Assembly (NCBI RefSeq): GCF_937873765.1
Contig: NZ_CALMZC010000002.1
Coordinates: 31,510 to 95,509 of the forward strand
Direction of reading: 5' to 3'
DNA length: 64,000 nucleotides
Source of the DNA: an uncultured Thiothrix sp.
Lineage (GTDB): Bacteria > Pseudomonadota > Gammaproteobacteria > Thiotrichales > Thiotrichaceae
The notes below the pieces were generated by a model. That model searched no databases and was not told the DNA's origin. It was given only the letters and a program-made list of their open reading frames with translations. This document shows, piece by piece, positions 1 through 64,000 of this stretch; within the stretch, counting starts at the first letter, position 1, and the number at the start of each line of letters is the position of its first letter. Made by a program: the position numbers and the translations under genes.

Positions 1-128
1 TTGCGCCACGCTTGATACTGCCACTGTCGCTCTCCTATGATCATCGCGTGATTGACGGTGCTGACGGTGCACGTTTTACGACTTTTCTTGCCAAAATGCT
101 CAGCGATATTCGAAGATTATTGGTGTGA
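1..128 (+). CDS. Dihydrolipoamide acyltransferase (E2), 3' end only
   Basis: The reading frame is open from the left edge of the window and stops with TGA at 126-128, so only about 41 C-terminal residues are visible. They contain [20 protein letters not shown], the catalytic-domain signature of 2-oxoacid dehydrogenase E2 subunits; the His and Asp of DHRVIDG carry the acyl transfer between dihydrolipoamide and CoA. The tail ([14 protein letters not shown]) is most like pyruvate dehydrogenase E2 (AceF), but the lipoyl and E1/E3-binding domains lie outside the window, so the substrate class is inferred. Confidence 0.85.
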
Positions 129-245
129 GCTAAGTCATGCTCGTCAGTACTAAGCGTTTTTAAGTTGCTGCAATGCGCAAGTTTTTCGGCTATGCTGTGC
201 GAGCGTTGAGGACGGGTCAGAATAACCCATGCAAGGAGAAGTCTA

Positions 246-1427
246 ATGAGTCGTGATGTTGTTGTATTAAGTGCTGTACGCTCCGCAATTGGTGCTTTCG
301 GCGGAAGTTTAAGCGGCATGGAGCCAGCAGAATTAGCTGGTCAAGTCATGAAAGAAGCAGTACAACGCTCTAGTGTTGATCCTGCGCAAATCAATTATGT
401 AACAGTAGGCAACACCATCCCTACTGAATCACGTTTCCCGTATGTAGCACGCGTAGCTTCTATCCAAGCTGGCCTGTCTATGGAATCTGTCGCCATGGCA
501 GTCAATCGTCTGTGTAGCTCTGGTTTGCAAGCAATTGTCACCACCGCTCAAGGCATTATGCTCGGCGATTATGACTATGGTGTGGGTGGTGGCGTTGAAG
601 TCATGTCACGTGCTGGTTATCTGTCAACGGCTATGCGTAATGGCGCACGTATGGGCGACACACAAATGGTCGACATGATGGTTGCTACTTTGACTGACCC
701 ATTCGGCGTGGGTCACATGGGTATCACTGCAGAGAATTTAGCCGCTAAATGGGGCATTTCTCGTGAAGAGCAAGATGCTTTAGCCGCTGAATCACAGCGC
801 CGCGCTGCGAATGCCATCAAAGAAGGTCGCTTCAAATCTCAAATTTTGCCCATTACGCTGAAAACACGTAAAGGTGAAGTCATATTTGATACGGACGAAC
901 ACGTTAAAGCGGATACGACTGTTGAAACTTTGGCCAAAATGCGTCCAGCGTTTAAGAAAGACGGCACTGTTACCGCTGGTAATGCCTCTGGTATCAATGA
1001 CGGTGCTGCATTCTTCGTTTTAGCAGCAGCCGATGTCGCTGCCAATGCCGGTCAAAAACCGATTGCACGTTTAGTATCTTATGCTGTTGCGGGTGTACCG
1101 AATGATGTGATGGGTGAAGGCCCAATCCCAGCGTCTAAGCAAGCTCTGAAAAAAGCTGGCTTGTCTTTAGATCAAATGGACGTGATTGAGTCTAACGAAG
1201 CATTTGCCTCGCAAGCCATTGCAGTCTCTAGAGGCTTAGGCTTAGACATGAATAAGACCAATCCAAACGGTGGCGCAATCGCTTTAGGTCACCCTATCGG
1301 TTGTTCTGGCGCCTTCATTGCAACCAAAGCACTGTATGAATTACAACGCATCAATGGCAAATATGCCTTAGTCACTATGTGTATTGGTGGCGGTCAAGGT
1401 ATTGCTGCTGTATTTGAGCGCATGTAA
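246..1427 (+). CDS. Acetyl-CoA C-acyltransferase (BktB-like thiolase)
   Basis: A 393-residue thiolase that condenses two acyl-CoA molecules, or cleaves 3-ketoacyl-CoA. The nucleophilic Cys is C90 in VNRLCSSG, the catalytic His is H349 in GHPIG and the second catalytic Cys is C379 in MCIGGGQG; all three are intact. The overall sequence, including the NGTVTAGNASG-like segment and the C-terminal CIGGGQGIAA, resembles beta-ketothiolase BktB, which makes C4-C5 ketoacyl-CoA for polyhydroxyalkanoate, as well as AtoB/PhaA. No phaB or phaC is nearby, so the pathway is open. The start is supported by AAGGAGA nine bases upstream of ATG. A convergent hairpin follows the stop. Confidence 0.92.
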   Translation: MSRDVVVLSAVRSAIGAFGGSLSGMEPAELAGQVMKEAVQRSSVDPAQINYVTVGNTIPTESRFPYVARVASIQAGLSMESVAMAVNRLCSSGLQAIVTTAQGIMLGDYDYGVGGGVEVMSRAGYLSTAMRNGARMGDTQMVDMMVATLTDPFGVGHMGITAENLAAKWGISREEQDALAAESQRRAANAIKEGRFKSQILPITLKTRKGEVIFDTDEHVKADTTVETLAKMRPAFKKDGTVTAGNASGINDGAAFFVLAAADVAANAGQKPIARLVSYAVAGVPNDVMGEGPIPASKQALKKAGLSLDQMDVIESNEAFASQAIAVSRGLGLDMNKTNPNGGAIALGHPIGCSGAFIATKALYELQRINGKYALVTMCIGGGQGIAAVFERM

Positions 1428-1435
1428 GACTGTTT

Positions 1436-1462
1436 TTAGGTGGAGCATTTTGCTCCACCTAA
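1436..1462. terminator. Convergent hairpin between thiolase and RND pump
   Basis: A perfect 12-bp stem (TTAGGTGGAGCA / TGCTCCACCTAA) with a loop of about three bases lies between the stop codons of the two convergent genes. There is a T-run only on the 5' side on the + strand, so it is not a classical U-tailed terminator in either direction, but its place suggests a two-way terminator. Confidence 0.55.
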
Positions 1463-1470
1463 GCCTGTTA

Positions 1471-4400
1471 CTATCCTGCCAAAATCTGCCCAACTCGGTT
1501 TTTCGCATACATATAGTACATTAGCGGAATCAAGATCAAAGTTAACAGGGTTGACACCAGAATCCCGAAAATCAACGAGACTGCTAAACCACTAAAGATC
1601 GGGTCATCGACAATAAAGAAAGCACCCACCATCGCCGCTAAAGCGGTTAAAACAATCGGTTTAGTTCGTACTGCACTGGCATTAATCACGGCTTCTTTTA
1701 AACCCATACCGGCACGCACTTGCTCATTAATAAAATCCACTAACAGAATCGAGTTACGCACAATGATTCCCGCTAAAGCAATCATGCCAATCATTGAAGT
1801 TGCGGTGAATTGCGCACCCAATAGAGCATGTCCCGGCATCACGCCAATCACGGTTAAAGGAATTGGCGACATAATCACCAATGGCACCATATAAGAGCGA
1901 AATTGCGCCACAATTAGCAAATAAATCAAAATCATCCCTACACCATAGGCAATGCCCATATCGCGGAAAGTTTCATAAGTGATCTGCCATTCACCATCCC
2001 ATTTGATGCTATAGAAATAAGGATCATCCGGCGCACTAAAGAAGAATTGCCGCAAAGCATCCCCATAGACCGTGATCGCATCTAAGCCTTTAGAAATATC
2101 AAACATACCATATAAGGGGCTATCGGTTTTTCCGGCCATGTCGCCCATGACATACACCACCGGCAAGAGATCTTTGTGATAAACCGAATGCTCGCGGGCG
2201 GCCTGTTGTACTTTGACCAACTCAGACATGGGCACTAGCGCCCCTGAACTACTGCGCACCCGCAAAGCTAATACCGAACTCATTTTATCTTTCAACTCAG
2301 GCAGAAACTCGACACGAATGGGTACTGCATATTTGATACCTTGCCCGTGTAAAAAAACTACATCCTCACCACGTAGCACAGTATCAATCGCTGAAGCAAT
2401 GGAATCTTGGGCAACACCTAAGAGTGCTGCTTTCTGCCGATCTACTTCCACCACTAAACGCTTTTGCGCGGCTTCCACACTAGTATCAATATCGACAATA
2501 TCAGCAGTAGTCTCAAAGGTTTTCTGCACTTGCTTAGCCACTTTCAGTTGACCGGCATAGTCCATCCCATAAACTTCGGCGACTAAAGAGGACATGACAG
2601 GTGGTCCGGGTGGTACTTCGACTACCTTGACACTCGCTCCGTATTGATCACCAATTTTCTGCAAGTGTGGACGTACCGCTAAAGCAACTTCATGGCTTTT
2701 CTCCGAGCGATGATGTTTGTCCGTGAGATTGACCTGAATATCCCCAACCGCAGCGCCTTCACGTAAATAATACTGGCGCACTAAACCATTAAAGTTAATG
2801 GGGGCTGCCGTACCCGCATAGATTTGATAATCAATGACTTGCTCAACACCCTGTAAATAATCGGCTAATTCATTCAGTACTCGGGACGTTTGTTCTAAGG
2901 AACTACCCTCTGGCATATCCACGACCACTTGAAACTCGCCCTTATTATCAAACGGTAACATCTTCAGCACGACTAATTTTACGACTACTAATGAGGCTGA
3001 TAGGAAAATCAATAAGGTGATAACCGCTAACAAACCAATCCGCCACCGCCCACCTTTTTTATCATCTAAAAATGGACTCATTAAGCGCGTAAAAAAGGAC
3101 TTGAGCTTATTGTCATTACTGGATTGATGATGGCTGAAATTTACTTTGCCTAAGACTTTACCGGTCATCCATGGCGTCAAGATATAAGCAACAGCTAAAG
3201 AAATCAGCATCCCCATACTGGCATTAATTGGTATTGGACTCATATAAGGTCCCATCAAGCCCGAAACAAACGCCATCGGAAGCAAAGCTGCAATCACTGT
3301 GAAAGTTGCTAAAATCGTCGGGCCACCGACTTCATCCACTGCGGTGGGGATGACCTCTAATAGCTTCTTGCCACCCTCTTGCATGTGCCGATGAATATTT
3401 TCAACCACTACAATCGCATCATCAACCAAAATACCGATAGAGAAAATCAACGCAAATAGCGATACGCGATTCAGAGTAAAACCATAAGCCCAAGAAGCAA
3501 ACAGGGTAATCGCTAAAGTGATCACCACTGCCGTTCCAACAATAAAAGCTTCACGCCAGCCCAAAACCAACCAAATCAAGGTAGCAACAGCAACTGTCTC
3601 AATCATCAATTTGACAATCAGTTTTTCAGATTTTTCTTGAGCGGTCGCCCCATAATTACGTGTAACCGTCACATTCACACCTTCAGGGACAACGGTTCCA
3701 CGCAATTTTTCAAAACGCTCAATCACCTTATTCGCAATATCGACGGCATTGGTACCCGGCTGCTTGGCAATCGCTACTGTGACTGCAGGAGTACGCACCC
3801 CCACAGTTAAACCTTTTTCTTTAGCACCTTTGGCTGTGCCAAAACTGACATAAGTTTCTGGTGAATCGGCACCACGCTCGACACGGGCCACATCACGCAA
3901 GTAGACTGGCTTACCCGCATTGACGCCAACGATTAACTCCCCCACCTCGTCAGCATGAGTGAGAAAAGTTCCTGCAATGACTTGAATCTCTTCATTGTTA
4001 TTAACAAGATTGACCGCATCACGCGCAGAATTACTGGCTTGAAGGGCACGCCGTAAGTCATCCAGTGAAATATTACTACCTGCTAATTTCTCGCTGTCTA
4101 ATAGAACTTTAACGACTTGTTCAGCTCCACCAATCGTATAAATATCGCGAGAGCCGGGTACACGCTTCAACTCAGCTTCAATCGCATGGGCGACTTGCTT
4201 AAGCTCAAATGAGCCACGCTCTGGATCTTCTGTCCATAAAGTCAAAGTCACGATCGGCACATCATCAATCCCCTTCGGCTTAATCAACGGGGTGAGTACA
4301 CCTAAGTTACTAGGTAACCAATCTTGGTTAGCTGCTATTTTATTGTATAAACGTACTAGAGCCTCAGTGCGATTTTCCCCAACCTTAAACTCAACGGTGA

Positions 4401-4695
4401 CCACTGACATGCCCGGATTCGACACGGAGTAGATATGATTGATACCTTCAATTTCGCTGAGGACTTGTTCAGCTGGAGTAGAGACTAAATCTTCGACTTG
4501 CTGCGCACTCGCCCCCGGAAAGGCAATGAAAATATTCGCAAAGGTCACGTTGATTTGGGGATCTTCTTCACGTGGGGTCACCATGACTGCAAATAAACCT
4601 AGCAACAAGCCTACTAATGCCAATAAAGGCGTGATTTGTGTGGTGAGAAATTGTTTAGCAATTCGTCCAGAAATACCTAAGGGCTGTTCATTCAT
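1471..4695 (-). CDS. RND-family efflux transporter permease
   Basis: A 1074-residue inner-membrane RND (AcrB/CzcA superfamily) pump that uses the proton gradient to export substrates through a periplasmic adaptor and an outer-membrane channel. An N-terminal TM helix (about residues 20-40) is followed by a porter domain opening with REEDPQINVTFANIF. A block of TM helices contains SIGILVDDAIVVVENIHRH, with the acidic pair of the proton relay in TM4; a second porter domain and a second TM block follow (FTATSMIGMIALAGIIVRNS). The length is normal for the family. It overlaps the adaptor gene by 8 bases, so the two are one operon. Drug versus metal specificity cannot be told from the sequence. No TolC-like gene is in the window. 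Confidence 0.93.
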   Translation of the reverse strand: MNEQPLGISGRIAKQFLTTQITPLLALVGLLLGLFAVMVTPREEDPQINVTFANIFIAFPGASAQQVEDLVSTPAEQVLSEIEGINHIYSVSNPGMSVVTVEFKVGENRTEALVRLYNKIAANQDWLPSNLGVLTPLIKPKGIDDVPIVTLTLWTEDPERGSFELKQVAHAIEAELKRVPGSRDIYTIGGAEQVVKVLLDSEKLAGSNISLDDLRRALQASNSARDAVNLVNNNEEIQVIAGTFLTHADEVGELIVGVNAGKPVYLRDVARVERGADSPETYVSFGTAKGAKEKGLTVGVRTPAVTVAIAKQPGTNAVDIANKVIERFEKLRGTVVPEGVNVTVTRNYGATAQEKSEKLIVKLMIETVAVATLIWLVLGWREAFIVGTAVVITLAITLFASWAYGFTLNRVSLFALIFSIGILVDDAIVVVENIHRHMQEGGKKLLEVIPTAVDEVGGPTILATFTVIAALLPMAFVSGLMGPYMSPIPINASMGMLISLAVAYILTPWMTGKVLGKVNFSHHQSSNDNKLKSFFTRLMSPFLDDKKGGRWRIGLLAVITLLIFLSASLVVVKLVVLKMLPFDNKGEFQVVVDMPEGSSLEQTSRVLNELADYLQGVEQVIDYQIYAGTAAPINFNGLVRQYYLREGAAVGDIQVNLTDKHHRSEKSHEVALAVRPHLQKIGDQYGASVKVVEVPPGPPVMSSLVAEVYGMDYAGQLKVAKQVQKTFETTADIVDIDTSVEAAQKRLVVEVDRQKAALLGVAQDSIASAIDTVLRGEDVVFLHGQGIKYAVPIRVEFLPELKDKMSSVLALRVRSSSGALVPMSELVKVQQAAREHSVYHKDLLPVVYVMGDMAGKTDSPLYGMFDISKGLDAITVYGDALRQFFFSAPDDPYFYSIKWDGEWQITYETFRDMGIAYGVGMILIYLLIVAQFRSYMVPLVIMSPIPLTVIGVMPGHALLGAQFTATSMIGMIALAGIIVRNSILLVDFINEQVRAGMGLKEAVINASAVRTKPIVLTALAAMVGAFFIVDDPIFSGLAVSLIFGILVSTLLTLILIPLMYYMYAKNRVGQILAG

Positions 4696-6094
4696 GCGCT
4701 TTGCCCTCAGTTAAGGCTGACTCGCGCTGTTTTTTTAAATAAATAGCTGCTTGCACTGGATCGAGCGCAATTGCTTCACTAGCCGATAAACCCGCTAGCA
4801 CTTGCACTTGTTGGCTATCCACATCTTTTCCCAAGCGAATTTGGCGCAAAGAGGGTAAGCCTTGCGCATTGAGCACATACACGCCAATGACTTCACTGCG
4901 AACCACCACAGCTTGTTTGGGAATCACTAGACTTTTCGCATCACCCATCACAAAGCCTACTTTTACAAACATCCCGGGATAGAGTTTTTCTTGTCCTGTT
5001 TCTAAATTAATTCGTACTTGGAAAGCATTGGTTTTCGGGTCGGCATAAGGAAAAATTGTCATTGATTTGACGGGGAGATAATCACCGCTATCATCTGCCT
5101 GCACTACCGCTTTACCACGTGCACGTACTTGATTAATCATCCGTTGCGGTACTTCTACCACCACCCGTAACTCATCCAACGAAAGTCCAGTCATGATTGG
5201 AGTGCCCACATTGACCGTTTCACCCAGCTGCACATGGCGCTTGGTCACAATACCGCTATAGGGAGCAATTAAACTGGTATAAGCCAATACCTCAGTCGCT
5301 TGAGTGGCTTGGGCTTTGGCGGCTTCTTGATTGGCTTTGGATGCATCGACAGTCGCCGAAGCAGCCGCTAAAGCAGCATCGGCTGAACCTACACGTGCAG
5401 TGGCAGCCTCTGTCAAGGAACGTGCTGAGGCAATTTGGGCTTTGGCTGATTCTGCTTGTGCTCGAGCCGCCGCCGCTTGAGCTTGGGCCGAATTAACCCG
5501 TGCTTTTGCAGTTGAAAGCGCAGCTTCTGAACGATCATAATCGGCACGTGGAATTAAACGCCGTGCATAAATCTCGCTGATTCTATTGAAATCGGCTTGA
5601 GCCTCTTTCAGCAAAGCTTGAGCCTCTTGTACCCCCGCTTGCGTTTGTTGCAAGTTAGCATTGGCTTGTTGACTAGCTGCTTGTGCACGCTGCTCTTCCG
5701 CTTTAGCTTGGCTTAAACCGGCTTTAGCCTCTGATAAACCTGCTTGAGCTTGACCTAAACTCGCTTTGGCTTGATTAGCCCCCGCAGTCGCCTCGCTAAT
5801 GCCAGCCTTAGCTTGCTGTACACCGGCTTGCTGATTTTTAGAGCGAATTCTTGCAATCACGCTCCCCCGTTCGACACGATCATCTACATCATAGGGCAAC
5901 TCTTCAATGACACCATTGGTTTGTGCCGATACGGTCGATTCATTGACAGCCTCAAGATGTCCGTCTAAATATAGAAGCTCTGGAACAATTTGTTCAGAGA
6001 CTTGCATGGTTTTTAGCGCTAAGTCATCCGATAAAGCATACTTATTAAAAATAAAAAATCCGACGATTAGCATGTATATCTGAGCTAACTTCAT
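4688..6094 (-). CDS. RND periplasmic adaptor (HlyD/AcrA family) with very long coiled hairpin
   Basis: A 468-residue membrane-fusion protein that should bridge the RND pump encoded downstream to an outer-membrane channel. An N-terminal hydrophobic signal/anchor (about 1-22) precedes a lipoyl half-motif (TVSAQTNGVIEELPYDVDDRV). An alpha-hairpin covers about residues 88-268, then the second lipoyl half (LIAPYSGIVTKRHVQLGETV) and beta-barrel and membrane-proximal domains follow. The hairpin apex (RISEIYARRLIPRADYDRS) resembles the TolC-docking tip. The rising arm is built of strict seven-residue Ala/Gln-rich repeats such as QAKASLG and EAKAGLS. AcrA hairpins are roughly a third to half this long. 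Start ATG at 6094; no strong ribosome-binding site is seen. Confidence 0.9.
   Translation of the reverse strand: MKLAQIYMLIVGFFIFNKYALSDDLALKTMQVSEQIVPELLYLDGHLEAVNESTVSAQTNGVIEELPYDVDDRVERGSVIARIRSKNQQAGVQQAKAGISEATAGANQAKASLGQAQAGLSEAKAGLSQAKAEEQRAQAASQQANANLQQTQAGVQEAQALLKEAQADFNRISEIYARRLIPRADYDRSEAALSTAKARVNSAQAQAAAARAQAESAKAQIASARSLTEAATARVGSADAALAAASATVDASKANQEAAKAQATQATEVLAYTSLIAPYSGIVTKRHVQLGETVNVGTPIMTGLSLDELRVVVEVPQRMINQVRARGKAVVQADDSGDYLPVKSMTIFPYADPKTNAFQVRINLETGQEKLYPGMFVKVGFVMGDAKSLVIPKQAVVVRSEVIGVYVLNAQGLPSLRQIRLGKDVDSQQVQVLAGLSASEAIALDPVQAAIYLKKQRESALTEGKAHE
5585..5821 (-). repeat. Heptad repeats coding the adaptor's hairpin arm
   Basis: About eleven consecutive 21-bp units code for seven-residue Ala/Gln/Ser-rich heptads (residues about 92-170 of the adaptor), for example QAQAGLS, EAKAGLS, QAKAEEQ. 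The DNA units are diverged, so the repeat is clearer in protein than in bases. Confidence 0.6.
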
Positions 6095-6204
6095 GTGATA
6101 ATTACCCGCTAGAATAATTTAAACTCATCAAATATAGCATAAGATATTTAGAAAATTCTAATATACTTAAAAATCAAAGGAAGTCACGCAGAGGTATATG
6201 CATT

Positions 6205-6705
6205 ATGAAAACAACAGTAATTAGACTCTGTGCACTATCTGCTCTGTTATCCTGCATGATAGCGAACGTACAGGCGGAGATTTATAAATGGACTGATGCT
6301 TCAGGCGCTGTGCATTACACACAAACTCCACCGCCTGATTTATCTAAAGCCAAAGATATTGCTCAAGATATTAGCTTATCGACTGGTAAAGCAACCCATG
6401 CCACCAAAACTGATGCGATGACTAAGTCTGAGGAGCAAGATAAAGACCCGTCTAAAGATGAAATGGAACGAGCTAAGGATGAAGGCGCTAAAAATGCAGA
6501 GAAGCATCGTCAATTCTGTGAACAGCAAAAATCCTCTCTGAAGCAATTACTATCCAATCCGGTCATTCGCTGGCGCTCCACCGAGAACGAAGAAAAAATT
6601 CTAAGTGCCAAAGAACGTGCTGATAAAATTGCTGAAATTGAGAAGAACGTCAAAGAACTCTGTAATTCTGACGTGCTACCTGAAAAAGTCAGTAAAGCAC
6701 AATAA
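6205..6705 (+). CDS. DUF4124 domain secreted protein
   Basis: A 166-residue protein with an N-terminal signal peptide (cleavage likely after NVQA) followed at once by EIYKWTDASGAVHYTQTPPP, the DUF4124 signature. The family is common in gammaproteobacterial envelopes and of unknown role. The remainder is charged and Lys/Glu-rich, probably helical. A single Cys appears in QFCEQQK and another near the end (ELCNSD). It is transcribed away from the RND operon, with a short AT-rich divergent region (6095-6204). AAGGA lies well upstream of the ATG, so the ribosome-binding site is not ideal. Confidence 0.8.
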   Translation: MKTTVIRLCALSALLSCMIANVQAEIYKWTDASGAVHYTQTPPPDLSKAKDIAQDISLSTGKATHATKTDAMTKSEEQDKDPSKDEMERAKDEGAKNAEKHRQFCEQQKSSLKQLLSNPVIRWRSTENEEKILSAKERADKIAEIEKNVKELCNSDVLPEKVSKAQ

Positions 6706-6718
6706 CTCTTAATTTACT

Positions 6719-6775
6719 CCCTGCAGGCATCAGGGATAATTTACAATTCCATAGGGTAGCCTACTCTAGGCTACC
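6719..6775. terminator. Two hairpins after the DUF4124 gene
   Basis: Two inverted repeats follow the stop codon: CCCTG/CAGGG (6719-6735) and GGTAGCC/GGCTACC (6755-6775, 7-bp stem, 7-base loop). No T-run follows either. They may reduce read-through into the next + strand gene or shape the mRNA end. Confidence 0.35.
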
Positions 6776-6806
6776 TGCTGGGCTGCATAACTCTATAGAA
6801 AAGTAA

Positions 6807-8057
6807 ATGATCCGAATAAATTACTGGTTAGCAATTGCTGTACTTCTGTTCAGCCAATCGCTAACACCTGCTATTGCGATTGAACAAGCTGATGAAAGCG
6901 TAAAAGTCACTTTATCAGGGCAATTAGAAACCTCAATTCATCGTTTTGGTGAAGCTCCACGCCGCATCCTGTGGATCTCTAGTACTGAAACACAAACTGT
7001 AGACTTTAGTTTAGCCAAACAATTGGCAGCGGCTGATTTAGAAATTTGGCTAACGCCTTTACAGGGCACAAGCAAGACTTCTCAAACACCTAAAGAACTG
7101 TCCTCAGCCCAACTGGCTGAATTAATTCAGGAATCCTTACCTAGTAAAACCGAGAATAAACTTTATATTTTCAGCACTGGCGAGCAAGCCAAAGCAGCCG
7201 TAGAAAGTTTAAAAACTTGGCAAGACGCACGCGGTAGCTCTAAGCAGCTAGCGGGGCTGATCCTTGCCTATCCTGAACTAACGCTGGGTAAAACTAAACA
7301 AGCAGATCCACAATTTATTGAAGCTGCCTATCAACTAAAGCTACCGATTTATCTATTCCAGCCCACTAAAAAGCTTAATTTAACAGCGCTTGAAGGTTTA
7401 GTTGCTGCGTTTGAAAAAGCAGGCAGCATAGTCTATGCCGAAGTGGTGAATGATGTTGCAGCCGGATATCTGCAGCGTGAGGCAAGTTCAGAAGAAGAAG
7501 CTTTACAAGCTAGTGTATTTCCAGCTCAATTCACTCAAGCGCTCGATAAACTAGGTGAAGCTGCTAGCCAACTATCTGTGGCTAAAACAGAAACAACCGA
7601 TGAGCAAACGCTACAAGAACATCCAACCAAAGAAATAGCACCTGAACTGCGTTTGACTGACCTCAATGGAAAAATGCAGGATTTAAAGGATTATCGTGGC
7701 AAAATCGTGCTTCTAAACTTCTGGGCTACTTGGTGCCCACCTTGTATCAAAGAAATTCCATCATTGAATAATTTGCAGACGCGATTCTCTCAAAAGGAGT
7801 TCGTCGTGCTGAGTGTCGATGTGGGTGAGGAACCAAAAGATATTCAAGCCTTCTTAGAGCATCTACCTGCGGACTATCCGGTTTTGGTGGATAGTACCAG
7901 TAGCTCCACTGAACCTTGGCAATTGAAAGCTTTCCCTAGCACTTATGTCATTGATCGCAAAGGACAGCTGCGCTATATGTACTTTGGAGGCTTAGAATGG
8001 GATGAGCCAGAAATTATTAAGTTTTTAGAGAAAAATTTAGAGGTGGTGGCAAAATAA
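6807..8057 (+). CDS. TlpA-like thioredoxin with N-terminal degenerate hydrolase-like domain
   Basis: A 416-residue periplasmic protein with a signal peptide (cleavage after about AIA-IE). Residues about 270-416 form a TlpA/ResA thioredoxin domain with the redox motif in NFWATWCPPCIKEIP and the cis-Pro segment KAFPSTYVID; such domains reduce disulfides, for example in cytochrome c maturation. Residues about 30-230 look like an alpha/beta fold with hydrolase-like layout (RRILWISS, KLYIFSTGEQ, GLILAYPE) but no GxSxG nucleophile, so this part is probably non-catalytic or binding. The fusion is not one I recognise. It stands alone between the DUF4124 gene and a convergent ppnP. Confidence 0.8.
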   Translation: MIRINYWLAIAVLLFSQSLTPAIAIEQADESVKVTLSGQLETSIHRFGEAPRRILWISSTETQTVDFSLAKQLAAADLEIWLTPLQGTSKTSQTPKELSSAQLAELIQESLPSKTENKLYIFSTGEQAKAAVESLKTWQDARGSSKQLAGLILAYPELTLGKTKQADPQFIEAAYQLKLPIYLFQPTKKLNLTALEGLVAAFEKAGSIVYAEVVNDVAAGYLQREASSEEEALQASVFPAQFTQALDKLGEAASQLSVAKTETTDEQTLQEHPTKEIAPELRLTDLNGKMQDLKDYRGKIVLLNFWATWCPPCIKEIPSLNNLQTRFSQKEFVVLSVDVGEEPKDIQAFLEHLPADYPVLVDSTSSSTEPWQLKAFPSTYVIDRKGQLRYMYFGGLEWDEPEIIKFLEKNLEVVAK

Positions 8058-8058
8058 T

Positions 8059-8093
8059 TGCATCCTTACTAAAGGTTTAGCTGCAAGGATGCA
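8059..8093. terminator. Convergent hairpin between TlpA-like gene and ppnP
   Basis: A 9-bp stem (TGCATCCTT / AAGGATGCA) encloses a 17-base loop that itself can form a small CTAA/TTAG stem. It lies between two convergent stop codons. No U-tail. Confidence 0.5.
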
Positions 8094-8108
8094 GTGGCTC
8101 TGCGATAA

Positions 8109-8420
8109 TTAACTGTAATGGCAGACATAGTGGGTAGGTTCAATGACTTCAATATCAAATGAAGTATTCGCACCCACCGAAAATGCTTGCCCACCTGTAT
8201 AGTCTTGCCATTGTTCAGAGCCTGCCAAGCGCACACGGCAATGTCCCTGCTGAATCTCCATCACTTCCGGAGCAGCAGTACCAAAAGTTAAAGTAGCAGG
8301 CAAAATAACCCCTACACTTTTACGTGTGCCATCGGCTGTAAAAAAGATATAGCTGATACATTTACCCTCAAAATACACATTAGCAGTAGTTTGGAGGCGG
8401 ACATTTTCAATGTGGCTCAT
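8109..8420 (-). CDS. ppnP: Pyrimidine/purine nucleoside phosphorylase
   Basis: A 103-residue cupin-fold protein of the PpnP (YaiE, DUF1255) family, which splits nucleosides with phosphate to free base and ribose-1-phosphate in nucleotide salvage. Recognisable segments are NVYFEGKCISYIFFTADGTRKSVGV in part, PEVMEIQQGHCRV and the C-terminal EPTHYVCHYS, which matches the family ending EPTSYLCRY. I chose the ATG at 8420, giving MSHIENV, because AAGGA lies about eight bases upstream and the family is about 94-105 residues long; an upstream ATG would add 14 residues without homology. Confidence 0.9.
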   Translation of the reverse strand: MSHIENVRLQTTANVYFEGKCISYIFFTADGTRKSVGVILPATLTFGTAAPEVMEIQQGHCRVRLAGSEQWQDYTGGQAFSVGANTSFDIEVIEPTHYVCHYS

Positions 8421-8609
8421 AAAGTTGATCCTTAACAAAATACAATAGGAATAAGTACCCATTGGAAGGGTAAGAAAAAGCGTAGGCAGTGTAACAGTAG
8501 CATCCTCGGCTTGGAATATGTACCAGCCTCCCCCTACACCTAAGACCTATATCGACCATCACAACGGTCTAGAACAACTAGAACTAGCACCCACTTATTA
8601 GGATTAAGC

Positions 8610-9251
8610 ATGCAGGCTTTAAATAAATTAACAGCGCAGGACATTAGTAGGCGCTTACAAGCAGTGAACCCTCAGCGTAGTTTTGATGTACCCAGCAATT
8701 TAATCAGCGACCAGTTTCGCGAGGCTGCGGTCTTAGTACCGTTTGTGCGCCTACGGGATGAATGGCAGTTATTGTATATTCGGCGCGCGTGTTCGGAACG
8801 TGACCGACATAGTGGACAGGTAGCGTTTGCAGGCGGAAAACGTGACCCACATGACCCTAATTTATACAGTACCGCTCTACGCGAGGCTCAAGAAGAAATT
8901 GGGATTAACCCGCAAGATGTGAGCATTCTAGGGCATTTAAGCGCTCACCATAGCATTAGCAATTTCAAAATCACTCCTGTCGTTGCTCAAGTACCTTGGC
9001 CTTACTCTCTACAACTGCAGCACAGTGAAGTCGACCGTGCATTTACGATTCCCTTAACTTGGTTAGCTGACCCGCGTAATCATGAACTGCATTTGCGTGA
9101 ATTAAAAGGCACTAATGTTCCAGTAGTTTACTTCAAAGAATATGATGGCGAACTGTTGTGGGGTGCTACAGCAAGGATGACTTTAAATCTGTTGCATATG
9201 CTAGGGGTAGATTTTAGTACATTAGACCAGCCTATAGCTAAAGCTGCTTGA
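8610..9251 (+). CDS. NUDIX hydrolase, CoA pyrophosphatase type
   Basis: A 213-residue NUDIX enzyme. The Nudix box runs from AGGKRDPHD to REAQEEIGI (about residues 73-98), with the REAQEEIG metal-binding helix intact. The segment SGQVAFAGGKRD just before it is typical of the CoA pyrophosphatase subgroup (NudL/YeaB), which cleaves CoA or oxidised CoA to phosphopantetheine and 3',5'-ADP. The fit to that subgroup is by motif only. It is a single gene that converges on gyrA with a strong hairpin between them. Confidence 0.87.
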   Translation: MQALNKLTAQDISRRLQAVNPQRSFDVPSNLISDQFREAAVLVPFVRLRDEWQLLYIRRACSERDRHSGQVAFAGGKRDPHDPNLYSTALREAQEEIGINPQDVSILGHLSAHHSISNFKITPVVAQVPWPYSLQLQHSEVDRAFTIPLTWLADPRNHELHLRELKGTNVPVVYFKEYDGELLWGATARMTLNLLHMLGVDFSTLDQPIAKAA

Positions 9252-9271
9252 AAGGACTTAATTGAAACCCG

Positions 9272-9299
9272 AGGCATCTATTGAGCTATAGATGCCTCT
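9272..9299. terminator. Convergent hairpin between NUDIX gene and gyrA
   Basis: A perfect 11-bp stem (GAGGCATCTAT / ATAGATGCCTC) with a six-base loop lies just before the gyrA stop codon on the opposite strand. It is likely to end transcription from both sides. Confidence 0.6.
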
Positions 9300-9308
9300 A
9301 AAACTAGC

Positions 9309-11879
9309 TTATTCGCTGCTGTCACCTTCGGTATCTTCTAAATCAGGATCCTCATCACCGGTGCTAAAGATCGGAGCAATTTGTACTAATTTCTCGCCTT
9401 CATTTAAGCGAATTAAAGTCACACCTTGCGTGTTACGCCCGACTAAAGACACTTGTGCGACGGGCGTTCTGACTAACACCCCGCCATTGGTAATGAGCAT
9501 AATCTGATTACCCTCAGTGACTTGTACCGCACCAATAGCCCGTCCATTACGCTCAGAGGTTTGAATGGCAATCACGCCCATGCCACCACGAGCTTGTGCT
9601 AAGAATTCATCCACCCGAGTACGTTTACCATAACCATTTTCGGTTGCCGTTAGAATCTCACCCTCACCCAGAATAATCAGAGCATTAACCTGTTGATCAT
9701 CTTCTAATTTAATCCCACGTACACCGGCAGCACCCCGTCCCATTGCGCGCACATCACTTTCAGGGAAACGAATCGCTTTACCGGCTGAAGTAAATAGCAT
9801 GACTTCATTCGAGCCATTGGTGAGAGCCACATCGACTAAGTAATCATCGCGTAAATCAATCGCAATAATCCCCGTATTACGTGGCCGCGAGAATTCTTTA
9901 AGTGGTGTCTTTTTCACCGTGCCATTCGAGGTCACCATGAAGATAAACTTGTCTTCTGCATACTCTCGAATCGGCAGAATCGCATTGATACGCTCGCCCT
10001 CTTCCAAAGGCAATAGATTGACCATGGGTCGCCCACGTGAATTACGGCTAGCAAGGGGTAATTGATAAACCTTGAGCCAATACATGCGCCCCCGACTAGA
10101 GAAACACAGAATCGTATCGTGCGTACTGGCGACAAAGAGTTTTTCAATGAAATCCTCTTCTTTCATGGTCGTCGCCGTTTTGCCACGTCCACCACGGCGT
10201 TGGGCACGATAAGTATCTAAAGGCTGCGCTTTTGCATAGCCTTCATGCGATAGCGTAACGACTACCTCTTCATCAGCGATTAAATCTTCCAGACTTAAAT
10301 CTTCACCAATTACATTAATTTCAGTGCGGCGCTTATCACTATAAGTCTCACGCAGCTCTAGCAATTCATCACGAATCACCTGCATTAAACGCTCAGGATT
10401 ACTTAAAATATCCAGTAAATCCGCGATCCGCTCTAGAAGCTCACGATACTCTTCAAGGATTTTATCTTTCTCTAAGCCTGTTAAGCGATGCAGGCGCAGA
10501 TCAAGAATCGCTTGGGCTTGTTCTTCAGAGAGCCAATATTGGCCTTCACGCAAACCTAAAGCAGCATCTAAATCATCAGGTCGGGACAGTTCTGCACCTG
10601 AGCGCATGAGCATCTCCGATACAATCCCCGGACTCCAACCACGCTTCATTAAGCCCTCTTTCGCTTCGACAGGACTGGCTGCACGTTTGATTAAATCAAT
10701 AATCTCATCGATGTTTGAAAGCGCAACGGCTAAACCTTCTAAAATATGTGCGCGCTCACGTGCTTTGCGTAGATTAAAAATCGTGCGGCGAGTCACTACT
10801 TCGCGGCGATGCCGTAAGAACGCTTCGAGAATCTGTTTTAAATTGAGTAATTTTGGCTGAGCCTCGACCAAAGCCACCATGTTAATCCCGAACACGGTTT
10901 GCATCTGCGTTTGCTTATACAGATTATTCAGCAGCACTTCGGCCGATTCGCCACGCTTGACTTCAATGACCATACGCATACCGTCTTTATCAGACTCATC
11001 GCGTAGCTCAGAAATGCCTTCGATTTTCTTATCTTTAACCAGCTCAGCAATCTTTTCTAAGAGCCGTGCTTTATTCACTTGGTAAGGCAGTTCGTGGACG
11101 ACAATCGTTTCACGCCCTGTCTTTTCATGAGTCTCGACTTCAGCACGGGCACGTACATAAATCCGCCCACGCCCTGTGTGGTAAGCCTCTCGAATCCCAC
11201 GTGAGCCATTGATAATCCCTGCGGTGGGGAAATCAGGCCCTGGTACATATTCCATCAGATCATCAATTTCCAACTCTGGATTATTGATGAGTGCTAAGCA
11301 GGCATTGACCACTTCGGTAAGATTATGAGGTGGAATATTGGTCGCCATCCCTACCGCAATCCCTGAAGAACCATTCACTAAGAGATTCGGCACACGGGTC
11401 GGGAAAACGGCTGGCTCTTGTTCAGCGCCATCATAGTTAGGGACAAAATTAACGGTTTCTTTATCAATATCGGCTAATAGCTCATGCGCAATCTTAGACA
11501 TTCGTACTTCGGTATAACGCATTGCCGCTGGCGCGTCACCATCCACCGAACCAAAGTTACCTTGACCATCCGCGAGCATATAGCGCAAGGAAAAGGGTTG
11601 AGCCATGCGCACAACCGCATCATAAACAGCAGTGTCACCATGTGGATGGTATTTACCAATCACATCACCGACGACACGTGCTGATTTTTTATAGGGTTTA
11701 TTCCAATCATTGCCCAACTCACTCATCGCATACAGCACACGACGATGCACCGGTTTTAAGCCATCACGCACGTCCGGCAGCGCACGTCCAACGATAACAC
11801 TCATCGCATAGTCCAGATAGGACTGACGCATTTCATCTTCGAGGTTAACCGAAATAACTTCCTTGGCAAAAGCAGCCAT
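9309..11879 (-). CDS. gyrA: DNA gyrase subunit A
   Basis: The breakage-reunion subunit of gyrase, about 856 residues. Counting from the ATG at 11879 (MAAFAKEV) puts the DNA-cleaving tyrosine in AAMRYTEV at Y122 and the quinolone-determining residues at T83 and D87 ([10 protein letters not shown]), exactly the E. coli numbering; this supports that start over an in-frame TTG seven codons earlier. Residue 83 is Thr as in Pseudomonas, not Ser. The GyrA box (QRRGGRG) needed for DNA wrapping is present in the C-terminal beta-pinwheel domain, and the protein ends in an acidic tail ([15 protein letters not shown]). It is a single gene here; gyrB is not in the window. Confidence 0.97.
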
Positions 11880-12023
11880 ATTTATTGTTCGACCGTTCAA
11901 GATAGAGGCGGCTATTGTACCAGAAAAAGCTTAAAAAAGGACAAAATACACGGCTGAAACTCACGTGGAATGCGGTTCAAAGGGCATTATTTTAAGTCTG
12001 AACTCGGTAGTTTTACTTTAGAC

Positions 12024-13217
12024 TTAGCGTTGATCCAAAGCAGAGTGCTGAATTTTAAAACTCATTAAGACCACACCCATTCCAGCGACTCCTAACGCCA
12101 ACAAAGCTAAGCGTAAACCAATGAAATCAGCCAAATGACCAATCAAAGAAGGGCCTAATAAAAAGCCGATATAACCCAAAATAGTAATGACTGAAATCAC
12201 CTGCCCTGCTTGTTTGGGAGCAATATCACCGGCTAATGAAAAGACAATGGGCACAACTGCTGCCAGTGCTAAGCCAGCAATTAAGAAGCCCGTCAGAATA
12301 ATCAGCGGATATAAAGTGCTCACAGAAAGCAAAATGCCTACGGCTGCCATGATCCCTGAAACCCTTAACACCCAACGCCGCCGCCAATGCAATAAAATCC
12401 AACCTGAGCCTAAGCGTCCGATCATCATGGCAAAATGAAATACTGCAGGCCCTGCCGCCCCAATCATCGTTGGCAAATCTAAAGACAAGCGTAAATACAC
12501 CGCTGACCACATTTCTAAAGTGCCTTCCGAGAAAAAGGTTAGACCCGTGATAGTTGCTAATAGAAGTAAAATAGGAGTCCTAAATAAAACCGCACGACTT
12601 GTAAGCGTGACTTCGGCCTGAGACTCTTGTTGATGGTGACTAATTAAACGATCTAACTTAGCACTCAAGGCATAAATGAAGCCTAAGAGAATGAGTAAAC
12701 CCGCGACTAGCAAATAAACTGTGCGAAACTCTAAACCTGTAAATAAGAGAAAACCAGTCGTCAAAGCCGCTACTGCTGCCATCCCGCTATATCCAGCATG
12801 AAAAAAGCTCATGCGCGTATCACCGGTGTTCTGCTCGTAATTAACCGCCGCCGCATTGATACCTACATCTAAAGCACCTGAAGAGGCCATTAAGCAGATA
12901 ATGGAAATCAGTAGTAACGGATAGCTGTTCACCCAATGAAAGGACGCATAGGCTAAAGCAGAGCAGAAGATACTAATCAACATTAAACGGCGCGCACCCC
13001 AACGATCCGCTAAGCGCCCTGTAAGAAGCATGGCAGGAAAAGATCCCACCACGCCTAAAGTCAAGGTTAAGCCCAGTTGACCTGAGCTTAACTCAAAAGA
13101 ACGCTGCAAATCAGCCATCATGACTTGCCAAGAGCCGAAAATAGCACCCAAGGCAAAAAAACCACTGATCACCAACCAAAAGGCTAAGCGTTGCAAGCTT
13201 AAGTATCCATCCGCCAA
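12024..13217 (-). CDS. MFS transporter (YbjJ/FucP-like)
   Basis: A 397-residue major-facilitator protein with twelve predicted TM helices. The MFS loop signature between TM2 and TM3 is visible as GRLADRWGARRLM. The layout, with conserved SGALDVGINAAAVNYE and SFFHAGYSGMA segments, recalls the YbjJ/FucP-type subgroup. It overlaps the end of glgC by 19 bases, so it is the last gene of the long sugar operon and may move a sugar or related metabolite. That substrate is inferred from position only. Confidence 0.85.
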   Translation of the reverse strand: MADGYLSLQRLAFWLVISGFFALGAIFGSWQVMMADLQRSFELSSGQLGLTLTLGVVGSFPAMLLTGRLADRWGARRLMLISIFCSALAYASFHWVNSYPLLLISIICLMASSGALDVGINAAAVNYEQNTGDTRMSFFHAGYSGMAAVAALTTGFLLFTGLEFRTVYLLVAGLLILLGFIYALSAKLDRLISHHQQESQAEVTLTSRAVLFRTPILLLLATITGLTFFSEGTLEMWSAVYLRLSLDLPTMIGAAGPAVFHFAMMIGRLGSGWILLHWRRRWVLRVSGIMAAVGILLSVSTLYPLIILTGFLIAGLALAAVVPIVFSLAGDIAPKQAGQVISVITILGYIGFLLGPSLIGHLADFIGLRLALLALGVAGMGVVLMSFKIQHSALDQR

Positions 13218-14524
13218 ATATGTTCTTTATCGCGGCTACTTAAAGACTGCCCGAGCATTTCGAGCGTTACTAGCACAATACCTTCATCAGTGACATAAAA
13301 ACGTTTTTTATCTTCTTCTAGATTCTCACCAATCACCGTACCATCTGGAATCACACAGCCTTTATCAACGATCACTTTAGTGAGGCGACAATTACTTCCA
13401 ATACTCACTTTCGGCAAAATAATACTGTCCTTGACCAAAGAATTATTGCCAATCGTAACTGCAAAGAAAGTCACTGAACGCTTCATGCGTGCCCCAGACA
13501 GGATACAACCTGCGGAGACTAAAGAATCAATCGCCTCTCCCCGCCGTCCATCTTCATCAAATACGAATTTTGCAGGTGGATATTGAGGCTGGTAAGTCCA
13601 AATAGGCCACAAACGGTCATACAGATTTAGCTCTGGCTCAACCGCACACAGCTCCATGTTAGCTTTCCAGTAGGAATATACTGTACCCACGTCACGCCAG
13701 TAAGCTGGCTCACCCGTTCTTTCATTACGGAAAGCATAGGCTTGTGCTTTAGCTGTATGAATATGATTTGGGATAATATCTTTGCCGAAATCGTGCGAAG
13801 AATCATCACTCAACGCGTCTTCACTTAGCGTTCTAAATAAAAATTCGCGGGAGAACACATAAATACCCATTGACGCGAGTGCAACGCCGGGTTTTCCCGG
13901 CATATGCTCTGGCTGTTTAGGCTTTTCAGTGAATTTGGTGATACGCATATCGGTATCCACCGACATCACCCCAAATCCAGTTGCTTCTTCCACGGGAACC
14001 TCAATACAACCCACTGTGAAATCAGCCCCTGAAAGCACATGCTTCACCAGCATATCGGAGTAGTCCATTTTATAAATATGATCACCCCCTAAGACGATGA
14101 CATATTCAGGATCATGCCGATGCAGGATATCTAAGTTTTGATAAAGTGCATCGGCTGTACCTTGATACCACTCTTTCTTTTCCGTGCGCTGTTGGGCAGG
14201 GAGAATTTCTACGAACTCACCAATCTCAGCCCGCATAAAATTCCATGCACGCTGCATATGGCGAATAAGAGAATCCGACTTGTATTGTGTCAAAACACCA
14301 ATCCGACGAATTCCCGAATTGACACAATTAGATAAAGCAAAATCAATAATGCGGTATTTGCCACCAAAAGGCACTGCTGGTTTAGCACGACGGTGAGTCA
14401 GATTCTTTAAGCGTGAACCTTCTCCCCCTGCTAGCACTAAAGCCAAAGTGTTGCGGCTTAATTCCCGCGCCAAATTTGGGCGGGAAAAGTCCATACGACC
14501 TGAATTATTATCTATATCACTCAT
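13199..14524 (-). CDS. glgC: Glucose-1-phosphate adenylyltransferase
   Basis: A 441-residue ADP-glucose pyrophosphorylase, which makes ADP-glucose from glucose-1-phosphate and ATP for glycogen synthesis. The nucleotidyltransferase N-terminal motif is LVLAGGEGSRLKNLTHRRAK in part, followed by KPAVPFGGKYRIIDFALSNC; sugar-binding EKPKQPEHMPG and the C-terminal left-handed beta-helix (VTIGNNSLVKDSIILPKVSIG) follow. A strong AGGAGG precedes the ATG. No glgA or glgB is visible. Its place in the Entner-Doudoroff operon links glycogen storage with sugar intake. Confidence 0.96.
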   Translation of the reverse strand: MSDIDNNSGRMDFSRPNLARELSRNTLALVLAGGEGSRLKNLTHRRAKPAVPFGGKYRIIDFALSNCVNSGIRRIGVLTQYKSDSLIRHMQRAWNFMRAEIGEFVEILPAQQRTEKKEWYQGTADALYQNLDILHRHDPEYVIVLGGDHIYKMDYSDMLVKHVLSGADFTVGCIEVPVEEATGFGVMSVDTDMRITKFTEKPKQPEHMPGKPGVALASMGIYVFSREFLFRTLSEDALSDDSSHDFGKDIIPNHIHTAKAQAYAFRNERTGEPAYWRDVGTVYSYWKANMELCAVEPELNLYDRLWPIWTYQPQYPPAKFVFDEDGRRGEAIDSLVSAGCILSGARMKRSVTFFAVTIGNNSLVKDSIILPKVSIGSNCRLTKVIVDKGCVIPDGTVIGENLEEDKKRFYVTDEGIVLVTLEMLGQSLSSRDKEHIWRMDT

Positions 14525-14585
14525 GCTAACCTCCTCTGGTATCTAACTTGACAGCCTCCACTGTTAAAACATTGCGGCTATCTGC

Positions 14586-16037
14586 CTATGCGCTAGGCTT
14601 ATCATACTCTTTTGTAACTTCAACCAAGCGAATTACATTAGTTGAACCGGGCTGACCAAATGGAACTCCTGCAGTCACTACTATGCGATCCCCTAACACT
14701 GCAAAACCTTTACGCTGCACCATCCGCGCTGCCTTCCCCACCATATCCGAGAGTGACACCACATCACGGGTTTGCACTGCGTATACGCCCCAAGCCAGAG
14801 TGAGCTTACGAGCAACATGGTGTGAAGGCGTCGAGCCTAAGATGGGTACTAAACCGCGCGCACGGGCGGCGCGTAAGGTGGTTGAACCCGTACTACTAAA
14901 GGTGACAATCGCCACACAACGCCGTGCCGTAGCAATATCAGAGGCTGCCCGTGCAATCGCATCCGCATCGGTTGGCTCACCTTCTAGTGGATAAGTTTTC
15001 AGGGCATGATTACTACGTACATCACGCTCAGTTTCAATAATAATCCGTCCCATGACCTCAACCGCTTCAATAGGATACTGACCTGCTGCTGTTTCTGCCG
15101 AGAGCATGACTGCATCAGCTCCATCATAAATTGCTGTCGCTACATCTGAAGCTTCCGCCCGCGTCGGCACTGGCGAATTAATCATAGATTCCAGCATCTG
15201 CGTTGCCACAATCACGGGACGGCCTAACGAACGTGCGGTCTCCACAATGCGCTTTTGAATAGCTGGTACCCGTTCAGGTGGTAACTCCACGCCTAAATCC
15301 CCACGCGCAACCATGACTGCATCCGCTAATTCAATAATTCGATGCAATTGATCTAATGCAGAAGGCTTTTCTAGTTTGGCTAAAATACCTGCGCGGCCAG
15401 TTACTAAATTACGTGCTTCTATAATATCTTCTGGGCGTTGCACGAAAGACAGAGCAACCCAGTCAACCCCCAGCTCTAAGCCAAACGCTAAATCGGCACG
15501 ATCTTTTTCGGTTAAAGCACTAATCGGCAACTGTTTATCCGGAACATTCACGCCTTTCCGGTCAGAAATAACACCGCCTACAACAACGGTGGTTACCGCT
15601 ACTAAGGGAGTGGCTTGAGTTACTTGTAAGCGGACTTTACCATCATCTACTAGTAACTCGTGACCTGCTTCGAGTACATCAAAAATCTCTTTATGCGGAA
15701 GGCTCACACCCTCTTGATCACCTACACGTTTTTCTAAATAAAGATTAAAGGTATCGCCCTTGTTTAAAGTGATTTTGCCTTCAGCAAAGGTGCCAATACG
15801 TAATTTTGGCCCTTGTAAGTCCATCAAAATGCCAATCGGGCGATCAAATTCAACCTCCATCGAACGAATAAGATTGAAACGCGCTCGTTGATCCTCATGG
15901 CTACCATGACTAAAATTCAGGCGAAATACATTTACACCGGCTTCAACCAACTTGCGCAATACAGTTTCATCATTCGAAGCGGGGCCTAAAGTGGCTACAA
16001 TCTTGGTGCGCCTGTCTAATTTAAAAGGACTTTTCAT
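14586..16037 (-). CDS. pyk: Pyruvate kinase
   Basis: A 483-residue pyruvate kinase that turns phosphoenolpyruvate and ADP into pyruvate and ATP. It has the N-terminal RRTKIVATLGPAS, RLNFSHGSHEDQ, the active-site segment AKLEKPSALDQL, VMVARGDLGVELPPE and the RPVIVATQMLESM motif. The C-terminal allosteric domain is present (SSTGSTTLRAARARG). Length is normal for the bacterial PykA/PykF family. It sits 42 bp from mgsA within the operon and supplies the final step of lower glycolysis. Confidence 0.96.
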   Translation of the reverse strand: MKSPFKLDRRTKIVATLGPASNDETVLRKLVEAGVNVFRLNFSHGSHEDQRARFNLIRSMEVEFDRPIGILMDLQGPKLRIGTFAEGKITLNKGDTFNLYLEKRVGDQEGVSLPHKEIFDVLEAGHELLVDDGKVRLQVTQATPLVAVTTVVVGGVISDRKGVNVPDKQLPISALTEKDRADLAFGLELGVDWVALSFVQRPEDIIEARNLVTGRAGILAKLEKPSALDQLHRIIELADAVMVARGDLGVELPPERVPAIQKRIVETARSLGRPVIVATQMLESMINSPVPTRAEASDVATAIYDGADAVMLSAETAAGQYPIEAVEVMGRIIIETERDVRSNHALKTYPLEGEPTDADAIARAASDIATARRCVAIVTFSSTGSTTLRAARARGLVPILGSTPSHHVARKLTLAWGVYAVQTRDVVSLSDMVGKAARMVQRKGFAVLGDRIVVTAGVPFGQPGSTNVIRLVEVTKEYDKPSA

Positions 16038-16079
16038 TTGTTTGTTATTCCATGATCCATACGGTGAATAATCGAAGCT

Positions 16080-16544
16080 TCAATTAGCCAAACTAGCATT
16101 TAAACGCTGTAGATAAGCTTCATAGCGCTCCTCAATCGAGAGAATATCCGGCGCTAATTCGGGTTGTGTAAAATAGCGGCTAGAAATCAAATAATCTGCA
16201 GTGCTTTGATTACAAGCCAGAGGAATTTCATACAAGGTCGCTAAGCGGACTAAGGCTTTTACATCGACATCGTGTGGCTGTGGTGTCATTGGATCTTGCA
16301 AGAAGATAACACAACCAATTTTACCTTCAGCGATCAAAGCACCTACTTGCTGGTCGCCACCTAAAGGGCCACTTTTCAAGGGATGAATCGTCAACTCAGG
16401 ATAGGCATGTTGTAATAAGCGCCCTGTCGTGCCAGTTGCATAAATCAAGCGCCCCTGCAGATGTGCCAGATTCTTTCCCACCCATGCCACTAAATCGGGT
16501 TTAGTGCGATCATGAGCAATCATCGCAATGGCTAAGTTTGGCAT
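16080..16544 (-). CDS. mgsA: Methylglyoxal synthase
   Basis: A 154-residue enzyme that converts dihydroxyacetone phosphate to methylglyoxal and phosphate, a bypass of lower glycolysis used when sugar phosphates pile up. Diagnostic are AHDRTKPDLVAW near the N-terminus, IYATGTTGRLL for phosphate binding and SGPLGGDQQVGALIAEG with the catalytic Asp. Length matches the E. coli enzyme. It is located between eda and pyk, which suggests a safety valve for the same operon's flux. Confidence 0.95.
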   Translation of the reverse strand: MPNLAIAMIAHDRTKPDLVAWVGKNLAHLQGRLIYATGTTGRLLQHAYPELTIHPLKSGPLGGDQQVGALIAEGKIGCVIFLQDPMTPQPHDVDVKALVRLATLYEIPLACNQSTADYLISSRYFTQPELAPDILSIEERYEAYLQRLNASLAN

Positions 16545-16613
16545 CCGCCTATCCTCTTAGAGAACCTTGCTGAGCAAGGCTGAATGTTGATTCAACAGCA
16601 TGATTAGCGAATT

Positions 16614-17240
16614 TTAAGCCTTTTTCAAAGCCTGAGCTGCCTGTGCCAAGGCTTGCACGGCTTGCCAATCGCCTGCTTGCAGTAAATTATCCGGTGTGAC
16701 CCAAGACCCACCCACGCACATCACATTCGGTAGTGCTAAATAATGGGCTGCGGTTTTTTCTGTAATGCCTCCTGTGGGGCAAAACATCACCTTAGGCAAG
16801 GGGCCATGCAAGGACTTTAACATGGGAACTCCACCAGCAGCCTCAGCAGGGAAAAATTTTAAGGTATCTAAACCTAGCTCCATCAAGCGCATCACCTCAG
16901 AAGCAGTAGAAGCGCCCGGTAATAAAGGCAAGCCTTCATCCAGAGCGGCTTTAACTAAATCGGCAGTTGCACCCGGCGATACTGCAAATTGAGCACCCGC
17001 TGCTTTTGCTGCTTTCACATCCGCTAGGGTTAACACAGTACCCGCACCCACTTGACTACCCGGTACTTCGCTCATTAAGCGAATCACCTCTAAAGCAGCG
17101 GGTGTGCGCAAAGTGACCTCCAGAACCGTTAATCCGCCTGCGACCAAAGCCTCTGCCAAAGGCTTAGCCTGTGCAGTATCTTTCACAACTAATACAGGAA
17201 TCACCGCAACCTGCTGACACATGTCTCTTAATGAAAACAT
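16614..17240 (-). CDS. eda: 2-keto-3-deoxy-6-phosphogluconate aldolase
   Basis: A 208-residue class I aldolase that splits KDPG into pyruvate and glyceraldehyde-3-phosphate, the last step of the Entner-Doudoroff pathway. The Schiff-base lysine is K128 in LDTLKFFPAE, and the general acid/base Glu is E41 in LEVTLRT. The phosphate-binding CPTGGITEKTA loop is intact. It lies 12 bp after pgi in the operon. Confidence 0.96.
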   Translation of the reverse strand: MFSLRDMCQQVAVIPVLVVKDTAQAKPLAEALVAGGLTVLEVTLRTPAALEVIRLMSEVPGSQVGAGTVLTLADVKAAKAAGAQFAVSPGATADLVKAALDEGLPLLPGASTASEVMRLMELGLDTLKFFPAEAAGGVPMLKSLHGPLPKVMFCPTGGITEKTAAHYLALPNVMCVGGSWVTPDNLLQAGDWQAVQALAQAAQALKKA

Positions 17241-17252
17241 TGCTAATCCTCT

Positions 17253-18899
17253 TTAGGCACGCAGTGCGTGAATATGCTTTAAAAGCCCCGCTGTCGAAGC
17301 ATCCACATCAGCAGGAACAGTACGCTCCCGCAAAGCAGGCGCTAAGGCCGTGGCCAACTTTTTGCCTAACTCCACTCCCCATTGATCATACGAATTAACA
17401 CCCCAAATTACCCCTTGCACAAATACCTTATGTTCAAATAAGGCAACTAAACGCCCTAAAGTATTGGGTGTGAGTTGGCGATAGATAATCGAAGTCGAAG
17501 GTCGGTCACCCGGGAAAGTACGATGGGGGACTAACTGCTCAATCTGTTCAGCTGCTAAGCCTGCCGCCTGCATATCCGCACGCACAGCCTCAGCATTACG
17601 CCCAAAAGCTAAGGCCTGTGCCTGTGCTAAGACATTAGTCAGTAGCGTTTCATGATGGTGCTGTACATCGCCAAAAACGCTTTGGCTGCTTGGATTGGCG
17701 GCTGCCAAAAAATCCACAGGAATCACATCACTGCCTTGATGAATTAACTGAAAGAAAGAATGCTGTGCATTCGTTCCCGGCTCCCCCCAAATCACAGCTC
17801 CCGTTGACTCTTGAATCGGCGTACCATCGAGTTGTACCCGCTTACCATTCGACTCCATATCTAGTTGCTGCACATAAGCGGGGAAACGTGCTAAATGTTG
17901 ATCATAGGGAATCAAAGCAACCGTGGGATATTTCAGAAAATTACGCCGCCAAATCCCAATTAAGGCAAATAAAACTGGCAAATTACTACTTAAAGGCGCT
18001 GAACGAAAATGCTCATCCATCGCCTTCGCGCCTGCTAAGAACTCAGTAAAGGCTTGTTTGCCTAATGCAATCGCTACGGGTAAACCAATTGCCGACCACA
18101 CTGAATAGCGTCCACCGACCCAATCCCAGAACCCAAACACGCGAGTATCATCAATCCCGTAAGTACGCGTTGTGGCCAAATTAGTCGAAACCGCCGCGAC
18201 ATGTTGGCCTGCTTGTTCACCTAAGGCTAGTTTTAGCCATGCCAAAGCAGTACTGAAATTCAGCATCGTTTCTGCAGTCGTAAAGGTTTTAGAAGCAACA
18301 ATCACTAAAGTAGTGGCAGGATTCAGCGGTGTGAGGGTATCGACAATATGCGCACCATCCACATTCGAGACGAAATGCAAACGTGGACCATCATGCCAAG
18401 GCGCTAGTGAAGCAGTTACCATCACGGGGCCTAAATCCGAGCCACCGATACCAATGTTTACTACATCGGTAAAAGTTTGGCCGCTTACTGTTTTATAAGC
18501 CCCAGTACGTACCGCCTCTGCAAACTCTAAAAAGCGCTCACGCACTGCTTCGACATCTGCTAGCACATCTTGACCATCGACCGTTACACCGGCGGGAATC
18601 CCATCGCGTAAGGCCATATGTAAAACAGCGCGATTTTCGGTACTATTAATTTTTTCACCCTGCACCATTGCATCACGGCGTGCCTCCACTTGCGCATCAG
18701 CGGCAAGTTGCACCAAGGCATTAAGGGCGAAGCTATCAATCTTTTCTTTAGAAAAATCGATTAATAAATCATCCAGACTAAACGCCAAGCTCTGGAAACG
18801 CTCGGGATCATTCGCAAATAACTCCCGTAAATGCTGCGCCTTCAAACGCTCGGCATGCATTTCCAAAGCTAGCCAATCTTTAGTAAGATTTGCCTTCAT
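17253..18899 (-). CDS. pgi: Glucose-6-phosphate isomerase
   Basis: A 548-residue isomerase joining glucose-6-phosphate and fructose-6-phosphate. Family motifs include VNIGIGGSDLGPVMV (phosphate binding), VASKTFTTAETM, FWDWVGGRYSVWSAIGLP and the C-terminal NSYDQWGVELGK with the catalytic Lys region. Length matches the gammaproteobacterial enzyme. With the PfkB kinase in the same operon it lets fructose-6-phosphate enter the Entner-Doudoroff route through glucose-6-phosphate. It starts 4 bp after edd. Confidence 0.97.
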   Translation of the reverse strand: MKANLTKDWLALEMHAERLKAQHLRELFANDPERFQSLAFSLDDLLIDFSKEKIDSFALNALVQLAADAQVEARRDAMVQGEKINSTENRAVLHMALRDGIPAGVTVDGQDVLADVEAVRERFLEFAEAVRTGAYKTVSGQTFTDVVNIGIGGSDLGPVMVTASLAPWHDGPRLHFVSNVDGAHIVDTLTPLNPATTLVIVASKTFTTAETMLNFSTALAWLKLALGEQAGQHVAAVSTNLATTRTYGIDDTRVFGFWDWVGGRYSVWSAIGLPVAIALGKQAFTEFLAGAKAMDEHFRSAPLSSNLPVLFALIGIWRRNFLKYPTVALIPYDQHLARFPAYVQQLDMESNGKRVQLDGTPIQESTGAVIWGEPGTNAQHSFFQLIHQGSDVIPVDFLAAANPSSQSVFGDVQHHHETLLTNVLAQAQALAFGRNAEAVRADMQAAGLAAEQIEQLVPHRTFPGDRPSTSIIYRQLTPNTLGRLVALFEHKVFVQGVIWGVNSYDQWGVELGKKLATALAPALRERTVPADVDASTAGLLKHIHALRA

Positions 18900-18903
18900 C
18901 TAT

Positions 18904-20730
18904 TTATACTCCAGCAGCAAATAAGGAGCTGGCTCCACTAGAAGCAGGCCCAACCGCTTGGCGGAAGACTTGGAACAACTCACGCCCTAAACCAGCCTCA
19001 TTCGCGTCTAAATTCGCAGTTGCATTGGCTCGACTGTCAAAATCAGCCGCCAATACGCTCAATTCGCCGCTTTCTGCATCTAACCGGATCAAATCGCCAT
19101 CGCGGATTTTGGCAATTGCACCACCTTCCATCGCTTCCGGACTTAAATGAATCGCGGCCGGCACCTTGCCACTCGCACCAGACATACGTCCATCTGTAAC
19201 CAAAGCGACTTGTTGCCCGCGATCTTGTAAGACACCTAAAACGGGGGTAAGGCTGTGTAATTCGGGCATACCATTAGCTTTTGGCCCTTGGAAACGCACA
19301 ACACACACAAAATCCCCCGTCAACTCACCCGCTTTAAAAGCAGCTTGCACTTCTTCTTGGTCATGGAATACTTTGGCAGGTGCTTCAATAATGCGGCGCT
19401 CAGACTTGACAGCCGACACCTTAATCACTGCCTCGCCAAGATTCCCTGTTAAACTGACTAAGCCACCAGAGGCTTGGAAAGCTTCAGTGTAGGGGCGCAA
19501 AATGTCGGTATCATGACTACTCGCAGCCCCTTCCACCCAAATAGCCTTGCCTTGCTCATTTAGCTTGGCCTCCTGCGTGTAATGATGCAGGCCAAAACCG
19601 GCCACAGTATGCACATCTTCATGTAAAAGACCGGCAGCCAGCAACTCGCGAATCACGAATTGCAAGCCACCAACAGCATGGAAATGGTTAACATCAGCCG
19701 AGCCATTCGGATAAACCCGTGCCATTAAGGGTGTGACTGCCGACAGATCAGAAAAATCCTCTAAGCACACGATCAAACCTGCAGAACGTGCCATCGCAAT
19801 TAAATGCAACACCAAATTGGTTGAGCCACCGGTTGCATTTAGCCCAACAATCCCATTCACAAAAGCTTTCGCCGATAAGACTTCACAAGCGGGCGTGTAA
19901 TGCCCTGCTTCTGCAGTCAGTTTTAGCACTTGCTCCGTTCCCGCCACGGTTAAAGCATCGCGTAATAGCGTGTTAGGATTAACAAAACTGCTGCCCGGCA
20001 ATTGCAGTCCCATAAACTCCATGAGCATTTGGTTGCTATTCGCCGTACCATAAAAAGTGCATGTCCCAACATTGTGATAAGACTGCATTTCAGCTTCTAG
20101 TAGCTCGGCACGCCCTACTTGACCGGCTGCATATTGCTGGCGCACTTTAGCTTTCTGGTCATTCGAAATCCCTGATACCATAGGCCCAGCGGGTAAAAAC
20201 ACACAAGGTAAATAACCGAAGGTTGCTGCGGCAATTACTAAACCCGGAACAATTTTGTCACAGACCCCTAAGAAGGCAGCGGCATCAAATAAATTATGAC
20301 TCAGGGCAATCCCAGCAGCCATTGCAATCACATCGCGCGAAAACAGCGACAATTCCATACCCGGCTGACCCTGGGTTACCCCATCACACATGGCAGGTAC
20401 ACCGCCTGCAACTTGCGCTGTTGCACCGACTGAACGAGCAACCTGTTTAATTAAAGCGGGATAAGCCTCGAAAGGTTGATGCGCTGACAACATATCGTTG
20501 TAGGCGGTCACAATTCCAAGATTAGGCGCTTTACTGGCTACAATTTTAAACTTATCAGAGACTGGGCTAGCAGCAACCGCATGGGCTAAATTACCGCAAG
20601 CCAGCTGATGCCGATTATCACGTACCGCTGCTTGTTGCATACGTGCTAAATAGAGATTACGCGTCTGCTGACTACGTTGCTCAATCCGAGCTGTCACCTC
20701 GGCGATGACTGGGTGAACTGTGGTTTTCAT
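18904..20730 (-). CDS. edd: Phosphogluconate dehydratase
   Basis: A 608-residue Fe-S dehydratase (IlvD/Edd family) that turns 6-phosphogluconate into KDPG. It has the N-terminal [19 protein letters not shown], the cluster-binding cysteines in [19 protein letters not shown] in part and [22 protein letters not shown], and the C-terminal [17 protein letters not shown]. Length is normal for Edd, which helps tell it from IlvD (about 560). Linked with zwf, pgl and eda, so the assignment is firm. Confidence 0.97.
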
Positions 20731-20750
20731 AATAGTCTCGATCCGCGCCC

Positions 20751-21449
20751 TTAAGGCGCATAGTGAACCGTCAATTTATCACCAGCTTGCTGCAATAAAG
20801 CCTCAATCGGCCACTGACGTGGCTGTCGGGCAGCAAGGTTAGCCTGCACTTGTTCTAATAATTGCTGTTTATCAACGCCAGTAATAAGTAAATGTACATG
20901 CTGAGCTTGCAATAAAGCAGCCAAACTTAGCGAAATTCGCGCCTCTGGCAAGTCAGGCGTTTGTACTTCTAGTAAAACCGCAGCGCTATTGGGATCTAAA
21001 CCCGACTCTAAATTTGGTGCTTGTGGGAACAAAGAAGCGAAATGCCCATCATTGCCCATTCCCAATACTACTGAATCTAAAGGTAAGAACGCTTGCTGCA
21101 ATGTATGTGCTAACTTAGCTAAATCACTCTCGGTTTGCCCAAGCTGGTATAAAGCCTGAAAGCTAGCGGCTGGCTCTAAACTATTCAATAGATTAGTTTG
21201 CAATAAGCGGGCATTCGAGCGTTCGTTGCTAGGCTCTACTTGGCGTTCATCCGTTAAAGTAAAAGCAACTTTTGACCAATCCAATGCCTGTTTAGCCAAT
21301 GCCTTAAAAAAAAGTACTGGCGTAGTCCCACCTGCAAATGCAGCAGTGGCTTTAGCTTTAGCTTGGATAGCAGCTTGCAGCTCACCGGCAACTAGCTGAG
21401 CTAATTGTTCAGCTTGTACAGCACGGTCAGGATAGCCAATTAAGTTCAT
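20751..21449 (-). CDS. pgl: 6-phosphogluconolactonase
   Basis: A 232-residue DevB-type lactonase that opens 6-phosphogluconolactone to 6-phosphogluconate. Motifs are [31 protein letters not shown], and [16 protein letters not shown], the family's catalytic region. Its start overlaps the end of zwf by four bases (ATGA), a mark of translational coupling of the two consecutive enzymes. Confidence 0.95.
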
Positions 21450-22921
21450 GCCTCAATTTCCCGCCAACGTCGACCATCCCGCGCCATCATTTCCACGGCT
21501 GCAATTGGACCACGACTGCCCGGATCATAAGCTTCTGGTTTTAGACCGGATGCTTCCCAAGCGTCAATGATCGGATCAATCCAACGCCAAGCCGCTTCGA
21601 CTTCATCACCGCGCATGAATAAGGTTTGATTACCACGCACTACATCCATGATCAGGCGCTCATAAGCATCTGGCATCCGCCAGTTACCTTGACGTCCCTC
21701 AGCAAAGCTCATGTCTAAAGGAATATCCCGCAAACGGAAGCCACCTGGCCCTGGATCTTTGGTCATAATATGGAGCTTCAAACCTTCATCGGGCTGCAAA
21801 CGAATGATCAAGACATTCGGCATGGTCGGTGTTTCTAAATCACCAAACACTGAATGGGCTGGTTCTTTAAACACTATAGCGATTTCGGTCATTTGTGCAC
21901 GCAGCTTTTTACCCGTACGCAAATAGAATGGCACGCCAGACCAACGCCAGTTATCAATTTCTGCTTTAATCGCAATATAAGACTCTGTTCTGCTATCTGG
22001 ATTACCCACATCTTTTAAATAAGACTCAGCATCTGAGCCATGCCCCATATACTGCCCGCGCACTGTACTGCTTAATACACTCCGCCCGGTTAAAGGTCGT
22101 AAAGAGCGCAGCACTTTGAGCTTTTCATCCCGCAAAGCATCCGCATCGAATTTATAGGGCGGCTCCATCGCTAACAGACAAAGTAACTGAATTAAATGGT
22201 TTTGTACCATATCACGGATAGCACCTGCAGTATCATAATAGCTACCACGACTACCTACGCCTAAAGACTCAGCCGCAGTGATTTGCACATGATCAATGCG
22301 TGTTGCATTCCATAATGGCTCGAACAGTGCGTTGGCAAAACGCAGCGCCATTAAGTTCTGTACCGTTTCTTTCCCAAGATAATGGTCAATCCGATAAACT
22401 GATTTTTCATTAAATACACTACTGAGAGCTTGATTCAGTTCAATCGCACTTTCTAAATCATGACCTAGCGGTTTTTCCACCACTAAACGGGCTTTGACCG
22501 TCGCCAAACCGACATTTGCTAAACCTTGAGCAATCGTACCGAATAGAGCAGGGCCAACCGCCAAATAGTAAACACGAATATGCTCAGGGCGTTCATTAAG
22601 GTAACTGACTAGCTCACCCCAAGCACTCGAGTCTGTTACATCGATATGCAAATAGCTTAAACGATGGATGAAACGTTCAACAGCTTCTGAGCTTAACTCT
22701 TCAGTGGCAACATGTTGCTGTAAAGCGTCACGAGCCTCAAGTTTGAAAGCTTCAGTGTCTTGCTCAGTACGCGCCAAACCTAGAATACGAGCAGCGGCTG
22801 GAATTTGTCCATCAGCATCGCGTCGAAACAAAGCAGGCAGCAACTTGCGCATTGCTAAATCGCCAGTACCGCCAAAAATGACAAGATCAAAGGGATCAAC
22901 AGGAATGACCGTGCTGCTCAT
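21446..22921 (-). CDS. zwf: Glucose-6-phosphate 1-dehydrogenase
   Basis: A 491-residue enzyme oxidising glucose-6-phosphate to the lactone with NADP or NAD, the entry to the Entner-Doudoroff and oxidative pentose phosphate routes. The nucleotide-binding FGGTGDLAMRKLLPAL, the substrate-binding RIDHYLGKETVQN with the catalytic His nearby, and the VEKPLGHD segment are all present. The second gene after the porin-kinase pair; 44 bp separates it from the kinase gene. Confidence 0.97.
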   Translation of the reverse strand: MSSTVIPVDPFDLVIFGGTGDLAMRKLLPALFRRDADGQIPAAARILGLARTEQDTEAFKLEARDALQQHVATEELSSEAVERFIHRLSYLHIDVTDSSAWGELVSYLNERPEHIRVYYLAVGPALFGTIAQGLANVGLATVKARLVVEKPLGHDLESAIELNQALSSVFNEKSVYRIDHYLGKETVQNLMALRFANALFEPLWNATRIDHVQITAAESLGVGSRGSYYDTAGAIRDMVQNHLIQLLCLLAMEPPYKFDADALRDEKLKVLRSLRPLTGRSVLSSTVRGQYMGHGSDAESYLKDVGNPDSRTESYIAIKAEIDNWRWSGVPFYLRTGKKLRAQMTEIAIVFKEPAHSVFGDLETPTMPNVLIIRLQPDEGLKLHIMTKDPGPGGFRLRDIPLDMSFAEGRQGNWRMPDAYERLIMDVVRGNQTLFMRGDEVEAAWRWIDPIIDAWEASGLKPEAYDPGSRGPIAAVEMMARDGRRWREIEA

Positions 22922-22965
22922 GAATACTGGGTTTCCTTGGTGGTGATTAACAATTCTATTTGTTA

Positions 22966-23910
22966 TTAGAGTGCAGCTTGAATTTCTGCACGAGTCGGCA
23001 AATTGGCACCGCGTCGCGAGCAGGTAATTGCAGCCGCGACTGTAGCGGTGTAACCCATCTTAAATAAGGTTTCGTTGTTAAGCTGCTCAGACCAAACAGC
23101 TCTAGAATTTTTTAAGCTGGCAACAGCATCTAATAGAGATGCTTGGAAGGTGTCACCTGCACCTACGGTGTCAATCACTTTTACAGATTGACCGGGCACA
23201 TCGACTTGTCCATGTTGGCTCCATAAAGAAGCTCCATTACCCCCACGCGTTAAAGCAACTAACTGCGGACCTTGTTGCAACCAGTTTTCCACAATTGTTT
23301 CGGGCCGCTGCTCAGGATAAAGTAAGTGCAAGTCCTCATCGCTTACTTTGACCATATCAACTAATGGTAAAAGCTCAACAATGCGTTGTTTCCAAATTTC
23401 TAAACGTGGCTCGACATTCAAGCGCACATTAGGATCTAAGGAAAGAAGGCGCTTGCCCGAATGTTGCTGGGCAAGCGCAAAGTACGAATCGGCAGTCGGC
23501 TGTGCAACGATGGAATAGGAACCGAAGTGAATAATCGCCGTACCCTCTAGATCGACATTAATATCGTCTAAAGTTAACAAACGATCCGCCGCGCCGTTAC
23601 CGTAAAAAGCATAACTAGGTACGCCCGCAGCATCCTGCTGGACGAAACCTAAAGTAGTGGGTGCTTGCTTACGCGCAATCAGATGAGTTTTAACCCCTTC
23701 TGATTGCAAACTTGCTAAGAGCCTTTCACCTAAGAAGTCTGTAGAAAGTCCTGTCAACATCGCGACTGGGCAGCTTAAACGTGCTAGACCCACTGCTACA
23801 TTCAGCGGTGAACCACCGACACGTGCACTCAGCGGTACTTCAAAAGCTGCTTGATCAACAACCTCTGTCGTAAACACATCGAATAGTGCTTCTCCACAGA
23901 CAACAAACAT
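22966..23910 (-). CDS. PfkB-family sugar kinase (probable fructokinase)
   Basis: A 314-residue ribokinase-fold kinase. The N-terminal GG signature is VGGSPLNVAVGLARL and the ATP/anion-hole motif is DTVGAGDTFQASLL with catalytic Asp D253. The order of features and the N-terminal VVCGEALFDVF are typical of bacterial fructokinases, which make fructose-6-phosphate; this fits the pgi gene in the same operon. Other hexose substrates cannot be excluded. Confidence 0.88.
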   Translation of the reverse strand: MFVVCGEALFDVFTTEVVDQAAFEVPLSARVGGSPLNVAVGLARLSCPVAMLTGLSTDFLGERLLASLQSEGVKTHLIARKQAPTTLGFVQQDAAGVPSYAFYGNGAADRLLTLDDINVDLEGTAIIHFGSYSIVAQPTADSYFALAQQHSGKRLLSLDPNVRLNVEPRLEIWKQRIVELLPLVDMVKVSDEDLHLLYPEQRPETIVENWLQQGPQLVALTRGGNGASLWSQHGQVDVPGQSVKVIDTVGAGDTFQASLLDAVASLKNSRAVWSEQLNNETLFKMGYTATVAAAITCSRRGANLPTRAEIQAAL

Positions 23911-23931
23911 GATGGCTTTCCCTAGCTCAAC

Positions 23932-24897
23932 TTAGAAGGTGTAGTTAAAGCGCACACGAGCAGCATTGACTTTATCATCAGTGCCATCTACGCCACCCAC
24001 ATCAGTCGCTTTAGAGGTACTAGCTGCAAAAGTGACGGTAGCATCTTTAGCGCCGAATAAAGGAACAGTATATGCACCATAGAAAGTATTTAACTTTGCA
24101 TCAGCCCCTGTGTAATCTTCTTTAGAAGTCACATAACCAACACCCCATGGGCCTTGAGTGAAATTCAAAGCAACGGAGGTTACATCTGTACCATCGTTAT
24201 CTGCATTCTTTTTAGAAAGACTAGCATTAGCAGTACCACCAGCGACATCAAAACCAGCACCAACCCCGAAGCCAGTGTGTGATGTTTCAACATCATCTAC
24301 TGTACTTTTAACACTTTCTAAGCCAGCCCTTACAGTAACCGCTCCTGCTTTATAAGTTACAGCTGGGCGTACTGCCGCAAATTTATCAAAGTCGCTAGTA
24401 TTTTTTGCAGCCATGACACCCAATTCAAAATTCATCGCATCATTTGGCTTTAAATGTACAGCCGTATGAATGACACTGTCTTTACGACCACGTGCTGCAT
24501 TAGTACCATAAGGTGACATACTACCTGCGTGCTCAGCTACAGTATCTTTACCCACTGGAAATAGATCTACACCTTCAAAACGACCGATTTGAACATCCCA
24601 GCCGCTACGTCCCATTTGCAGATAAACGTCATCATAACCTAAGTCGCTACCTTTAAATGGTACTAAAGGTTGTGCAACACCTTTAATGAAATAGTCATCG
24701 CCCTTTAGCTCACCAGTCGCATTTAACTTAATGCGCCCACCGTTATAGTAACTAGTGTCAGCATCACCACCTTTAGCAGTCAAATCTAATTCAACATCCC
24801 CACCGATGTTAAAAGTTTTCTCTTGTGCTTGAACATTAAAGCCCACTAATAAAGCAGCTATCCCACAAGCAACGCTCAATTTCAGTTTGGTTTTCAT
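23932..24897 (-). CDS. Outer-membrane porin, first gene of the sugar operon
   Basis: A 321-residue beta-barrel protein. It has a cleavable signal peptide (ending FNVQA-QE), alternating hydrophobic strands throughout and a C-terminal strand ending in NYTF, with the terminal Phe needed for BAM-dependent insertion. The segment YLQMGRSGWDVQIGRFEGVDLFP is a typical porin turn/strand. It lies 21 bp upstream of the sugar kinase, so it probably admits the sugar that the operon degrades. Which sugar is not visible. AAGG precedes the ATG. Confidence 0.8.
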   Translation of the reverse strand: MKTKLKLSVACGIAALLVGFNVQAQEKTFNIGGDVELDLTAKGGDADTSYYNGGRIKLNATGELKGDDYFIKGVAQPLVPFKGSDLGYDDVYLQMGRSGWDVQIGRFEGVDLFPVGKDTVAEHAGSMSPYGTNAARGRKDSVIHTAVHLKPNDAMNFELGVMAAKNTSDFDKFAAVRPAVTYKAGAVTVRAGLESVKSTVDDVETSHTGFGVGAGFDVAGGTANASLSKKNADNDGTDVTSVALNFTQGPWGVGYVTSKEDYTGADAKLNTFYGAYTVPLFGAKDATVTFAASTSKATDVGGVDGTDDKVNAARVRFNYTF

Positions 24898-24948
24898 TGC
24901 ATTTACCTTCGCTATTCAATCAAAAACACGGTTATTAAAACACACTAC

Positions 24949-24960
24949 CAAAGCGCTTTG
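24949..24960. promoter_or_regulatory. LacI-family operator-like palindrome upstream of porin
   Basis: A perfect 12-bp palindrome, CAAAGCGCTTTG, 52 bp upstream of the porin start. A central CG flanked by AAAG/CTTT is the shape of LacI/GalR-type operators (as in CcpA or PurR sites). On the minus strand, TATGCT, a possible -10 element, abuts it upstream, so binding would block transcription of the whole operon. No LacI-type regulator gene is in the window. Confidence 0.5.
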
Positions 24961-25065
24961 AAGCATAAAACACTAGTAGCTTATTAAAATTTATCCCACA
25001 TTGATCCATTAATTTTTTCAACATCCGAAAAAAATAATCTCGTAAACTCACATACTTGTCAACCT

Positions 25066-25077
25066 AAGAACGCTTTG
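25066..25077. promoter_or_regulatory. Second imperfect operator-like half-site
   Basis: AAGAACGCTTTG shares the right half CGCTTTG with the palindrome at 24949-24960; the left half is degenerate. The centres are 117 bp apart, close to eleven helical turns, which would allow looping if both are bound. Confidence 0.25.
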
Positions 25078-25361
25078 CACTAACCGTATCATTAATAAAA
25101 AATTAATGTACTTAGGTTAAAGGCTTAAGCTTAAGCTGTCAATAATTAATTCAAATTGATTTATTAAAAGATTACTGCTAATGAGTGCTTATGGACACAC
25201 AAATTTTCATGCAAATAACATACCAAGATTTTTAGATACGCTAATTGAAAGTTTTACTTGCTTTTGAACAATTAGAATATTAATATCTTCTTATATATAG
25301 TTCTCTATATTTGATTTTGACTACTTGTGTATTGACGCATTCCTGCTAGAGGTATTGGTTC

Positions 25362-26141
25362 ATGAACTTTACAAAAATGACACTGGCTATGGCTATTTTT
25401 GCAGCGGCAACAACTGCATCTGCTACAGATTTCTTTAATGGTTTTGACAATGGTAATGGTACAGGCAGTGCTCAAGGCCAGGGTCAAGGTCAAGGCTATA
25501 CTACTGGCCAAGGCACTGGTTACGGCACTAGCAAAGGCAATGTAGATGGTTGGGGTACAGGCAAAGGTACTGGTGACGGTGAAGTTGATTTTTCTATTAA
25601 CTTCAAAGGTAAAGGCAATACCGATATGGCCTCTGATGTGGTAGGCCGTGGCAACGGTAACACCAATGGCAATTTTAATGGCCAAGGTACGGGTTATGGA
25701 CAGGGTTATAACAACTTAAATGGCTATACCAATAGTACTACCTCAGGTGGTGGTTATAATCCATGGGGTGGGATGCCAGCTTGGGGTGGTTATTATCCTT
25801 ATCCACAGACCACTATGCCGATGATGCCTCAGATGCCGCAAATGTATGCGCCTTATGGTATGCAACAGCCGATGATGCCGATCATGCCACCAATGTATGC
25901 ACCTTACGGTATGCAACAGCCGATGATGCAAAATCCAAATTTTGCACAAATGCAGCAGCAAATGGCCGCACAACGTGCACAAACCGAAGCTTATATGAAG
26001 CAGCAAATGGAAGAGCAACGTAAAATGATGGAAGCTCAAAGCAAAGCTGCTGCTCCAATGGCACCAATGGCTCCTAGTGCACCTGTTCCAGCAGCACCGG
26101 CCACTGAAGCGACGGCTCCAGCACCTGCAAAAACTAACTAA
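25362..26141 (+). CDS. Secreted Gly-rich/Met-Pro-rich repeat protein, sulfur-globule-protein-like
   Basis: A 259-residue exported protein with a clear signal peptide (cleaved after TASA). Residues about 22-130 are rich in Gly, Asn and Gln (GQGQGQGYTTGQGTGYG), residues 130-185 hold aromatic and Met-Pro repeats (PYPQTTMPMMPQMPQMYAPY, then a second YAPYGMQQPMM copy), residues 185-220 form a Gln/Met-rich helix (QMEEQRKMMEAQ) and the tail is Ala/Pro-rich. Low-complexity Gly/Tyr/Asn/Met composition with a signal peptide recalls the sulfur globule envelope proteins of sulfur-oxidising bacteria. The match is by composition, not by motif. AGAGG precedes the ATG. It could also be another surface structural protein. 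Confidence 0.7.
   Translation: MNFTKMTLAMAIFAAATTASATDFFNGFDNGNGTGSAQGQGQGQGYTTGQGTGYGTSKGNVDGWGTGKGTGDGEVDFSINFKGKGNTDMASDVVGRGNGNTNGNFNGQGTGYGQGYNNLNGYTNSTTSGGGYNPWGGMPAWGGYYPYPQTTMPMMPQMPQMYAPYGMQQPMMPIMPPMYAPYGMQQPMMQNPNFAQMQQQMAAQRAQTEAYMKQQMEEQRKMMEAQSKAAAPMAPMAPSAPVPAAPATEATAPAPAKTN
25842..25943 (+). repeat. 51-bp tandem duplication in the Met-Pro region
   Basis: Two adjacent 51-bp units each start with ATGTATGC and code for MYAPYGMQQPMM. The first 36 bases are nearly identical, differing at synonymous sites, and the unit ends diverge. Confidence 0.75.
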
Positions 26142-26150
26142 TTTACAGCT

Positions 26151-26177
26151 TAAGCCTACTGAAATTCAGTAGGCTTA
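26151..26177. terminator. Convergent 13-bp hairpin between globule-like gene and pyrD
   Basis: TAAGCCTACTGAA and TTCAGTAGGCTTA form a perfect 13-bp stem around one unpaired base (effectively a small loop). It overlaps the pyrD stop codon and ends ten to forty bases after the other gene's stop. Confidence 0.6.
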
Positions 26178-27182
26178 GTCACAGGCTTGAACGCAGTCTT
26201 TAATCAATGTTGGGCCTGCGTAAATGAATCCCGTATAAATTTGCACTAAAGCAGCTCCTGCCTGTAATTTAGCCACAGCGTCTTGCGCGCTCATGATCCC
26301 ACCGACACCAATGATAGGAATTCGCGTACCCAAATGCTGGTGAAACAAGCGAATCACTTCAGTTGAACGCTCTGTTAAAGGGCCTCCACTTAAACCGCCC
26401 TGCTCTGCTCCATAGTCTAGTTGCGCGACGGCTGATTTATCCAAAGTCGTATTAGTAGCAATCAACCCATCCATCTCACAATCGAGTAAGACTTCAGCAA
26501 TTCCAGCGATTTCTTCTGGACTTAAATCGGGTGCTACTTTCACGGCTAAGGGTACATAACGGCTATGTTCCGCAGCTAACAAGATTTGCTCTTGCTTTAA
26601 AGCAACCAGTAGACGCCTTAGGTCTTCACCATATTGCAAGCTACGCAAACCGGGGGTATTGGGAGAGGAAATATTAATCGTGATGTAATGCGCATGCGTA
26701 TAAACCTTGCGCAATCCGATCAAATAGTCATCTGCTGCACGCTCTACAGCCGTATCAAAATTTTTCCCAATATTAATCCCAAGTATGCCTTGATACTGTG
26801 CCTTATGAACCTGACCTAGTAGGTATTCTAAACCGTGATTATTGAAGCCCATTCGATTGATGATGGCTTTGGCGGATTTCAAACGAAACAAACGTGGATG
26901 TGGATTGCCGGGTTGTGGACGTGGAGTCACCGTCCCCACCTCAATAAAGCCAAACCCGCAGCTTGCAAGCGCATCAATAAACTCTGCATTTTTATCCAAG
27001 CCTGCCGCTAAACCTACACGATTGGGAAACTTAAGCCCCATCACTTCAACAGGTGTTCCAACTAGTGATTCTGCCTTACCATTAAGACCTAATTGATACG
27101 CTAACTTTAAAGCTCTTAAAGCGGTATGGTGAGACATTTCGGGAGATAAGAGAAAGAGCAATTCACGCAGCAAGCTATACAC
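26175..27182 (-). CDS. pyrD: Dihydroorotate dehydrogenase, quinone type (class 2)
   Basis: About 335 residues; oxidises dihydroorotate to orotate in pyrimidine synthesis, passing electrons to quinones at the inner membrane. The N-terminal membrane-associating helix (YSLLRELLFLLSPE) marks class 2. FMN and substrate motifs are VGLAAGLDKNAEFIDAL, NRMGFNNHG, NISSPNTPGLRSLQ and the GVGGIMSAQDAV phosphate loop. The catalytic Ser is in NISSPNTP. I chose the GTG at 27182 because GAGGG lies about eight bases upstream and it aligns with the usual start; a TTG ten codons earlier is the alternative. Confidence 0.95.
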   Translation of the reverse strand: MYSLLRELLFLLSPEMSHHTALRALKLAYQLGLNGKAESLVGTPVEVMGLKFPNRVGLAAGLDKNAEFIDALASCGFGFIEVGTVTPRPQPGNPHPRLFRLKSAKAIINRMGFNNHGLEYLLGQVHKAQYQGILGINIGKNFDTAVERAADDYLIGLRKVYTHAHYITINISSPNTPGLRSLQYGEDLRRLLVALKQEQILLAAEHSRYVPLAVKVAPDLSPEEIAGIAEVLLDCEMDGLIATNTTLDKSAVAQLDYGAEQGGLSGGPLTERSTEVIRLFHQHLGTRIPIIGVGGIMSAQDAVAKLQAGAALVQIYTGFIYAGPTLIKDCVQACD

Positions 27183-27334
27183 AATCAGACCCTCGGAGGC
27201 TAAAAAATGCAAAAGCGCTGATTATGCTGAATCCGCTGTTTAGCAACAACCTACGATTGGAAAAACAATGGCGAGCCGTGCTTTAAGCTATGGCATAATA
27301 AAGCGCTATTTTTTAAAGATTGAGAGAGGATTGC

Positions 27335-28516
27335 ATGGCAAATTCATCATTTTACCCACCACAACGCATCTTAATGGGGCCTGGGCCTTCTGATGTAAGC
27401 CCCCGTGTTTTACAAGCGATGGCGCGCCCAACTTTAGGTCATTTAGACCCTTTATTTGTTGGCATGATGGATGAAGTGAAAAGCTTACTGCAGTATGCCC
27501 TACAAACTAACAATGAACTGACCATGCCCATTTCTGCACCCGGCTCCGCAGGCATGGAAGCGTGTTTTGCCAATTTAGTCGAACCGGGCGATAAAGTCAT
27601 TGTTTGCCAAAATGGTGTGTTTGGCGGGCGCATGAAAGAAAACGTCGAACGCTTTGGCGGCACTGCAGTGATGGTGATGGATGATTGGGGCAAACCTGTT
27701 GACCCTAACAAAGTTGAGGCAGCTCTAAAAGCTAATCCAGATACCAAAATCCTTGCCTTTGTCCATGCTGAAACGTCTACAGGCGTGCGCTCCGATGCCA
27801 AACTTTTAAGCGACTTGGCGCATCAATACGGTTGTTTAGTGATTGTGGATGCCGTGACTTCTTTAACTGGCTGCGAACTACGCGTGGATGATTGGGGGAT
27901 CGATGCGATTTATTCTGGTACTCAAAAATGCATGTCTTGCGTACCCGGTTTATCACCAGTGAGCTTCGGTAGTCGAGCGGTTGAGGTGATTAAAAATCGT
28001 AAAACCAAAATCCAAAGTTGGTTCTTAGATATGAGCCTAATTATGGGCTATTGGGGCGGTGGTACTAAGCGTGCCTATCATCACACCGCGCCGGTCAATA
28101 CACTCTATGCCTTGCATGAAGCTTTAGTCATGGTGCAGGAAGAAGGTTTAGAGAATGCTTGGGCGCGCCATACTCACCACCATCAAGCCTTAAAAGCAGG
28201 TTTAGAAGCGATGGGGATTCGCTTTGTGGTCGAAGAAAATTATCGTCTACCTCAGTTGAACCTAATCACAGTGCCAGAAGGTGTGGATGAAGCGGCAGTA
28301 CGTACTCGTCTTTTAAATGAATACAGCATGGAAATTGGCGCAGGCTTAGGTGCTTTGGCTGGTAAAGTGTGGCGAATTGGTCTAATGGGTCATGCCTGCA
28401 ATACCAAAAATGTTCTAACTTGCTTAGGCGCTTTGGATGCTGTGCTCAGCTCCATGCAAGCTCCGATTGAATCAGGTGTTGCAGTCAGAGCAGCACAGGA
28501 TTTTTATAAGGTTTAA
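27335..28516 (+). CDS. Serine-glyoxylate/alanine-glyoxylate-type aminotransferase
   Basis: A 393-residue class V PLP aminotransferase. It has the family N-terminus (RILMGPGPSDVSPRVLQAM), SAPGSAGMEACF for cofactor phosphate binding, VIVDAVTSLTGCEL and the PLP lysine in YSGTQKCMS. The family uses glyoxylate as amino acceptor with serine or alanine as donor, making glycine and hydroxypyruvate or pyruvate. A hydroxypyruvate-reductase-like gene lies about 1.4 kb downstream, which would fit use of the product. The ATG at 27335 has AGAGAGGA upstream and is preferred to a TTG five codons earlier. Confidence 0.9.
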   Translation: MANSSFYPPQRILMGPGPSDVSPRVLQAMARPTLGHLDPLFVGMMDEVKSLLQYALQTNNELTMPISAPGSAGMEACFANLVEPGDKVIVCQNGVFGGRMKENVERFGGTAVMVMDDWGKPVDPNKVEAALKANPDTKILAFVHAETSTGVRSDAKLLSDLAHQYGCLVIVDAVTSLTGCELRVDDWGIDAIYSGTQKCMSCVPGLSPVSFGSRAVEVIKNRKTKIQSWFLDMSLIMGYWGGGTKRAYHHTAPVNTLYALHEALVMVQEEGLENAWARHTHHHQALKAGLEAMGIRFVVEENYRLPQLNLITVPEGVDEAAVRTRLLNEYSMEIGAGLGALAGKVWRIGLMGHACNTKNVLTCLGALDAVLSSMQAPIESGVAVRAAQDFYKV

Positions 28517-28525
28517 CTAAAATCT

Positions 28526-28552
28526 AGCAGGTAGCTTAGTTAGCTACCTGCT
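28526..28552. terminator. Convergent hairpin after aminotransferase gene
   Basis: GCAGGTAGCT / AGCTACCTGC is a 10-bp perfect stem with a five-base loop (28527-28551), extended by one A-T pair. It overlaps the stop codon of the convergent transglycosylase gene. Confidence 0.6.
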
Positions 28553-29805
28553 TCCAACATTCTAGGTAAAGCGGTTTGTTCACGCAGGAGCTTTAAATGT
28601 TCCAGTGTGGCATACCCATCCGCTGGAAAACCCGTATCCGCCTGCCAACGCCGTAAAGCAGCGCGTGTATTCGGGCCAATCGTGCCATCCACCCCATCAG
28701 TACTATAGCCCACGGCACTTAGACGCTCTTGTAGCTCTGCTTTTTCTAAACGACTTAGAGGTTCTTCATTACGCGGCCATGCAGCTTGTACTTCTAACCC
28801 ACCTTTCAAACGCTCTGCTAAATAACCGGCTGCTAAGGCATAACTAATCGCATTATTGTATTTCAGCAAAACATTAAAATTAGGATAAGTCAGAAAAGCC
28901 GGCCCACGATAACCGGCAGGAATAATCACTGCAGCCCGCAGCGTGGGGGAATCCTCTAAAGCCGTACCATCCACCCGATACATCCCTTGAGCACTCCAAT
29001 AATTTAAACTTTGCCAATTGGCAGGCTCCGTTTCCATCCAATCAAAAGTGACCGGCAACACTACTTCGGTGCCCCAAGGCTGTCCCTGCTGCCAACCTGA
29101 TTGCGCTAAATAGTTCGCCGTAGAAGCCAAAGCATCTGGAATACTAGCCCGCAAATCACGCTTACCATCGCCATCAAAATCGACAGCAAACTCCTCGAAG
29201 GTACTAGGAATAAATTGAGTATGCCCGAGTGCACCCGCCCAAGAACCCCGCAGATTATTACTAGGCATATCGCCACTTTGGAGGATTCTTAAAGCAGCAA
29301 CTAATTGAGTACGCCAAAAATTGCGGCGCTCTTCACGGCCTTGATAAGCTAAGGTGGCTAAAGAGCGAATGGCTGAATAATTACCGAGTTGCTGACCATA
29401 ACTGCTTTCCATACCCCAAATGGCCACAATGTACTCAATATCGACGTGATAGATGTCGCTGATTCTCTTTAAGAGTGGTGCATATTGTTTTAGAACATAA
29501 CGGCCTTGCTCCACTCGCTCAGGCGAGACAGCACTATCCATATACTCCCACACAGGTCGACTAAACTCTGGCTGATAAGTATCTAGTTTCAAAACTTTTT
29601 TATCGATCAGCAGGCCACGGAAAGCTGTATCCAAAGTAGCATCTTTAATCCCGTGTTGCTGCGCATAGTACCGAAAATTAGTTTGCCACTTCGCAAATTC
29701 TTGATCAGAAAATACTGTATATCCAAACAAGACTACGCTAAAAAGAATGCCAAGTTGTAGTGTACGCGCTAGCTTGCGACCCATCCCTAAAACCAAAGAC
29801 GTCAA
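28540..29805 (-). CDS. Lytic murein transglycosylase (MltB/SltB type) with peptidoglycan-binding domain
   Basis: A 421-residue periplasmic enzyme that cleaves glycan strands to 1,6-anhydromuropeptides. An N-terminal signal/anchor (about 10-30) is followed by the catalytic domain with WGMESSYGQQLG, where the Glu is the catalytic acid, then GALGHTQFIPSTFEEFAVDFD and the DGDGKRDLRAS segment. Residues about 355-415 form a peptidoglycan-binding_1 domain (VGYSTDGVDGTIGPNTRAALR). No lipobox is seen, so it is closer to soluble SltB than to lipoprotein MltB. A single gene between two + strand genes. Confidence 0.92.
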   Translation of the reverse strand: MTSLVLGMGRKLARTLQLGILFSVVLFGYTVFSDQEFAKWQTNFRYYAQQHGIKDATLDTAFRGLLIDKKVLKLDTYQPEFSRPVWEYMDSAVSPERVEQGRYVLKQYAPLLKRISDIYHVDIEYIVAIWGMESSYGQQLGNYSAIRSLATLAYQGREERRNFWRTQLVAALRILQSGDMPSNNLRGSWAGALGHTQFIPSTFEEFAVDFDGDGKRDLRASIPDALASTANYLAQSGWQQGQPWGTEVVLPVTFDWMETEPANWQSLNYWSAQGMYRVDGTALEDSPTLRAAVIIPAGYRGPAFLTYPNFNVLLKYNNAISYALAAGYLAERLKGGLEVQAAWPRNEEPLSRLEKAELQERLSAVGYSTDGVDGTIGPNTRAALRRWQADTGFPADGYATLEHLKLLREQTALPRMLEAGS

Positions 29806-29882
29806 TTTAAGGCGCTATCATAAACAAACTTAAGCAGCCCTGCACCGCCTGTTGACACTTATTCGCCAATTAGGAGCCTTTC

Positions 29883-30845
29883 ATGCCACAAACTGTCTTT
29901 CTCGATTATGCAAGCACCAGTCATAATGACCTCGATTTAACTCAGCTAGAGCAAGCCTGTGGTACACTGACTTTATGGGAAGACACTAATCCTGAAACCT
30001 TGCTTGAGCATATTGGTCAAGCTGAAGTTGTGATTAGCAATAAAGTTCTGATTAATGCAAGCACACTGCAAGTACTTAAGAATCAACTCAAACTGATTTG
30101 CGTAGCCGCAACTGGCACAAATAATGTTGATTTAGTAGCCGCACGCGCTTTAGGCATTTCCATCTGCAATGTACGCAACTATGGCAGTCGTTCGGTGGCT
30201 GAGCACTGCATAAGTTTAATATTCGCTTTAGCTCGGCAAATTCCAGCTTATAACCAAACCGTACAAATGGGCAGTTGGCAGCAAAGTAAGCACTTCTGCT
30301 TATTAGACTATCCTATCACCGAAATTGCGGGTAAGACCTTAGGCATTATTGGTTACGGAACCTTGGGGCAAGCCACTGCAGAGCTAGCTGCCGCTATCGG
30401 CATGAAAATCATGATCGCCGAACGCTTAGATGCCAACCATATACGCCCTAATCGAGTGAGCATTGATGAGTTATTAGCTCAAGCGGATGTAATCAGCCTA
30501 CATTGCCCTTTAAATGAGCAGACCAAAGCATTTATTCATGCAAAACGCTTAAAACAAATGAAACCCTCGGCTTTTTTAATTAACAGTGCTCGGGGTGGTT
30601 TGATCGATGAAGCTGATTTATTAGTTGCTTTACAAAATGGTACTATTGCAGGAGCTGGTTTAGATGTTCTCAGTATTGAACCCCCCACTGCAGATAATCC
30701 TTTACTCTGGCAGAGCTTACCTAATCTAATCATTACGCCTCATATCGCTTGGGCGAGTCGCAAGGCACGGCAAACTTTATTGAATCAACTTGCTGACATT
30801 ATTAACAGTTTTCAACAAGGTAAGTTACTTAACCAAGTGAACTAA
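29883..30845 (+). CDS. D-2-hydroxyacid dehydrogenase (glycerate dehydrogenase/hydroxypyruvate reductase-like)
   Basis: A 320-residue NAD-dependent dehydrogenase. The Rossmann motif is LGIIGYGTLGQATAELAAAIG, the catalytic Arg lies in INSARGGLIDEADL, the Glu in GLDVLSIEPP and the His in ITPHIAWASRKAR. Overall shape and the PHIAWAS segment match HprA-type glycerate dehydrogenases, which reduce hydroxypyruvate to glycerate. A glyoxylate aminotransferase lies nearby but the two genes are separated by the transglycosylase on the other strand. AGGAG precedes the ATG. Confidence 0.88.
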   Translation: MPQTVFLDYASTSHNDLDLTQLEQACGTLTLWEDTNPETLLEHIGQAEVVISNKVLINASTLQVLKNQLKLICVAATGTNNVDLVAARALGISICNVRNYGSRSVAEHCISLIFALARQIPAYNQTVQMGSWQQSKHFCLLDYPITEIAGKTLGIIGYGTLGQATAELAAAIGMKIMIAERLDANHIRPNRVSIDELLAQADVISLHCPLNEQTKAFIHAKRLKQMKPSAFLINSARGGLIDEADLLVALQNGTIAGAGLDVLSIEPPTADNPLLWQSLPNLIITPHIAWASRKARQTLLNQLADIINSFQQGKLLNQVN

Positions 30846-30953
30846 GAAACCGATTAGCGCGCTAATTCAAAGGCTTATCAGCTTAGTGCCTGCACTCATC
30901 TGAGCTTGGCGTTACCCTTAAAGATCGTCTAGCGCCAGCTCATTAGGGTCAGC

Positions 30954-31643
30954 ATGCCTAAACTTATTATTAAACGTGAGAACCCCCAACGTTTCACTCA
31001 GCAAGCGATCTTATTTTGGGTATTAGGTTTATTACCTGTAGTTCTGTTAGCTGGCTTTCTTACCGGCAACCTTATTAGCCAATGGAGCCACTCCATTTCC
31101 AAAGCCGGACAGGTACCTTTATTACCGCTCGCTCCTTTGATACAGCCTAAACCCCCTCTACCTAGCCCTAGCTCGAATTTACCCTTGCCGCTCACTACTG
31201 CACGACCCAATGATACGAACCTTGAAACCTCCACTGACTCTGAAGATACTGTTATTAAACCAACGCTTAAAAAACATATAGATGCCTCCAAACTCTTAAA
31301 TAACTCCGTAAGCTCAGAGTCCACCAGTTCCGCTAAAACGAATAAAAAACCGTTAGCAGCTAACACTAGTAAGAACAAACCTAGTTCAATAATAAATCAG
31401 GCTAATACCAACAATCAGCAGAATAATCGCAGCCGTCCTATTGAAGCTCCAAGCTCCAGCCATAAACTCGTTAAATCACCCCAAACAGTCAGTGAATCTC
31501 CACGCCCTAGACCTGTGGCTCGTGCGACCCCTGAAAAGCGTATGCCAGCTACGATTAAATCGCCAGAATCTGCCCAGAACGAGCGTGGGAGCACGAATGA
31601 TTATCGACTACTAGAGCAGTCTTTAGGTATTACCCTGCAATAG
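30954..31643 (+). CDS. Single-pass membrane protein with Pro/Ser-rich extension, unknown
   Basis: I do not recognise this 229-residue protein. A short basic N-terminus is followed by one TM helix (about residues 17-42), then a Pro-rich stretch (PLLPLAPLIQPKPPLPSP) and a long Ser/Thr/Asn/Lys-rich low-complexity segment. The C-terminus is short and more ordered (NDYRLLEQSLGITLQ). It looks like an inner-membrane protein with a disordered periplasmic tail, in the manner of TonB-like or envelope-spanning linkers. It ends 37 bp before the OmpA-type lipoprotein gene, so the two are probably co-transcribed and may work together. Confidence 0.65.
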   Translation: MPKLIIKRENPQRFTQQAILFWVLGLLPVVLLAGFLTGNLISQWSHSISKAGQVPLLPLAPLIQPKPPLPSPSSNLPLPLTTARPNDTNLETSTDSEDTVIKPTLKKHIDASKLLNNSVSSESTSSAKTNKKPLAANTSKNKPSSIINQANTNNQQNNRSRPIEAPSSSHKLVKSPQTVSESPRPRPVARATPEKRMPATIKSPESAQNERGSTNDYRLLEQSLGITLQ

Positions 31644-31680
31644 CAACTTGCGTTGCACGGTTCACAATCAAGGTGATTTC

Positions 31681-33267
31681 ATGTCATTTAAGAAAAAAAT
31701 GATGCTATTAATACTAGCATTTTTTGTGCTCGCAGCTTGCACCACAACGATTATTCAAGCGCCTGTTTTATTAGAATTAACGCAACCAGTTCCTTTACAA
31801 AAGGCCACCGAGCGCGGAGCCAAACATCTATTTACTCTTGTCCAACAAGAGCGCGGCTGGCGTAGTGAAGTCTTACCGACCCATATTTTGGTATTGCCCA
31901 CTTTTCAGGAAAACACCAAAAAAATCTTAGAACCTACCAAACAAATTTTTCCCTATTTACAACAACAAGCCACCGGTTTTAAACGGTTTCAGCTAGTCAG
32001 CTTAGAAACACAAGGCCAAACCCCAGCAACTTATGAGTTACATAGCTCTATGCTAATGACAGAGGTAAACGGTAAGGAAAAGGTCGTGTTAAGCATGTGG
32101 ATAATCGAGCCACAATCCAAACGGCGGCTTTCAACAGTTAGCTCAGCCATCCGGGTTGATAGTCCAATGAATAAACCTAGTCTAAGCCATAATCCTGAGC
32201 CACAACCTTGGCTAAGCGCCTTACAAGAATCCAGCCGTCTAATAGTAGAAGCAGCAAGTAAAGATCGCTCTTGGCGCAATCAATTGGCTACTACTCAAGT
32301 AGTCTTAGTCCCACTGTTTGATGCTAACTCCAAGGAGAATTTGAATCTAACTGAGAATCTACAAACTCAATTGCAGAAACAAGGAGGGGGGTTAAAAGTC
32401 TCCACTATTTCCCAAAGTTTATTGCCACAAGCGCATTATGTCGTTCACAGTGCCATCGCGATTGACAAACTTAGTGAAGGCCAGGTTTATGATTTGAATG
32501 TTTGGTTACGCGATGCTAAAACTGGACGCTTATTGGCGCATTGCTTAAATAAAGTGCTAGCACAGGGCTTACCCTATGCTTTAACCACTGAATCGAAAGA
32601 TAGTCCGGTTTATACCGAGCCACTCAATCCGAATGCGAAAAGCTTCGATATACGTCAAGAAATGCAGCGCTCTAACTATCCAGCTCATTTGCAATTAGAG
32701 GCTATCTTAGCAGATGCAGCGAAAGCCTACACTAATGCTCAATACGCGAAAGCTTTAGAGTTCTATGAGACTGCCAAAAACACTAAAAATGGTATGAGTT
32801 TGCGTAGTTTAGCAGGTCGCTATTTATCCTTGCTGCGCATAAAGCGTCATGCTGAGGCACGTGTGGCTTTTGCAGAATTACTCAAGTATGGTTTTAGTCA
32901 TAGCACTATCTTGACTTTCAAAATCCTTTTCGCTGTCGATTCAACCAAATTTGCAGGGGGAGACTTTTTGAGTAGCCAATACCAAATGTGGACAGAAGAA
33001 ATTGTTGACTACCTTAGATATCAACAGCGCTGCATGCTAGTGGTAGGCCATAGCAGTCATAGTGGCTCCGAAGACTATAATTTGAAACTTTCAACTGCAC
33101 GCGCTGCTGTTATTCGCCAAGCAATGGCAGCTAAGCAGCCTATCATGAGTACGCGCATACATGCCGAAGGTAAAGGCTTCCATGAAAATATTGTAGGAAC
33201 AGGGACAGACGATTTTCGGGATGCTGTTGATCGGCGAGTAGAGTTTCGTAAGCAAACTTGTCAGTAG
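31681..33267 (+). CDS. OmpA-domain lipoprotein with tandem N-terminal domains
   Basis: A 528-residue outer-membrane lipoprotein. The signal peptide ends in the lipobox LAAC. Two similar domains follow (about 35-170 and 185-300), each with a beta-strand pattern like THILVLPTF ... YELHSSMLM ... LSMWIIEPQSKRR and TQVVLVPLF ... YVVHSAIAI ... LNVWLRDAKTGR. Then comes a TPR-like stretch (KALEFYETAKNT) and, at about 435-528, an OmpA-like peptidoglycan-binding domain (VVGHSSHSGSEDYNLKLSTA, then DRRVEF). Start ATG at 31681 is chosen because AAGGTGA lies just upstream and the signal peptide begins there. It probably anchors the outer membrane to the wall. Confidence 0.8.
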   Translation: MSFKKKMMLLILAFFVLAACTTTIIQAPVLLELTQPVPLQKATERGAKHLFTLVQQERGWRSEVLPTHILVLPTFQENTKKILEPTKQIFPYLQQQATGFKRFQLVSLETQGQTPATYELHSSMLMTEVNGKEKVVLSMWIIEPQSKRRLSTVSSAIRVDSPMNKPSLSHNPEPQPWLSALQESSRLIVEAASKDRSWRNQLATTQVVLVPLFDANSKENLNLTENLQTQLQKQGGGLKVSTISQSLLPQAHYVVHSAIAIDKLSEGQVYDLNVWLRDAKTGRLLAHCLNKVLAQGLPYALTTESKDSPVYTEPLNPNAKSFDIRQEMQRSNYPAHLQLEAILADAAKAYTNAQYAKALEFYETAKNTKNGMSLRSLAGRYLSLLRIKRHAEARVAFAELLKYGFSHSTILTFKILFAVDSTKFAGGDFLSSQYQMWTEEIVDYLRYQQRCMLVVGHSSHSGSEDYNLKLSTARAAVIRQAMAAKQPIMSTRIHAEGKGFHENIVGTGTDDFRDAVDRRVEFRKQTCQ

Positions 33268-33283
33268 GACATTCCCTAAAACC

Positions 33284-33306
33284 CCCGCTAGCGCATGACT
33301 AGCGGG
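33284..33306. terminator. Convergent hairpin after OmpA-lipoprotein gene
   Basis: CCCGCTAG / CTAGCGGG form an 8-bp GC-rich stem with a seven-base loop between two convergent genes. Confidence 0.55.
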
Positions 33307-33322
33307 AAGGTAAAAACTTTAG

Positions 33323-34159
33323 TTATTCAACTTTAGCACCAGCAGACTTTGCAGCTTTCTTTGCTTTTTTGACGATTTTCTTCGCTGCTTTATCGGCTGA
33401 TTTTTTCTCTTTTTTTTCTTTTTTAGCAATTTTCTTTAAAGCTTTTCCTTCTTTTTTACGTTCTTTCTCAACTACTTTTTTTGCTTTCTTTAATTGCTTT
33501 TCTGCCTCGCGTTTTACCTTACTTTTATGCTTAGCTTGCTCTTTCTCAGCTTTAGCAGATTTTTTTGCCTTTTGACTATTAGCTTCTTTCTTAACTGATT
33601 CTTTAGGAGCTTTGACAGTCGATTCTAGTTTTATTGTGTCATCTGGCTTAGCTTCAGGAAGTTTATCGGTTGCTTTTGCTTCACTAGTCACTGGCTTTTT
33701 AACTCTTGAGCGAGTGCTGGCTGGTTTAGGAGCAACTTTAGCAGTTGTAGCGCTTTCAGTGGGTTTGGCCTCAGGCGCGGCTTTTTTAGGAGTAGCAGTC
33801 TTAGCGCGACTCGGGCGTTTAGCTGCAGGGGCTTTCGGTTTAACTGCTGGTTTAGCCTCTGCTTCGGTCTTTTTCATCTCTGTAGAAACAGTTGCAGTAT
33901 CTGCAGCAGGCTCAGTGTTATCTTCCGTGATAGCTGCTGCCGTTGTAACTTCGGGGGCAAGGTCAGATTCTCCCTTAGTGCTTAACGCCTTAGCGCTCTC
34001 GAGAATGCCAAGTGCGGTAGTTGCACCAATCCCTGGGACATCTGCTAACTCTTGTGCAGTCATCGCGGCTAATTGCTCAACCGTTGTAATCCCATTCGAC
34101 TCCAAGCGGGTCTGCATTGCGGGACCAATATATTTAACAGAAGCAAGTGATAGTGTCAT
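33323..34159 (-). CDS. HhH-domain protein with histone H1-like Lys/Ala-rich tail
   Basis: A 278-residue protein. Residues about 1-65 hold a helix-hairpin-helix pair (KYIGPAMQTRLESNGI, then LADVPGIGATTALGILESA), a sequence-independent DNA-binding fold. Residues 70-165 are Ala/Pro/Glu/Lys-rich with AAKRPSRAKTATPKKA motifs like histone H1 tails, and the last 90 residues are almost all Lys, Ala and Glu (KKAKKVVEKERKKEGKALKK). It is probably a nucleoid-associated protein. ATG at 34159 has AAGGAG eight to nine bases upstream; an ATG nine codons earlier is less likely. Confidence 0.78.
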   Translation of the reverse strand: MTLSLASVKYIGPAMQTRLESNGITTVEQLAAMTAQELADVPGIGATTALGILESAKALSTKGESDLAPEVTTAAAITEDNTEPAADTATVSTEMKKTEAEAKPAVKPKAPAAKRPSRAKTATPKKAAPEAKPTESATTAKVAPKPASTRSRVKKPVTSEAKATDKLPEAKPDDTIKLESTVKAPKESVKKEANSQKAKKSAKAEKEQAKHKSKVKREAEKQLKKAKKVVEKERKKEGKALKKIAKKEKKEKKSADKAAKKIVKKAKKAAKSAGAKVE

Positions 34160-34331
34160 AAGCCTAAACTCCTTGAGTATATTCAATATTTATTATTGTA
34201 GAAAAAGCCTAGCGCTACAGTTTGCAGAAATTATAAAAAAAAGCCAATTTCTCCCACAAACTGTTGTTAGGCATTTTTGCCAAACAGGCATTAACGGACT
34301 AACATAGCCAGAAACACTGCTGGAGTTGGAC

Positions 34332-34907
34332 ATGTTCGGACTTGCTAATAAGCTATTGATTGCTCCAAAAGATTATTTAGCCAATGAACTGACTGCCACT
34401 GTTCGCCATGAGTATGTTCAGGGCGAAGTCTATGCAATGGTGGGCGCAAGCGATGGGCATGTAACTATTAATGTAAATCTGATCACACTCATTAAAGCTC
34501 ATTTACGGGGTTCAGCTTGTAAAGCCTATGTAAATGATATGAAAGTTCGTATTGGTGAAGACGAGGCCTTTTATTATCCTGATCTACTAGTCTGCTGTGA
34601 CCCGGCTGACCATCAACGCAATCACTTCAAACAAGCCCCTTTGTTAATCATTGAAATCTTATCAACTAGCACAGAGGCTTATGACCGTGGCGACAAATTT
34701 GCGTTTTATCGACAGTTGGCTAGCTTACAGGAATATATACTGGTCAATACTCGCAGCTACCGCGTAGAAGTGTTTCGTCGTAATGCTCAGCATCGTTGGG
34801 AGCTATTTAGCTTTTTTGGGGCTGAAGCCTGTATGGAATTGGCCAGTATTGGTTTGACTTGCTCTTTACTCGATGTGTATGAGGATGTTGATTTCGGTTT
34901 AGTCTAA
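34332..34907 (+). CDS. Uma2-family (DUF820) putative endonuclease
   Basis: A 191-residue protein of the Uma2 family, a PD-(D/E)XK nuclease fold of unknown cellular role, often found in many copies in cyanobacteria and filamentous bacteria. The motif is laid out as YYPDLLV (Asp), LLIIEILS (Glu) and DRGDKFAFYRQL (Lys), so catalytic residues are kept. YVQGEVYAMVGAS near the N-terminus is also typical. ATG at 34332, with GGAG just upstream, is preferred to a TTG two codons before. Confidence 0.85.
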   Translation: MFGLANKLLIAPKDYLANELTATVRHEYVQGEVYAMVGASDGHVTINVNLITLIKAHLRGSACKAYVNDMKVRIGEDEAFYYPDLLVCCDPADHQRNHFKQAPLLIIEILSTSTEAYDRGDKFAFYRQLASLQEYILVNTRSYRVEVFRRNAQHRWELFSFFGAEACMELASIGLTCSLLDVYEDVDFGLV

Positions 34908-34956
34908 GCCCCTATAAAAACCAAGTTGCTTTAGGCTATCGGCTAGGATTGAACGG

Positions 34957-36687
34957 CTAAGAAGGATAAAGCTCAGCCAATCCTTGCTGTTTCGGCAATT
35001 CAGTATTGGCTGGCGTTTGTGTTTTTTGATAATCCTGTACTGTTTTCCATAAATCATCGCCCTCCCAAACATGGGCAGTGGAGGCATACAAGACAGTACT
35101 GAGATCATCCAAGGCTTGCTTTAGTGGCAAGTCAGCCTGAGTCCGTAAGCTCGCAATCGTTGCAGGCGTAAGTTTTAAATCCTCGCGAATCCAAGCTTGC
35201 AGACCTTGAAAGGCCGCATGAGCATCATCACCCTGACAAGCTGCCTGTAAGGTTTTCAGAGGGTTGAGACTAGTTGGTGCTGCAGTACTGACTTGTAGTT
35301 TCCCTCGTTGCTGCTTTAACCAGAATAATAAGCCAGCCAATAATGCTAACCCTAAAGCACCTACGGCGATGAATAACCACTGTTGCTGACTGATAGTTTT
35401 GCGCTCTGTCTGCGGCTGACTCGAAGGAACGGCTTGTTCTGCAGGGTTCAGCAAAGTGTTCGCAGGCTCTGTGGGCGAAGTTGCGGTCACTGTGGGATCA
35501 TTATTAGCGTTAACTTGCCCAACTCCCGTTACTTTAAGTGACGTTGGCTCAATGCGCGCTGTCTGCATTTTCTTGGTTTTTAAATCCCACCAATCAATTT
35601 TAATTTCTGGTAAGACATAACTACCATCGGCAGTTCCCATCAAAACCCATTTCTCTTCACGCATACCAATCACGCTAGAGCCGCCTAAATCATTGCGAAA
35701 CTCTGGCTGATTTGCATAGCCCTTAATTCCCAACGGCGGCTTAATGTCTAAAGCGGGTAGCTGCTCAGCCATTAGACTATCAGCAATAATTGCAACCGTT
35801 AAGGTGACTGGCTCGCCAGCTTTTAGGGTTTTATTCACCGGTTCCCAATGAGCATTCAAGGTGAGGCTATTAGCAGGTAACCAAGTACTTTTTACTTGCG
35901 GATGGGCTTGAACACTGATCACTAAAGGAGCAGAAAACCGGCGCACTTGCTTGCCACCAATCCCAAAAGGATCTAGCTGCCGCGAGCGACGATCATCTAA
36001 AGCACCTTGGAAAACAGTCCGTCCAATGGTCAACTCACCACTGACTTGTGGAAATACCGCATAGCGACGCTCAATCATGTTATAGCGTACACCGTTGCGA
36101 TTAATGACCCCGCTTTGGGTACTCCCTAGCTGCTGAATCAAACCTTTGCCTTTTTCAAGCTCTGGATGAGACATGCTAGCGCGCGTCGGTAGTAAGGGAA
36201 CTACATGCAATAAACGCTGAGTCACAATCACTTGTTGTTGCACATAAGGTTTAGGAGGATCAGCAGTCAACTCTACCAAAATATCGGCATTCGCCTGACC
36301 AGCGCCGGTTGGATCAGCCACCGTTTGATCTAGCACTTGAATAGTAAGTGGATCACTACTGACGTTACCAAAGTTAATGCTCGGAATTTGTAAATTACCG
36401 GGGCGATTCGCAAATAATGTCACTATCCAACCTATTTGCTGGCTCACTTGTCCATTAATAGACTGCACATTAGTGCTAGTTGAAGTGCCTGTAACTTGAA
36501 AATCTTTATTTAAGGGTGTGAAATCAGGATTAGTCGTGACCGGTTGATCTGTCGAAAAGGTCAGCGTGAAATCATCCCCCACTTGCACCGTATCGCGATC
36601 AAGCTGTACTTGCACACCAGCCGCGAACACTGAGCAGCTTAAACTCCAACACAACCCGATGAGTGCGATAAACTTAAACACCGACAT
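34957..36687 (-). CDS. batD: BatD-like protein (aerotolerance operon)
   Basis: A 576-residue membrane-anchored periplasmic protein. It has a signal peptide (ending SVFAAG), several beta-sandwich domains (VQLDRDTVQVGDDFTLTFST and later repeats), a TM helix at about 443-463 (WLFIAVGALGLALLAGLLFW) and a cytoplasmic C-terminal helical part. BatD sits in Bat operons associated with MoxR ATPases and envelope stress tolerance; the biochemical role is unknown. Its ATG overlaps the stop of the preceding gene by one base (TAATG), so the two are translationally coupled. Confidence 0.88.
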   Translation of the reverse strand: MSVFKFIALIGLCWSLSCSVFAAGVQVQLDRDTVQVGDDFTLTFSTDQPVTTNPDFTPLNKDFQVTGTSTSTNVQSINGQVSQQIGWIVTLFANRPGNLQIPSINFGNVSSDPLTIQVLDQTVADPTGAGQANADILVELTADPPKPYVQQQVIVTQRLLHVVPLLPTRASMSHPELEKGKGLIQQLGSTQSGVINRNGVRYNMIERRYAVFPQVSGELTIGRTVFQGALDDRRSRQLDPFGIGGKQVRRFSAPLVISVQAHPQVKSTWLPANSLTLNAHWEPVNKTLKAGEPVTLTVAIIADSLMAEQLPALDIKPPLGIKGYANQPEFRNDLGGSSVIGMREEKWVLMGTADGSYVLPEIKIDWWDLKTKKMQTARIEPTSLKVTGVGQVNANNDPTVTATSPTEPANTLLNPAEQAVPSSQPQTERKTISQQQWLFIAVGALGLALLAGLLFWLKQQRGKLQVSTAAPTSLNPLKTLQAACQGDDAHAAFQGLQAWIREDLKLTPATIASLRTQADLPLKQALDDLSTVLYASTAHVWEGDDLWKTVQDYQKTQTPANTELPKQQGLAELYPS

Positions 36688-38462
36688 TACCAAGCCGCTC
36701 CTTGGTTGGGATGGGCACGCTGTTGATATTGATATTGAAACTTACGTCGCCACAAACCGGCTGGATCATCCGGAATACGCCGTAACCATTGTTCTGTAGC
36801 TTGTTGCTGCTCAGCCGCTTTAGGATCCATTTGCGCACTTTCAGCTTGGGCTTGCTGCTGTTCCGCCTCATTTTTTTCTGCTTCCTGCTGTTTTTGCTGC
36901 CCAGCTTTAGCATCTTGCTCTTGCTGCTGTTTGGCTTGCTCTGGTTGAGCTTGTTGCTGTTCAGCTTGATTTTGGTTTGCTTGATTTTTCTGCTGTTGCT
37001 CAGCCTGCTGATTTTGACCTGATTGCTGTTGGTTTTGTTGATTTTGCTGGCCTTGATTCTGCTTCTGGTTTTGTGAACTTTGTTGCTGCTGTTCCTCTAA
37101 TTTTTTCTTGATTAAGTCTCGATTATAGCGCGCATCTTCGTGTTTTGGGTTTTGGGCTAAAACTTGTTCATAAGCTTGCAGCGCTGCTTCCAACTTATTT
37201 AAACGTGCTAGCGCATTCCCATAATTATAAAGACCGTCAACCGTTTGATCTGTCGAGTATAACTTAGCAGCTTGCTCAAAGTTTCCAGATTTATAAGAAG
37301 CGGCGGCTTTCCAATTGGGATGTTCAAATAACTCACTCGCTTGTTTAGTGTGCCCCGCTTGTAAAGCGGCTTGAGCTTGTTGATCTGGGGTCGCCCACAG
37401 ATCATTCCAAACACTAGCCTGCACCGATTGTGCTTGTGGCAAACAGAGGAAGACTAAACTCAAAGACAAAAGCCATCCACGTCTAAACAGTAAAGCCACT
37501 AAAGGCACAATCCCTAATACCAACCAAACACCTGCATTTACCCAAGTATCCACTTGGCGCTGTCCGCCAGAAATAAGGTTCTGCTCGCCCACTTTGCTTT
37601 CCCAAGCACTGGCTAAACTATTCACGTCAGCATCGCCAATGCCTGCGGTGACATACACGCCATTACCTGCTTGTGCTAAGGCTTTTAAGCTTGCAGCATC
37701 TAATTTTGGCATCACCGTTTTACCTTGGGAATCTTGCAAAAAACCACCATTCGCTAAAGGAATTGGCGCACCCACAACTGTGCCAATCCCCAACACTGAA
37801 ATATTCACCGCCTTAGTCACTGCAGTCCGTGCAGCTTTTAGGGCTTGCGCATCATCCGTCATGCCATCAGTAATTAATAGAATATTGCCTGTTTTAGCTC
37901 CTGCTTGTTGCAACAATTCGAGCGAACGTTCAATCGCTAAACCCAAAGCCCCACCTTGCACTGGCATGATATCCGGAGTGAGGTTTTTCATTTGTGCTTC
38001 AATCGTTTTAATATCGTCAGTGAGTGGGGAAACAGGAAAAGCATCTCCAGCAAAAACCACTAAAGCCGTTTGTTCGCCTTTACGCTTTTGTAAAATATCC
38101 ATCACTTTAAAGCGTGCTTGCTCCAAACGATTCGGTGATAAATCCTGCGCATACATCGATGCGGATAAATCTAAAGCAATCACCAGTGCTTGTTGCTGAC
38201 GAAATACCGGAACTTCTTTCTTTTCCCAAGCAGGACCCGCCAAAGCGAGAATGCTTAAAAGCGTGATCAAGGAAAACACCATCAAAGGCACTAAACCTTG
38301 CCGCCGTTCGCGCCCCGTCAAGACAAAAGGCGCTAATGCAGGATCCACTAATTCATGCCAGCCACTTTGCTGTTTGCGCCGCTGCAGAATCCAAAACCAT
38401 AAGGGTGGTAAGAGCAGCAAAAACCAAAAGGCATACGGGTAAAGAAAATGAAAATCTGCCAT
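36687..38462 (-). CDS. VWA-TPR fusion protein (BatB/BatC-like) with Gln-rich tail
   Basis: A 591-residue membrane protein. Two N-terminal TM helices (about 10-25 and 57-77) are followed by a von Willebrand A domain with the MIDAS motif DLSASMYAQD and ITDGMTDDAQ, further TM helices near 310-345 and a TPR region (LYNYGNALARLNKLEAALQA, then PKHEDARYNRDL). Residues about 455-565 are an extreme Gln-rich tract (QNQQNQQQSGQNQQAEQQQ). BatB and BatC are separate genes in some bacteria and fused here. Starts directly after the BatA stop. Confidence 0.88.
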   Translation of the reverse strand: MADFHFLYPYAFWFLLLLPPLWFWILQRRKQQSGWHELVDPALAPFVLTGRERRQGLVPLMVFSLITLLSILALAGPAWEKKEVPVFRQQQALVIALDLSASMYAQDLSPNRLEQARFKVMDILQKRKGEQTALVVFAGDAFPVSPLTDDIKTIEAQMKNLTPDIMPVQGGALGLAIERSLELLQQAGAKTGNILLITDGMTDDAQALKAARTAVTKAVNISVLGIGTVVGAPIPLANGGFLQDSQGKTVMPKLDAASLKALAQAGNGVYVTAGIGDADVNSLASAWESKVGEQNLISGGQRQVDTWVNAGVWLVLGIVPLVALLFRRGWLLSLSLVFLCLPQAQSVQASVWNDLWATPDQQAQAALQAGHTKQASELFEHPNWKAAASYKSGNFEQAAKLYSTDQTVDGLYNYGNALARLNKLEAALQAYEQVLAQNPKHEDARYNRDLIKKKLEEQQQQSSQNQKQNQGQQNQQNQQQSGQNQQAEQQQKNQANQNQAEQQQAQPEQAKQQQEQDAKAGQQKQQEAEKNEAEQQQAQAESAQMDPKAAEQQQATEQWLRRIPDDPAGLWRRKFQYQYQQRAHPNQGAAW

Positions 38463-39449
38463 TTAAGCTAAAGCCTCCATGCGCACGACAAAAGCAAAGC
38501 AACCGAACATAAACGCTAAACCTAAAGGCCAGCGGAATAACTCCTGCTGAGGACGCCATTCTTCAGCTTCATGCTCCACGGGTTCTAGACGATCTAACTC
38601 TGCATAAATCCGTTGAAACTCTTCCGTATCACGTGCGCGGAAATATTGTCCACCGGTTTTGCTAGCAATCATTTTCAGCGATTCTTCATCAATCTCTGCC
38701 GCTGGATTCATTAATTGAATGCCAAAAATACTTCGGGCTTGGGGGCCTTCAGAACCAATCCCTACGGTATAAATTCTCAAGCCAGCCGTCGCCGCCATTT
38801 CTGCAGCCGCAGTCGGGCTAACAGAACCTGCCGTATTGGCACCATCGGTCATTAGGATCAAAACACGGTTTTTTTCTTGGCTATCCTGTAAACGCTTAAT
38901 CGCTAAACCTATCGCATCCCCAATCGCAGTGCGCTCACCCGCTAGGCCAATCACAGTTTCATTCAACAGAGTATGAACCGTCACACGATCAAACGTTAAA
39001 GGTGCTTGTAGATAAGCCTGATCACCAAATACAATTAAGCCAATTCGATCCCCATTACGTTTTTGAATAAAATCGCCAGCCACTACTTTGGTAGCGACTA
39101 AGCGGTCAACCACTTGATTATTCAGATAGAAATCCTGCTCTTGCATACTGCCAGAAAGATCCACCGCTAGCATCAAATCCCGCCCTGACACTGGCAAAGC
39201 CACACTTTCGCCGACCCAAATCGGGCGTGCAGCCGCAATCACCAAGCATAACCAAGCTAAAGCAGCGAGAACTAACGCTAGCCAAGAAACCCAAGCCTTT
39301 TCAGAAACGGCTTCACCTTGCAGGAAATCTTGTAGAAATGGGACTTTGAGAGCTACACCTACTTGTTGCTTCACAGGCCGCCATAAAACCCGAATTAACC
39401 AAGGCAAAGGCAGCAGAACAAATAGCCACCACCAAGTAAACTCATACAT
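38463..39449 (-). CDS. batA: VWA-domain membrane protein (BatA-like)
   Basis: A 328-residue protein with TM helices at about 5-22 and 55-75, then a von Willebrand A domain with a complete MIDAS (VDLSGSMQEQD, ERTAIGDAIG, MTDGANTAG) and a final TM helix. It is the BatA member of the MoxR-Bat cluster. It overlaps the upstream DUF4381 gene by eight bases. The MIDAS suggests metal-dependent binding of a partner, with the MoxR ATPase as a likely driver. Confidence 0.9.
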   Translation of the reverse strand: MYEFTWWWLFVLLPLPWLIRVLWRPVKQQVGVALKVPFLQDFLQGEAVSEKAWVSWLALVLAALAWLCLVIAAARPIWVGESVALPVSGRDLMLAVDLSGSMQEQDFYLNNQVVDRLVATKVVAGDFIQKRNGDRIGLIVFGDQAYLQAPLTFDRVTVHTLLNETVIGLAGERTAIGDAIGLAIKRLQDSQEKNRVLILMTDGANTAGSVSPTAAAEMAATAGLRIYTVGIGSEGPQARSIFGIQLMNPAAEIDEESLKMIASKTGGQYFRARDTEEFQRIYAELDRLEPVEHEAEEWRPQQELFRWPLGLAFMFGCFAFVVRMEALA

Positions 39450-39939
39450 CTTGCTTACCTGCTGAAGCTTGTGAGCCTAACCATTGACGTACCTCTTTGA
39501 CTAAAGTACTGACATCCGTGCTACCTTGAGCACGGTAGGGTAATTCGGTCAAAGCTTGTTGAAAGCGCTGACTAAAGACGGGTGAACTACCTTGCTGATC
39601 TAAAAACTGCAGCCAACTTGCCCCCGTCAAACCCGCGACACTACGCCGTCCATATAAGCTAATCGCAATCCGTCGTAATAACACTGATAACTCACGTACT
39701 AAACCTAAAGGATCATTTTTATACTGCTGCTCAATCCGTGCTAATTCCTGTAAAGCTGAGGACTGCGCCGAAAAATTAATCTGTTTTGGACGAATCGGAC
39801 GTTTTAACAGCCACCAGACTAAGGCAGCTAAGCCAAGGAGAGCTAAACCTATCAATACCCACCAACCCCAAGCCAAAGGCCACCAGCCAATTTCGGGCGG
39901 CAAATGAATATCACGCAAAGGCAAGTCATTAGGATTCAT
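39442..39939 (-). CDS. DUF4381 family membrane protein
   Basis: A 165-residue protein beginning LPLRDIHLPPEIGWWPLAWG, the DUF4381 signature, followed by a TM helix (about 28-47) and a helical cytoplasmic part (ELSVLLRRIAISLYGRRSVAGLTG). The family is known only from MoxR-Bat clusters and has no defined activity. It overlaps the DUF58 gene by four bases and batA by eight. Confidence 0.85.
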   Translation of the reverse strand: MNPNDLPLRDIHLPPEIGWWPLAWGWWVLIGLALLGLAALVWWLLKRPIRPKQINFSAQSSALQELARIEQQYKNDPLGLVRELSVLLRRIAISLYGRRSVAGLTGASWLQFLDQQGSSPVFSQRFQQALTELPYRAQGSTDVSTLVKEVRQWLGSQASAGKQDV

Positions 39940-40856
39940 CGCATCCCCCTAACCAGCTTTAACAGACGCTCGTTGGTAGTGTCACGTGTCGATAATTGAA
40001 TCAAAGGAATTCGATGCTTGCGCGCAAACTCTTGCAGTGAAACTTGAGCTTGGCGTTGATGCTCATGGTAGTCCCGCCGCCAAACCTTCTGCTTGAGATT
40101 GACCCATAAACTGCGACGGCCATCAGTGACACGCAACACCCCTTGCGATGGCAAATGATCCTCAAGGGGATCACGAATCATCACCAACGTAATACTTGCT
40201 TGCCGATGAATCATCGCGAGTTGTTGTAAAGCGGCTGGATTCGCGTGGCGAAAATCGCTCACTACAAAGACCTGCGTCCCCGATTCAGTGACTCGTCTTA
40301 AGCGTCGCCAACTGTCTTGCAATAGACTCGGATCGGTCACTGCAAGCTGTGCATTTTCTTGCTGAGTCGCTTCAGTCAGCGCACGCATAAAAGCTAATAC
40401 AGAGCTGCGGCTACGCGAGGGTTTAAATTCACCATGTACCGTAGCCGCTTGCAAAATACCCCCTGCACGATCCCCTTCGGAGAGGGTTTTCCAAATTAAC
40501 AGACCAGCGGTTTCGGCAGCCACTACACTTTTAAAACGCCCTTGAGTTGCAAAAAACATAGACGGCCGCAAATCCAGCCAAATCAATACCGGCTTCTCAC
40601 GTTCTTCTTGGAAAACCTTAGTATGCACTTTGCCGCTACGGGCGGTGACTCGCCAATCAATCGTGCGAATATCATCGCCGGGCTGATAAGGCCGTGATTC
40701 CGCAAAATCCATACCGCGCCCTTTGAACACGGAGCGATGCAAACCTACTTGACGAGCACGTACATGGCGTTTGGCTAAATTCAAAGTACGTACTTGGGCT
40801 TGCAGTCTAATTAAGGATTGCAAGGAGCTATAAACTAAGCCATCACCAGGACGCAT
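39936..40856 (-). CDS. DUF58 domain protein
   Basis: A 306-residue protein of the DUF58 family, which has a VWA-like fold. Typical are GMDFAESRPYQPGDDIRTID and the following WRVTARSGKVHTKVFQEERE, in which the conserved Asp/Arg segment lies. It is always found next to MoxR AAA+ ATPases; its start overlaps the moxR stop by one base. It may serve as a co-chaperone or substrate adaptor of MoxR. Confidence 0.9.
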   Translation of the reverse strand: MRPGDGLVYSSLQSLIRLQAQVRTLNLAKRHVRARQVGLHRSVFKGRGMDFAESRPYQPGDDIRTIDWRVTARSGKVHTKVFQEEREKPVLIWLDLRPSMFFATQGRFKSVVAAETAGLLIWKTLSEGDRAGGILQAATVHGEFKPSRSRSSVLAFMRALTEATQQENAQLAVTDPSLLQDSWRRLRRVTESGTQVFVVSDFRHANPAALQQLAMIHRQASITLVMIRDPLEDHLPSQGVLRVTDGRRSLWVNLKQKVWRRDYHEHQRQAQVSLQEFARKHRIPLIQLSTRDTTNERLLKLVRGMR

Positions 40857-41827
40857 TAAGGCACTGCCACCAACGCTAAGAGTTCATCAATCAGATGATT
40901 TGCACTCATCCCATCTGCCTCTGCTTCAAACGTTAAGAGCAGACGATGGCGTAAAACATCATGGGCAACCGCTTGCACATCTTCAGGGCTAACAAAGTCG
41001 CGCCCGGCCAACCATGCATGCGCACGCGAGCAACGATCTAAAGCTAAAGTCGCCCGTGGACTTGCCCCATAGGCAATACTGCCGGTTAAAGATTTACCAT
41101 AACGTTCGGGATGGCGAGTCGCTAGCACTAACTGCAATAAATATTGCTCAATATTATCCGCCATATAAATAGTCAGGACTTCTTGACGGGCAGCGCGAAT
41201 TTCCTCAGGGCCAACCAGCGGCTCTTCGATTAATTTCTCGCGCTTGATATCCTCCATCGCTTCTTTTCGCCCTAGCAATAGAATTAAGCGCTCTTCCTCA
41301 GCCGTCGGATAATCTACCAAGACATGCATCAAGAAGCGGTCTAATTGGGCTTCTGGTAAATGATAAGTGCCTTCCTGCTCAATCGGATTTTGTGTAGCCA
41401 TGACTAAGAAAGGATCAGGCAATTTCCAAGTAGTGCCTGCGACCGTGATTTGCCGCTCTGCCATTGCCTCTAACAAAGCAGACTGCACTTTAGCAGGAGC
41501 ACGATTAATCTCATCGGCCAGAATCAGATTGTGAAATAAAGGCCCTTTCTGAAATTTGAAGGTTCCATCATTCGGATGAAATACTTCAGTACCCGTAATA
41601 TCCGCTGGCAATAAGTCTGGAGTGAACTGTACACGATGGAAACTGCCCTCCATACCTTGCCCAAGCATTTGAATCGCACGAGTTTTTGCTAAGCCCGGAG
41701 CACCTTCCACTAACAAATGGCCATCCGCCAACAAAGCGATCAACAAACGATTAATCAGGGATTTTTGGCCAACAATTTTCCGTTCGAGATAACGCGCCAA
41801 TTTGTCAAAATTTTGTTTTTGGTTCAT
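40856..41827 (-). CDS. MoxR-family AAA+ ATPase
   Basis: A 323-residue AAA+ ATPase, first gene of the operon. Walker A is EGAPGLAKTRAIQ, Walker B is NLILADEINRAPAKVQSALL and sensor 1 is VMATQNPIEQEGTYHLPEAQ. MoxR ATPases act as chaperones that mature protein complexes, and here the targets may be the VWA proteins encoded downstream. The likely promoter lies in the 73 bp between this gene and bolA on the other strand. Confidence 0.94.
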   Translation of the reverse strand: MNQKQNFDKLARYLERKIVGQKSLINRLLIALLADGHLLVEGAPGLAKTRAIQMLGQGMEGSFHRVQFTPDLLPADITGTEVFHPNDGTFKFQKGPLFHNLILADEINRAPAKVQSALLEAMAERQITVAGTTWKLPDPFLVMATQNPIEQEGTYHLPEAQLDRFLMHVLVDYPTAEEERLILLLGRKEAMEDIKREKLIEEPLVGPEEIRAARQEVLTIYMADNIEQYLLQLVLATRHPERYGKSLTGSIAYGASPRATLALDRCSRAHAWLAGRDFVSPEDVQAVAHDVLRHRLLLTFEAEADGMSANHLIDELLALVAVP

Positions 41828-41906
41828 GCTCGCCAGCGTCTTTATTAAAATGTGATGAAATATACTTGGTATTAAAGCAGATTCAAGTTACCAAAAGGAA
41901 ATGATT

Positions 41907-42221
41907 ATGCGCATGCAAGGACAGATTGAGGCAAAGCTCCGACAAGCTTTTAACCCTGAAATCTTAGAAGTTATTAATGAAAGCCATCTACATAATGTCC
42001 CGCCCGGCTCGGAATCGCATTTTAAAGTAGTTATTGTGAGTGAGCAATTTATTGACAAGCGTTTAGTCGCGCGGCATCGCTTAGTGAATCAAGCTTTAGC
42101 CAATGAATTGGCAGCGATTCATGCCTTGGCTTTGCACACTTTGACACCTGATGAGTATTTTAAGCGTGCGGGAGCCATAGCTGACTCCCCACTCTGTATG
42201 GGTGGCTCGAAAGCTAGCTAA
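41907..42221 (+). CDS. bolA: BolA family protein
   Basis: A 104-residue BolA protein; the family works with monothiol glutaredoxins in iron-sulfur and stress metabolism and can bind DNA. The conserved stretch SHLHNVPPGSESHFKVVIVS and RLVARHRLVNQAL, then HALALHTLTPDEY, are all recognisable; the invariant His lies in the RHR segment. ATG at 41907 is chosen because AAGGAAATGATT puts a ribosome-binding site about eight bases upstream; an ATG two codons earlier lies too close. Confidence 0.93.
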   Translation: MRMQGQIEAKLRQAFNPEILEVINESHLHNVPPGSESHFKVVIVSEQFIDKRLVARHRLVNQALANELAAIHALALHTLTPDEYFKRAGAIADSPLCMGGSKAS

Positions 42222-42232
42222 ATTAGCTAGCT
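42212..42232. terminator. Hairpin overlapping both convergent stop codons
   Basis: AGCTAGCTAA / TTAGCTAGCT form a perfect 10-bp stem with one unpaired base. It includes the bolA TAA (42219-42221) and the stop of the Sel1-repeat gene (42223-42225), so the two genes end inside one stem. Confidence 0.5.
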
Positions 42233-43548
42233 GTACCTTCCAAGAGTTTTTGTAGATTGCGGCGGGCATTTTCATTGCCTTGCCCAACTGCGGCCGTCAG
42301 CAGCTTTTCAGCCTGTGCGCGATCTTGCTTGACACCATTACCCATAATATACAACACGGCTAAATTATTCTGTGCTTCAGAGAAACCCGCTTTGGCAGCT
42401 TTAGCATACCATTTTGCCGCTTCTGTATAGCTTTGGGGAACACCACGTCCATCCTCATACAATAGCGCTAAATTATGCTGAGCCTTTGGATAACCTTGCT
42501 TGGCCGCTTTGGCATACCATTTTGCTGCCTCTTTACTATCTTGAGGGATATCAGGATCAGTCCCATCCTCAAATAAAGCCCCCAACATCAACTGCGCATA
42601 CATATCACCTTTTTGTGCGGCATTGACTACTTCTTGCACACTCCTATTGCCTAAATCGACTTTAGATTCATTGTGCTCAACAGAAATATCACCTGCTTCA
42701 GCTTCTGGTGCAGCAGCCACTAGTTCCGGTGTACCTTCAGCACCCGCCGCGCCCTCGGCTGGCTGCATAAGTTCTGGCTCTGGTGGAGTATTCGCCCCTG
42801 CTTCTAAAGCTGCATATTCTTCTGCTGATATGGCAGGCATCTCAGCACGGGCGGCTGACTCACTTACCGCAAACATACTTTCATTGTTATTGACAACTAC
42901 AGACTCAGCAACTTCATTCGTATCGGCTCGTGGAGCCATCGTTTGGGGTACACTAGCTACTTTCGCTCTAGGCGCTGCAACAACTTCAGCCGGTAAACTA
43001 CCCAAAGCTAGTTGAGCTGCTTCACTACCACGTTTGGCGGCTTGGCTATACCAAAAACTGGCTAAGCGTTGATCTTGGACTACATATTGTCCATTGCTAT
43101 ACATAACCCCTAGGCCATATTGCGCTTCCACATGCCCTCCACGCGCTGCTTTTTCCTGTAGCTTAAGGGATTCAGCAATATTTTCGGGACTGGGATCTTG
43201 GCGCAATTGCAAAGCCAGTGCATATTGAGCATTTAAATCCCCTTGAGTCGCTTTAGTTTTTAGTTCAGGTGCTGATTTTGCAGGTACTGCATAGGTTTGA
43301 CGCTGGGCATACCATTGTTCAATGCTATGATTATTGGTGACTTGCGTTCTAGCTTGGGGTAGGGTTTCCGTAGCTGCTATTGGCAAAGGTGCTACCACCA
43401 GTGCATCTTGCCGTGCTGCCCAAGGTGGTGGTGCTTCAGTTAAAGCCGCATTAGCCGCTTGCGCCGTATTCAACGGTGTTGGCAAGTAACTAGCTAATAA
43501 GACTTGGGAAATTAATAGAATAGGCCGGTTGCGGATTATTATTTTCAT
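42223..43548 (-). CDS. Sel1-repeat (TPR-like) exported protein
   Basis: A 441-residue protein with an N-terminal signal peptide (cleaved near QAANA). Sel1 repeats form two blocks: about 100-190 (GDLNAQYALALQLRQD, GHVEAQYGLGVMYSNG) and about 310-440 (GDMYAQLMLGALFEDG, GYPKAQHNLALLYEDG, GFSEAQNNLAVLYIMG, GNENARRNLQKLL). A 100-residue Ala/Glu/Pro-rich linker separates them. Such proteins act as scaffolds for envelope complexes. It follows the chemosensory cluster in the same direction but after a 101-bp gap. Confidence 0.88.
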   Translation of the reverse strand: MKIIIRNRPILLISQVLLASYLPTPLNTAQAANAALTEAPPPWAARQDALVVAPLPIAATETLPQARTQVTNNHSIEQWYAQRQTYAVPAKSAPELKTKATQGDLNAQYALALQLRQDPSPENIAESLKLQEKAARGGHVEAQYGLGVMYSNGQYVVQDQRLASFWYSQAAKRGSEAAQLALGSLPAEVVAAPRAKVASVPQTMAPRADTNEVAESVVVNNNESMFAVSESAARAEMPAISAEEYAALEAGANTPPEPELMQPAEGAAGAEGTPELVAAAPEAEAGDISVEHNESKVDLGNRSVQEVVNAAQKGDMYAQLMLGALFEDGTDPDIPQDSKEAAKWYAKAAKQGYPKAQHNLALLYEDGRGVPQSYTEAAKWYAKAAKAGFSEAQNNLAVLYIMGNGVKQDRAQAEKLLTAAVGQGNENARRNLQKLLEGTAS

Positions 43549-43649
43549 TATGTGCCCCCGTGGGTTTAGGTTGGGTACAGCTAAACACTTCTTTTTTTGC
43601 TAAGTTTTATATAACACGCCAGCTAAACTTGCCCTGAATTAAGCACGCT

Positions 43650-44753
43650 CTAAACGCGTGCTTGTTGGAAATTATCGAGCCACATTGCGACTCGCTTCAA
43701 GGTTTTTTGCAGTTGCTCACTTTTCACAGGCTTTGTCAGATAAGTAGATGCGCCTGCAATGACACCTTGCACCTCATCCAAAGGTGAAGTTTTAGCGCTT
43801 AACATAATAATCGGGGTCTTTTTCATTTCCTTACGCAAACGCATTTGCCGACACGTCTCATAACCGTCGATACCCGGCATAATAATATCCAAAAACACCA
43901 AATCATACGCTTGCACTGTAACTTTCTGCAGAGCTTCTTCACCGGTTTCAGCAAAATCAGCAGCTATTCCAGCTTCACGTAGCTCTAACTCCAATTGTTT
44001 ACGAATCGCTGCGCTATCATCTACCACTAAAGCACGATGATGATATTCACCACCTAAATTGCTTGTAGGCTCGATAATGGATGTAGGAACCGTTGGAGCA
44101 GGCGGTGTTTGCTCTAACACGGATGTGATAGTTAGCTCAACATGTGGCGGCGTAGCAGGGGCAGCTATTTCCACTGTTTTCTTATCTTCAACTGGTTCAG
44201 CCGCTAAGCTTGAAGCTACTACTTCAGTGACTTGCTGCTCCCCTGAGGGCTGGATAGCAGGGTTCTGGGTAACGACTGGCTCAGGCGCTAGCACTACTTC
44301 CACCACTGCTTGAGCAGGCGCTTCAACCATCTTGACCGACTCACTAGGCGCAGATTCAACAAGGCTGTGCGTGGCTTCAGTTGCCTTAGCTGCGCTTAGT
44401 GCTAAGCTATCCGCCCATAGTTTACGCGCATCATCTAAGCTACGCATTACACGCGTAACTAAGAGTGGACGCTGCATTAACACATCATAAGGCTGCTCAC
44501 TATCTTGATCCGTAATCCGGATGAGCATAGCACCTGCATGCATAGCAGCTAGATCCACGGTTGTGTCATTACTCACCACGACTAATTGAGCCGCTGCTAA
44601 CTCAGCCAATACATAATGACGTCCTTGTGCACCGTTAAAGGTGACAACTCGCTTTAATACCGCTTCTTCGCGTGCATCCAGCTTGTAGAGGCATACCCCT
44701 ACTGTATGATCCACTTGAACCATAACTCCATTTACTCCTGAAGAAAAACTCAT
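43650..44753 (-). CDS. Receiver-domain protein with uncharacterised N-terminal domain
   Basis: A 367-residue protein. The C-terminal 125 residues are a CheY-like receiver: VVDDSAAIRKQL, the phospho-Asp in VFLDIIMPGIDGY and the switch residues in IIMLSAKTSP and TKPVKSEQL. The first 130 residues are a globular domain I do not recognise (VDHTVGVCLYKLDAREEAVL), joined by a 110-residue Val/Pro/Ala-rich linker. The ATG at 44753 overlaps the CheA TGA (ATGA), so translation is coupled; an upstream ATG nine codons earlier is less likely. Probably the output of this chemosensory array. Confidence 0.82.
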   Translation of the reverse strand: MSFSSGVNGVMVQVDHTVGVCLYKLDAREEAVLKRVVTFNGAQGRHYVLAELAAAQLVVVSNDTTVDLAAMHAGAMLIRITDQDSEQPYDVLMQRPLLVTRVMRSLDDARKLWADSLALSAAKATEATHSLVESAPSESVKMVEAPAQAVVEVVLAPEPVVTQNPAIQPSGEQQVTEVVASSLAAEPVEDKKTVEIAAPATPPHVELTITSVLEQTPPAPTVPTSIIEPTSNLGGEYHHRALVVDDSAAIRKQLELELREAGIAADFAETGEEALQKVTVQAYDLVFLDIIMPGIDGYETCRQMRLRKEMKKTPIIMLSAKTSPLDEVQGVIAGASTYLTKPVKSEQLQKTLKRVAMWLDNFQQARV

Positions 44754-47587
44754 GCAATCGCTAACTGCGTATCTAGCCATTTTTGTATTTGCTCTTGTAA
44801 GGCTGCTGTTTGTACAGGTTTAGTAAGATAGCCATCGACACCGGCTTGCTCTGCCAAATCACGGTGCTTACGCGTACTACGTGAAGTGATCATAATGATG
44901 GGTAAATCCTTCATTTCTGGCCAAATCCGAATCGCTTGGGTCATTTCTAAACCATTCATGCGCGGCATTTCCATGTCAGTTAATATCATGTCCACCGGCG
45001 TAGTATTTATGACCTGTAGGGCATCCAAGCCATCAACTGCGGTATGCACCACGTGTCCCATACTTTCCAAAATCAGGCGTAAGGCTTTACGGTTACTCAG
45101 TGAGTCATCTACTACCAAAATGGTCGAGGCGGCTTGGCTAACTTCGACTACTTTAACTTCATCTGGTGCTCGGAGATGAATTTTGCCCTCTTCAAGATCA
45201 CGCACTAAACGAATCATGTCTAATACAGGCGCTACGATACCATTCGCCAGAATACAAGCACCTTGCACACCCGGTAAATAACTCAACCAAGGCGCTAAGC
45301 TCTTGATCACAATATCGCGTGAGGGTAAGACTTCGTTCGCATATAAAGCATGCACACCCGTCTCGCTACGAATAATCAACATCGTATGCGCTTGCTGAAT
45401 GTTTACAGGCGGTGCAGGCCAATGCAGGAGTTGCGCGAGTGGCTCAACTGGCAATTGATAGCGATTGGTATGAATTCGCCAAGTGCCGTTATCAGCAATG
45501 CTTTCATTTGCAGCGACGTATAAGACTTGCTCGATGCTATCGGCAGGCACTGCCACCCAGTGTTCACCAGCACGTACTACCAGCGCATGGGTAGAAATCA
45601 AAGTCTGTGGCATATCTAGTACCACTTTAGTACCAACACCCGTTTGAGTGCTTAAATTGACTGTACCACGTAGTTTCTCGACGGCTGCTTGCACCACGTC
45701 CATACCGACACCGCGCCCAGATACCTCACTCACCTCATCACGCGTACTAAAACCCGGTTGCAGGACTAAACGTAATAAAGCGTCTTCACTCAGCTCTGCT
45801 TCGGCATGAATAAGACCCCGCTCAAGCCCACGCGCTCGAATCTTCTCAAGCTCCATGCCTGCACCATCATCTTCTAAACTCAGGGCAATATGATTACCCC
45901 GTTGTGTAAAGTTCAGCATGATTTTACCAGTCTCTGCTTTTCCCGCCGCTACCCGCTCTTCAGGCGACTCAATGCCGTGATCGACTGCATTACGTAAGAG
46001 ATGCAATAAAGGATCAGTGACCCCTTTGAAAATATCCGCATCCACTTGCAAATGCTGACCATGGATTTCAATTTCAGCTTTTTTCCCAGTTTTCCGACAA
46101 GTCTCGCGCACAATCCGTTGTAAGCGCGGTACTAAAGAACTCACCGGAGTGAGGCGCATCGCTAACACTGCATCACTCAATTGCCTCTGTACGCGCTGCT
46201 GCTGATACAGCTCATCCGTCAAGCGCCGAATCATTTGCTGCAAGTTTTGCACTAATTCATGGCTATCTGCAGCAGCCTCCATGAGTAGATTATTAGCACT
46301 GACTAAATCGCTATAAGACTCTAACTCTAAATTATCTAAGGTTTGTCCGTCTTTCTGCGTGGTTTTTACACCTTTGGCTTGCCGTTGCGCTTGAGACTCA
46401 ATGGCTGTTTCTAGCTCGTCTAAACGTTGGCGAATTTGCTCATCATGCTGATAGAGCTGTTTACCCATGCGGCTCGATTGCTGCAATAACTCAGCGGATT
46501 GACTGCTAGACGTAATTAACTCACCTGCTAGCCGGAGCAAACGTGCTACTTTCTCTTCATTGACGACCATCGAGCCGGCTAGTTGTGGAGTCGCTGGAAC
46601 TGAAGGTAGATCCTCGTCTTCCTCCACTAACTCAGCCGTAACCGCTTCAGTCTTAGGTTCAGTGAGAAAACTTGGCAAGCTAGCCATTGGTACAAGAGTG
46701 GGTAACTCGTCTTCTACACCCTCCTCTTCAGCTATTTGCGCTAAACGTGTTTGCCAGACACTTAAATCGCTATCGAGCTGTGCATACTCATCCGGTAAGC
46801 CAGAACCTGCTTTGAGATGCTCCAATAAAGCTTCTAAGCAATCTGCAGAAGCGGTTAAAGTATCGCCTAAGCCTTCCGGCAGGGTTTGTAAAGCGCCTGC
46901 ATCCAACAGGTCTTCAAGCTTGTGAGTAAAGTTTGCAATCGGTTCCACGCCCACCACACCGCTTGAACCTTTAATAGTATGTACTAAACGGGAGGCTTGC
47001 CGTTGCTGCTCGCGACTACTATGACCTTCTGCGACTAAACGAATTAAGCGCGCTGCTTCAGTAATATGCCCCGGAGTTTCTGCTAAATAAGCAGTTAATA
47101 ACTCGGGGTGGACATCGGCAGCAAAGGTTAACTCAGCAGGGACGCGCGGCTCTATTTCAAGCTCACTCTGCTCTGCTTGTCCACTCGCACGCAAATTCAA
47201 TAAGAACTGCTGCAATAGCTGTGCATCCAAAGGCTCTGGCCAGTTAGCATCCATGAGTTCAGCCATGAGCATGGGTAAATGGCTAAGCTCATTCGGTTCA
47301 CGAAGCACGAGGGCGGTCATTTCTAACCACCCAAAATATTTACCTTCAGCTAAAAGTTCAGGCGCAGCACTTGTCGTTAACGAGCGGCTAGCCCAATTGA
47401 CGACTGCTAATACATCCTGCCAACCATACATCTCGGTTGTCATACCTAAGCGTTCATATTCAGCACCGACTTGTTCAAGCTGCATTGCAGTCTCTAGGCT
47501 GGAATCCAGCATAGACAACTGTAGGGCTACTTCTTCTAGCTCCTCTGCAAATGCTAAACGGTCTAGATCAAGCTGATTATCCATCAA
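44750..47587 (-). CDS. CheA-type hybrid histidine kinase (ChpA/PilL-like)
   Basis: A 945-residue chemotaxis-type kinase. A helical N-terminus (1-130) precedes an Hpt domain with phospho-His H203 in LVHTIKGSSGVVG. Dimerisation and ATPase domains follow (PLLHLLRNAVDHGIESPEER, DDGAGMELEKIRARG, SGRGVGMDVV), then a CheW-like domain and a C-terminal receiver (LVVDDSLSNRKAL, phospho-Asp in ILTDMEMPRMNG, YLTKPV). ChpA of Pseudomonas controls type IV pili with similar architecture but more Hpt domains. It is in one operon with MCP, CheW and receiver genes. Confidence 0.93.
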   Translation of the reverse strand: MMDNQLDLDRLAFAEELEEVALQLSMLDSSLETAMQLEQVGAEYERLGMTTEMYGWQDVLAVVNWASRSLTTSAAPELLAEGKYFGWLEMTALVLREPNELSHLPMLMAELMDANWPEPLDAQLLQQFLLNLRASGQAEQSELEIEPRVPAELTFAADVHPELLTAYLAETPGHITEAARLIRLVAEGHSSREQQRQASRLVHTIKGSSGVVGVEPIANFTHKLEDLLDAGALQTLPEGLGDTLTASADCLEALLEHLKAGSGLPDEYAQLDSDLSVWQTRLAQIAEEEGVEDELPTLVPMASLPSFLTEPKTEAVTAELVEEDEDLPSVPATPQLAGSMVVNEEKVARLLRLAGELITSSSQSAELLQQSSRMGKQLYQHDEQIRQRLDELETAIESQAQRQAKGVKTTQKDGQTLDNLELESYSDLVSANNLLMEAAADSHELVQNLQQMIRRLTDELYQQQRVQRQLSDAVLAMRLTPVSSLVPRLQRIVRETCRKTGKKAEIEIHGQHLQVDADIFKGVTDPLLHLLRNAVDHGIESPEERVAAGKAETGKIMLNFTQRGNHIALSLEDDGAGMELEKIRARGLERGLIHAEAELSEDALLRLVLQPGFSTRDEVSEVSGRGVGMDVVQAAVEKLRGTVNLSTQTGVGTKVVLDMPQTLISTHALVVRAGEHWVAVPADSIEQVLYVAANESIADNGTWRIHTNRYQLPVEPLAQLLHWPAPPVNIQQAHTMLIIRSETGVHALYANEVLPSRDIVIKSLAPWLSYLPGVQGACILANGIVAPVLDMIRLVRDLEEGKIHLRAPDEVKVVEVSQAASTILVVDDSLSNRKALRLILESMGHVVHTAVDGLDALQVINTTPVDMILTDMEMPRMNGLEMTQAIRIWPEMKDLPIIMITSRSTRKHRDLAEQAGVDGYLTKPVQTAALQEQIQKWLDTQLAIA

Positions 47588-47608
47588 GGCCTCCTAATCC
47601 TAGAAGCT

Positions 47609-49459
47609 TTAGGCTTCCAGCTTGAATACATTGACGGATTTAACTAAACGCTGACCGGCTTCGGCCATGCTACTGGTTAAGCTAGTCAGAGATAACAACT
47701 CTTTACCCGTTGATTGAGTAGCCTCGACGATGCGCTCGGCACGCGTTTGCAGTTCTTGGCTAATTTGTACCTGCTCTGCTGAATCCGCAGCAATCTTTTC
47801 AACCGATTGCACCAGTTCGTTGGTCGCATCCAAGCTACTTTGCATTTGCGCTGCAGCTTGTTCAGCCAATGTAGAACCGTCCACAACTTCAGAAATCGTT
47901 TGATCCATCGTCGCAATCGTTGTATTGGCTTCCTGCTGAATATTCCGCACGAGCGCACCGATTTGGTCGGTGGACTCACGGGAACTTTCTGCTAAGTGTT
48001 GAATCTCTTCGGCGATAACCGAGAAACCCCGCCCTGCTTCACCCGCAGCAGTGGCTTGCATACTCGCATTTAAAGCCAGCACGGTAGTACGCTCGGAGAT
48101 ATTACTAATAATGTCGATGATGCGGGATATTTCTTGCGAACGTTCACCCAGGCGCTTCAAACGCTTACCCGTTTCTTGCACCGTATCGCGAATCCCAGAA
48201 ATACTCGTAAGGGTACGGGCTACCGATGCTTGTGCCTCCCGTGTTGCTCTTGAAGTCGTATCAGCAACTTGATTAGCTTGTTGCGCAGAGGCAGCGATCG
48301 AATCTAGACGACCTAAGATATTACCTAATTGCTCAGCGGTTTCCTCTGCCTCCGACCGCTCTAACAGAGCAAGTTGATTCACTGAAAGCGCATGTTGGTT
48401 TACTTCTTGTGAGCTGTGATCTACCGCTATAGCGATTTCACGTACTTGCTTAAGAACGTCGGCAGTATCTTCTGCCAGTTGATTAATCGCATCAGCCAAA
48501 GGTCCAGTTGCATCTTCAGTCACTTTAGCACGCACCGTTAAGTTACGCTCACTTAGGTCAGCAACAGCTTCGAGTAAGGTAAATACCGATTCATTGAGTT
48601 GCTGGTGTTCAGCATTAATTTTGCGTTGAGTTGTAATACGATCTTCTACCATGCCATCAAAAGCTTCACCCAACTCTGCCAACTCACTGCGCCCACCTAA
48701 CTCTACCCGTGCATTTAAGTCACCCGCAGCAATCTCACGAATCGTGCTATTCAAACGCCCCAACTGACCACCAATTGAGCGATAGATTAAATAACCTAGA
48801 ACGGCGGCAATTAACATCCCGAGTAGGATCATAATGGTCGCAATCAATAGAAACCGACGAGCATCCGCTGTAGCCTTATCCGACAAGGCATAAGATTGTT
48901 TAATATCACTTTCGACTTGCGCATTGATTTGCTCACGGAAGCCTTGTGTTTCAGTCATTAGGTCATTCTGTACATACAGCTCAAGTTGAGTACGATCTTG
49001 ACCTTCCAGTAAACGCGTACTATGTTTGATAGACGCCAATAACTTATCCATTTGCTCTTGCACGCGGCTAAATTCTTTGCGGATTGCTTCGTCATCCAGC
49101 TTATCCACACTTTTCAAAGCCCTATAACGAGGCATACTGACCTCAACGAAGTCTTTCTCAGCAGCCTTTAATTCTTTTAAACCGTCTTCCCAAGTTTTAG
49201 TGCCTAACACAACCTCCTGCAATAATTGCACATGGTTATCTTGAGTACCGCGCACTAGTCTGTTACCTGTATCAATTAGAGCAATATGATTACTGAGATC
49301 GCTTAAGACGGCCTGATTTTTGTTTAACACAAAGATGGCTCCCATCCCTAGCAATAACAACAAAAGCAACGGAATTAAAACTAACAAAAAAATCCGCTGT
49401 GCTACTGGCATATTGCCTAGCCAGCCTACTCTCTGCTTGTTATTCGTCAGATCACTCAT
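47609..49459 (-). CDS. Methyl-accepting chemotaxis protein (PilJ-like)
   Basis: A 616-residue receptor. TM1 (about 25-50) and TM2 (about 200-225) flank a periplasmic helical sensor domain of about 150 residues; a HAMP region (QLGRLNSTIREIAAGDLNAR) follows, and the cytoplasmic hairpin has the tip ISERTTVLALNASMQATAAG, close to PilJ-type tips. The ATG at 49459 overlaps the stop of the binding-protein gene (ATGA), which I take as the true start over two earlier in-frame starts. Translation is thus tied to the binding protein, a likely ligand carrier for this receptor. Confidence 0.93.
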   Translation of the reverse strand: MSDLTNNKQRVGWLGNMPVAQRIFLLVLIPLLLLLLLGMGAIFVLNKNQAVLSDLSNHIALIDTGNRLVRGTQDNHVQLLQEVVLGTKTWEDGLKELKAAEKDFVEVSMPRYRALKSVDKLDDEAIRKEFSRVQEQMDKLLASIKHSTRLLEGQDRTQLELYVQNDLMTETQGFREQINAQVESDIKQSYALSDKATADARRFLLIATIMILLGMLIAAVLGYLIYRSIGGQLGRLNSTIREIAAGDLNARVELGGRSELAELGEAFDGMVEDRITTQRKINAEHQQLNESVFTLLEAVADLSERNLTVRAKVTEDATGPLADAINQLAEDTADVLKQVREIAIAVDHSSQEVNQHALSVNQLALLERSEAEETAEQLGNILGRLDSIAASAQQANQVADTTSRATREAQASVARTLTSISGIRDTVQETGKRLKRLGERSQEISRIIDIISNISERTTVLALNASMQATAAGEAGRGFSVIAEEIQHLAESSRESTDQIGALVRNIQQEANTTIATMDQTISEVVDGSTLAEQAAAQMQSSLDATNELVQSVEKIAADSAEQVQISQELQTRAERIVEATQSTGKELLSLTSLTSSMAEAGQRLVKSVNVFKLEA

Positions 49460-50691
49460 TTGCTCCATCCTTTCCAAGTTGCGCTATCTACTGGCGCCCA
49501 TTTATTATTGACTAGTGCTGTCGTGATGACTAAATCAGAACCCTGATTATCATTACTAAAATCCAGCGGCAAACCACCTAAATCGAACTGTTGACCCCGT
49601 AAAGCTGCTACTACATTTTCACGGCTCAAATCTTTACCGGCTGCAACCACATCATCTAGCGCCTTAAGAAGCATGCGGCCAACGATATAACCTTCTAAAG
49701 ATACATAACCTAAGTTATCACCCAAGGCTGCTTTTGCATCCTTCACAATCGGTAAACTACTCTCAAGCGCTGGTACTACTTGAGTCATTACGACCCGATC
49801 TTTTACCCCAAACTTAGCTAGTTGCTGAAGCAAATTATCTGCACCTGTGAACGATACAGCACTATAAACCCAAGGCTCTTGCTTACTTTGAGCATAACTG
49901 ATGAAACGGGCGACCGATTCGTAAGAACCTACTGTTACTACAAACTTGCACGGCTTGCCTTGTTTAGCCTCCCAAGCTTTAATGGAGTCATATGCTGAAC
50001 GGACTATCAAACTATTACGTTTATAAAAACCAACAGGCCCTAGTCCATTGCGGGAAGCATCCTCGTCCTGTTGTTGGAAAATTTTATCTAAGCCTTCAGA
50101 AATATAATCCACACCCTGCTTATCGGTTAAAACATCTTTCAGCCCCTTCAAACCAGCTAAACCATAAGCATCATCTTGCACATAAGCACAAATAGCATCA
50201 GAGCTGTAACCGTTTTTGAAAGCCTCATCAACAACCGCTTTAACTTCCTGACCATAGCTAGCACGGTAATTGATTACCCCCTCTTGGTTATCACGTAATA
50301 AATCAGCCCCCGTGAAAAAACCGATAGCAGGGATTTTTTTCTCGGCTAACAAAGGCAAAATCGCTGCTGCAGTCGGTGTACCTACGTTACCAACAAACGC
50401 AAAAACATCTTGGCTTAATAACTTATTGACTGCCTCCACCGCTTTAGCGGGGCTATAATTGTCGTTTTCACTTAAAAGCTTGATTTGCTTAGTGCCAACT
50501 TGCTTATCTCTTAAAGCTGCCTCTAAGCCGTTGAGCATGCCTATGCCCAAGCCTTTGGACTGACCTTGCAAATCTAAGGAAGTCGCTAAACGAATTTCAT
50601 TCGGATTAGAAGTATCAGCTTGCGCTAAGCAAGGCAGCACACAAAGCGCTATCCAAGCTAATTGCCGCAAGATAAATTGTTTATTGTTCAT
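49456..50691 (-). CDS. Periplasmic type I binding protein in chemosensory operon
   Basis: A 411-residue periplasmic binding protein of the Leu/Ile/Val and amide-urea family (type I fold). A signal peptide (ending LAQA-DT) is followed by NEIRLATSLDLQGQSKGLG, VFAFVGNVGTPTAAAILPLL and IPAIGFFTGAD. No ABC permease or ATPase lies nearby, so it is unlikely to feed a transporter. It sits between CheW and the MCP and shares ATGA coupling with the MCP, so it is probably the ligand sensor that binds the receptor from the periplasm. Ligand unknown. Confidence 0.85.
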   Translation of the reverse strand: MNNKQFILRQLAWIALCVLPCLAQADTSNPNEIRLATSLDLQGQSKGLGIGMLNGLEAALRDKQVGTKQIKLLSENDNYSPAKAVEAVNKLLSQDVFAFVGNVGTPTAAAILPLLAEKKIPAIGFFTGADLLRDNQEGVINYRASYGQEVKAVVDEAFKNGYSSDAICAYVQDDAYGLAGLKGLKDVLTDKQGVDYISEGLDKIFQQQDEDASRNGLGPVGFYKRNSLIVRSAYDSIKAWEAKQGKPCKFVVTVGSYESVARFISYAQSKQEPWVYSAVSFTGADNLLQQLAKFGVKDRVVMTQVVPALESSLPIVKDAKAALGDNLGYVSLEGYIVGRMLLKALDDVVAAGKDLSRENVVAALRGQQFDLGGLPLDFSNDNQGSDLVITTALVNNKWAPVDSATWKGWSK

Positions 50692-50703
50692 ATGGCTGCC
50701 TCT

Positions 50704-51150
50704 TTAAACAGTGGCTGTGGCTCCACTGGGCTTGGTTTTACTTAGTAATCTCAATAAGCGTCCATGATCTGCTGCTAACAGCAGCGTATTGTCATGATTC
50801 CAAACGGTTTGAATCCAGCCCGGCATCCCCGGAAGTCGCCCAATCTGTTCCTGAGTCTCAGGCACATTAATTTGTTTAGGAAGCTCATCACAACTGACTA
50901 CAACTGGAGCAAAAACCTCATGTTGCAGCCATAATAAGTATTGCTTTTTAGGCCTTTGCTGCTTAAAGAAAACCTTATGCATATCAATGACAGGGCAGAG
51001 ATCACCACGTACATTAGACAGGCCTGCGCACCAATCAGGTGCATAAGGTACAGGATAAACCGTATCGAGGGTAAGCACCTCAGAATGCATGCCTGTCTCT
51101 AACAAAATGCGATAGTCACCGACTTTATACGAGAACGCAGCTTGAGCCAT
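50704..51150 (-). CDS. CheW-like coupling protein (PilI-like)
   Basis: A 148-residue CheW domain protein that links receptor and kinase. Recognisable are the APDWCAGLSNVRGDLCPVID beta-strand and turn and the C-terminal NHDNTLLLAADHGRLLR. It lies 12 bp before the binding-protein gene and 101 bp after the CheY-like gene. Confidence 0.87.
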   Translation of the reverse strand: MAQAAFSYKVGDYRILLETGMHSEVLTLDTVYPVPYAPDWCAGLSNVRGDLCPVIDMHKVFFKQQRPKKQYLLWLQHEVFAPVVVSCDELPKQINVPETQEQIGRLPGMPGWIQTVWNHDNTLLLAADHGRLLRLLSKTKPSGATATV

Positions 51151-51251
51151 CGCCTACTCCTTAACCCTAATTTAGTTATTCTCAACAGTCATCTGCACTC
51201 GGTAACAACTGTCTTGGTAGATTTTTCTTAATTTTTTGATTCAACCACTTT

Positions 51252-51617
51252 TCACAAAGTGGTTAACTGCGACAAAATAGTTTCAGACGTATAAGGCTTA
51301 GTCACATAGTGATTTGCCCCTAGTTTTTTTGCCCATTGCATATCCACTAGATTAGATTTACTAGACACCATGATAATCGGCGTTTCTGCAGTAGCTGGAT
51401 GCCTGCGTAGATGGCGGCAGGTTTGATAACCATCGCCATCCTCCATGATAATATCGAGAAAAATAACATCGGGATTATGGGCTTCTGCTAGCATTCTAGC
51501 TTCGTTACCTGAGGTAGCCAGAATCACCTGATAACCAGCATTCTGCAAAATGCGACTTAAATGAAGACGCTCAGTCTGGGAATCATCCGCGATCAAAATG
51601 GTTTTTATGGCAGGCAT
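51252..51617 (-). CDS. CheY-like response regulator (PilG/PilH-like)
   Basis: A 121-residue lone receiver domain: TILIADDSQTERLHLSRIL, phospho-Asp in DVIFLDIIMEDGDGYQ, the Thr/Ser switch in IIMVSSKSNLVDMQWAKKLG and the Lys in YVTKPYTSE. It is the first gene of the chemosensory cluster and most like the PilH/PilG regulators of twitching motility. Confidence 0.9.
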   Translation of the reverse strand: MPAIKTILIADDSQTERLHLSRILQNAGYQVILATSGNEARMLAEAHNPDVIFLDIIMEDGDGYQTCRHLRRHPATAETPIIMVSSKSNLVDMQWAKKLGANHYVTKPYTSETILSQLTTL

Positions 51618-52006
51618 AGGGTTCTACCTAAATGAATAGATTTTTGGAATAAAAACAGAAAAGAACAAACATCTAGCTCTACAGGCTTGTCAGATACATA
51701 CGATATGCTCGACAGCAACAGGCGCTTTAGTTGCATTAAAGTTCGTCCTATCTCGTTTTACACTCAACTCAAACCATGCAGAACCTTATAGATGGGGAAC
51801 TACAAGGCCTAAACAGTCGTTTTTGAGCTATTATTATGGACTGTTTAGCAAAAAAGTCTGCCTGTATAGCCGACAAAATTTTGCTTGTTAACTATACATC
51901 AAACTGATAATAGTCAATATTTCAGCAAATGCAACTTATAAAGATGAATGACACTAGCTCTTAACGATGTCTTATTTTTAATCATAGTGGCTAGTGTTCG
52001 TTTCAA
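51618..52006. other. 389-bp intergenic region upstream of chemosensory cluster
   Basis: No open frame of interest is seen. The promoter of the minus-strand chemosensory operon must lie at its left side. It holds a 10-bp inverted repeat (51809-51848) and a weak 8-bp inverted repeat (51951-51997) just downstream of the DUF3999 gene end that might act as terminator. Confidence 0.5.
51809..51848. repeat. 10-bp inverted repeat with 20-base loop
   Basis: CTAAACAGTC (51809-51818) and GACTGTTTAG (51839-51848) are perfect inverted copies, about 190 bp upstream of the CheY-like gene. No U-run follows in either direction. It may be an operator or a structured leader. Confidence 0.45.
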
Positions 52007-53374
52007 TTAGGCTGTTTTGTTCAAATCTCGCCATAAATTACGCGCCATCCATAGCAAAAGTATGACCGCTGCCATTAGCACAACCCATAACATATAGGGT
52101 AACCACTGTCTGTAGGAAACTGGCTGCTCTAAGGGTTTCAAAACCTGCTCAGTACTCACCTCCACGCTAGTTAGACCAAAGCGTTGCGCTGCCAAGACAT
52201 CCGTATCATCGAAAGGGAGCGTTACGGCTTCAACACGATCTCGACTTCCATAGACTAAGCGAAAAGGGCCTTTACCCTGAGCGATAAATCTGATTTCCAA
52301 AGGCTGCCAAGCAAACTCAACCACGACTTTACTCGCCGATAAAGGCTTAGGCTGAGTAAAAGTCCAGAGCCATTCTATTGAATGATCACCATACCAAGCA
52401 TAAGGACTCGGCAAACTTTGACTAGGTGCACGCAACTCACCTAACTCTGAACTTAAGCGATAGTCCAAGAAACTCACTGCAGTATCATACTTCGCATTGG
52501 CGCCATAGCGAGCATCTGGATACCGACTTTGTAGCTGCCCTGCATATAAGTCACCGGGCTGATCTAAACGCATCCGCCAATATTTCACTGGTAAAGATGG
52601 AGGCATTTGATAGGTAAATTGTTGTGGATCAGCCGTGCTTGTTAAACTCACTGCTTGCCATGCAATTCGTTGCATAGCTTGCTCAGGTGCTAAGCCACTC
52701 ACACTCTGCAGAGCGCTTAGCAAAGGTGCAAAATCATTATCACCTGATAAGCGCAGAAAGCGCGACTTGATGGGTTGATCAAACTCGAGTCTACGATTTT
52801 CAACTAAAACTGCTTGCTCTTTTAAAATATATGGCAAGCGTTTAGTACTTACCGGCTGCCAAGTTTGCAAATTATCACTAGTCTCCACCTTAAGATTTTT
52901 CGGTAGCCATTGGCTGAGCTGTTGGCTATCCCAACTGAGATTGAGGCTTTGCAAATTAAAAAGTTGCCCTGCAACTTCTGAGTTTTGGATGATTAAATAC
53001 GGCCGATCCGTGAGCGCCAATTGCTCCAATTTAGGTTTATGCGTCGTTGGCTCTAATTGTAAAAGCACGCCTACTTGCCTTGGATCATCACCTCGGAAGA
53101 AATTTAATGAGCGTTCTTCTGGTTGTAGTTGCAGATCGCCGATTGGACTCACCCGTGAAGGTAGCACTTGATTATCCGCATTCCTCACTTGCAAATCTGC
53201 TTGATTCGCTTGTAATAAATTCGCTAACACGAACCAAGGCAGCTCAGCACGTCGATAAGTCCCATTTGCTTCGCTCAGAGACGCCTCATAATGAAACTCC
53301 GGTTCAGCAGCTACGCTCAGCAAGGGTAAACAAACTAAGCCCAACATTAAGCTTTTTAAACACTTATTTAACAT
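52007..53374 (-). CDS. DUF3999 family protein
   Basis: A 455-residue exported protein: signal peptide (ending SVAA-EP), a beta-rich periplasmic part (FHYEASLSEANGTYRRAEL, NADNQVLPSRVSPIG) and one C-terminal TM helix (about 425-447). The DUF3999 family has no known activity and is usually next to a DUF2339 gene, as it is here with an 11-bp overlap. The two proteins are likely to act together in the envelope. Confidence 0.87.
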   Translation of the reverse strand: MLNKCLKSLMLGLVCLPLLSVAAEPEFHYEASLSEANGTYRRAELPWFVLANLLQANQADLQVRNADNQVLPSRVSPIGDLQLQPEERSLNFFRGDDPRQVGVLLQLEPTTHKPKLEQLALTDRPYLIIQNSEVAGQLFNLQSLNLSWDSQQLSQWLPKNLKVETSDNLQTWQPVSTKRLPYILKEQAVLVENRRLEFDQPIKSRFLRLSGDNDFAPLLSALQSVSGLAPEQAMQRIAWQAVSLTSTADPQQFTYQMPPSLPVKYWRMRLDQPGDLYAGQLQSRYPDARYGANAKYDTAVSFLDYRLSSELGELRAPSQSLPSPYAWYGDHSIEWLWTFTQPKPLSASKVVVEFAWQPLEIRFIAQGKGPFRLVYGSRDRVEAVTLPFDDTDVLAAQRFGLTSVEVSTEQVLKPLEQPVSYRQWLPYMLWVVLMAAVILLLWMARNLWRDLNKTA

Positions 53375-56087
53375 GAACAGTCTCCTGATGGGCAGGCGGC
53401 AAAGGCGCTAAATAGCCTATAAACAGCAACAAGACACCCACACCGATAAACGAAATAATGCGCTCCACCGTATCGGAGGAAGCAAAATCAATCAGGAATA
53501 ATTTCAAGACCACCGCGCCTAGCAACACAGCGCCCGCACTCCATAACACCCGCTTACCTGTCCGATTGCCCCGCCAAGTCAGCAACAAACCAGAAATACC
53601 CCAGACTAGAGCCAGTGTAGTTTGCGTAATCGGGTTAATGAGTAAATCAGGGAATTCCCAAGCCAAGCCATACCAATGATGCAAGGCGCGCAAGATCGTT
53701 ACATTTAGCCATGCGAAGCCAATGAAAATTAAGCTATAACGCAGCAGCATTGAGTTTTGTAAGTGCCCTAAGTGCTGCCAATGCTTAACTAAACTGACCA
53801 GCACTAAAGCCATCCATAAGGTAAGCATATCTAAAGGATTTAGGACAGGTAACCACGTTAAAGGATCGACACTTCCAGCATGAACTAAGCTCGTTAAGAA
53901 CCACCAAGCTACTAAAACAAATAAAGGTAAAGCGACGCTGTAGAATAAACTAGTTTGTGAATTAAACGGCCAAATCGGCGCTTTTAAAATTAGTCCAATC
54001 ATGCCTAAGGCAATGATGGGTAAAGCCGCTACACTCCAAGCACTTTGCCAAGTGAAATAGTCACTAAGTAAAACTTGTACCTGATTAGTCAGTAAGAACA
54101 CTAACACCCACAAGCTGAAACTATGCGCTATCTTCAGCCAAGTTGGGAACCAAGCTTGCCGCTCTAGACGGCCTAACAAGCTGTACCAAACCCCAAAAAA
54201 CACGAGCCAAACTACAAATTCATAGTGGGCGAAAATAGGGTTTTGCTTACCCAAGCTGATAAACAACGCCAACAGCATTAACAACATCGGCAAGGGTAAG
54301 ACCCAACTGAGTAAAGACCAATACTGTCTTGTCGTGAGCCACAATAGCCCACAGGCAATCGCCGCATACAGCAAGTGCCAGTGCAAAGCATAATCAAACT
54401 CACCCCAAATCACTTGGATTTCAAAGCTAATGCAATGCATCACCAAGGCACTAATCAATAAGCTCATCGCTAAACCCGTTTCAAAACTCCGTTTGCCAAT
54501 AAACTCATTCGACAACAAGCGGCTCGACACTAACATAGCTAGGGCAATCAAACTGCTAGCAATAAAAAAGCCATTCGTAAACGGCTGCATGGAAGCGGTG
54601 TCCCAGAAAACCGGATAGCTATGCCAAACACTGCCAAAATTACCCAACAACAAGAGCAAGCTCAGAAACTGCAACAGGACAGCCACTAAGCGTTGAATCA
54701 ACTGCTGTTGATGAATCCCTAACCATACGATTCCCGCCCCTTCAATCGCCCAAGCAGCGGTTGTAATCGCTGCATTTTGCGCAGCAAACGGAATCGTTAA
54801 ACTGGCAAAAATAACAGCTAACACTAAAAAGGTTTCAGCGAGTAGTTTCTGCTCCTGTCCATAACGCTTCCAGATGATAAAGGTTAAACCCAGATAAAAA
54901 ATACTTAGTAGCAAAGTGCTGACTGATAAACCATAGGTGGTCAAGAATGAGCTAGGAATTGTGTCCGCCGCAAATGGCACGAATAAGGCTGCTTGCATAC
55001 AAAAGCCAATAATGGGTGTACCGAATACCAAACTGCCATCGACTTTATCCTTGAAATTAAAAGGTCGGCGTGTGGCAAACAAAATGGCAATGGCGACATA
55101 GAATAAGAAGAATAAAATTAAGAAGCCTTCAGTTGGCCAAAAATCTTCAGGGCGATAACTAAACCAGCCCCAAATTCCAGCAATCACAAACGTGAACACA
55201 AAGCCCACTAGATTCAATAAGCGCCAAGACTTAAACCAAGCAATCGCAAAAATCCCCGCATTTAACAGAGCATAGAAACTAAATAAGCCTATGTAATTAT
55301 TGCTGCCACTGGAGGTTAATAAAGGCGCTAAGAAACCGCCCACGGTCGCAAACACGGCAAGGGGCAAACTATTCTGCAAGACGGCCAACACGGTGGCTGC
55401 GATGACAAATACCAGCAAGAGAGCAAAAGCTGCAAAGGATGGCATTAACTGATACAGACTATAAGCACCAAACACCGTCAAATAGAGTAACCCTATCCCT
55501 CCCGCCTGCAAGATCAGTCCATACGCCCCCGCCCGTTCACGCAATTTCCAGCCAAAGCCTAATAGCACTAAAGCACCGCTGGCCGCACCCAGCAAACGTA
55601 GTTCAACCGGCACAAGATTACGCTGAATCGAATAACGCAGCAGGAACACAACGCCGATAAACAGAATAACTACGCCTAAACGTACAAAGGGATTGCCGCC
55701 CAATAACCAATCTTTAGCTTTGGTAAGGATGGAAAAGCTCGGTTGTTTGGGTTCTTCTGTAGGGTCAGTTTGCTTAGACTCTACTAGATAACTAGGCTCA
55801 GTATTTACTATGGTTTCAGTTGCAACTGTGGGCACATAAACTTGTAGGGGAACTGCTTCTTGAGGAGCTGCTATCGGTTCTGGCTCGTATAAAGCGGGTT
55901 CACTAGCCGTAGGCTCAGCTTGTGCTGGAACATGGTGTTTAATCTGCGTTTCTAGCTGGTGAATACGCAAGCTCAAGCTATACACCCAGCCAAACAGAAA
56001 ACCTAAAGCTCCGCCGATAAACGGGGAACTCCCTATAAAAGCGGCGAGAAAGGCACCGATGATGAGAAGAAAAATACTGAAAACCAT
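53364..56087 (-). CDS. DUF2339 polytopic membrane protein
   Basis: A 907-residue inner-membrane protein with more than twenty predicted TM helices. Two TM helices and a short coiled segment (SLRIHQLETQIKHH) begin it, followed by a Pro/Glu-rich linker and the family hallmark segment WLLGGNPFVRLGVVILFIGVV with later VAVLQNSLPLAVFATVGGFLAP. No function is established. It is co-transcribed with the DUF3999 gene. Confidence 0.9.
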   Translation of the reverse strand: MVFSIFLLIIGAFLAAFIGSSPFIGGALGFLFGWVYSLSLRIHQLETQIKHHVPAQAEPTASEPALYEPEPIAAPQEAVPLQVYVPTVATETIVNTEPSYLVESKQTDPTEEPKQPSFSILTKAKDWLLGGNPFVRLGVVILFIGVVFLLRYSIQRNLVPVELRLLGAASGALVLLGFGWKLRERAGAYGLILQAGGIGLLYLTVFGAYSLYQLMPSFAAFALLLVFVIAATVLAVLQNSLPLAVFATVGGFLAPLLTSSGSNNYIGLFSFYALLNAGIFAIAWFKSWRLLNLVGFVFTFVIAGIWGWFSYRPEDFWPTEGFLILFFLFYVAIAILFATRRPFNFKDKVDGSLVFGTPIIGFCMQAALFVPFAADTIPSSFLTTYGLSVSTLLLSIFYLGLTFIIWKRYGQEQKLLAETFLVLAVIFASLTIPFAAQNAAITTAAWAIEGAGIVWLGIHQQQLIQRLVAVLLQFLSLLLLLGNFGSVWHSYPVFWDTASMQPFTNGFFIASSLIALAMLVSSRLLSNEFIGKRSFETGLAMSLLISALVMHCISFEIQVIWGEFDYALHWHLLYAAIACGLLWLTTRQYWSLLSWVLPLPMLLMLLALFISLGKQNPIFAHYEFVVWLVFFGVWYSLLGRLERQAWFPTWLKIAHSFSLWVLVFLLTNQVQVLLSDYFTWQSAWSVAALPIIALGMIGLILKAPIWPFNSQTSLFYSVALPLFVLVAWWFLTSLVHAGSVDPLTWLPVLNPLDMLTLWMALVLVSLVKHWQHLGHLQNSMLLRYSLIFIGFAWLNVTILRALHHWYGLAWEFPDLLINPITQTTLALVWGISGLLLTWRGNRTGKRVLWSAGAVLLGAVVLKLFLIDFASSDTVERIISFIGVGVLLLFIGYLAPLPPAHQETVHVK

Positions 56088-56301
56088 AGTGCTAACCTAT
56101 CAATAGTTTCAGCCAGTATATGCAAGGCCGCCTAAGCTCGTTCAGTACCGCAGGATAAGTGGCAAGCTATACACCAAACAGTAGCGTAAAATGCTACTTT
56201 CCAACGAAAGATTACCACTTCCTTACCTTCAGTAGAGGCTTAATGCCTTTAGCTAAGGCTTCAGGTAGGCTATGGCTTAACTCAACTTGCTCACGAATCT
56301 T

Positions 56302-56943
56302 ATGAACTTTTGGAAATTAATGATCACCCTCTTTTTAAGTTTTATGCTGTTTAGCTTTCAACCTGCTTCGGCAATTATGCCTCCTAGCAAAACGACAATT
56401 TTAGTCTTCGGTGATAGCCTCAGTGCTGCTTATGGCATTCCAGTGGAAAAGGGGTGGGTTCAGCTTTTACAAGAAAAATTAGGGGAAAACTTTCAGGTTG
56501 CCAATGCCAGTATTAGCGGTGAAACCACCAGTGGCGGCTTAAGCCGTTTATTGGCCTCAGTCAGTGCGATTAAGCCGCACTATTTGCTGCTAGAGTTGGG
56601 TGCTAATGACGGTCTACAAGGCAAACCCATCAAAGAAATACAAGCTAATCTCGAACAAATGATTAAGCTTGCTACGCAAGAGTCAGTGAAAGTGATTCTG
56701 ATTGGTATTCACCTGCCCCCTAATTATGGGGCAAGCTATATCGAGCAATTTGATCAGGTCTACAAAGCTTTAGCGGAGCAATATAAGCTGCCTTTTGTGC
56801 CCTTTTTATTAGAAGGGGTCGCCACTGATTTTAATTTAATGCAAGCCGACGGCTTACACCCCACGGCTGAAGCCCAACCGAAAATTCTTGAGCATCTTTG
56901 GCCAACCTTAGAACCAGTCCTAGTGGATGTGATTAAGAGATAA
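56302..56943 (+). CDS. Arylesterase/lysophospholipase (TesA-type GDSL hydrolase)
   Basis: A 213-residue periplasmic SGNH hydrolase that cleaves fatty acyl esters or thioesters. The signal peptide ends near PASA. Block I is LVFGDSLSAAYGIP with nucleophile S39, block II is NASISGETTSGG, block III is ELGANDGLQG and block V is DGLHPTAEAQP with catalytic Asp and His. ATG at 56302 gives a good signal peptide; the TTG five codons earlier is unlikely. The stop overlaps the next start by one base (TAATG). Confidence 0.93.
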   Translation: MNFWKLMITLFLSFMLFSFQPASAIMPPSKTTILVFGDSLSAAYGIPVEKGWVQLLQEKLGENFQVANASISGETTSGGLSRLLASVSAIKPHYLLLELGANDGLQGKPIKEIQANLEQMIKLATQESVKVILIGIHLPPNYGASYIEQFDQVYKALAEQYKLPFVPFLLEGVATDFNLMQADGLHPTAEAQPKILEHLWPTLEPVLVDVIKR

Positions 56944-57509
56944 TGAAACTTTCTATACAAGCTATTTTGTTATGCGGTATAGCGAGTCTAATGACGGCTT
57001 GTTTGGACACCTTAGAATCACAAAAAGGCTCTTATAAACCGCTACCTAAAGGGGCGCGTATTGCTGAAATGAATGGCTTATTAGCTCAAGCACAGATCGT
57101 GCATATTGCGGATGGCGATACGCTCACGGTGCTTGGCTCTGATAAAAAGACGTATAAAATCCGCCTACAAGGTATTGATGCTCCTGAGAAAACTCAGCCT
57201 TTCGGACGCGCTTGTAAGGAAGCACTCATACGCTTGACTGATCAGCAAGTGGCTGAAGTCGAAGTTTTCAAGCAAGATCGTTATGGTCGTATCGTAGCGG
57301 AAGTGCGCGTAAACGGTAAGGATCTAGCCTTAGAGCAAATCAAAGCCGGTTGTGGCTGGCATTATAAAGCCTATGCACAAGAACAAACTGCCAGTGAGCA
57401 AAACTCTTATGCCAAAGCGGAAAAACAAGCACGTGCTGCTGAGCGTGGTTTATGGCAAGATGCTAAACCGATTGCGCCTTGGGATTTCCGCAAGCAACAG
57501 CGCCATTAA
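56943..57509 (+). CDS. Lipoprotein thermonuclease (SNase-like)
   Basis: A 188-residue staphylococcal-nuclease-like enzyme. The signal peptide ends in a lipobox (LMTAC), so it should be anchored in the envelope. Catalytic motifs are IADGDTLTV, YKIRLQGIDAPEKTQPFG (with Arg and Glu of the active site) and FKQDRYGRIVAEV. It is translationally coupled to the TesA-type esterase. It may act in nucleic acid scavenging; that is an inference. Confidence 0.9.
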   Translation: MKLSIQAILLCGIASLMTACLDTLESQKGSYKPLPKGARIAEMNGLLAQAQIVHIADGDTLTVLGSDKKTYKIRLQGIDAPEKTQPFGRACKEALIRLTDQQVAEVEVFKQDRYGRIVAEVRVNGKDLALEQIKAGCGWHYKAYAQEQTASEQNSYAKAEKQARAAERGLWQDAKPIAPWDFRKQQRH

Positions 57510-57541
57510 CCTATTTCAACTTAAGCTAGTGAGAAATACTT

Positions 57542-58399
57542 GTGCTCAGTTACCGCCACGCCTTTCATGCAGGCAATCATGCCGATGTCTTAAAACATGC
57601 TAGTTTAAGCCTAGTGCTTGAAAGCTTTAAGCAAAAAGATAAGCCATTTGTGTATTTAGACACGCATGCAGGCGCGGGGATTTATGATTTGGATAGTGAT
57701 TGGGCGCGCAAAACCCGCGAGTCGAATAGCGGAATTCAGCGCTTATGGCATGAACAAACTAAATGGCCTGAATTAAGCGCTTATTTTCAAATTCTCCAAC
57801 AATTGAATACCGAACAAGCAGGGCAACAATTTTACCCCGGCTCGCCTGAAGTAGCGCGGCAGCTCTTACGCCCCCAAGATCAACTGATTTTGATGGAATT
57901 GCATCCACAAGAAATTGAAGTCTTGCGTGGTAATCTAGCCAAAGACAGCCGTGTGCATATCCATCATCGGGATGGTTTGGAAGGTTTAAGCGCCCTCACA
58001 CCACCAACTCCCCGCCGAGGCTTAGTGCTGATTGACCCTGCCTATGAACGCCAAGAGGAATACCAGCAAGTGGTACAAGCGGTAAAAAAAGCTTACACCC
58101 GCTGGCCTACGGGAACTTATTTGATTTGGTATCCGATGCTCGCTAAAGCGCGGGATCGTAGCTTGCGTTTACTGCATGATTTGCAAGAGAAAAGCAGCTT
58201 TAATAGTTTATTAGTCGCTGAACTGAGCGTGGAGGCTCAACATCCCGATTTAGGCATGCATGGCTCCGGCTTAGCGGTGATTAACCCACCTTGGCAATTA
58301 GATCAACAGCTTAAGAAGCTCTTACCACGCTTGACTAAAACCTTACAACGAGATGCGCAAGCTAAGTGGCGAGTGGAGTGGTTAATTCAAGCGGCTTGA
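57542..58399 (+). CDS. rlmJ: 23S rRNA (adenine-2030-N6)-methyltransferase
   Basis: A 285-residue SAM-dependent methyltransferase of the RlmJ family, which methylates A2030 of 23S rRNA. The N-terminus LSYRHAFHAGNHADVLKH is diagnostic, the SAM motif is VYLDTHAGAGIYDL and the target-base motif is LVLIDPAYERQEEY (DPAY in place of the usual DPPY). GTG start at 57542; this start aligns with the family N-terminus. Confidence 0.95.
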   Translation: MLSYRHAFHAGNHADVLKHASLSLVLESFKQKDKPFVYLDTHAGAGIYDLDSDWARKTRESNSGIQRLWHEQTKWPELSAYFQILQQLNTEQAGQQFYPGSPEVARQLLRPQDQLILMELHPQEIEVLRGNLAKDSRVHIHHRDGLEGLSALTPPTPRRGLVLIDPAYERQEEYQQVVQAVKKAYTRWPTGTYLIWYPMLAKARDRSLRLLHDLQEKSSFNSLLVAELSVEAQHPDLGMHGSGLAVINPPWQLDQQLKKLLPRLTKTLQRDAQAKWRVEWLIQAA

Positions 58400-58425
58400 C
58401 TTGTATGCGCTGCACCGTTTCCCCG

Positions 58426-59724
58426 TCACTGACAACCACCCACGCTTGCAAGGCTTGTAGCTTGGCAATTTCGGGTAATTGTAAGACCAGCTTGAAGGGC
58501 TAATTCCACCTTAAAATATTGGAAATACAGCTCACGAATGACTTGATTCGGAATACCAAATATTTGTCCGGTTAAAGTCTCGCCTTGCAAACTGACAAAG
58601 CCCATATAAGCCAGCAAGCTAATGAAATCATCTCGATCTAAACCTTTTTCCAAATCAAACTTGCGCTGTTGCTGGGCTTCGACCTGCCCGTGCTGAATTA
58701 ACTCATCTAAAACTTGATAACTCGCCTCCCGATTGCCGATATGGAATAAGGCCATAATCTTGCCATAATCCGAGGCAATATTTTCATCGAGCATCTGTTT
58801 GGAGTAACGACAACGTTGACGATCAAAATTCTTTAAAAAATACAGCAGCATATCCGCATTGAATAGCGTTTCATTGGCTTGAGAATTAAACCAATAACCG
58901 TCATACCAGTCTGACGCTGTTTGTTGTAGCGACTCAAGCGACAAACCACAGTCATCCGCTAGTGGCTGCAATAAGCTAGCCGCTTCTTGATGGGTAAAAC
59001 CGATAGCCGCATTAAAATCCGCATGTAAAGATACATTCTCAACAACATTAAACCCGCTCGTGAGGCTATCCAACATCACGGGGGTCACGCCGGTAATAAA
59101 TAAGCGATCTAAAGCCCCACGCTGGGTTGCCGCTTTCAAGGTTTCATAGAAGCTGCGTACAAAACCACCCTTGCCGACGATACTTTGAAAATGCGTTAGA
59201 TTATCAGCCAGAATGCTATTGGCGAAATGATCATATTCATCAATCAACAGCAGGAGTTTATTACCACGGACTTGGGTAAAAAACGCCTCCATTTTTTCAT
59301 GCGGTAACTCACATTGCTGCACTTGCTGAATAGCAGTCCGTGGATAAGCGTAATCTTCCAGAAAACGCTCTAAAGCTAACTGAATTTTAGTGGTAAACGC
59401 ACGGTAAATATCTTCAGCACTCGTCGTTGCAATTCCACTGAACTCCATAAACAGCACTTGATAGCTATTCTGCAAAGCCGTCGGCTGCTGTCCAATCGCT
59501 AACTGTCCGAATAAGGCCGGAAACTCTGCCGCATAACGCTGATCGTAGTAATACTCCAGCATGGAAATAAATAAGCTCTTGCCAAACCGTCGGGGCCGCA
59601 GCAACAGCAAATAATTACCCTGCTCTTCAAGCGCTGGGATATACGCGGTCTTATCCACATAGGTATAGCCTTCGCTAATGACTTTGCGGAAATTACTTAA
59701 ACCGTAGGGGATTTTGAGCTTCAT
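58426..59724 (-). CDS. AAA-ATPase-like protein lacking its C-terminal nuclease domain
   Basis: A 432-residue member of the AAA-ATPase_like (PF09820) family found in repeated copies in many anaerobes and filamentous bacteria. It opens with IPYGLSNFRKVISEGYTYVD; Walker A is RPRRFGKSLFIS and Walker B is LLLLIDEYDHFAN. In full-length relatives a PD-(D/E)XK nuclease domain (DUF1703) follows the segment here ending PNQVIRELYFQYF, giving 500-570 residues. Here the protein stops about 20 residues later, in a different-looking tail. A frame shifted by one base stays open for another 40 or so codons across the rlmJ 3' end. Probably a truncated, perhaps decaying gene. Confidence 0.78.
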   Translation of the reverse strand: MKLKIPYGLSNFRKVISEGYTYVDKTAYIPALEEQGNYLLLLRPRRFGKSLFISMLEYYYDQRYAAEFPALFGQLAIGQQPTALQNSYQVLFMEFSGIATTSAEDIYRAFTTKIQLALERFLEDYAYPRTAIQQVQQCELPHEKMEAFFTQVRGNKLLLLIDEYDHFANSILADNLTHFQSIVGKGGFVRSFYETLKAATQRGALDRLFITGVTPVMLDSLTSGFNVVENVSLHADFNAAIGFTHQEAASLLQPLADDCGLSLESLQQTASDWYDGYWFNSQANETLFNADMLLYFLKNFDRQRCRYSKQMLDENIASDYGKIMALFHIGNREASYQVLDELIQHGQVEAQQQRKFDLEKGLDRDDFISLLAYMGFVSLQGETLTGQIFGIPNQVIRELYFQYFKVELALQAGLTITRNCQATSLASVGGCQ

Positions 59725-59916
59725 AGGCGGTGATAGGCTAATCAGTTGGGATGGCTAGAGTTTAGCATGTATAGGGAACGCGAGAAGGAGCGCATACGCT
59801 CTACTGAAAAATGATACCTTTGTCAGTTGCACTAGTCTTTGTAGCTAGGCATAAAAGATTGCAAGCTTACTTAGCTAGGCTAAACTTATGGGCACTATTC
59901 TATTAGGAAAAGCACC

Positions 59917-60168
59917 ATGCACTGTTTATCCATACCTTATGCTGATGATTTATTGGTTAGGTCGGGCAAAGCACCCCGCGAGTTAGAAGAAGAATTACGC
60001 TTTTTACTGGCACTTAAGTTGTTTGAGTTGCATCGTCTGTCACTGGGTAAGGCGGCTGAATTCTGTGGGATGGCAAAGCTGAAGTTCATGTTTGAATTAG
60101 GGCGTTTGGGTGTTCCCGTAGTCAATTTGCAGGATGACCAAATCACTGATGAGTTGCAGGATGATTAG
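59917..60168 (+). CDS. UPF0175 antitoxin
   Basis: An 83-residue protein of the UPF0175 family: SIPYADDLLVRSGKAPRELE, FLLALKLFELHRLSLGKAA, then FCGMAKLKFMFELGRLGVPV. The middle looks like a helix-turn-helix (LSLGKAAEFCGMAKLKFMF), so it may bind its own promoter. UPF0175 proteins are paired with DUF3368 PIN-like toxins, as here. Its end overlaps the toxin start by eight bases. Confidence 0.85.
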   Translation: MHCLSIPYADDLLVRSGKAPRELEEELRFLLALKLFELHRLSLGKAAEFCGMAKLKFMFELGRLGVPVVNLQDDQITDELQDD

Positions 60169-60649
60169 GCCAGCCATCGTTGCGGACAGTGGCCCCTTGA
60201 TTTCACTCGCTATTATTGAGCAACTGGATTTATTAAGGCAATTGTATCAACGGGTTTTAGTTCCACCTGCGGTATGGCATGAGGTGACAGTTAAAGGTTT
60301 GGGGATGCCGGGCGCACAGGCTGTTGCGCAATTATCTTGGCTGGAAATACGCAAGCCAGAACCACAAGTACTCCAGCCGCTATCCATCTTGGTTGATCCG
60401 GGTGAGGCAGAGGCGATTGCATTGGCACAAACTATAACCGACAGTATTGTACTATTAGATGATTCGCAGGCTCGACGGGTAGCAGAACGCTTTCATATTC
60501 CGCGTATTGGGACGTTGGGCATTTTGCGTAAGGCAAAAAAACACGGGTTAATTATTGCAATAAGACCTTATATTGAGTATCTAAGGGCAAATAATATTTA
60601 TATGGCTAATAATTTAGTGGAAGCTGTGTTGCAGGATGTTGGGGAGTAA
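60161..60649 (+). CDS. DUF3368 PIN-like toxin
   Basis: A 162-residue protein of the DUF3368 family, whose fold is PIN-like (VapC-type RNase). The PIN acidic residues are visible as IVADSGPLISLA near the N-terminus, VDPGEAEAIALA in the middle and VLLDDSQARRVAE. ATG at 60161 (MIRPAIVADS) is chosen as the family begins here; it overlaps the antitoxin end and two in-frame ATGs upstream are less likely. Likely an RNA-cutting toxin silenced by the UPF0175 partner. Confidence 0.85.
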   Translation: MIRPAIVADSGPLISLAIIEQLDLLRQLYQRVLVPPAVWHEVTVKGLGMPGAQAVAQLSWLEIRKPEPQVLQPLSILVDPGEAEAIALAQTITDSIVLLDDSQARRVAERFHIPRIGTLGILRKAKKHGLIIAIRPYIEYLRANNIYMANNLVEAVLQDVGE

Positions 60650-60689
60650 CTTGACACCCTGAGTCATTTATTTCGCCTGTATTTTCAAA

Positions 60690-60707
60690 GAAGCCTAAAT
60701 AGGCTTC
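60690..60707. terminator. Hairpin between toxin gene and CRISPR array
   Basis: GAAGCCTA / TAGGCTTC make an 8-bp stem. Read on the minus strand it is followed by TTTGAAAAT, so it could end the array transcript; it could also serve the toxin gene. The 214-bp gap (60650-60863) holds nothing else that I recognise. Confidence 0.4.
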
Positions 60708-60968
60708 ACTAACTCACGCTTGGTGGACTCTTCACAATAACCTTCTAAAGTTACTGTTCCAACGATAACTCTATATGTCTTGTATATGTCTTGGAACATA
60801 GGTTTGGCTTTTCTTTGTTAATTCTCCACACCCATAGCTACCGCTAATTACAGGTGTACTTAAGTCGTAGTCCCGCCTTTAACCAGCAGGCTCTCCAACG
60901 CAGATGCCAGTGAGTGGAGCATGTGTAGACTCGTCGTAGTCCCGCCTTTAACCAGCAGGCTCTCCAAC

Positions 60969-61001
60969 AGCGACATCTCTCCAACATCACCAAAAAGTAT
61001 G
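60969..61001 (-). repeat. CRISPR spacer 2 (identical to spacer 6)
   Basis: A 33-nt spacer, the same in every base as spacer 6 at 61245-61277. It also holds CTCTCCAAC (GTTGGAGAG on the minus strand), which equals the first nine bases of the repeat as transcribed. Confidence 0.95.
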
Positions 61002-61244
61002 GTCGTAGTCCCGCCTTTAACCAGCAGGCTCTCCAACCGGCGCAATCGCCTGCGCTCTTAATAAAGGGAAGTCGTAGTCCCGCCTTTAACCAGCAGGCTC
61101 TCCAACGGCGATGGTTTGAAACACAGCGCGAATTAGTTGTCGTAGTCCCGCCTTTAACCAGCAGGCTCTCCAACAATCCAATTTTGCAGCCACATACCCA
61201 CGTATAAAGTCGTAGTCCCGCCTTTAACCAGCAGGCTCTCCAAC

Positions 61245-61277
61245 AGCGACATCTCTCCAACATCACCAAAAAGTATG
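61245..61277 (-). repeat. CRISPR spacer 6 (identical to spacer 2)
   Basis: Duplicate of spacer 2, four repeat units away; the flanking spacers are not duplicated. Confidence 0.95.
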
Positions 61278-61313
61278 GTCGTAGTCCCGCCTTTAACCAG
61301 CAGGCTCTCCAAC

Positions 61314-61390
61314 GTTTACCACCTTCCGCCCATTGCTCAATATCCACCCGCCTCCACTTTGGTTGTTTACCAACATCACCAAAAAGTATG
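61314..61390 (-). repeat. CRISPR spacer 7, 77 nt, composite
   Basis: More than twice the length of its neighbours. Its final 21 bases (61370-61390) are identical to the final 21 of spacers 2 and 6, and the identity breaks next to a CCAAC shared with the repeat end. No repeat remnant is seen inside it. Confidence 0.9.
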
Positions 61391-61569
61391 GTCGTAGTCC
61401 CGCCTTTAACCAGCAGGCTCTCCAACCTAGTCCCCTAATCCTCTCTAGGGCATTTAATTAGGGTCGTAGTCCCGCCTTTAACCAGCAGGCTCTCCAACGG
61501 TGGGCGATAAGTATTAATATTCACTAAAAAGAAGTCGTAGTCCCGCCTTTAACCAGCAGGCTCTCCAAC

Positions 61570-61708
61570 GGCTCGTATCTGAAAGACTTTTATAATCATA
61601 TAATTACAAAGACCCTTAGCAGAGAATACGGGTGAGAAAAAGTTACCATGGTTAAAATTCAACCAAAGCCCTTTCAATTGCCTAATACTTATACGAAACA
61701 CTACCCGC
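61570..61708 (-). other. Possible CRISPR leader between csx28-like gene and array
   Basis: A 139-bp AT-rich stretch upstream of the array in the inferred direction of transcription. It has ATTATATGATTATAAAAG on the minus strand near the first repeat, which might hold a promoter -10 region. No open frame of note. Confidence 0.35.
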
Positions 61709-62287
61709 CTACACCTCCAAAGCTCGATACCGTTGTTCAATTTCCATACGTAATTGTCGATTTAAGTCTGCATATAAAGCCTTCAATTTCTCCACTTGCT
61801 CAGGTTTATTAATCAGCGTTAAACCCTCGGCTGAGGCCTGAGCGGTCTTAGGATGCGAGAAATAAAACCCAGCAACAACCGCCCGATAAGCATACAACAA
61901 ATCCCGTACCTGCTCAGAAATGAATAAACCAGCATGTTGTTGATAAAACACCGTACTCAGTTCCTGCAACAAAAAGCGCTCTAAATTAGCATAATGATAA
62001 AAATACTGTGTCACCCCACCGGCCTTATTATCCTTAGTCCAGTGCAGGATCGCCTTATCGCTTTTCTTATCACTCATATACGCCAACAAGGTCCAAACTG
62101 CCTCTAACGCTGCAATCTCACGGCGCAAACGGTCGGTACGAATCACCGTGTTATGCACTTGGCGGCTTTGCTTAGTGGCAAAAACATAAGCCAACACGGC
62201 TGCCACCACCACCCCACAGAACCCCAATGCGCCTACGGTTAAATCTGCTAACTCACCAGCTTCCAACTGAATACCCCATAAGTCCAT
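61709..62287 (-). CDS. csx28: Csx28-like accessory membrane protein of type VI-B CRISPR
   Basis: A 192-residue protein with one TM helix (about 15-37, LTVGALGFCGVVVAAVLAYV) and a helical cytoplasmic part (RTDRLRREIAALEAVWTLL, HYANLERFLLQELSTVF, RDLLYAYRAVVAGFYFSH). Size, single N-terminal TM helix, all-helical body and its place directly downstream of cas13b (12 bp after its stop, AGGAGA before the ATG) match Csx28 of subtype VI-B2, which forms a Cas13b-activated membrane pore that boosts defence. Csx27 of VI-B1 has several TM helices and fits less well. I see no canonical RxxxxH; known Csx28 has a diverged HEPN. The assignment rests on architecture and context. Confidence 0.7.
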   Translation of the reverse strand: MDLWGIQLEAGELADLTVGALGFCGVVVAAVLAYVFATKQSRQVHNTVIRTDRLRREIAALEAVWTLLAYMSDKKSDKAILHWTKDNKAGGVTQYFYHYANLERFLLQELSTVFYQQHAGLFISEQVRDLLYAYRAVVAGFYFSHPKTAQASAEGLTLINKPEQVEKLKALYADLNRQLRMEIEQRYRALEV

Positions 62288-62299
62288 GACTGCTCTCCT

Positions 62300-64000
62300 T
62301 TACTGTAAATAACGCAACCAAGCTCGGCTTAAACCTTCCAATTGTGCATACAAACGCTCCGCTACTTTACGATGATTCGCCGGATTCACCGGCACAGGCT
62401 CGGCACGCACTGCCTGCACAAGCTGCGGAAACTCCGTGGCTAGCGGATACTGATTATGCGCAAACGCATTGCGAATCAAACGAAACTGATTGAAAGCAGC
62501 TAATTCAAACCCTGCTAAATGCGCCGCCTGCTGTTGTTGATGCTGATATAAAGCCTGTAAAAAATCCCCATACCGACCACCCCCAAACTCAGGGTTTTGC
62601 TTAAACTCAGCAGCGTCACGTTTAGGAATAGCCCCTAGCTTCTGGCTAATTCGAGTTTCTACCTCATGTACGCGCCGCATCAACTGCACCCGCACGCGTT
62701 GATAACTCATTAACTCAGCACGAATCTCCTCATGGTGTAGCTCTAACTCTGGATAATAGCCACCATTCTCCACCAATAATCCCTGTAAACGCCGATCACG
62801 CACCAATACCCGCAAACCGCCCCAATCACGCAGCTTACAAGCCGGATGAACTAAAGCACGTGCTAGATAGCGGATAGAAGTGGCAGGTTTTTTGGGTAAA
62901 GGAATATCTAAGAATTGGCGCAGTGGTGTATTTAACAAGGTATGCTCCAAACCCTGTAAACCCCAATTAGGACGCGCACTCGCATCGGCTAAGGTTAAAC
63001 GCTCCAAATACTGCTGTGCATACAAATACAACAGGCGATCCTGTGCCATCGCATGCCGAATTTGTAGCTCATCTTGTTGATAAGCTTTCAGTAAGGCACT
63101 GAGTTTTTCGCGTTTAGCTAAGGTAGTTTCACTCTGTGGCGGTTTGCCAAACGCAGGCTTAGTGTCCAGCAGCCATGTACGTAAATCCGTGATGAGCTGC
63201 TGGCGCTCAGCTTCAGAACGATAATGCTTTTGCTTTTCTGCAAATTGCTGAGTACGCCGATCCAACCAAGTATCCAGCAAACCATGCCGCCGTGGGTAAC
63301 TATACATCGCCTGCACCTGTTGCCCTTGCCCCGCCAAATAGCGTTTGAGCAACCAAGTGATCGAGGGTGGAATACTGACACTACCCTTGGTTTTCGTATA
63401 CTGCACAGAGCCTTCGCGCTCTAAATCCGCTGCCTCTAACTGCAAAGCCTTAGCCACTAAATTCAAGATCGGGCGATACAAAAAATGATCCGGCACGGGT
63501 AAGGGTTGCTTGAGTCGCTGCCCATCCCATAATTCAGCACACCAATTATCGAAACTGGCGGCTTGCCGCAAACCCAACCAAGCAGGCAATTGATTCAGCG
63601 ACCACTGCTTGGGCTTGGCTAAATAATCTTGAATAAAGCGTCGTCTTGCCTGCAAATAAGCCTCATAAAAACTAATCAAGCCTTGGTATTTATCAGCTCG
63701 CGTCGCCAGCCCTAAACGCCCTAAAAAGGGATGGGCTAGCGCCCCCGACAAGAAGCCACAATCCGCTAATAAATCTGCAATTTTCGGTGGCTCTTCGACA
63801 TGTGCTCCATAATAAGCCAAGGTCTTCTGCAAAATTTGATAGTGCTGGCTATTGAGTTTGCCACCATCAGGCTTGCTGGCATCACTTGGCTGAAAGCGCA
63901 AAAAATCTTCCGCTAAAAAATCACCAATCGGCCCACATTTCAAAATTTGGTCATGCACCAGAGGAGTTGAAGAGCCACTAAAGCGGTAGTAACTTAAGCG
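62300..64000 (-). CDS. cas13b: Cas13b RNA-guided RNase, C-terminal part (runs off right edge)
   Basis: About 566 residues are visible; the frame is open to base 64000, so the start and N-terminal HEPN domain lie outside. A GTG at 63958 is internal, since the frame continues upstream (RLSYYRFSGSSTPLV) without a stop. Near the C-terminus QFRLIRNAFAHNQYP carries the HEPN RNase motif R-x4-H (Arg codon 62471-62473, His codon 62456-62458) with the following N-x-YP typical of Cas13b's second HEPN. The chain is Arg/Lys/Gln-rich with helical stretches (SYQRVRVQLMRRVHEVETRI), as in Cas13b. Known Cas13b are about 1050-1200 residues, Cas13b-t about 780. The csx28-like gene and the Cas13b-type repeats next door support subtype VI-B2. 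Confidence 0.88.
   Translation of the reverse strand, partial: RLSYYRFSGSSTPLVHDQILKCGPIGDFLAEDFLRFQPSDASKPDGGKLNSQHYQILQKTLAYYGAHVEEPPKIADLLADCGFLSGALAHPFLGRLGLATRADKYQGLISFYEAYLQARRRFIQDYLAKPKQWSLNQLPAWLGLRQAASFDNWCAELWDGQRLKQPLPVPDHFLYRPILNLVAKALQLEAADLEREGSVQYTKTKGSVSIPPSITWLLKRYLAGQGQQVQAMYSYPRRHGLLDTWLDRRTQQFAEKQKHYRSEAERQQLITDLRTWLLDTKPAFGKPPQSETTLAKREKLSALLKAYQQDELQIRHAMAQDRLLYLYAQQYLERLTLADASARPNWGLQGLEHTLLNTPLRQFLDIPLPKKPATSIRYLARALVHPACKLRDWGGLRVLVRDRRLQGLLVENGGYYPELELHHEEIRAELMSYQRVRVQLMRRVHEVETRISQKLGAIPKRDAAEFKQNPEFGGGRYGDFLQALYQHQQQQAAHLAGFELAAFNQFRLIRNAFAHNQYPLATEFPQLVQAVRAEPVPVNPANHRKVAERLYAQLEGLSRAWLRYLQ

Follow-up and report, generated by a model that had tools for sequence, protein, structure and literature searches.

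Near the right end of the window, by which we mean the whole 64,000-nucleotide stretch of DNA that was analysed, the minus strand carries, in order, the C-terminal half of a cas13b gene, csx28, and a CRISPR array of ten repeats. The preliminary description of this DNA had reported the same layout, as a protein with a HEPN motif, a small open reading frame (ORF) 12 bp further on, and a ten-repeat array, all on one strand, and the coordinates confirm it. The relevant features are listed below; the last two fall outside the window, on another contig of this genome (C28).

57542–58399, plus strand: rlmJ, conserved flank of the island (PF04378, 266 bits; synteny)
58426–59724, minus strand: AAA-ATPase_like gene, island passenger (PF09820, 181.1 bits; absent between the HAD gene and rlmJ in the congener G005)
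59917–60649, plus strand: UPF0175 and DUF3368 genes, island passengers (PF03683, 66.8 bits; PF11848, 40.3 bits)
60864–61569, minus strand: CRISPR array of 10 identical 36-nt repeats and 9 spacers (exact repeat copies)
61570–61708, minus strand: presumed leader, the 139 nt that separate the first repeat from csx28 (position only)
61709–62287, minus strand: csx28, open frame of 192 aa (NCBIfam NF040556, 91.6 bits; PADLOC Csx28, 5.1e-30; PDB 8gi1, E 4.2e-16)
62300–63948, minus strand: C-terminal half of cas13b, stop codon included (NCBIfam NF038190, 222.4 bits, profile 566–1060)
62456–62473, minus strand: C-terminal HEPN motif RNAFAH (all 20 relatives in alignment A2 share its R, N, A, and H)
63949–64000, plus strand: contig-terminal end of a high-copy element that is likely an insertion sequence (23-bp terminal motif)
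C28:60423–62071, plus strand: N-terminal half of cas13b (NF038190, 276.5 bits, profile 6–492)
C28:60762, plus strand: N-terminal HEPN motif RNAFVH (R-x4-H), residue 114 of the N-terminal half

Cas13b, Csx28, and the CRISPR Array

Both halves of cas13b exceed the 150-bit cut-off of the curated Cas13b profile NF038190, and the open frame at 62300–64000 (minus strand) matches the PADLOC Cas13b profile (4.6e-50). The preliminary description had allowed for a failure to match Cas13 profiles, which did not occur, and had proposed a search for a second R-x4-H motif near the N terminus; this motif is RNAFVH on contig C28. An R-x4-H motif is present near each end of Cas13b, with the two motifs on two contigs, and the Cas13b fold is also recovered. 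The csx28 ORF begins 12 bp past the stop of the open frame and scores above the NF040556 (Csx28) cut-off of 50 bits. PbuCas13b (PDB 6dtd) and Csx28 (PDB 8gi1) of the Prevotella buccae VI-B2 system are among the closest matches in sequence and fold that have solved structures. That system, too, pairs Csx28 with a large Cas13b that has a HEPN motif towards either end. In the fold alignment of the full-length relative P0002, sequence identity to PbuCas13b is ~20%; PbuCas13b belongs to a separate branch, and in the present genome the gene is split.

The combination of Cas13b, Csx28 (not Csx27), and both R-x4-H motifs, together with the structural proximity to PbuCas13b, supports an assignment of the locus to type VI-B2, in agreement with the preliminary description. 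The system itself is known; this member of it is degenerate and comes from a branch that has been little described. Neither PADLOC nor NCBIfam lists a Csx27 match for the small gene adjoining cas13b. According to PMC8209922, VI-B2 loci carry Csx28, and csx27 is inconsistently present in VI-B1 loci, so that its absence alone does not exclude VI-B1.

The ten repeats start at 60864, 60933, 61002, 61071, 61139, 61209, 61278, 61391, 61463, and 61534, and no extra copy occurs in the window at up to 10 mismatches. Spacers are 32–36 nt long, except for spacer 7 (77 nt); spacers 2 and 6 are identical, leaving 8 distinct spacers among the nine. On the strand of cas13b (minus), the 36-nt repeat folds into a hairpin of −10.9 kcal/mol (z −2.0; 6 of 200 shuffles equally good); the plus-strand fold is −3.9 kcal/mol. 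The VI-B2 locus of Porphyromonas gingivalis likewise comprises Cas13b, Csx28, and an array with a leader upstream of the first repeat (PMC13187072), but the leader–repeat hairpin given there is not supported here. The 5′ arm of the first repeat pairs with the leader in 0.53–0.69 of the ensemble (four leader lengths), which is not clearly above shuffled leaders, 59 to 160 of 300 of which reach the same pairing.

Exact searches of viral_contigs with 21–24 nt cores of 7 of the 8 distinct spacers (spacer 8 left out) gave 0 matches, and an exact copy of the repeat was not found in that collection. In the phage collection, the 8 distinct spacers gave only two partial matches, both at chance level (spacer 7, 25 nt at 92%, E 0.6; spacer 3, 19 nt, E 0.3). 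Within 159,444 bases of sequence, no spacer recurs beyond the array at up to 6 substitutions. Spacer 7, the sole spacer compared with the whole genome, finds its own copy, the beginnings of spacers 2 and 6, and 15 nt elsewhere that are taken as chance. No convincing target emerged for any spacer.

The Break in cas13b and the High-Copy Element

Extension of the sequence past 64000, as suggested in the preliminary description, is limited by the end of contig C2, which coincides with the right end of the window; the N-terminal half of cas13b was recovered instead on C28. The last 52 bases of the window (from 63949) belong to the element end, not to cas13b. The 23-bp terminal motif was found in 60 copies, all 60 at contig ends; duplications of 8–9 bp are common to 18 non-overlapping pairs of ends, and 24 of the 60 ends have no duplication partner. 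Among 57 genomes searched, the exact motif occurs in this genome only, and one 54-bp element end has no match in the plasmid collection. The element is likely transposable, and the term insertion sequence is drawn from its ends and duplications because the element body, with any transposase, was not seen.

Both cas13b halves stop exactly at the terminal motif, with one end of each type, and the assembly holds no uninterrupted effector such as a working VI-B2 system has. As judged from the nearest relative, P0001, 68 residues (~203 bp) are absent between the halves; a search of the assembly did not recover this piece, which may possibly be a short contig that was dropped between two element copies. 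Because this stretch is missing and the two flanks of the break have no duplication in common, the gene was probably broken either by two element copies inserted ~200 bp apart or by one insertion followed by deletion. A 7-bp near-match at the flanks was once read as the duplication of a single clean insertion; this reading was rejected, being excluded by the survey of the 60 ends (duplications of 8–9 bp, none of which is present here) and by the 68 residues that P0001 has between the ends.

We therefore favour, with a probability of about 0.83, a VI-B2 locus that lies in an island absent from a congener and whose cas13b, as assembled, is divided by the ends of a likely transposable element of high copy number, with apparent loss of ~200 bp. 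Because of this split and loss, we predict that the strain has no active RNA-guided defence from this locus, and the RNA-targeting locus of the preliminary description stands as to its VI-B2 identity but not as a working system. Before the break, to judge from the VI-B2 family, the array would have been transcribed from the minus strand and the transcript processed by Cas13b to spacer–repeat crRNAs; a matching phage transcript would then have activated the paired HEPN site, and Csx28, as an inner-membrane pore, would have strengthened the arrest. The identical repeats and the open csx28 frame suggest that the break is recent. The same identical repeats and open frame would also suit a strain in which VI-B2 is intact and the break is either a minority allele or an artefact of element copies that confuse the assembler, and the position of every terminal-motif copy at a contig end indicates that assembly breaks down at the element. 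Such an intact system is nevertheless unlikely, since a random break would not leave both halves ending exactly at the terminal motif, one end per type, and the missing piece is not in the assembly.

The Island and Its Host

In the congener G005, only 18 bp separate the HAD gene from rlmJ, at the site that the VI-B island occupies here. Synteny with G005 indicates that contigs C28 and C2 adjoin at cas13b, and cas13b and csx28 are flanked on both sides by genes syntenic with that genome. Of the passengers, the UPF0175 and DUF3368 genes are presumably an antitoxin–toxin pair. No cas1 was found beside the VI-B locus, whereas cas1 is present in the I-C and I-E systems of this genome, so that new spacers would need to be supplied in trans, possibly by these systems. 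PMC8092290 reports that the VI-B locus of Flavobacterium columnare also has no adaptation genes, that the genome has a complete second CRISPR system, and that spacers reach VI-B in trans. In that species a II-C system is the partner; the candidates here are I-C and I-E, whose use in trans is suggested by this analogy.

VI-B systems are known mainly from Bacteroidota, and the named matches, among those listed (120 of 273), are Prevotella, Porphyromonas, and Hoylesella. This genome alone of the 369 that were sampled in its class is over the Cas13b cut-off. These observations could point to a VI-B locus from another genome, such as a Bacteroidota contaminant, joined to C2, but this is hardly credible given the synteny with G005 on both sides of cas13b and csx28, which extends across the break and argues against the foreign right contig end feared in the preliminary description. 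In addition, composition roughly fits, contamination of the genome is given as 0, a Thiothrix sp. MAG supplies the nearest protein, and the Cas13 tree that had been proposed as a check sets the protein apart from 8 Prevotella–Porphyromonas-type sequences (100/100). According to PMC12669027, type VI systems are common in Fusobacteriota and Bacteroidota.

The nearest protein, P0001 (E6Q85_09360, 1071 aa), reaches 98% identity in its best local alignment, which covers half of the query, and contains the 68 residues absent from this cas13b; because of its origin in a Thiothrix sp. MAG, the host is likely a Thiothrix-like gammaproteobacterium, as had been supposed. The annotated N terminus of P0001 differs before the HPTDGE stretch and, as written, is without the N-terminal R-x4-H, so that P0001 may itself come from a damaged or misassembled gene. 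Cas13b was found in 0 of 8 congeners searched (5 of these at least 90% complete), which, with the empty site in G005, weakens the earlier suggestion that any transfer may be old. Codon use, described earlier as like that of the neighbours, is only roughly alike: GC3 is 0.457 (C-terminal half), 0.474 (csx28), and 0.422 (N-terminal half) against a window mean of 0.397 (SD 0.040) for 36 stop-to-stop frames of at least 250 codons, not all of which need be genes.

A Separate Branch and Its Relatives

The protein falls in a well-separated branch whose members come from metagenomes and from MAGs of Thiothrix, Chromatiaceae, and Desulfobulbaceae. In a sample of the phylum the branch is rare, this genome being the only one of 398 over the cut-off. 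A set of 29 related proteins, and the nearest protein, came from searches that scored the 7995 and 7993 candidates with the most words in common; 27 of the 29 are at least 1,071 aa long, and a few are placed in MAGs of these three groups. VIA-align rows below the Cas13 chains were not taken as relatives. Scanning of genome_contigs with the C-terminal half alone gave 27 stretches and no relative; scanning with 20 relatives and two peptide patterns gave at least three loci. On plasmids, the relative P0002 has no match in the plasmid collection.

It is conceivable, although we regard it as doubtful, that lateral transfer spreads this VI-B2 branch through Pseudomonadota and Desulfobulbaceae of the sulfur cycle, that it relies on the type I systems of its hosts to acquire spacers, and that breakage of cas13b has silenced it repeatedly. 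If so, a transposable element here breaks the effector and spares csx28 and the array, as if the effector, not the memory, were costly. The branch would add pairs of Cas13b and Csx28 that face other phages than those known so far, its occurrence beside I-C and I-E in one host would allow trans adaptation to be examined, and the broken cas13b would be a natural case of how and why RNA-targeting immunity is lost.

In the Chromatiaceae MAG locus L074, an eroded cas13b is followed by a Csx28-like ORF (36.8 bits, under the cut-off of 50). Together with the undamaged csx28 frame and ten repeats of the present genome, this might indicate that csx28 and a silent array are kept for a role of their own, either as what remains of a membrane toxin or as a store of spacers for another effector. 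We consider such a role very unlikely, since a recent break would leave these parts intact with no need for selection, the genome yielded no second Cas13b, and the 15.9 kb of L074 contain no repeat array. No array was found in a further locus, L073, either; L073 carries an in-frame stop, and an earlier reading of it as frameshifted was rejected.

Type VI-B2 locus and CRISPR array

The locus at the right end of the window is a real, well-identified type VI-B2 system, probably of a gammaproteobacterial host, and its effector gene is broken in the assembly of the uncultured Thiothrix sp. genome (G000). The minus strand carries, in order, a large frame, a 192-aa ORF, a 139-nt gap and a repeat array, which is the one-strand layout (HEPN protein, small protein 12 bp on, ten-repeat array) of the preliminary description:

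62300-64000, minus strand: open frame entering from the contig end (window ORF reading)
61709-62287, minus strand: 192-aa ORF, start 12 bp past the stop of the large frame (window ORF reading)
139-nt gap between the 192-aa ORF and the repeats
60864-61569, minus strand: array, ten copies of a 36-nt repeat (repeat search of the window)

The large frame is Cas13b (PADLOC, 4.6e-50) and matches NCBIfam NF038190 with 222.4 bits (cut-off 150) over profile positions 566-1060 of 1066. The 192-aa ORF is Csx28 (91.6 bits, cut-off 50) and also matches PDB 8gi1 (E 4.2e-16). These profile matches bear out the proposed assignment to subtype VI-B2; PMC8209922 describes Csx28 as universal in VI-B2 and Csx27 as inconsistent in VI-B1. 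The host is likely Thiothrix-like, judging from the nearest relative, P0001 (the 1071-aa Cas13b E6Q85_09360 of a Thiothrix sp. MAG), and from the placement of Thiothrix in Gammaproteobacteria.

All ten repeats are identical. The spacers are 32-36 nt long, except for spacer 7 (77 nt), and spacers 2 and 6 have the same sequence. Read on the minus strand, the repeat folds into a hairpin with -10.9 kcal/mol (z -2.0), a value reached by 6 of 200 shuffled sequences, whereas the plus-strand reading folds with only -3.9, a difference that fits transcription of the array from the cas13b side. Spacer 7 (61314-61390) is more than twice as long as the others and shares its first 21 nt with those of spacers 2 and 6 (60969-61001 and 61245-61277); on the minus strand, two of its three frames are open (25 codons).

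The N-terminal half and the break in cas13b

The right end of the window is the end of contig C2. A search of G000 with NF038190 (E up to 10) gave two hits: the C-terminal half in the window and C28:60441-62015 (+) on a further contig (276.5 bits, profile 6-492). Both halves match the Cas13b profile above its cut-off. The HEPN motif RNAFVH is at residue 114 of the C28 frame and RNAFAH is at window 62456-62473; G000 therefore carries both HEPN motifs, and the second R-x4-H anticipated near the N-terminus is found on C28 rather than in the window.

In the congener genome G005, rlmJ lies 18 bp beyond a CYTH gene and a HAD gene and is encoded on the opposite strand. In G000, CYTH and HAD lie directly ahead of the cas13b N-terminal half on C28, and rlmJ (57542-58399) lies in the window on the far side of the array, from which it is separated by an AAA-ATPase gene and a UPF0175-DUF3368 pair. 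Joining the C28 end to the C2 end is the simplest order preserving the G005 synteny, and it also shows the VI-B genes to occupy an island without counterpart in G005. Cas13b was not found in any of the eight other genomes of the genus; completeness is 90% or more for five of these.

Both contig ends close with the same 23-bp motif, GGTCATGCACCAGRRGAGTTGAA, which occurs 60 times in G000 (a 25-mer at up to 3 mismatches finds the same 60 places), each time no more than about 55 bases from where a contig stops; window 63949-64000 is one such copy. The 60 ends fall into two types, with 33 and 27 members. Comparing flanks between the types gives 18 non-overlapping pairs that share a duplication of 8-9 bp; 200 shuffles gave 0.085 such pairs on average and never more than 1. 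Motif and duplications mark a transposable element present in many copies and too repetitive to be assembled, the transposase of which was not seen. The exact motif is absent from all 56 other genomes searched, and its confinement to G000 among these fits a recent expansion. No duplication partner exists for 24 of the 60 ends; rearrangements, or short contigs left out of the assembly, may account for this.

The two ends that break cas13b, on C28 and C2, represent one type each and are both among these 24. P0001 (98% identical) offers a reason for the missing duplication: in it, 68 residues separate the two break points. By codon position the missing piece is 203 bp, assuming a gene length as in P0001, and the 68 residues were not found elsewhere in the G000 assembly (best match E 0.11). 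Two element copies may have inserted, with the short intervening piece lost from the assembly, or the 68-residue piece may have been deleted; in either case, the assembly holds no full cas13b frame.

Relatives and distribution

Protein searches, each scoring about 8,000 candidates only, retrieved 25 proteins with the joined halves as query (23 of at least 793 aa) and 29 with a profile of 20 of these (27 of at least 1,071 aa); few of the proteins carry a name. A scan of GTDB species with the 20-row alignment gave three relatives in 60 stretches, from two Desulfobulbaceae MAGs and one Chromatiaceae MAG. The L072 copy is an open frame truncated by the contig end. The Desulfobulbaceae copy L073 (4491-8099) is interrupted by an in-frame stop following codon 690, leaving ORFs of 690 and 506 aa; the stop may be a genuine nonsense mutation or a sequence error, the contig's name giving a coverage of about 7. 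In the Chromatiaceae locus L074, the C-terminal part of cas13b is eroded and is followed by a Csx28-like ORF (5875-6897; Csx28 36.8 bits and SLATT domain 28.7 bits, each below cut-off). Neither L073 nor L074 yielded a repeat array. The annotated N terminus of P0001 diverges just ahead of the N-terminal HEPN motif, so this closest copy may itself carry damage or an assembly error. In P0026 (1546 aa), a Cas13b of metagenomic origin from this branch, about 370 extra N-terminal residues precede the Cas13b match, which spans 378-1529.

A maximum-likelihood tree of 41 rows places the protein in a branch (33 rows) apart from eight Prevotella-Porphyromonas-type rows (five so named by a source, three unnamed), with a split of 100/100; within it, the G000 Cas13b groups with P0001 and the relatives P0002 and P0003 at 100/100. 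The tree has no outgroup and gives no direction of transfer; unlike letter make-up is flagged in 19 rows, several branches are long, and the L074 row has only 44% of columns filled.

Cas13b exceeds the cut-off in 1 of 95 relatives, 1 of 369 genomes of the class and 1 of 398 of the phylum, in overlapping samples and each time in G000; one other genome each in the 95-relative and 398-phylum samples has a weak match below it (18.1 and 16.8 bits). Csx28 likewise passes in 1 of the 95 relatives. The literature search returned nothing joining Cas13b with Thiothrix, nor Cas13b with Gammaproteobacteria and VI-B, and no priority claim is drawn from it. PMC11124354 describes six VI-B1 systems of cold-adapted bacteria, in a passage that names no hosts, and Hu et al. 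2022 (PMC9554183) use neither the word Proteobacteria nor Thiothrix in their main text. Within the literature searched, this Cas13b branch is little described.

Proposed working and spacer acquisition

The genes, motifs, order, island and break are seen in the assembly; by family resemblance, Cas13b would process crRNA and cleave RNA when triggered by a target, and a Csx28 pore would depolarise the membrane once Cas13b is activated, as PMC12669027 describes for Csx28. In F. columnare, a VI-B array is documented to adapt in trans with II-C (PMC8092290), and by analogy trans adaptation of the G000 array may be hypothesised. In G000, cas1 lies on other contigs only. A I-C system at the start of C44 (L083, C44:1-12000) comprises cas1, cas4, cas7, cas8 and cas3, and an I-E operon on C56 (L084, C56:20001-36000) is accompanied by 92 repeat copies within the stretch read.
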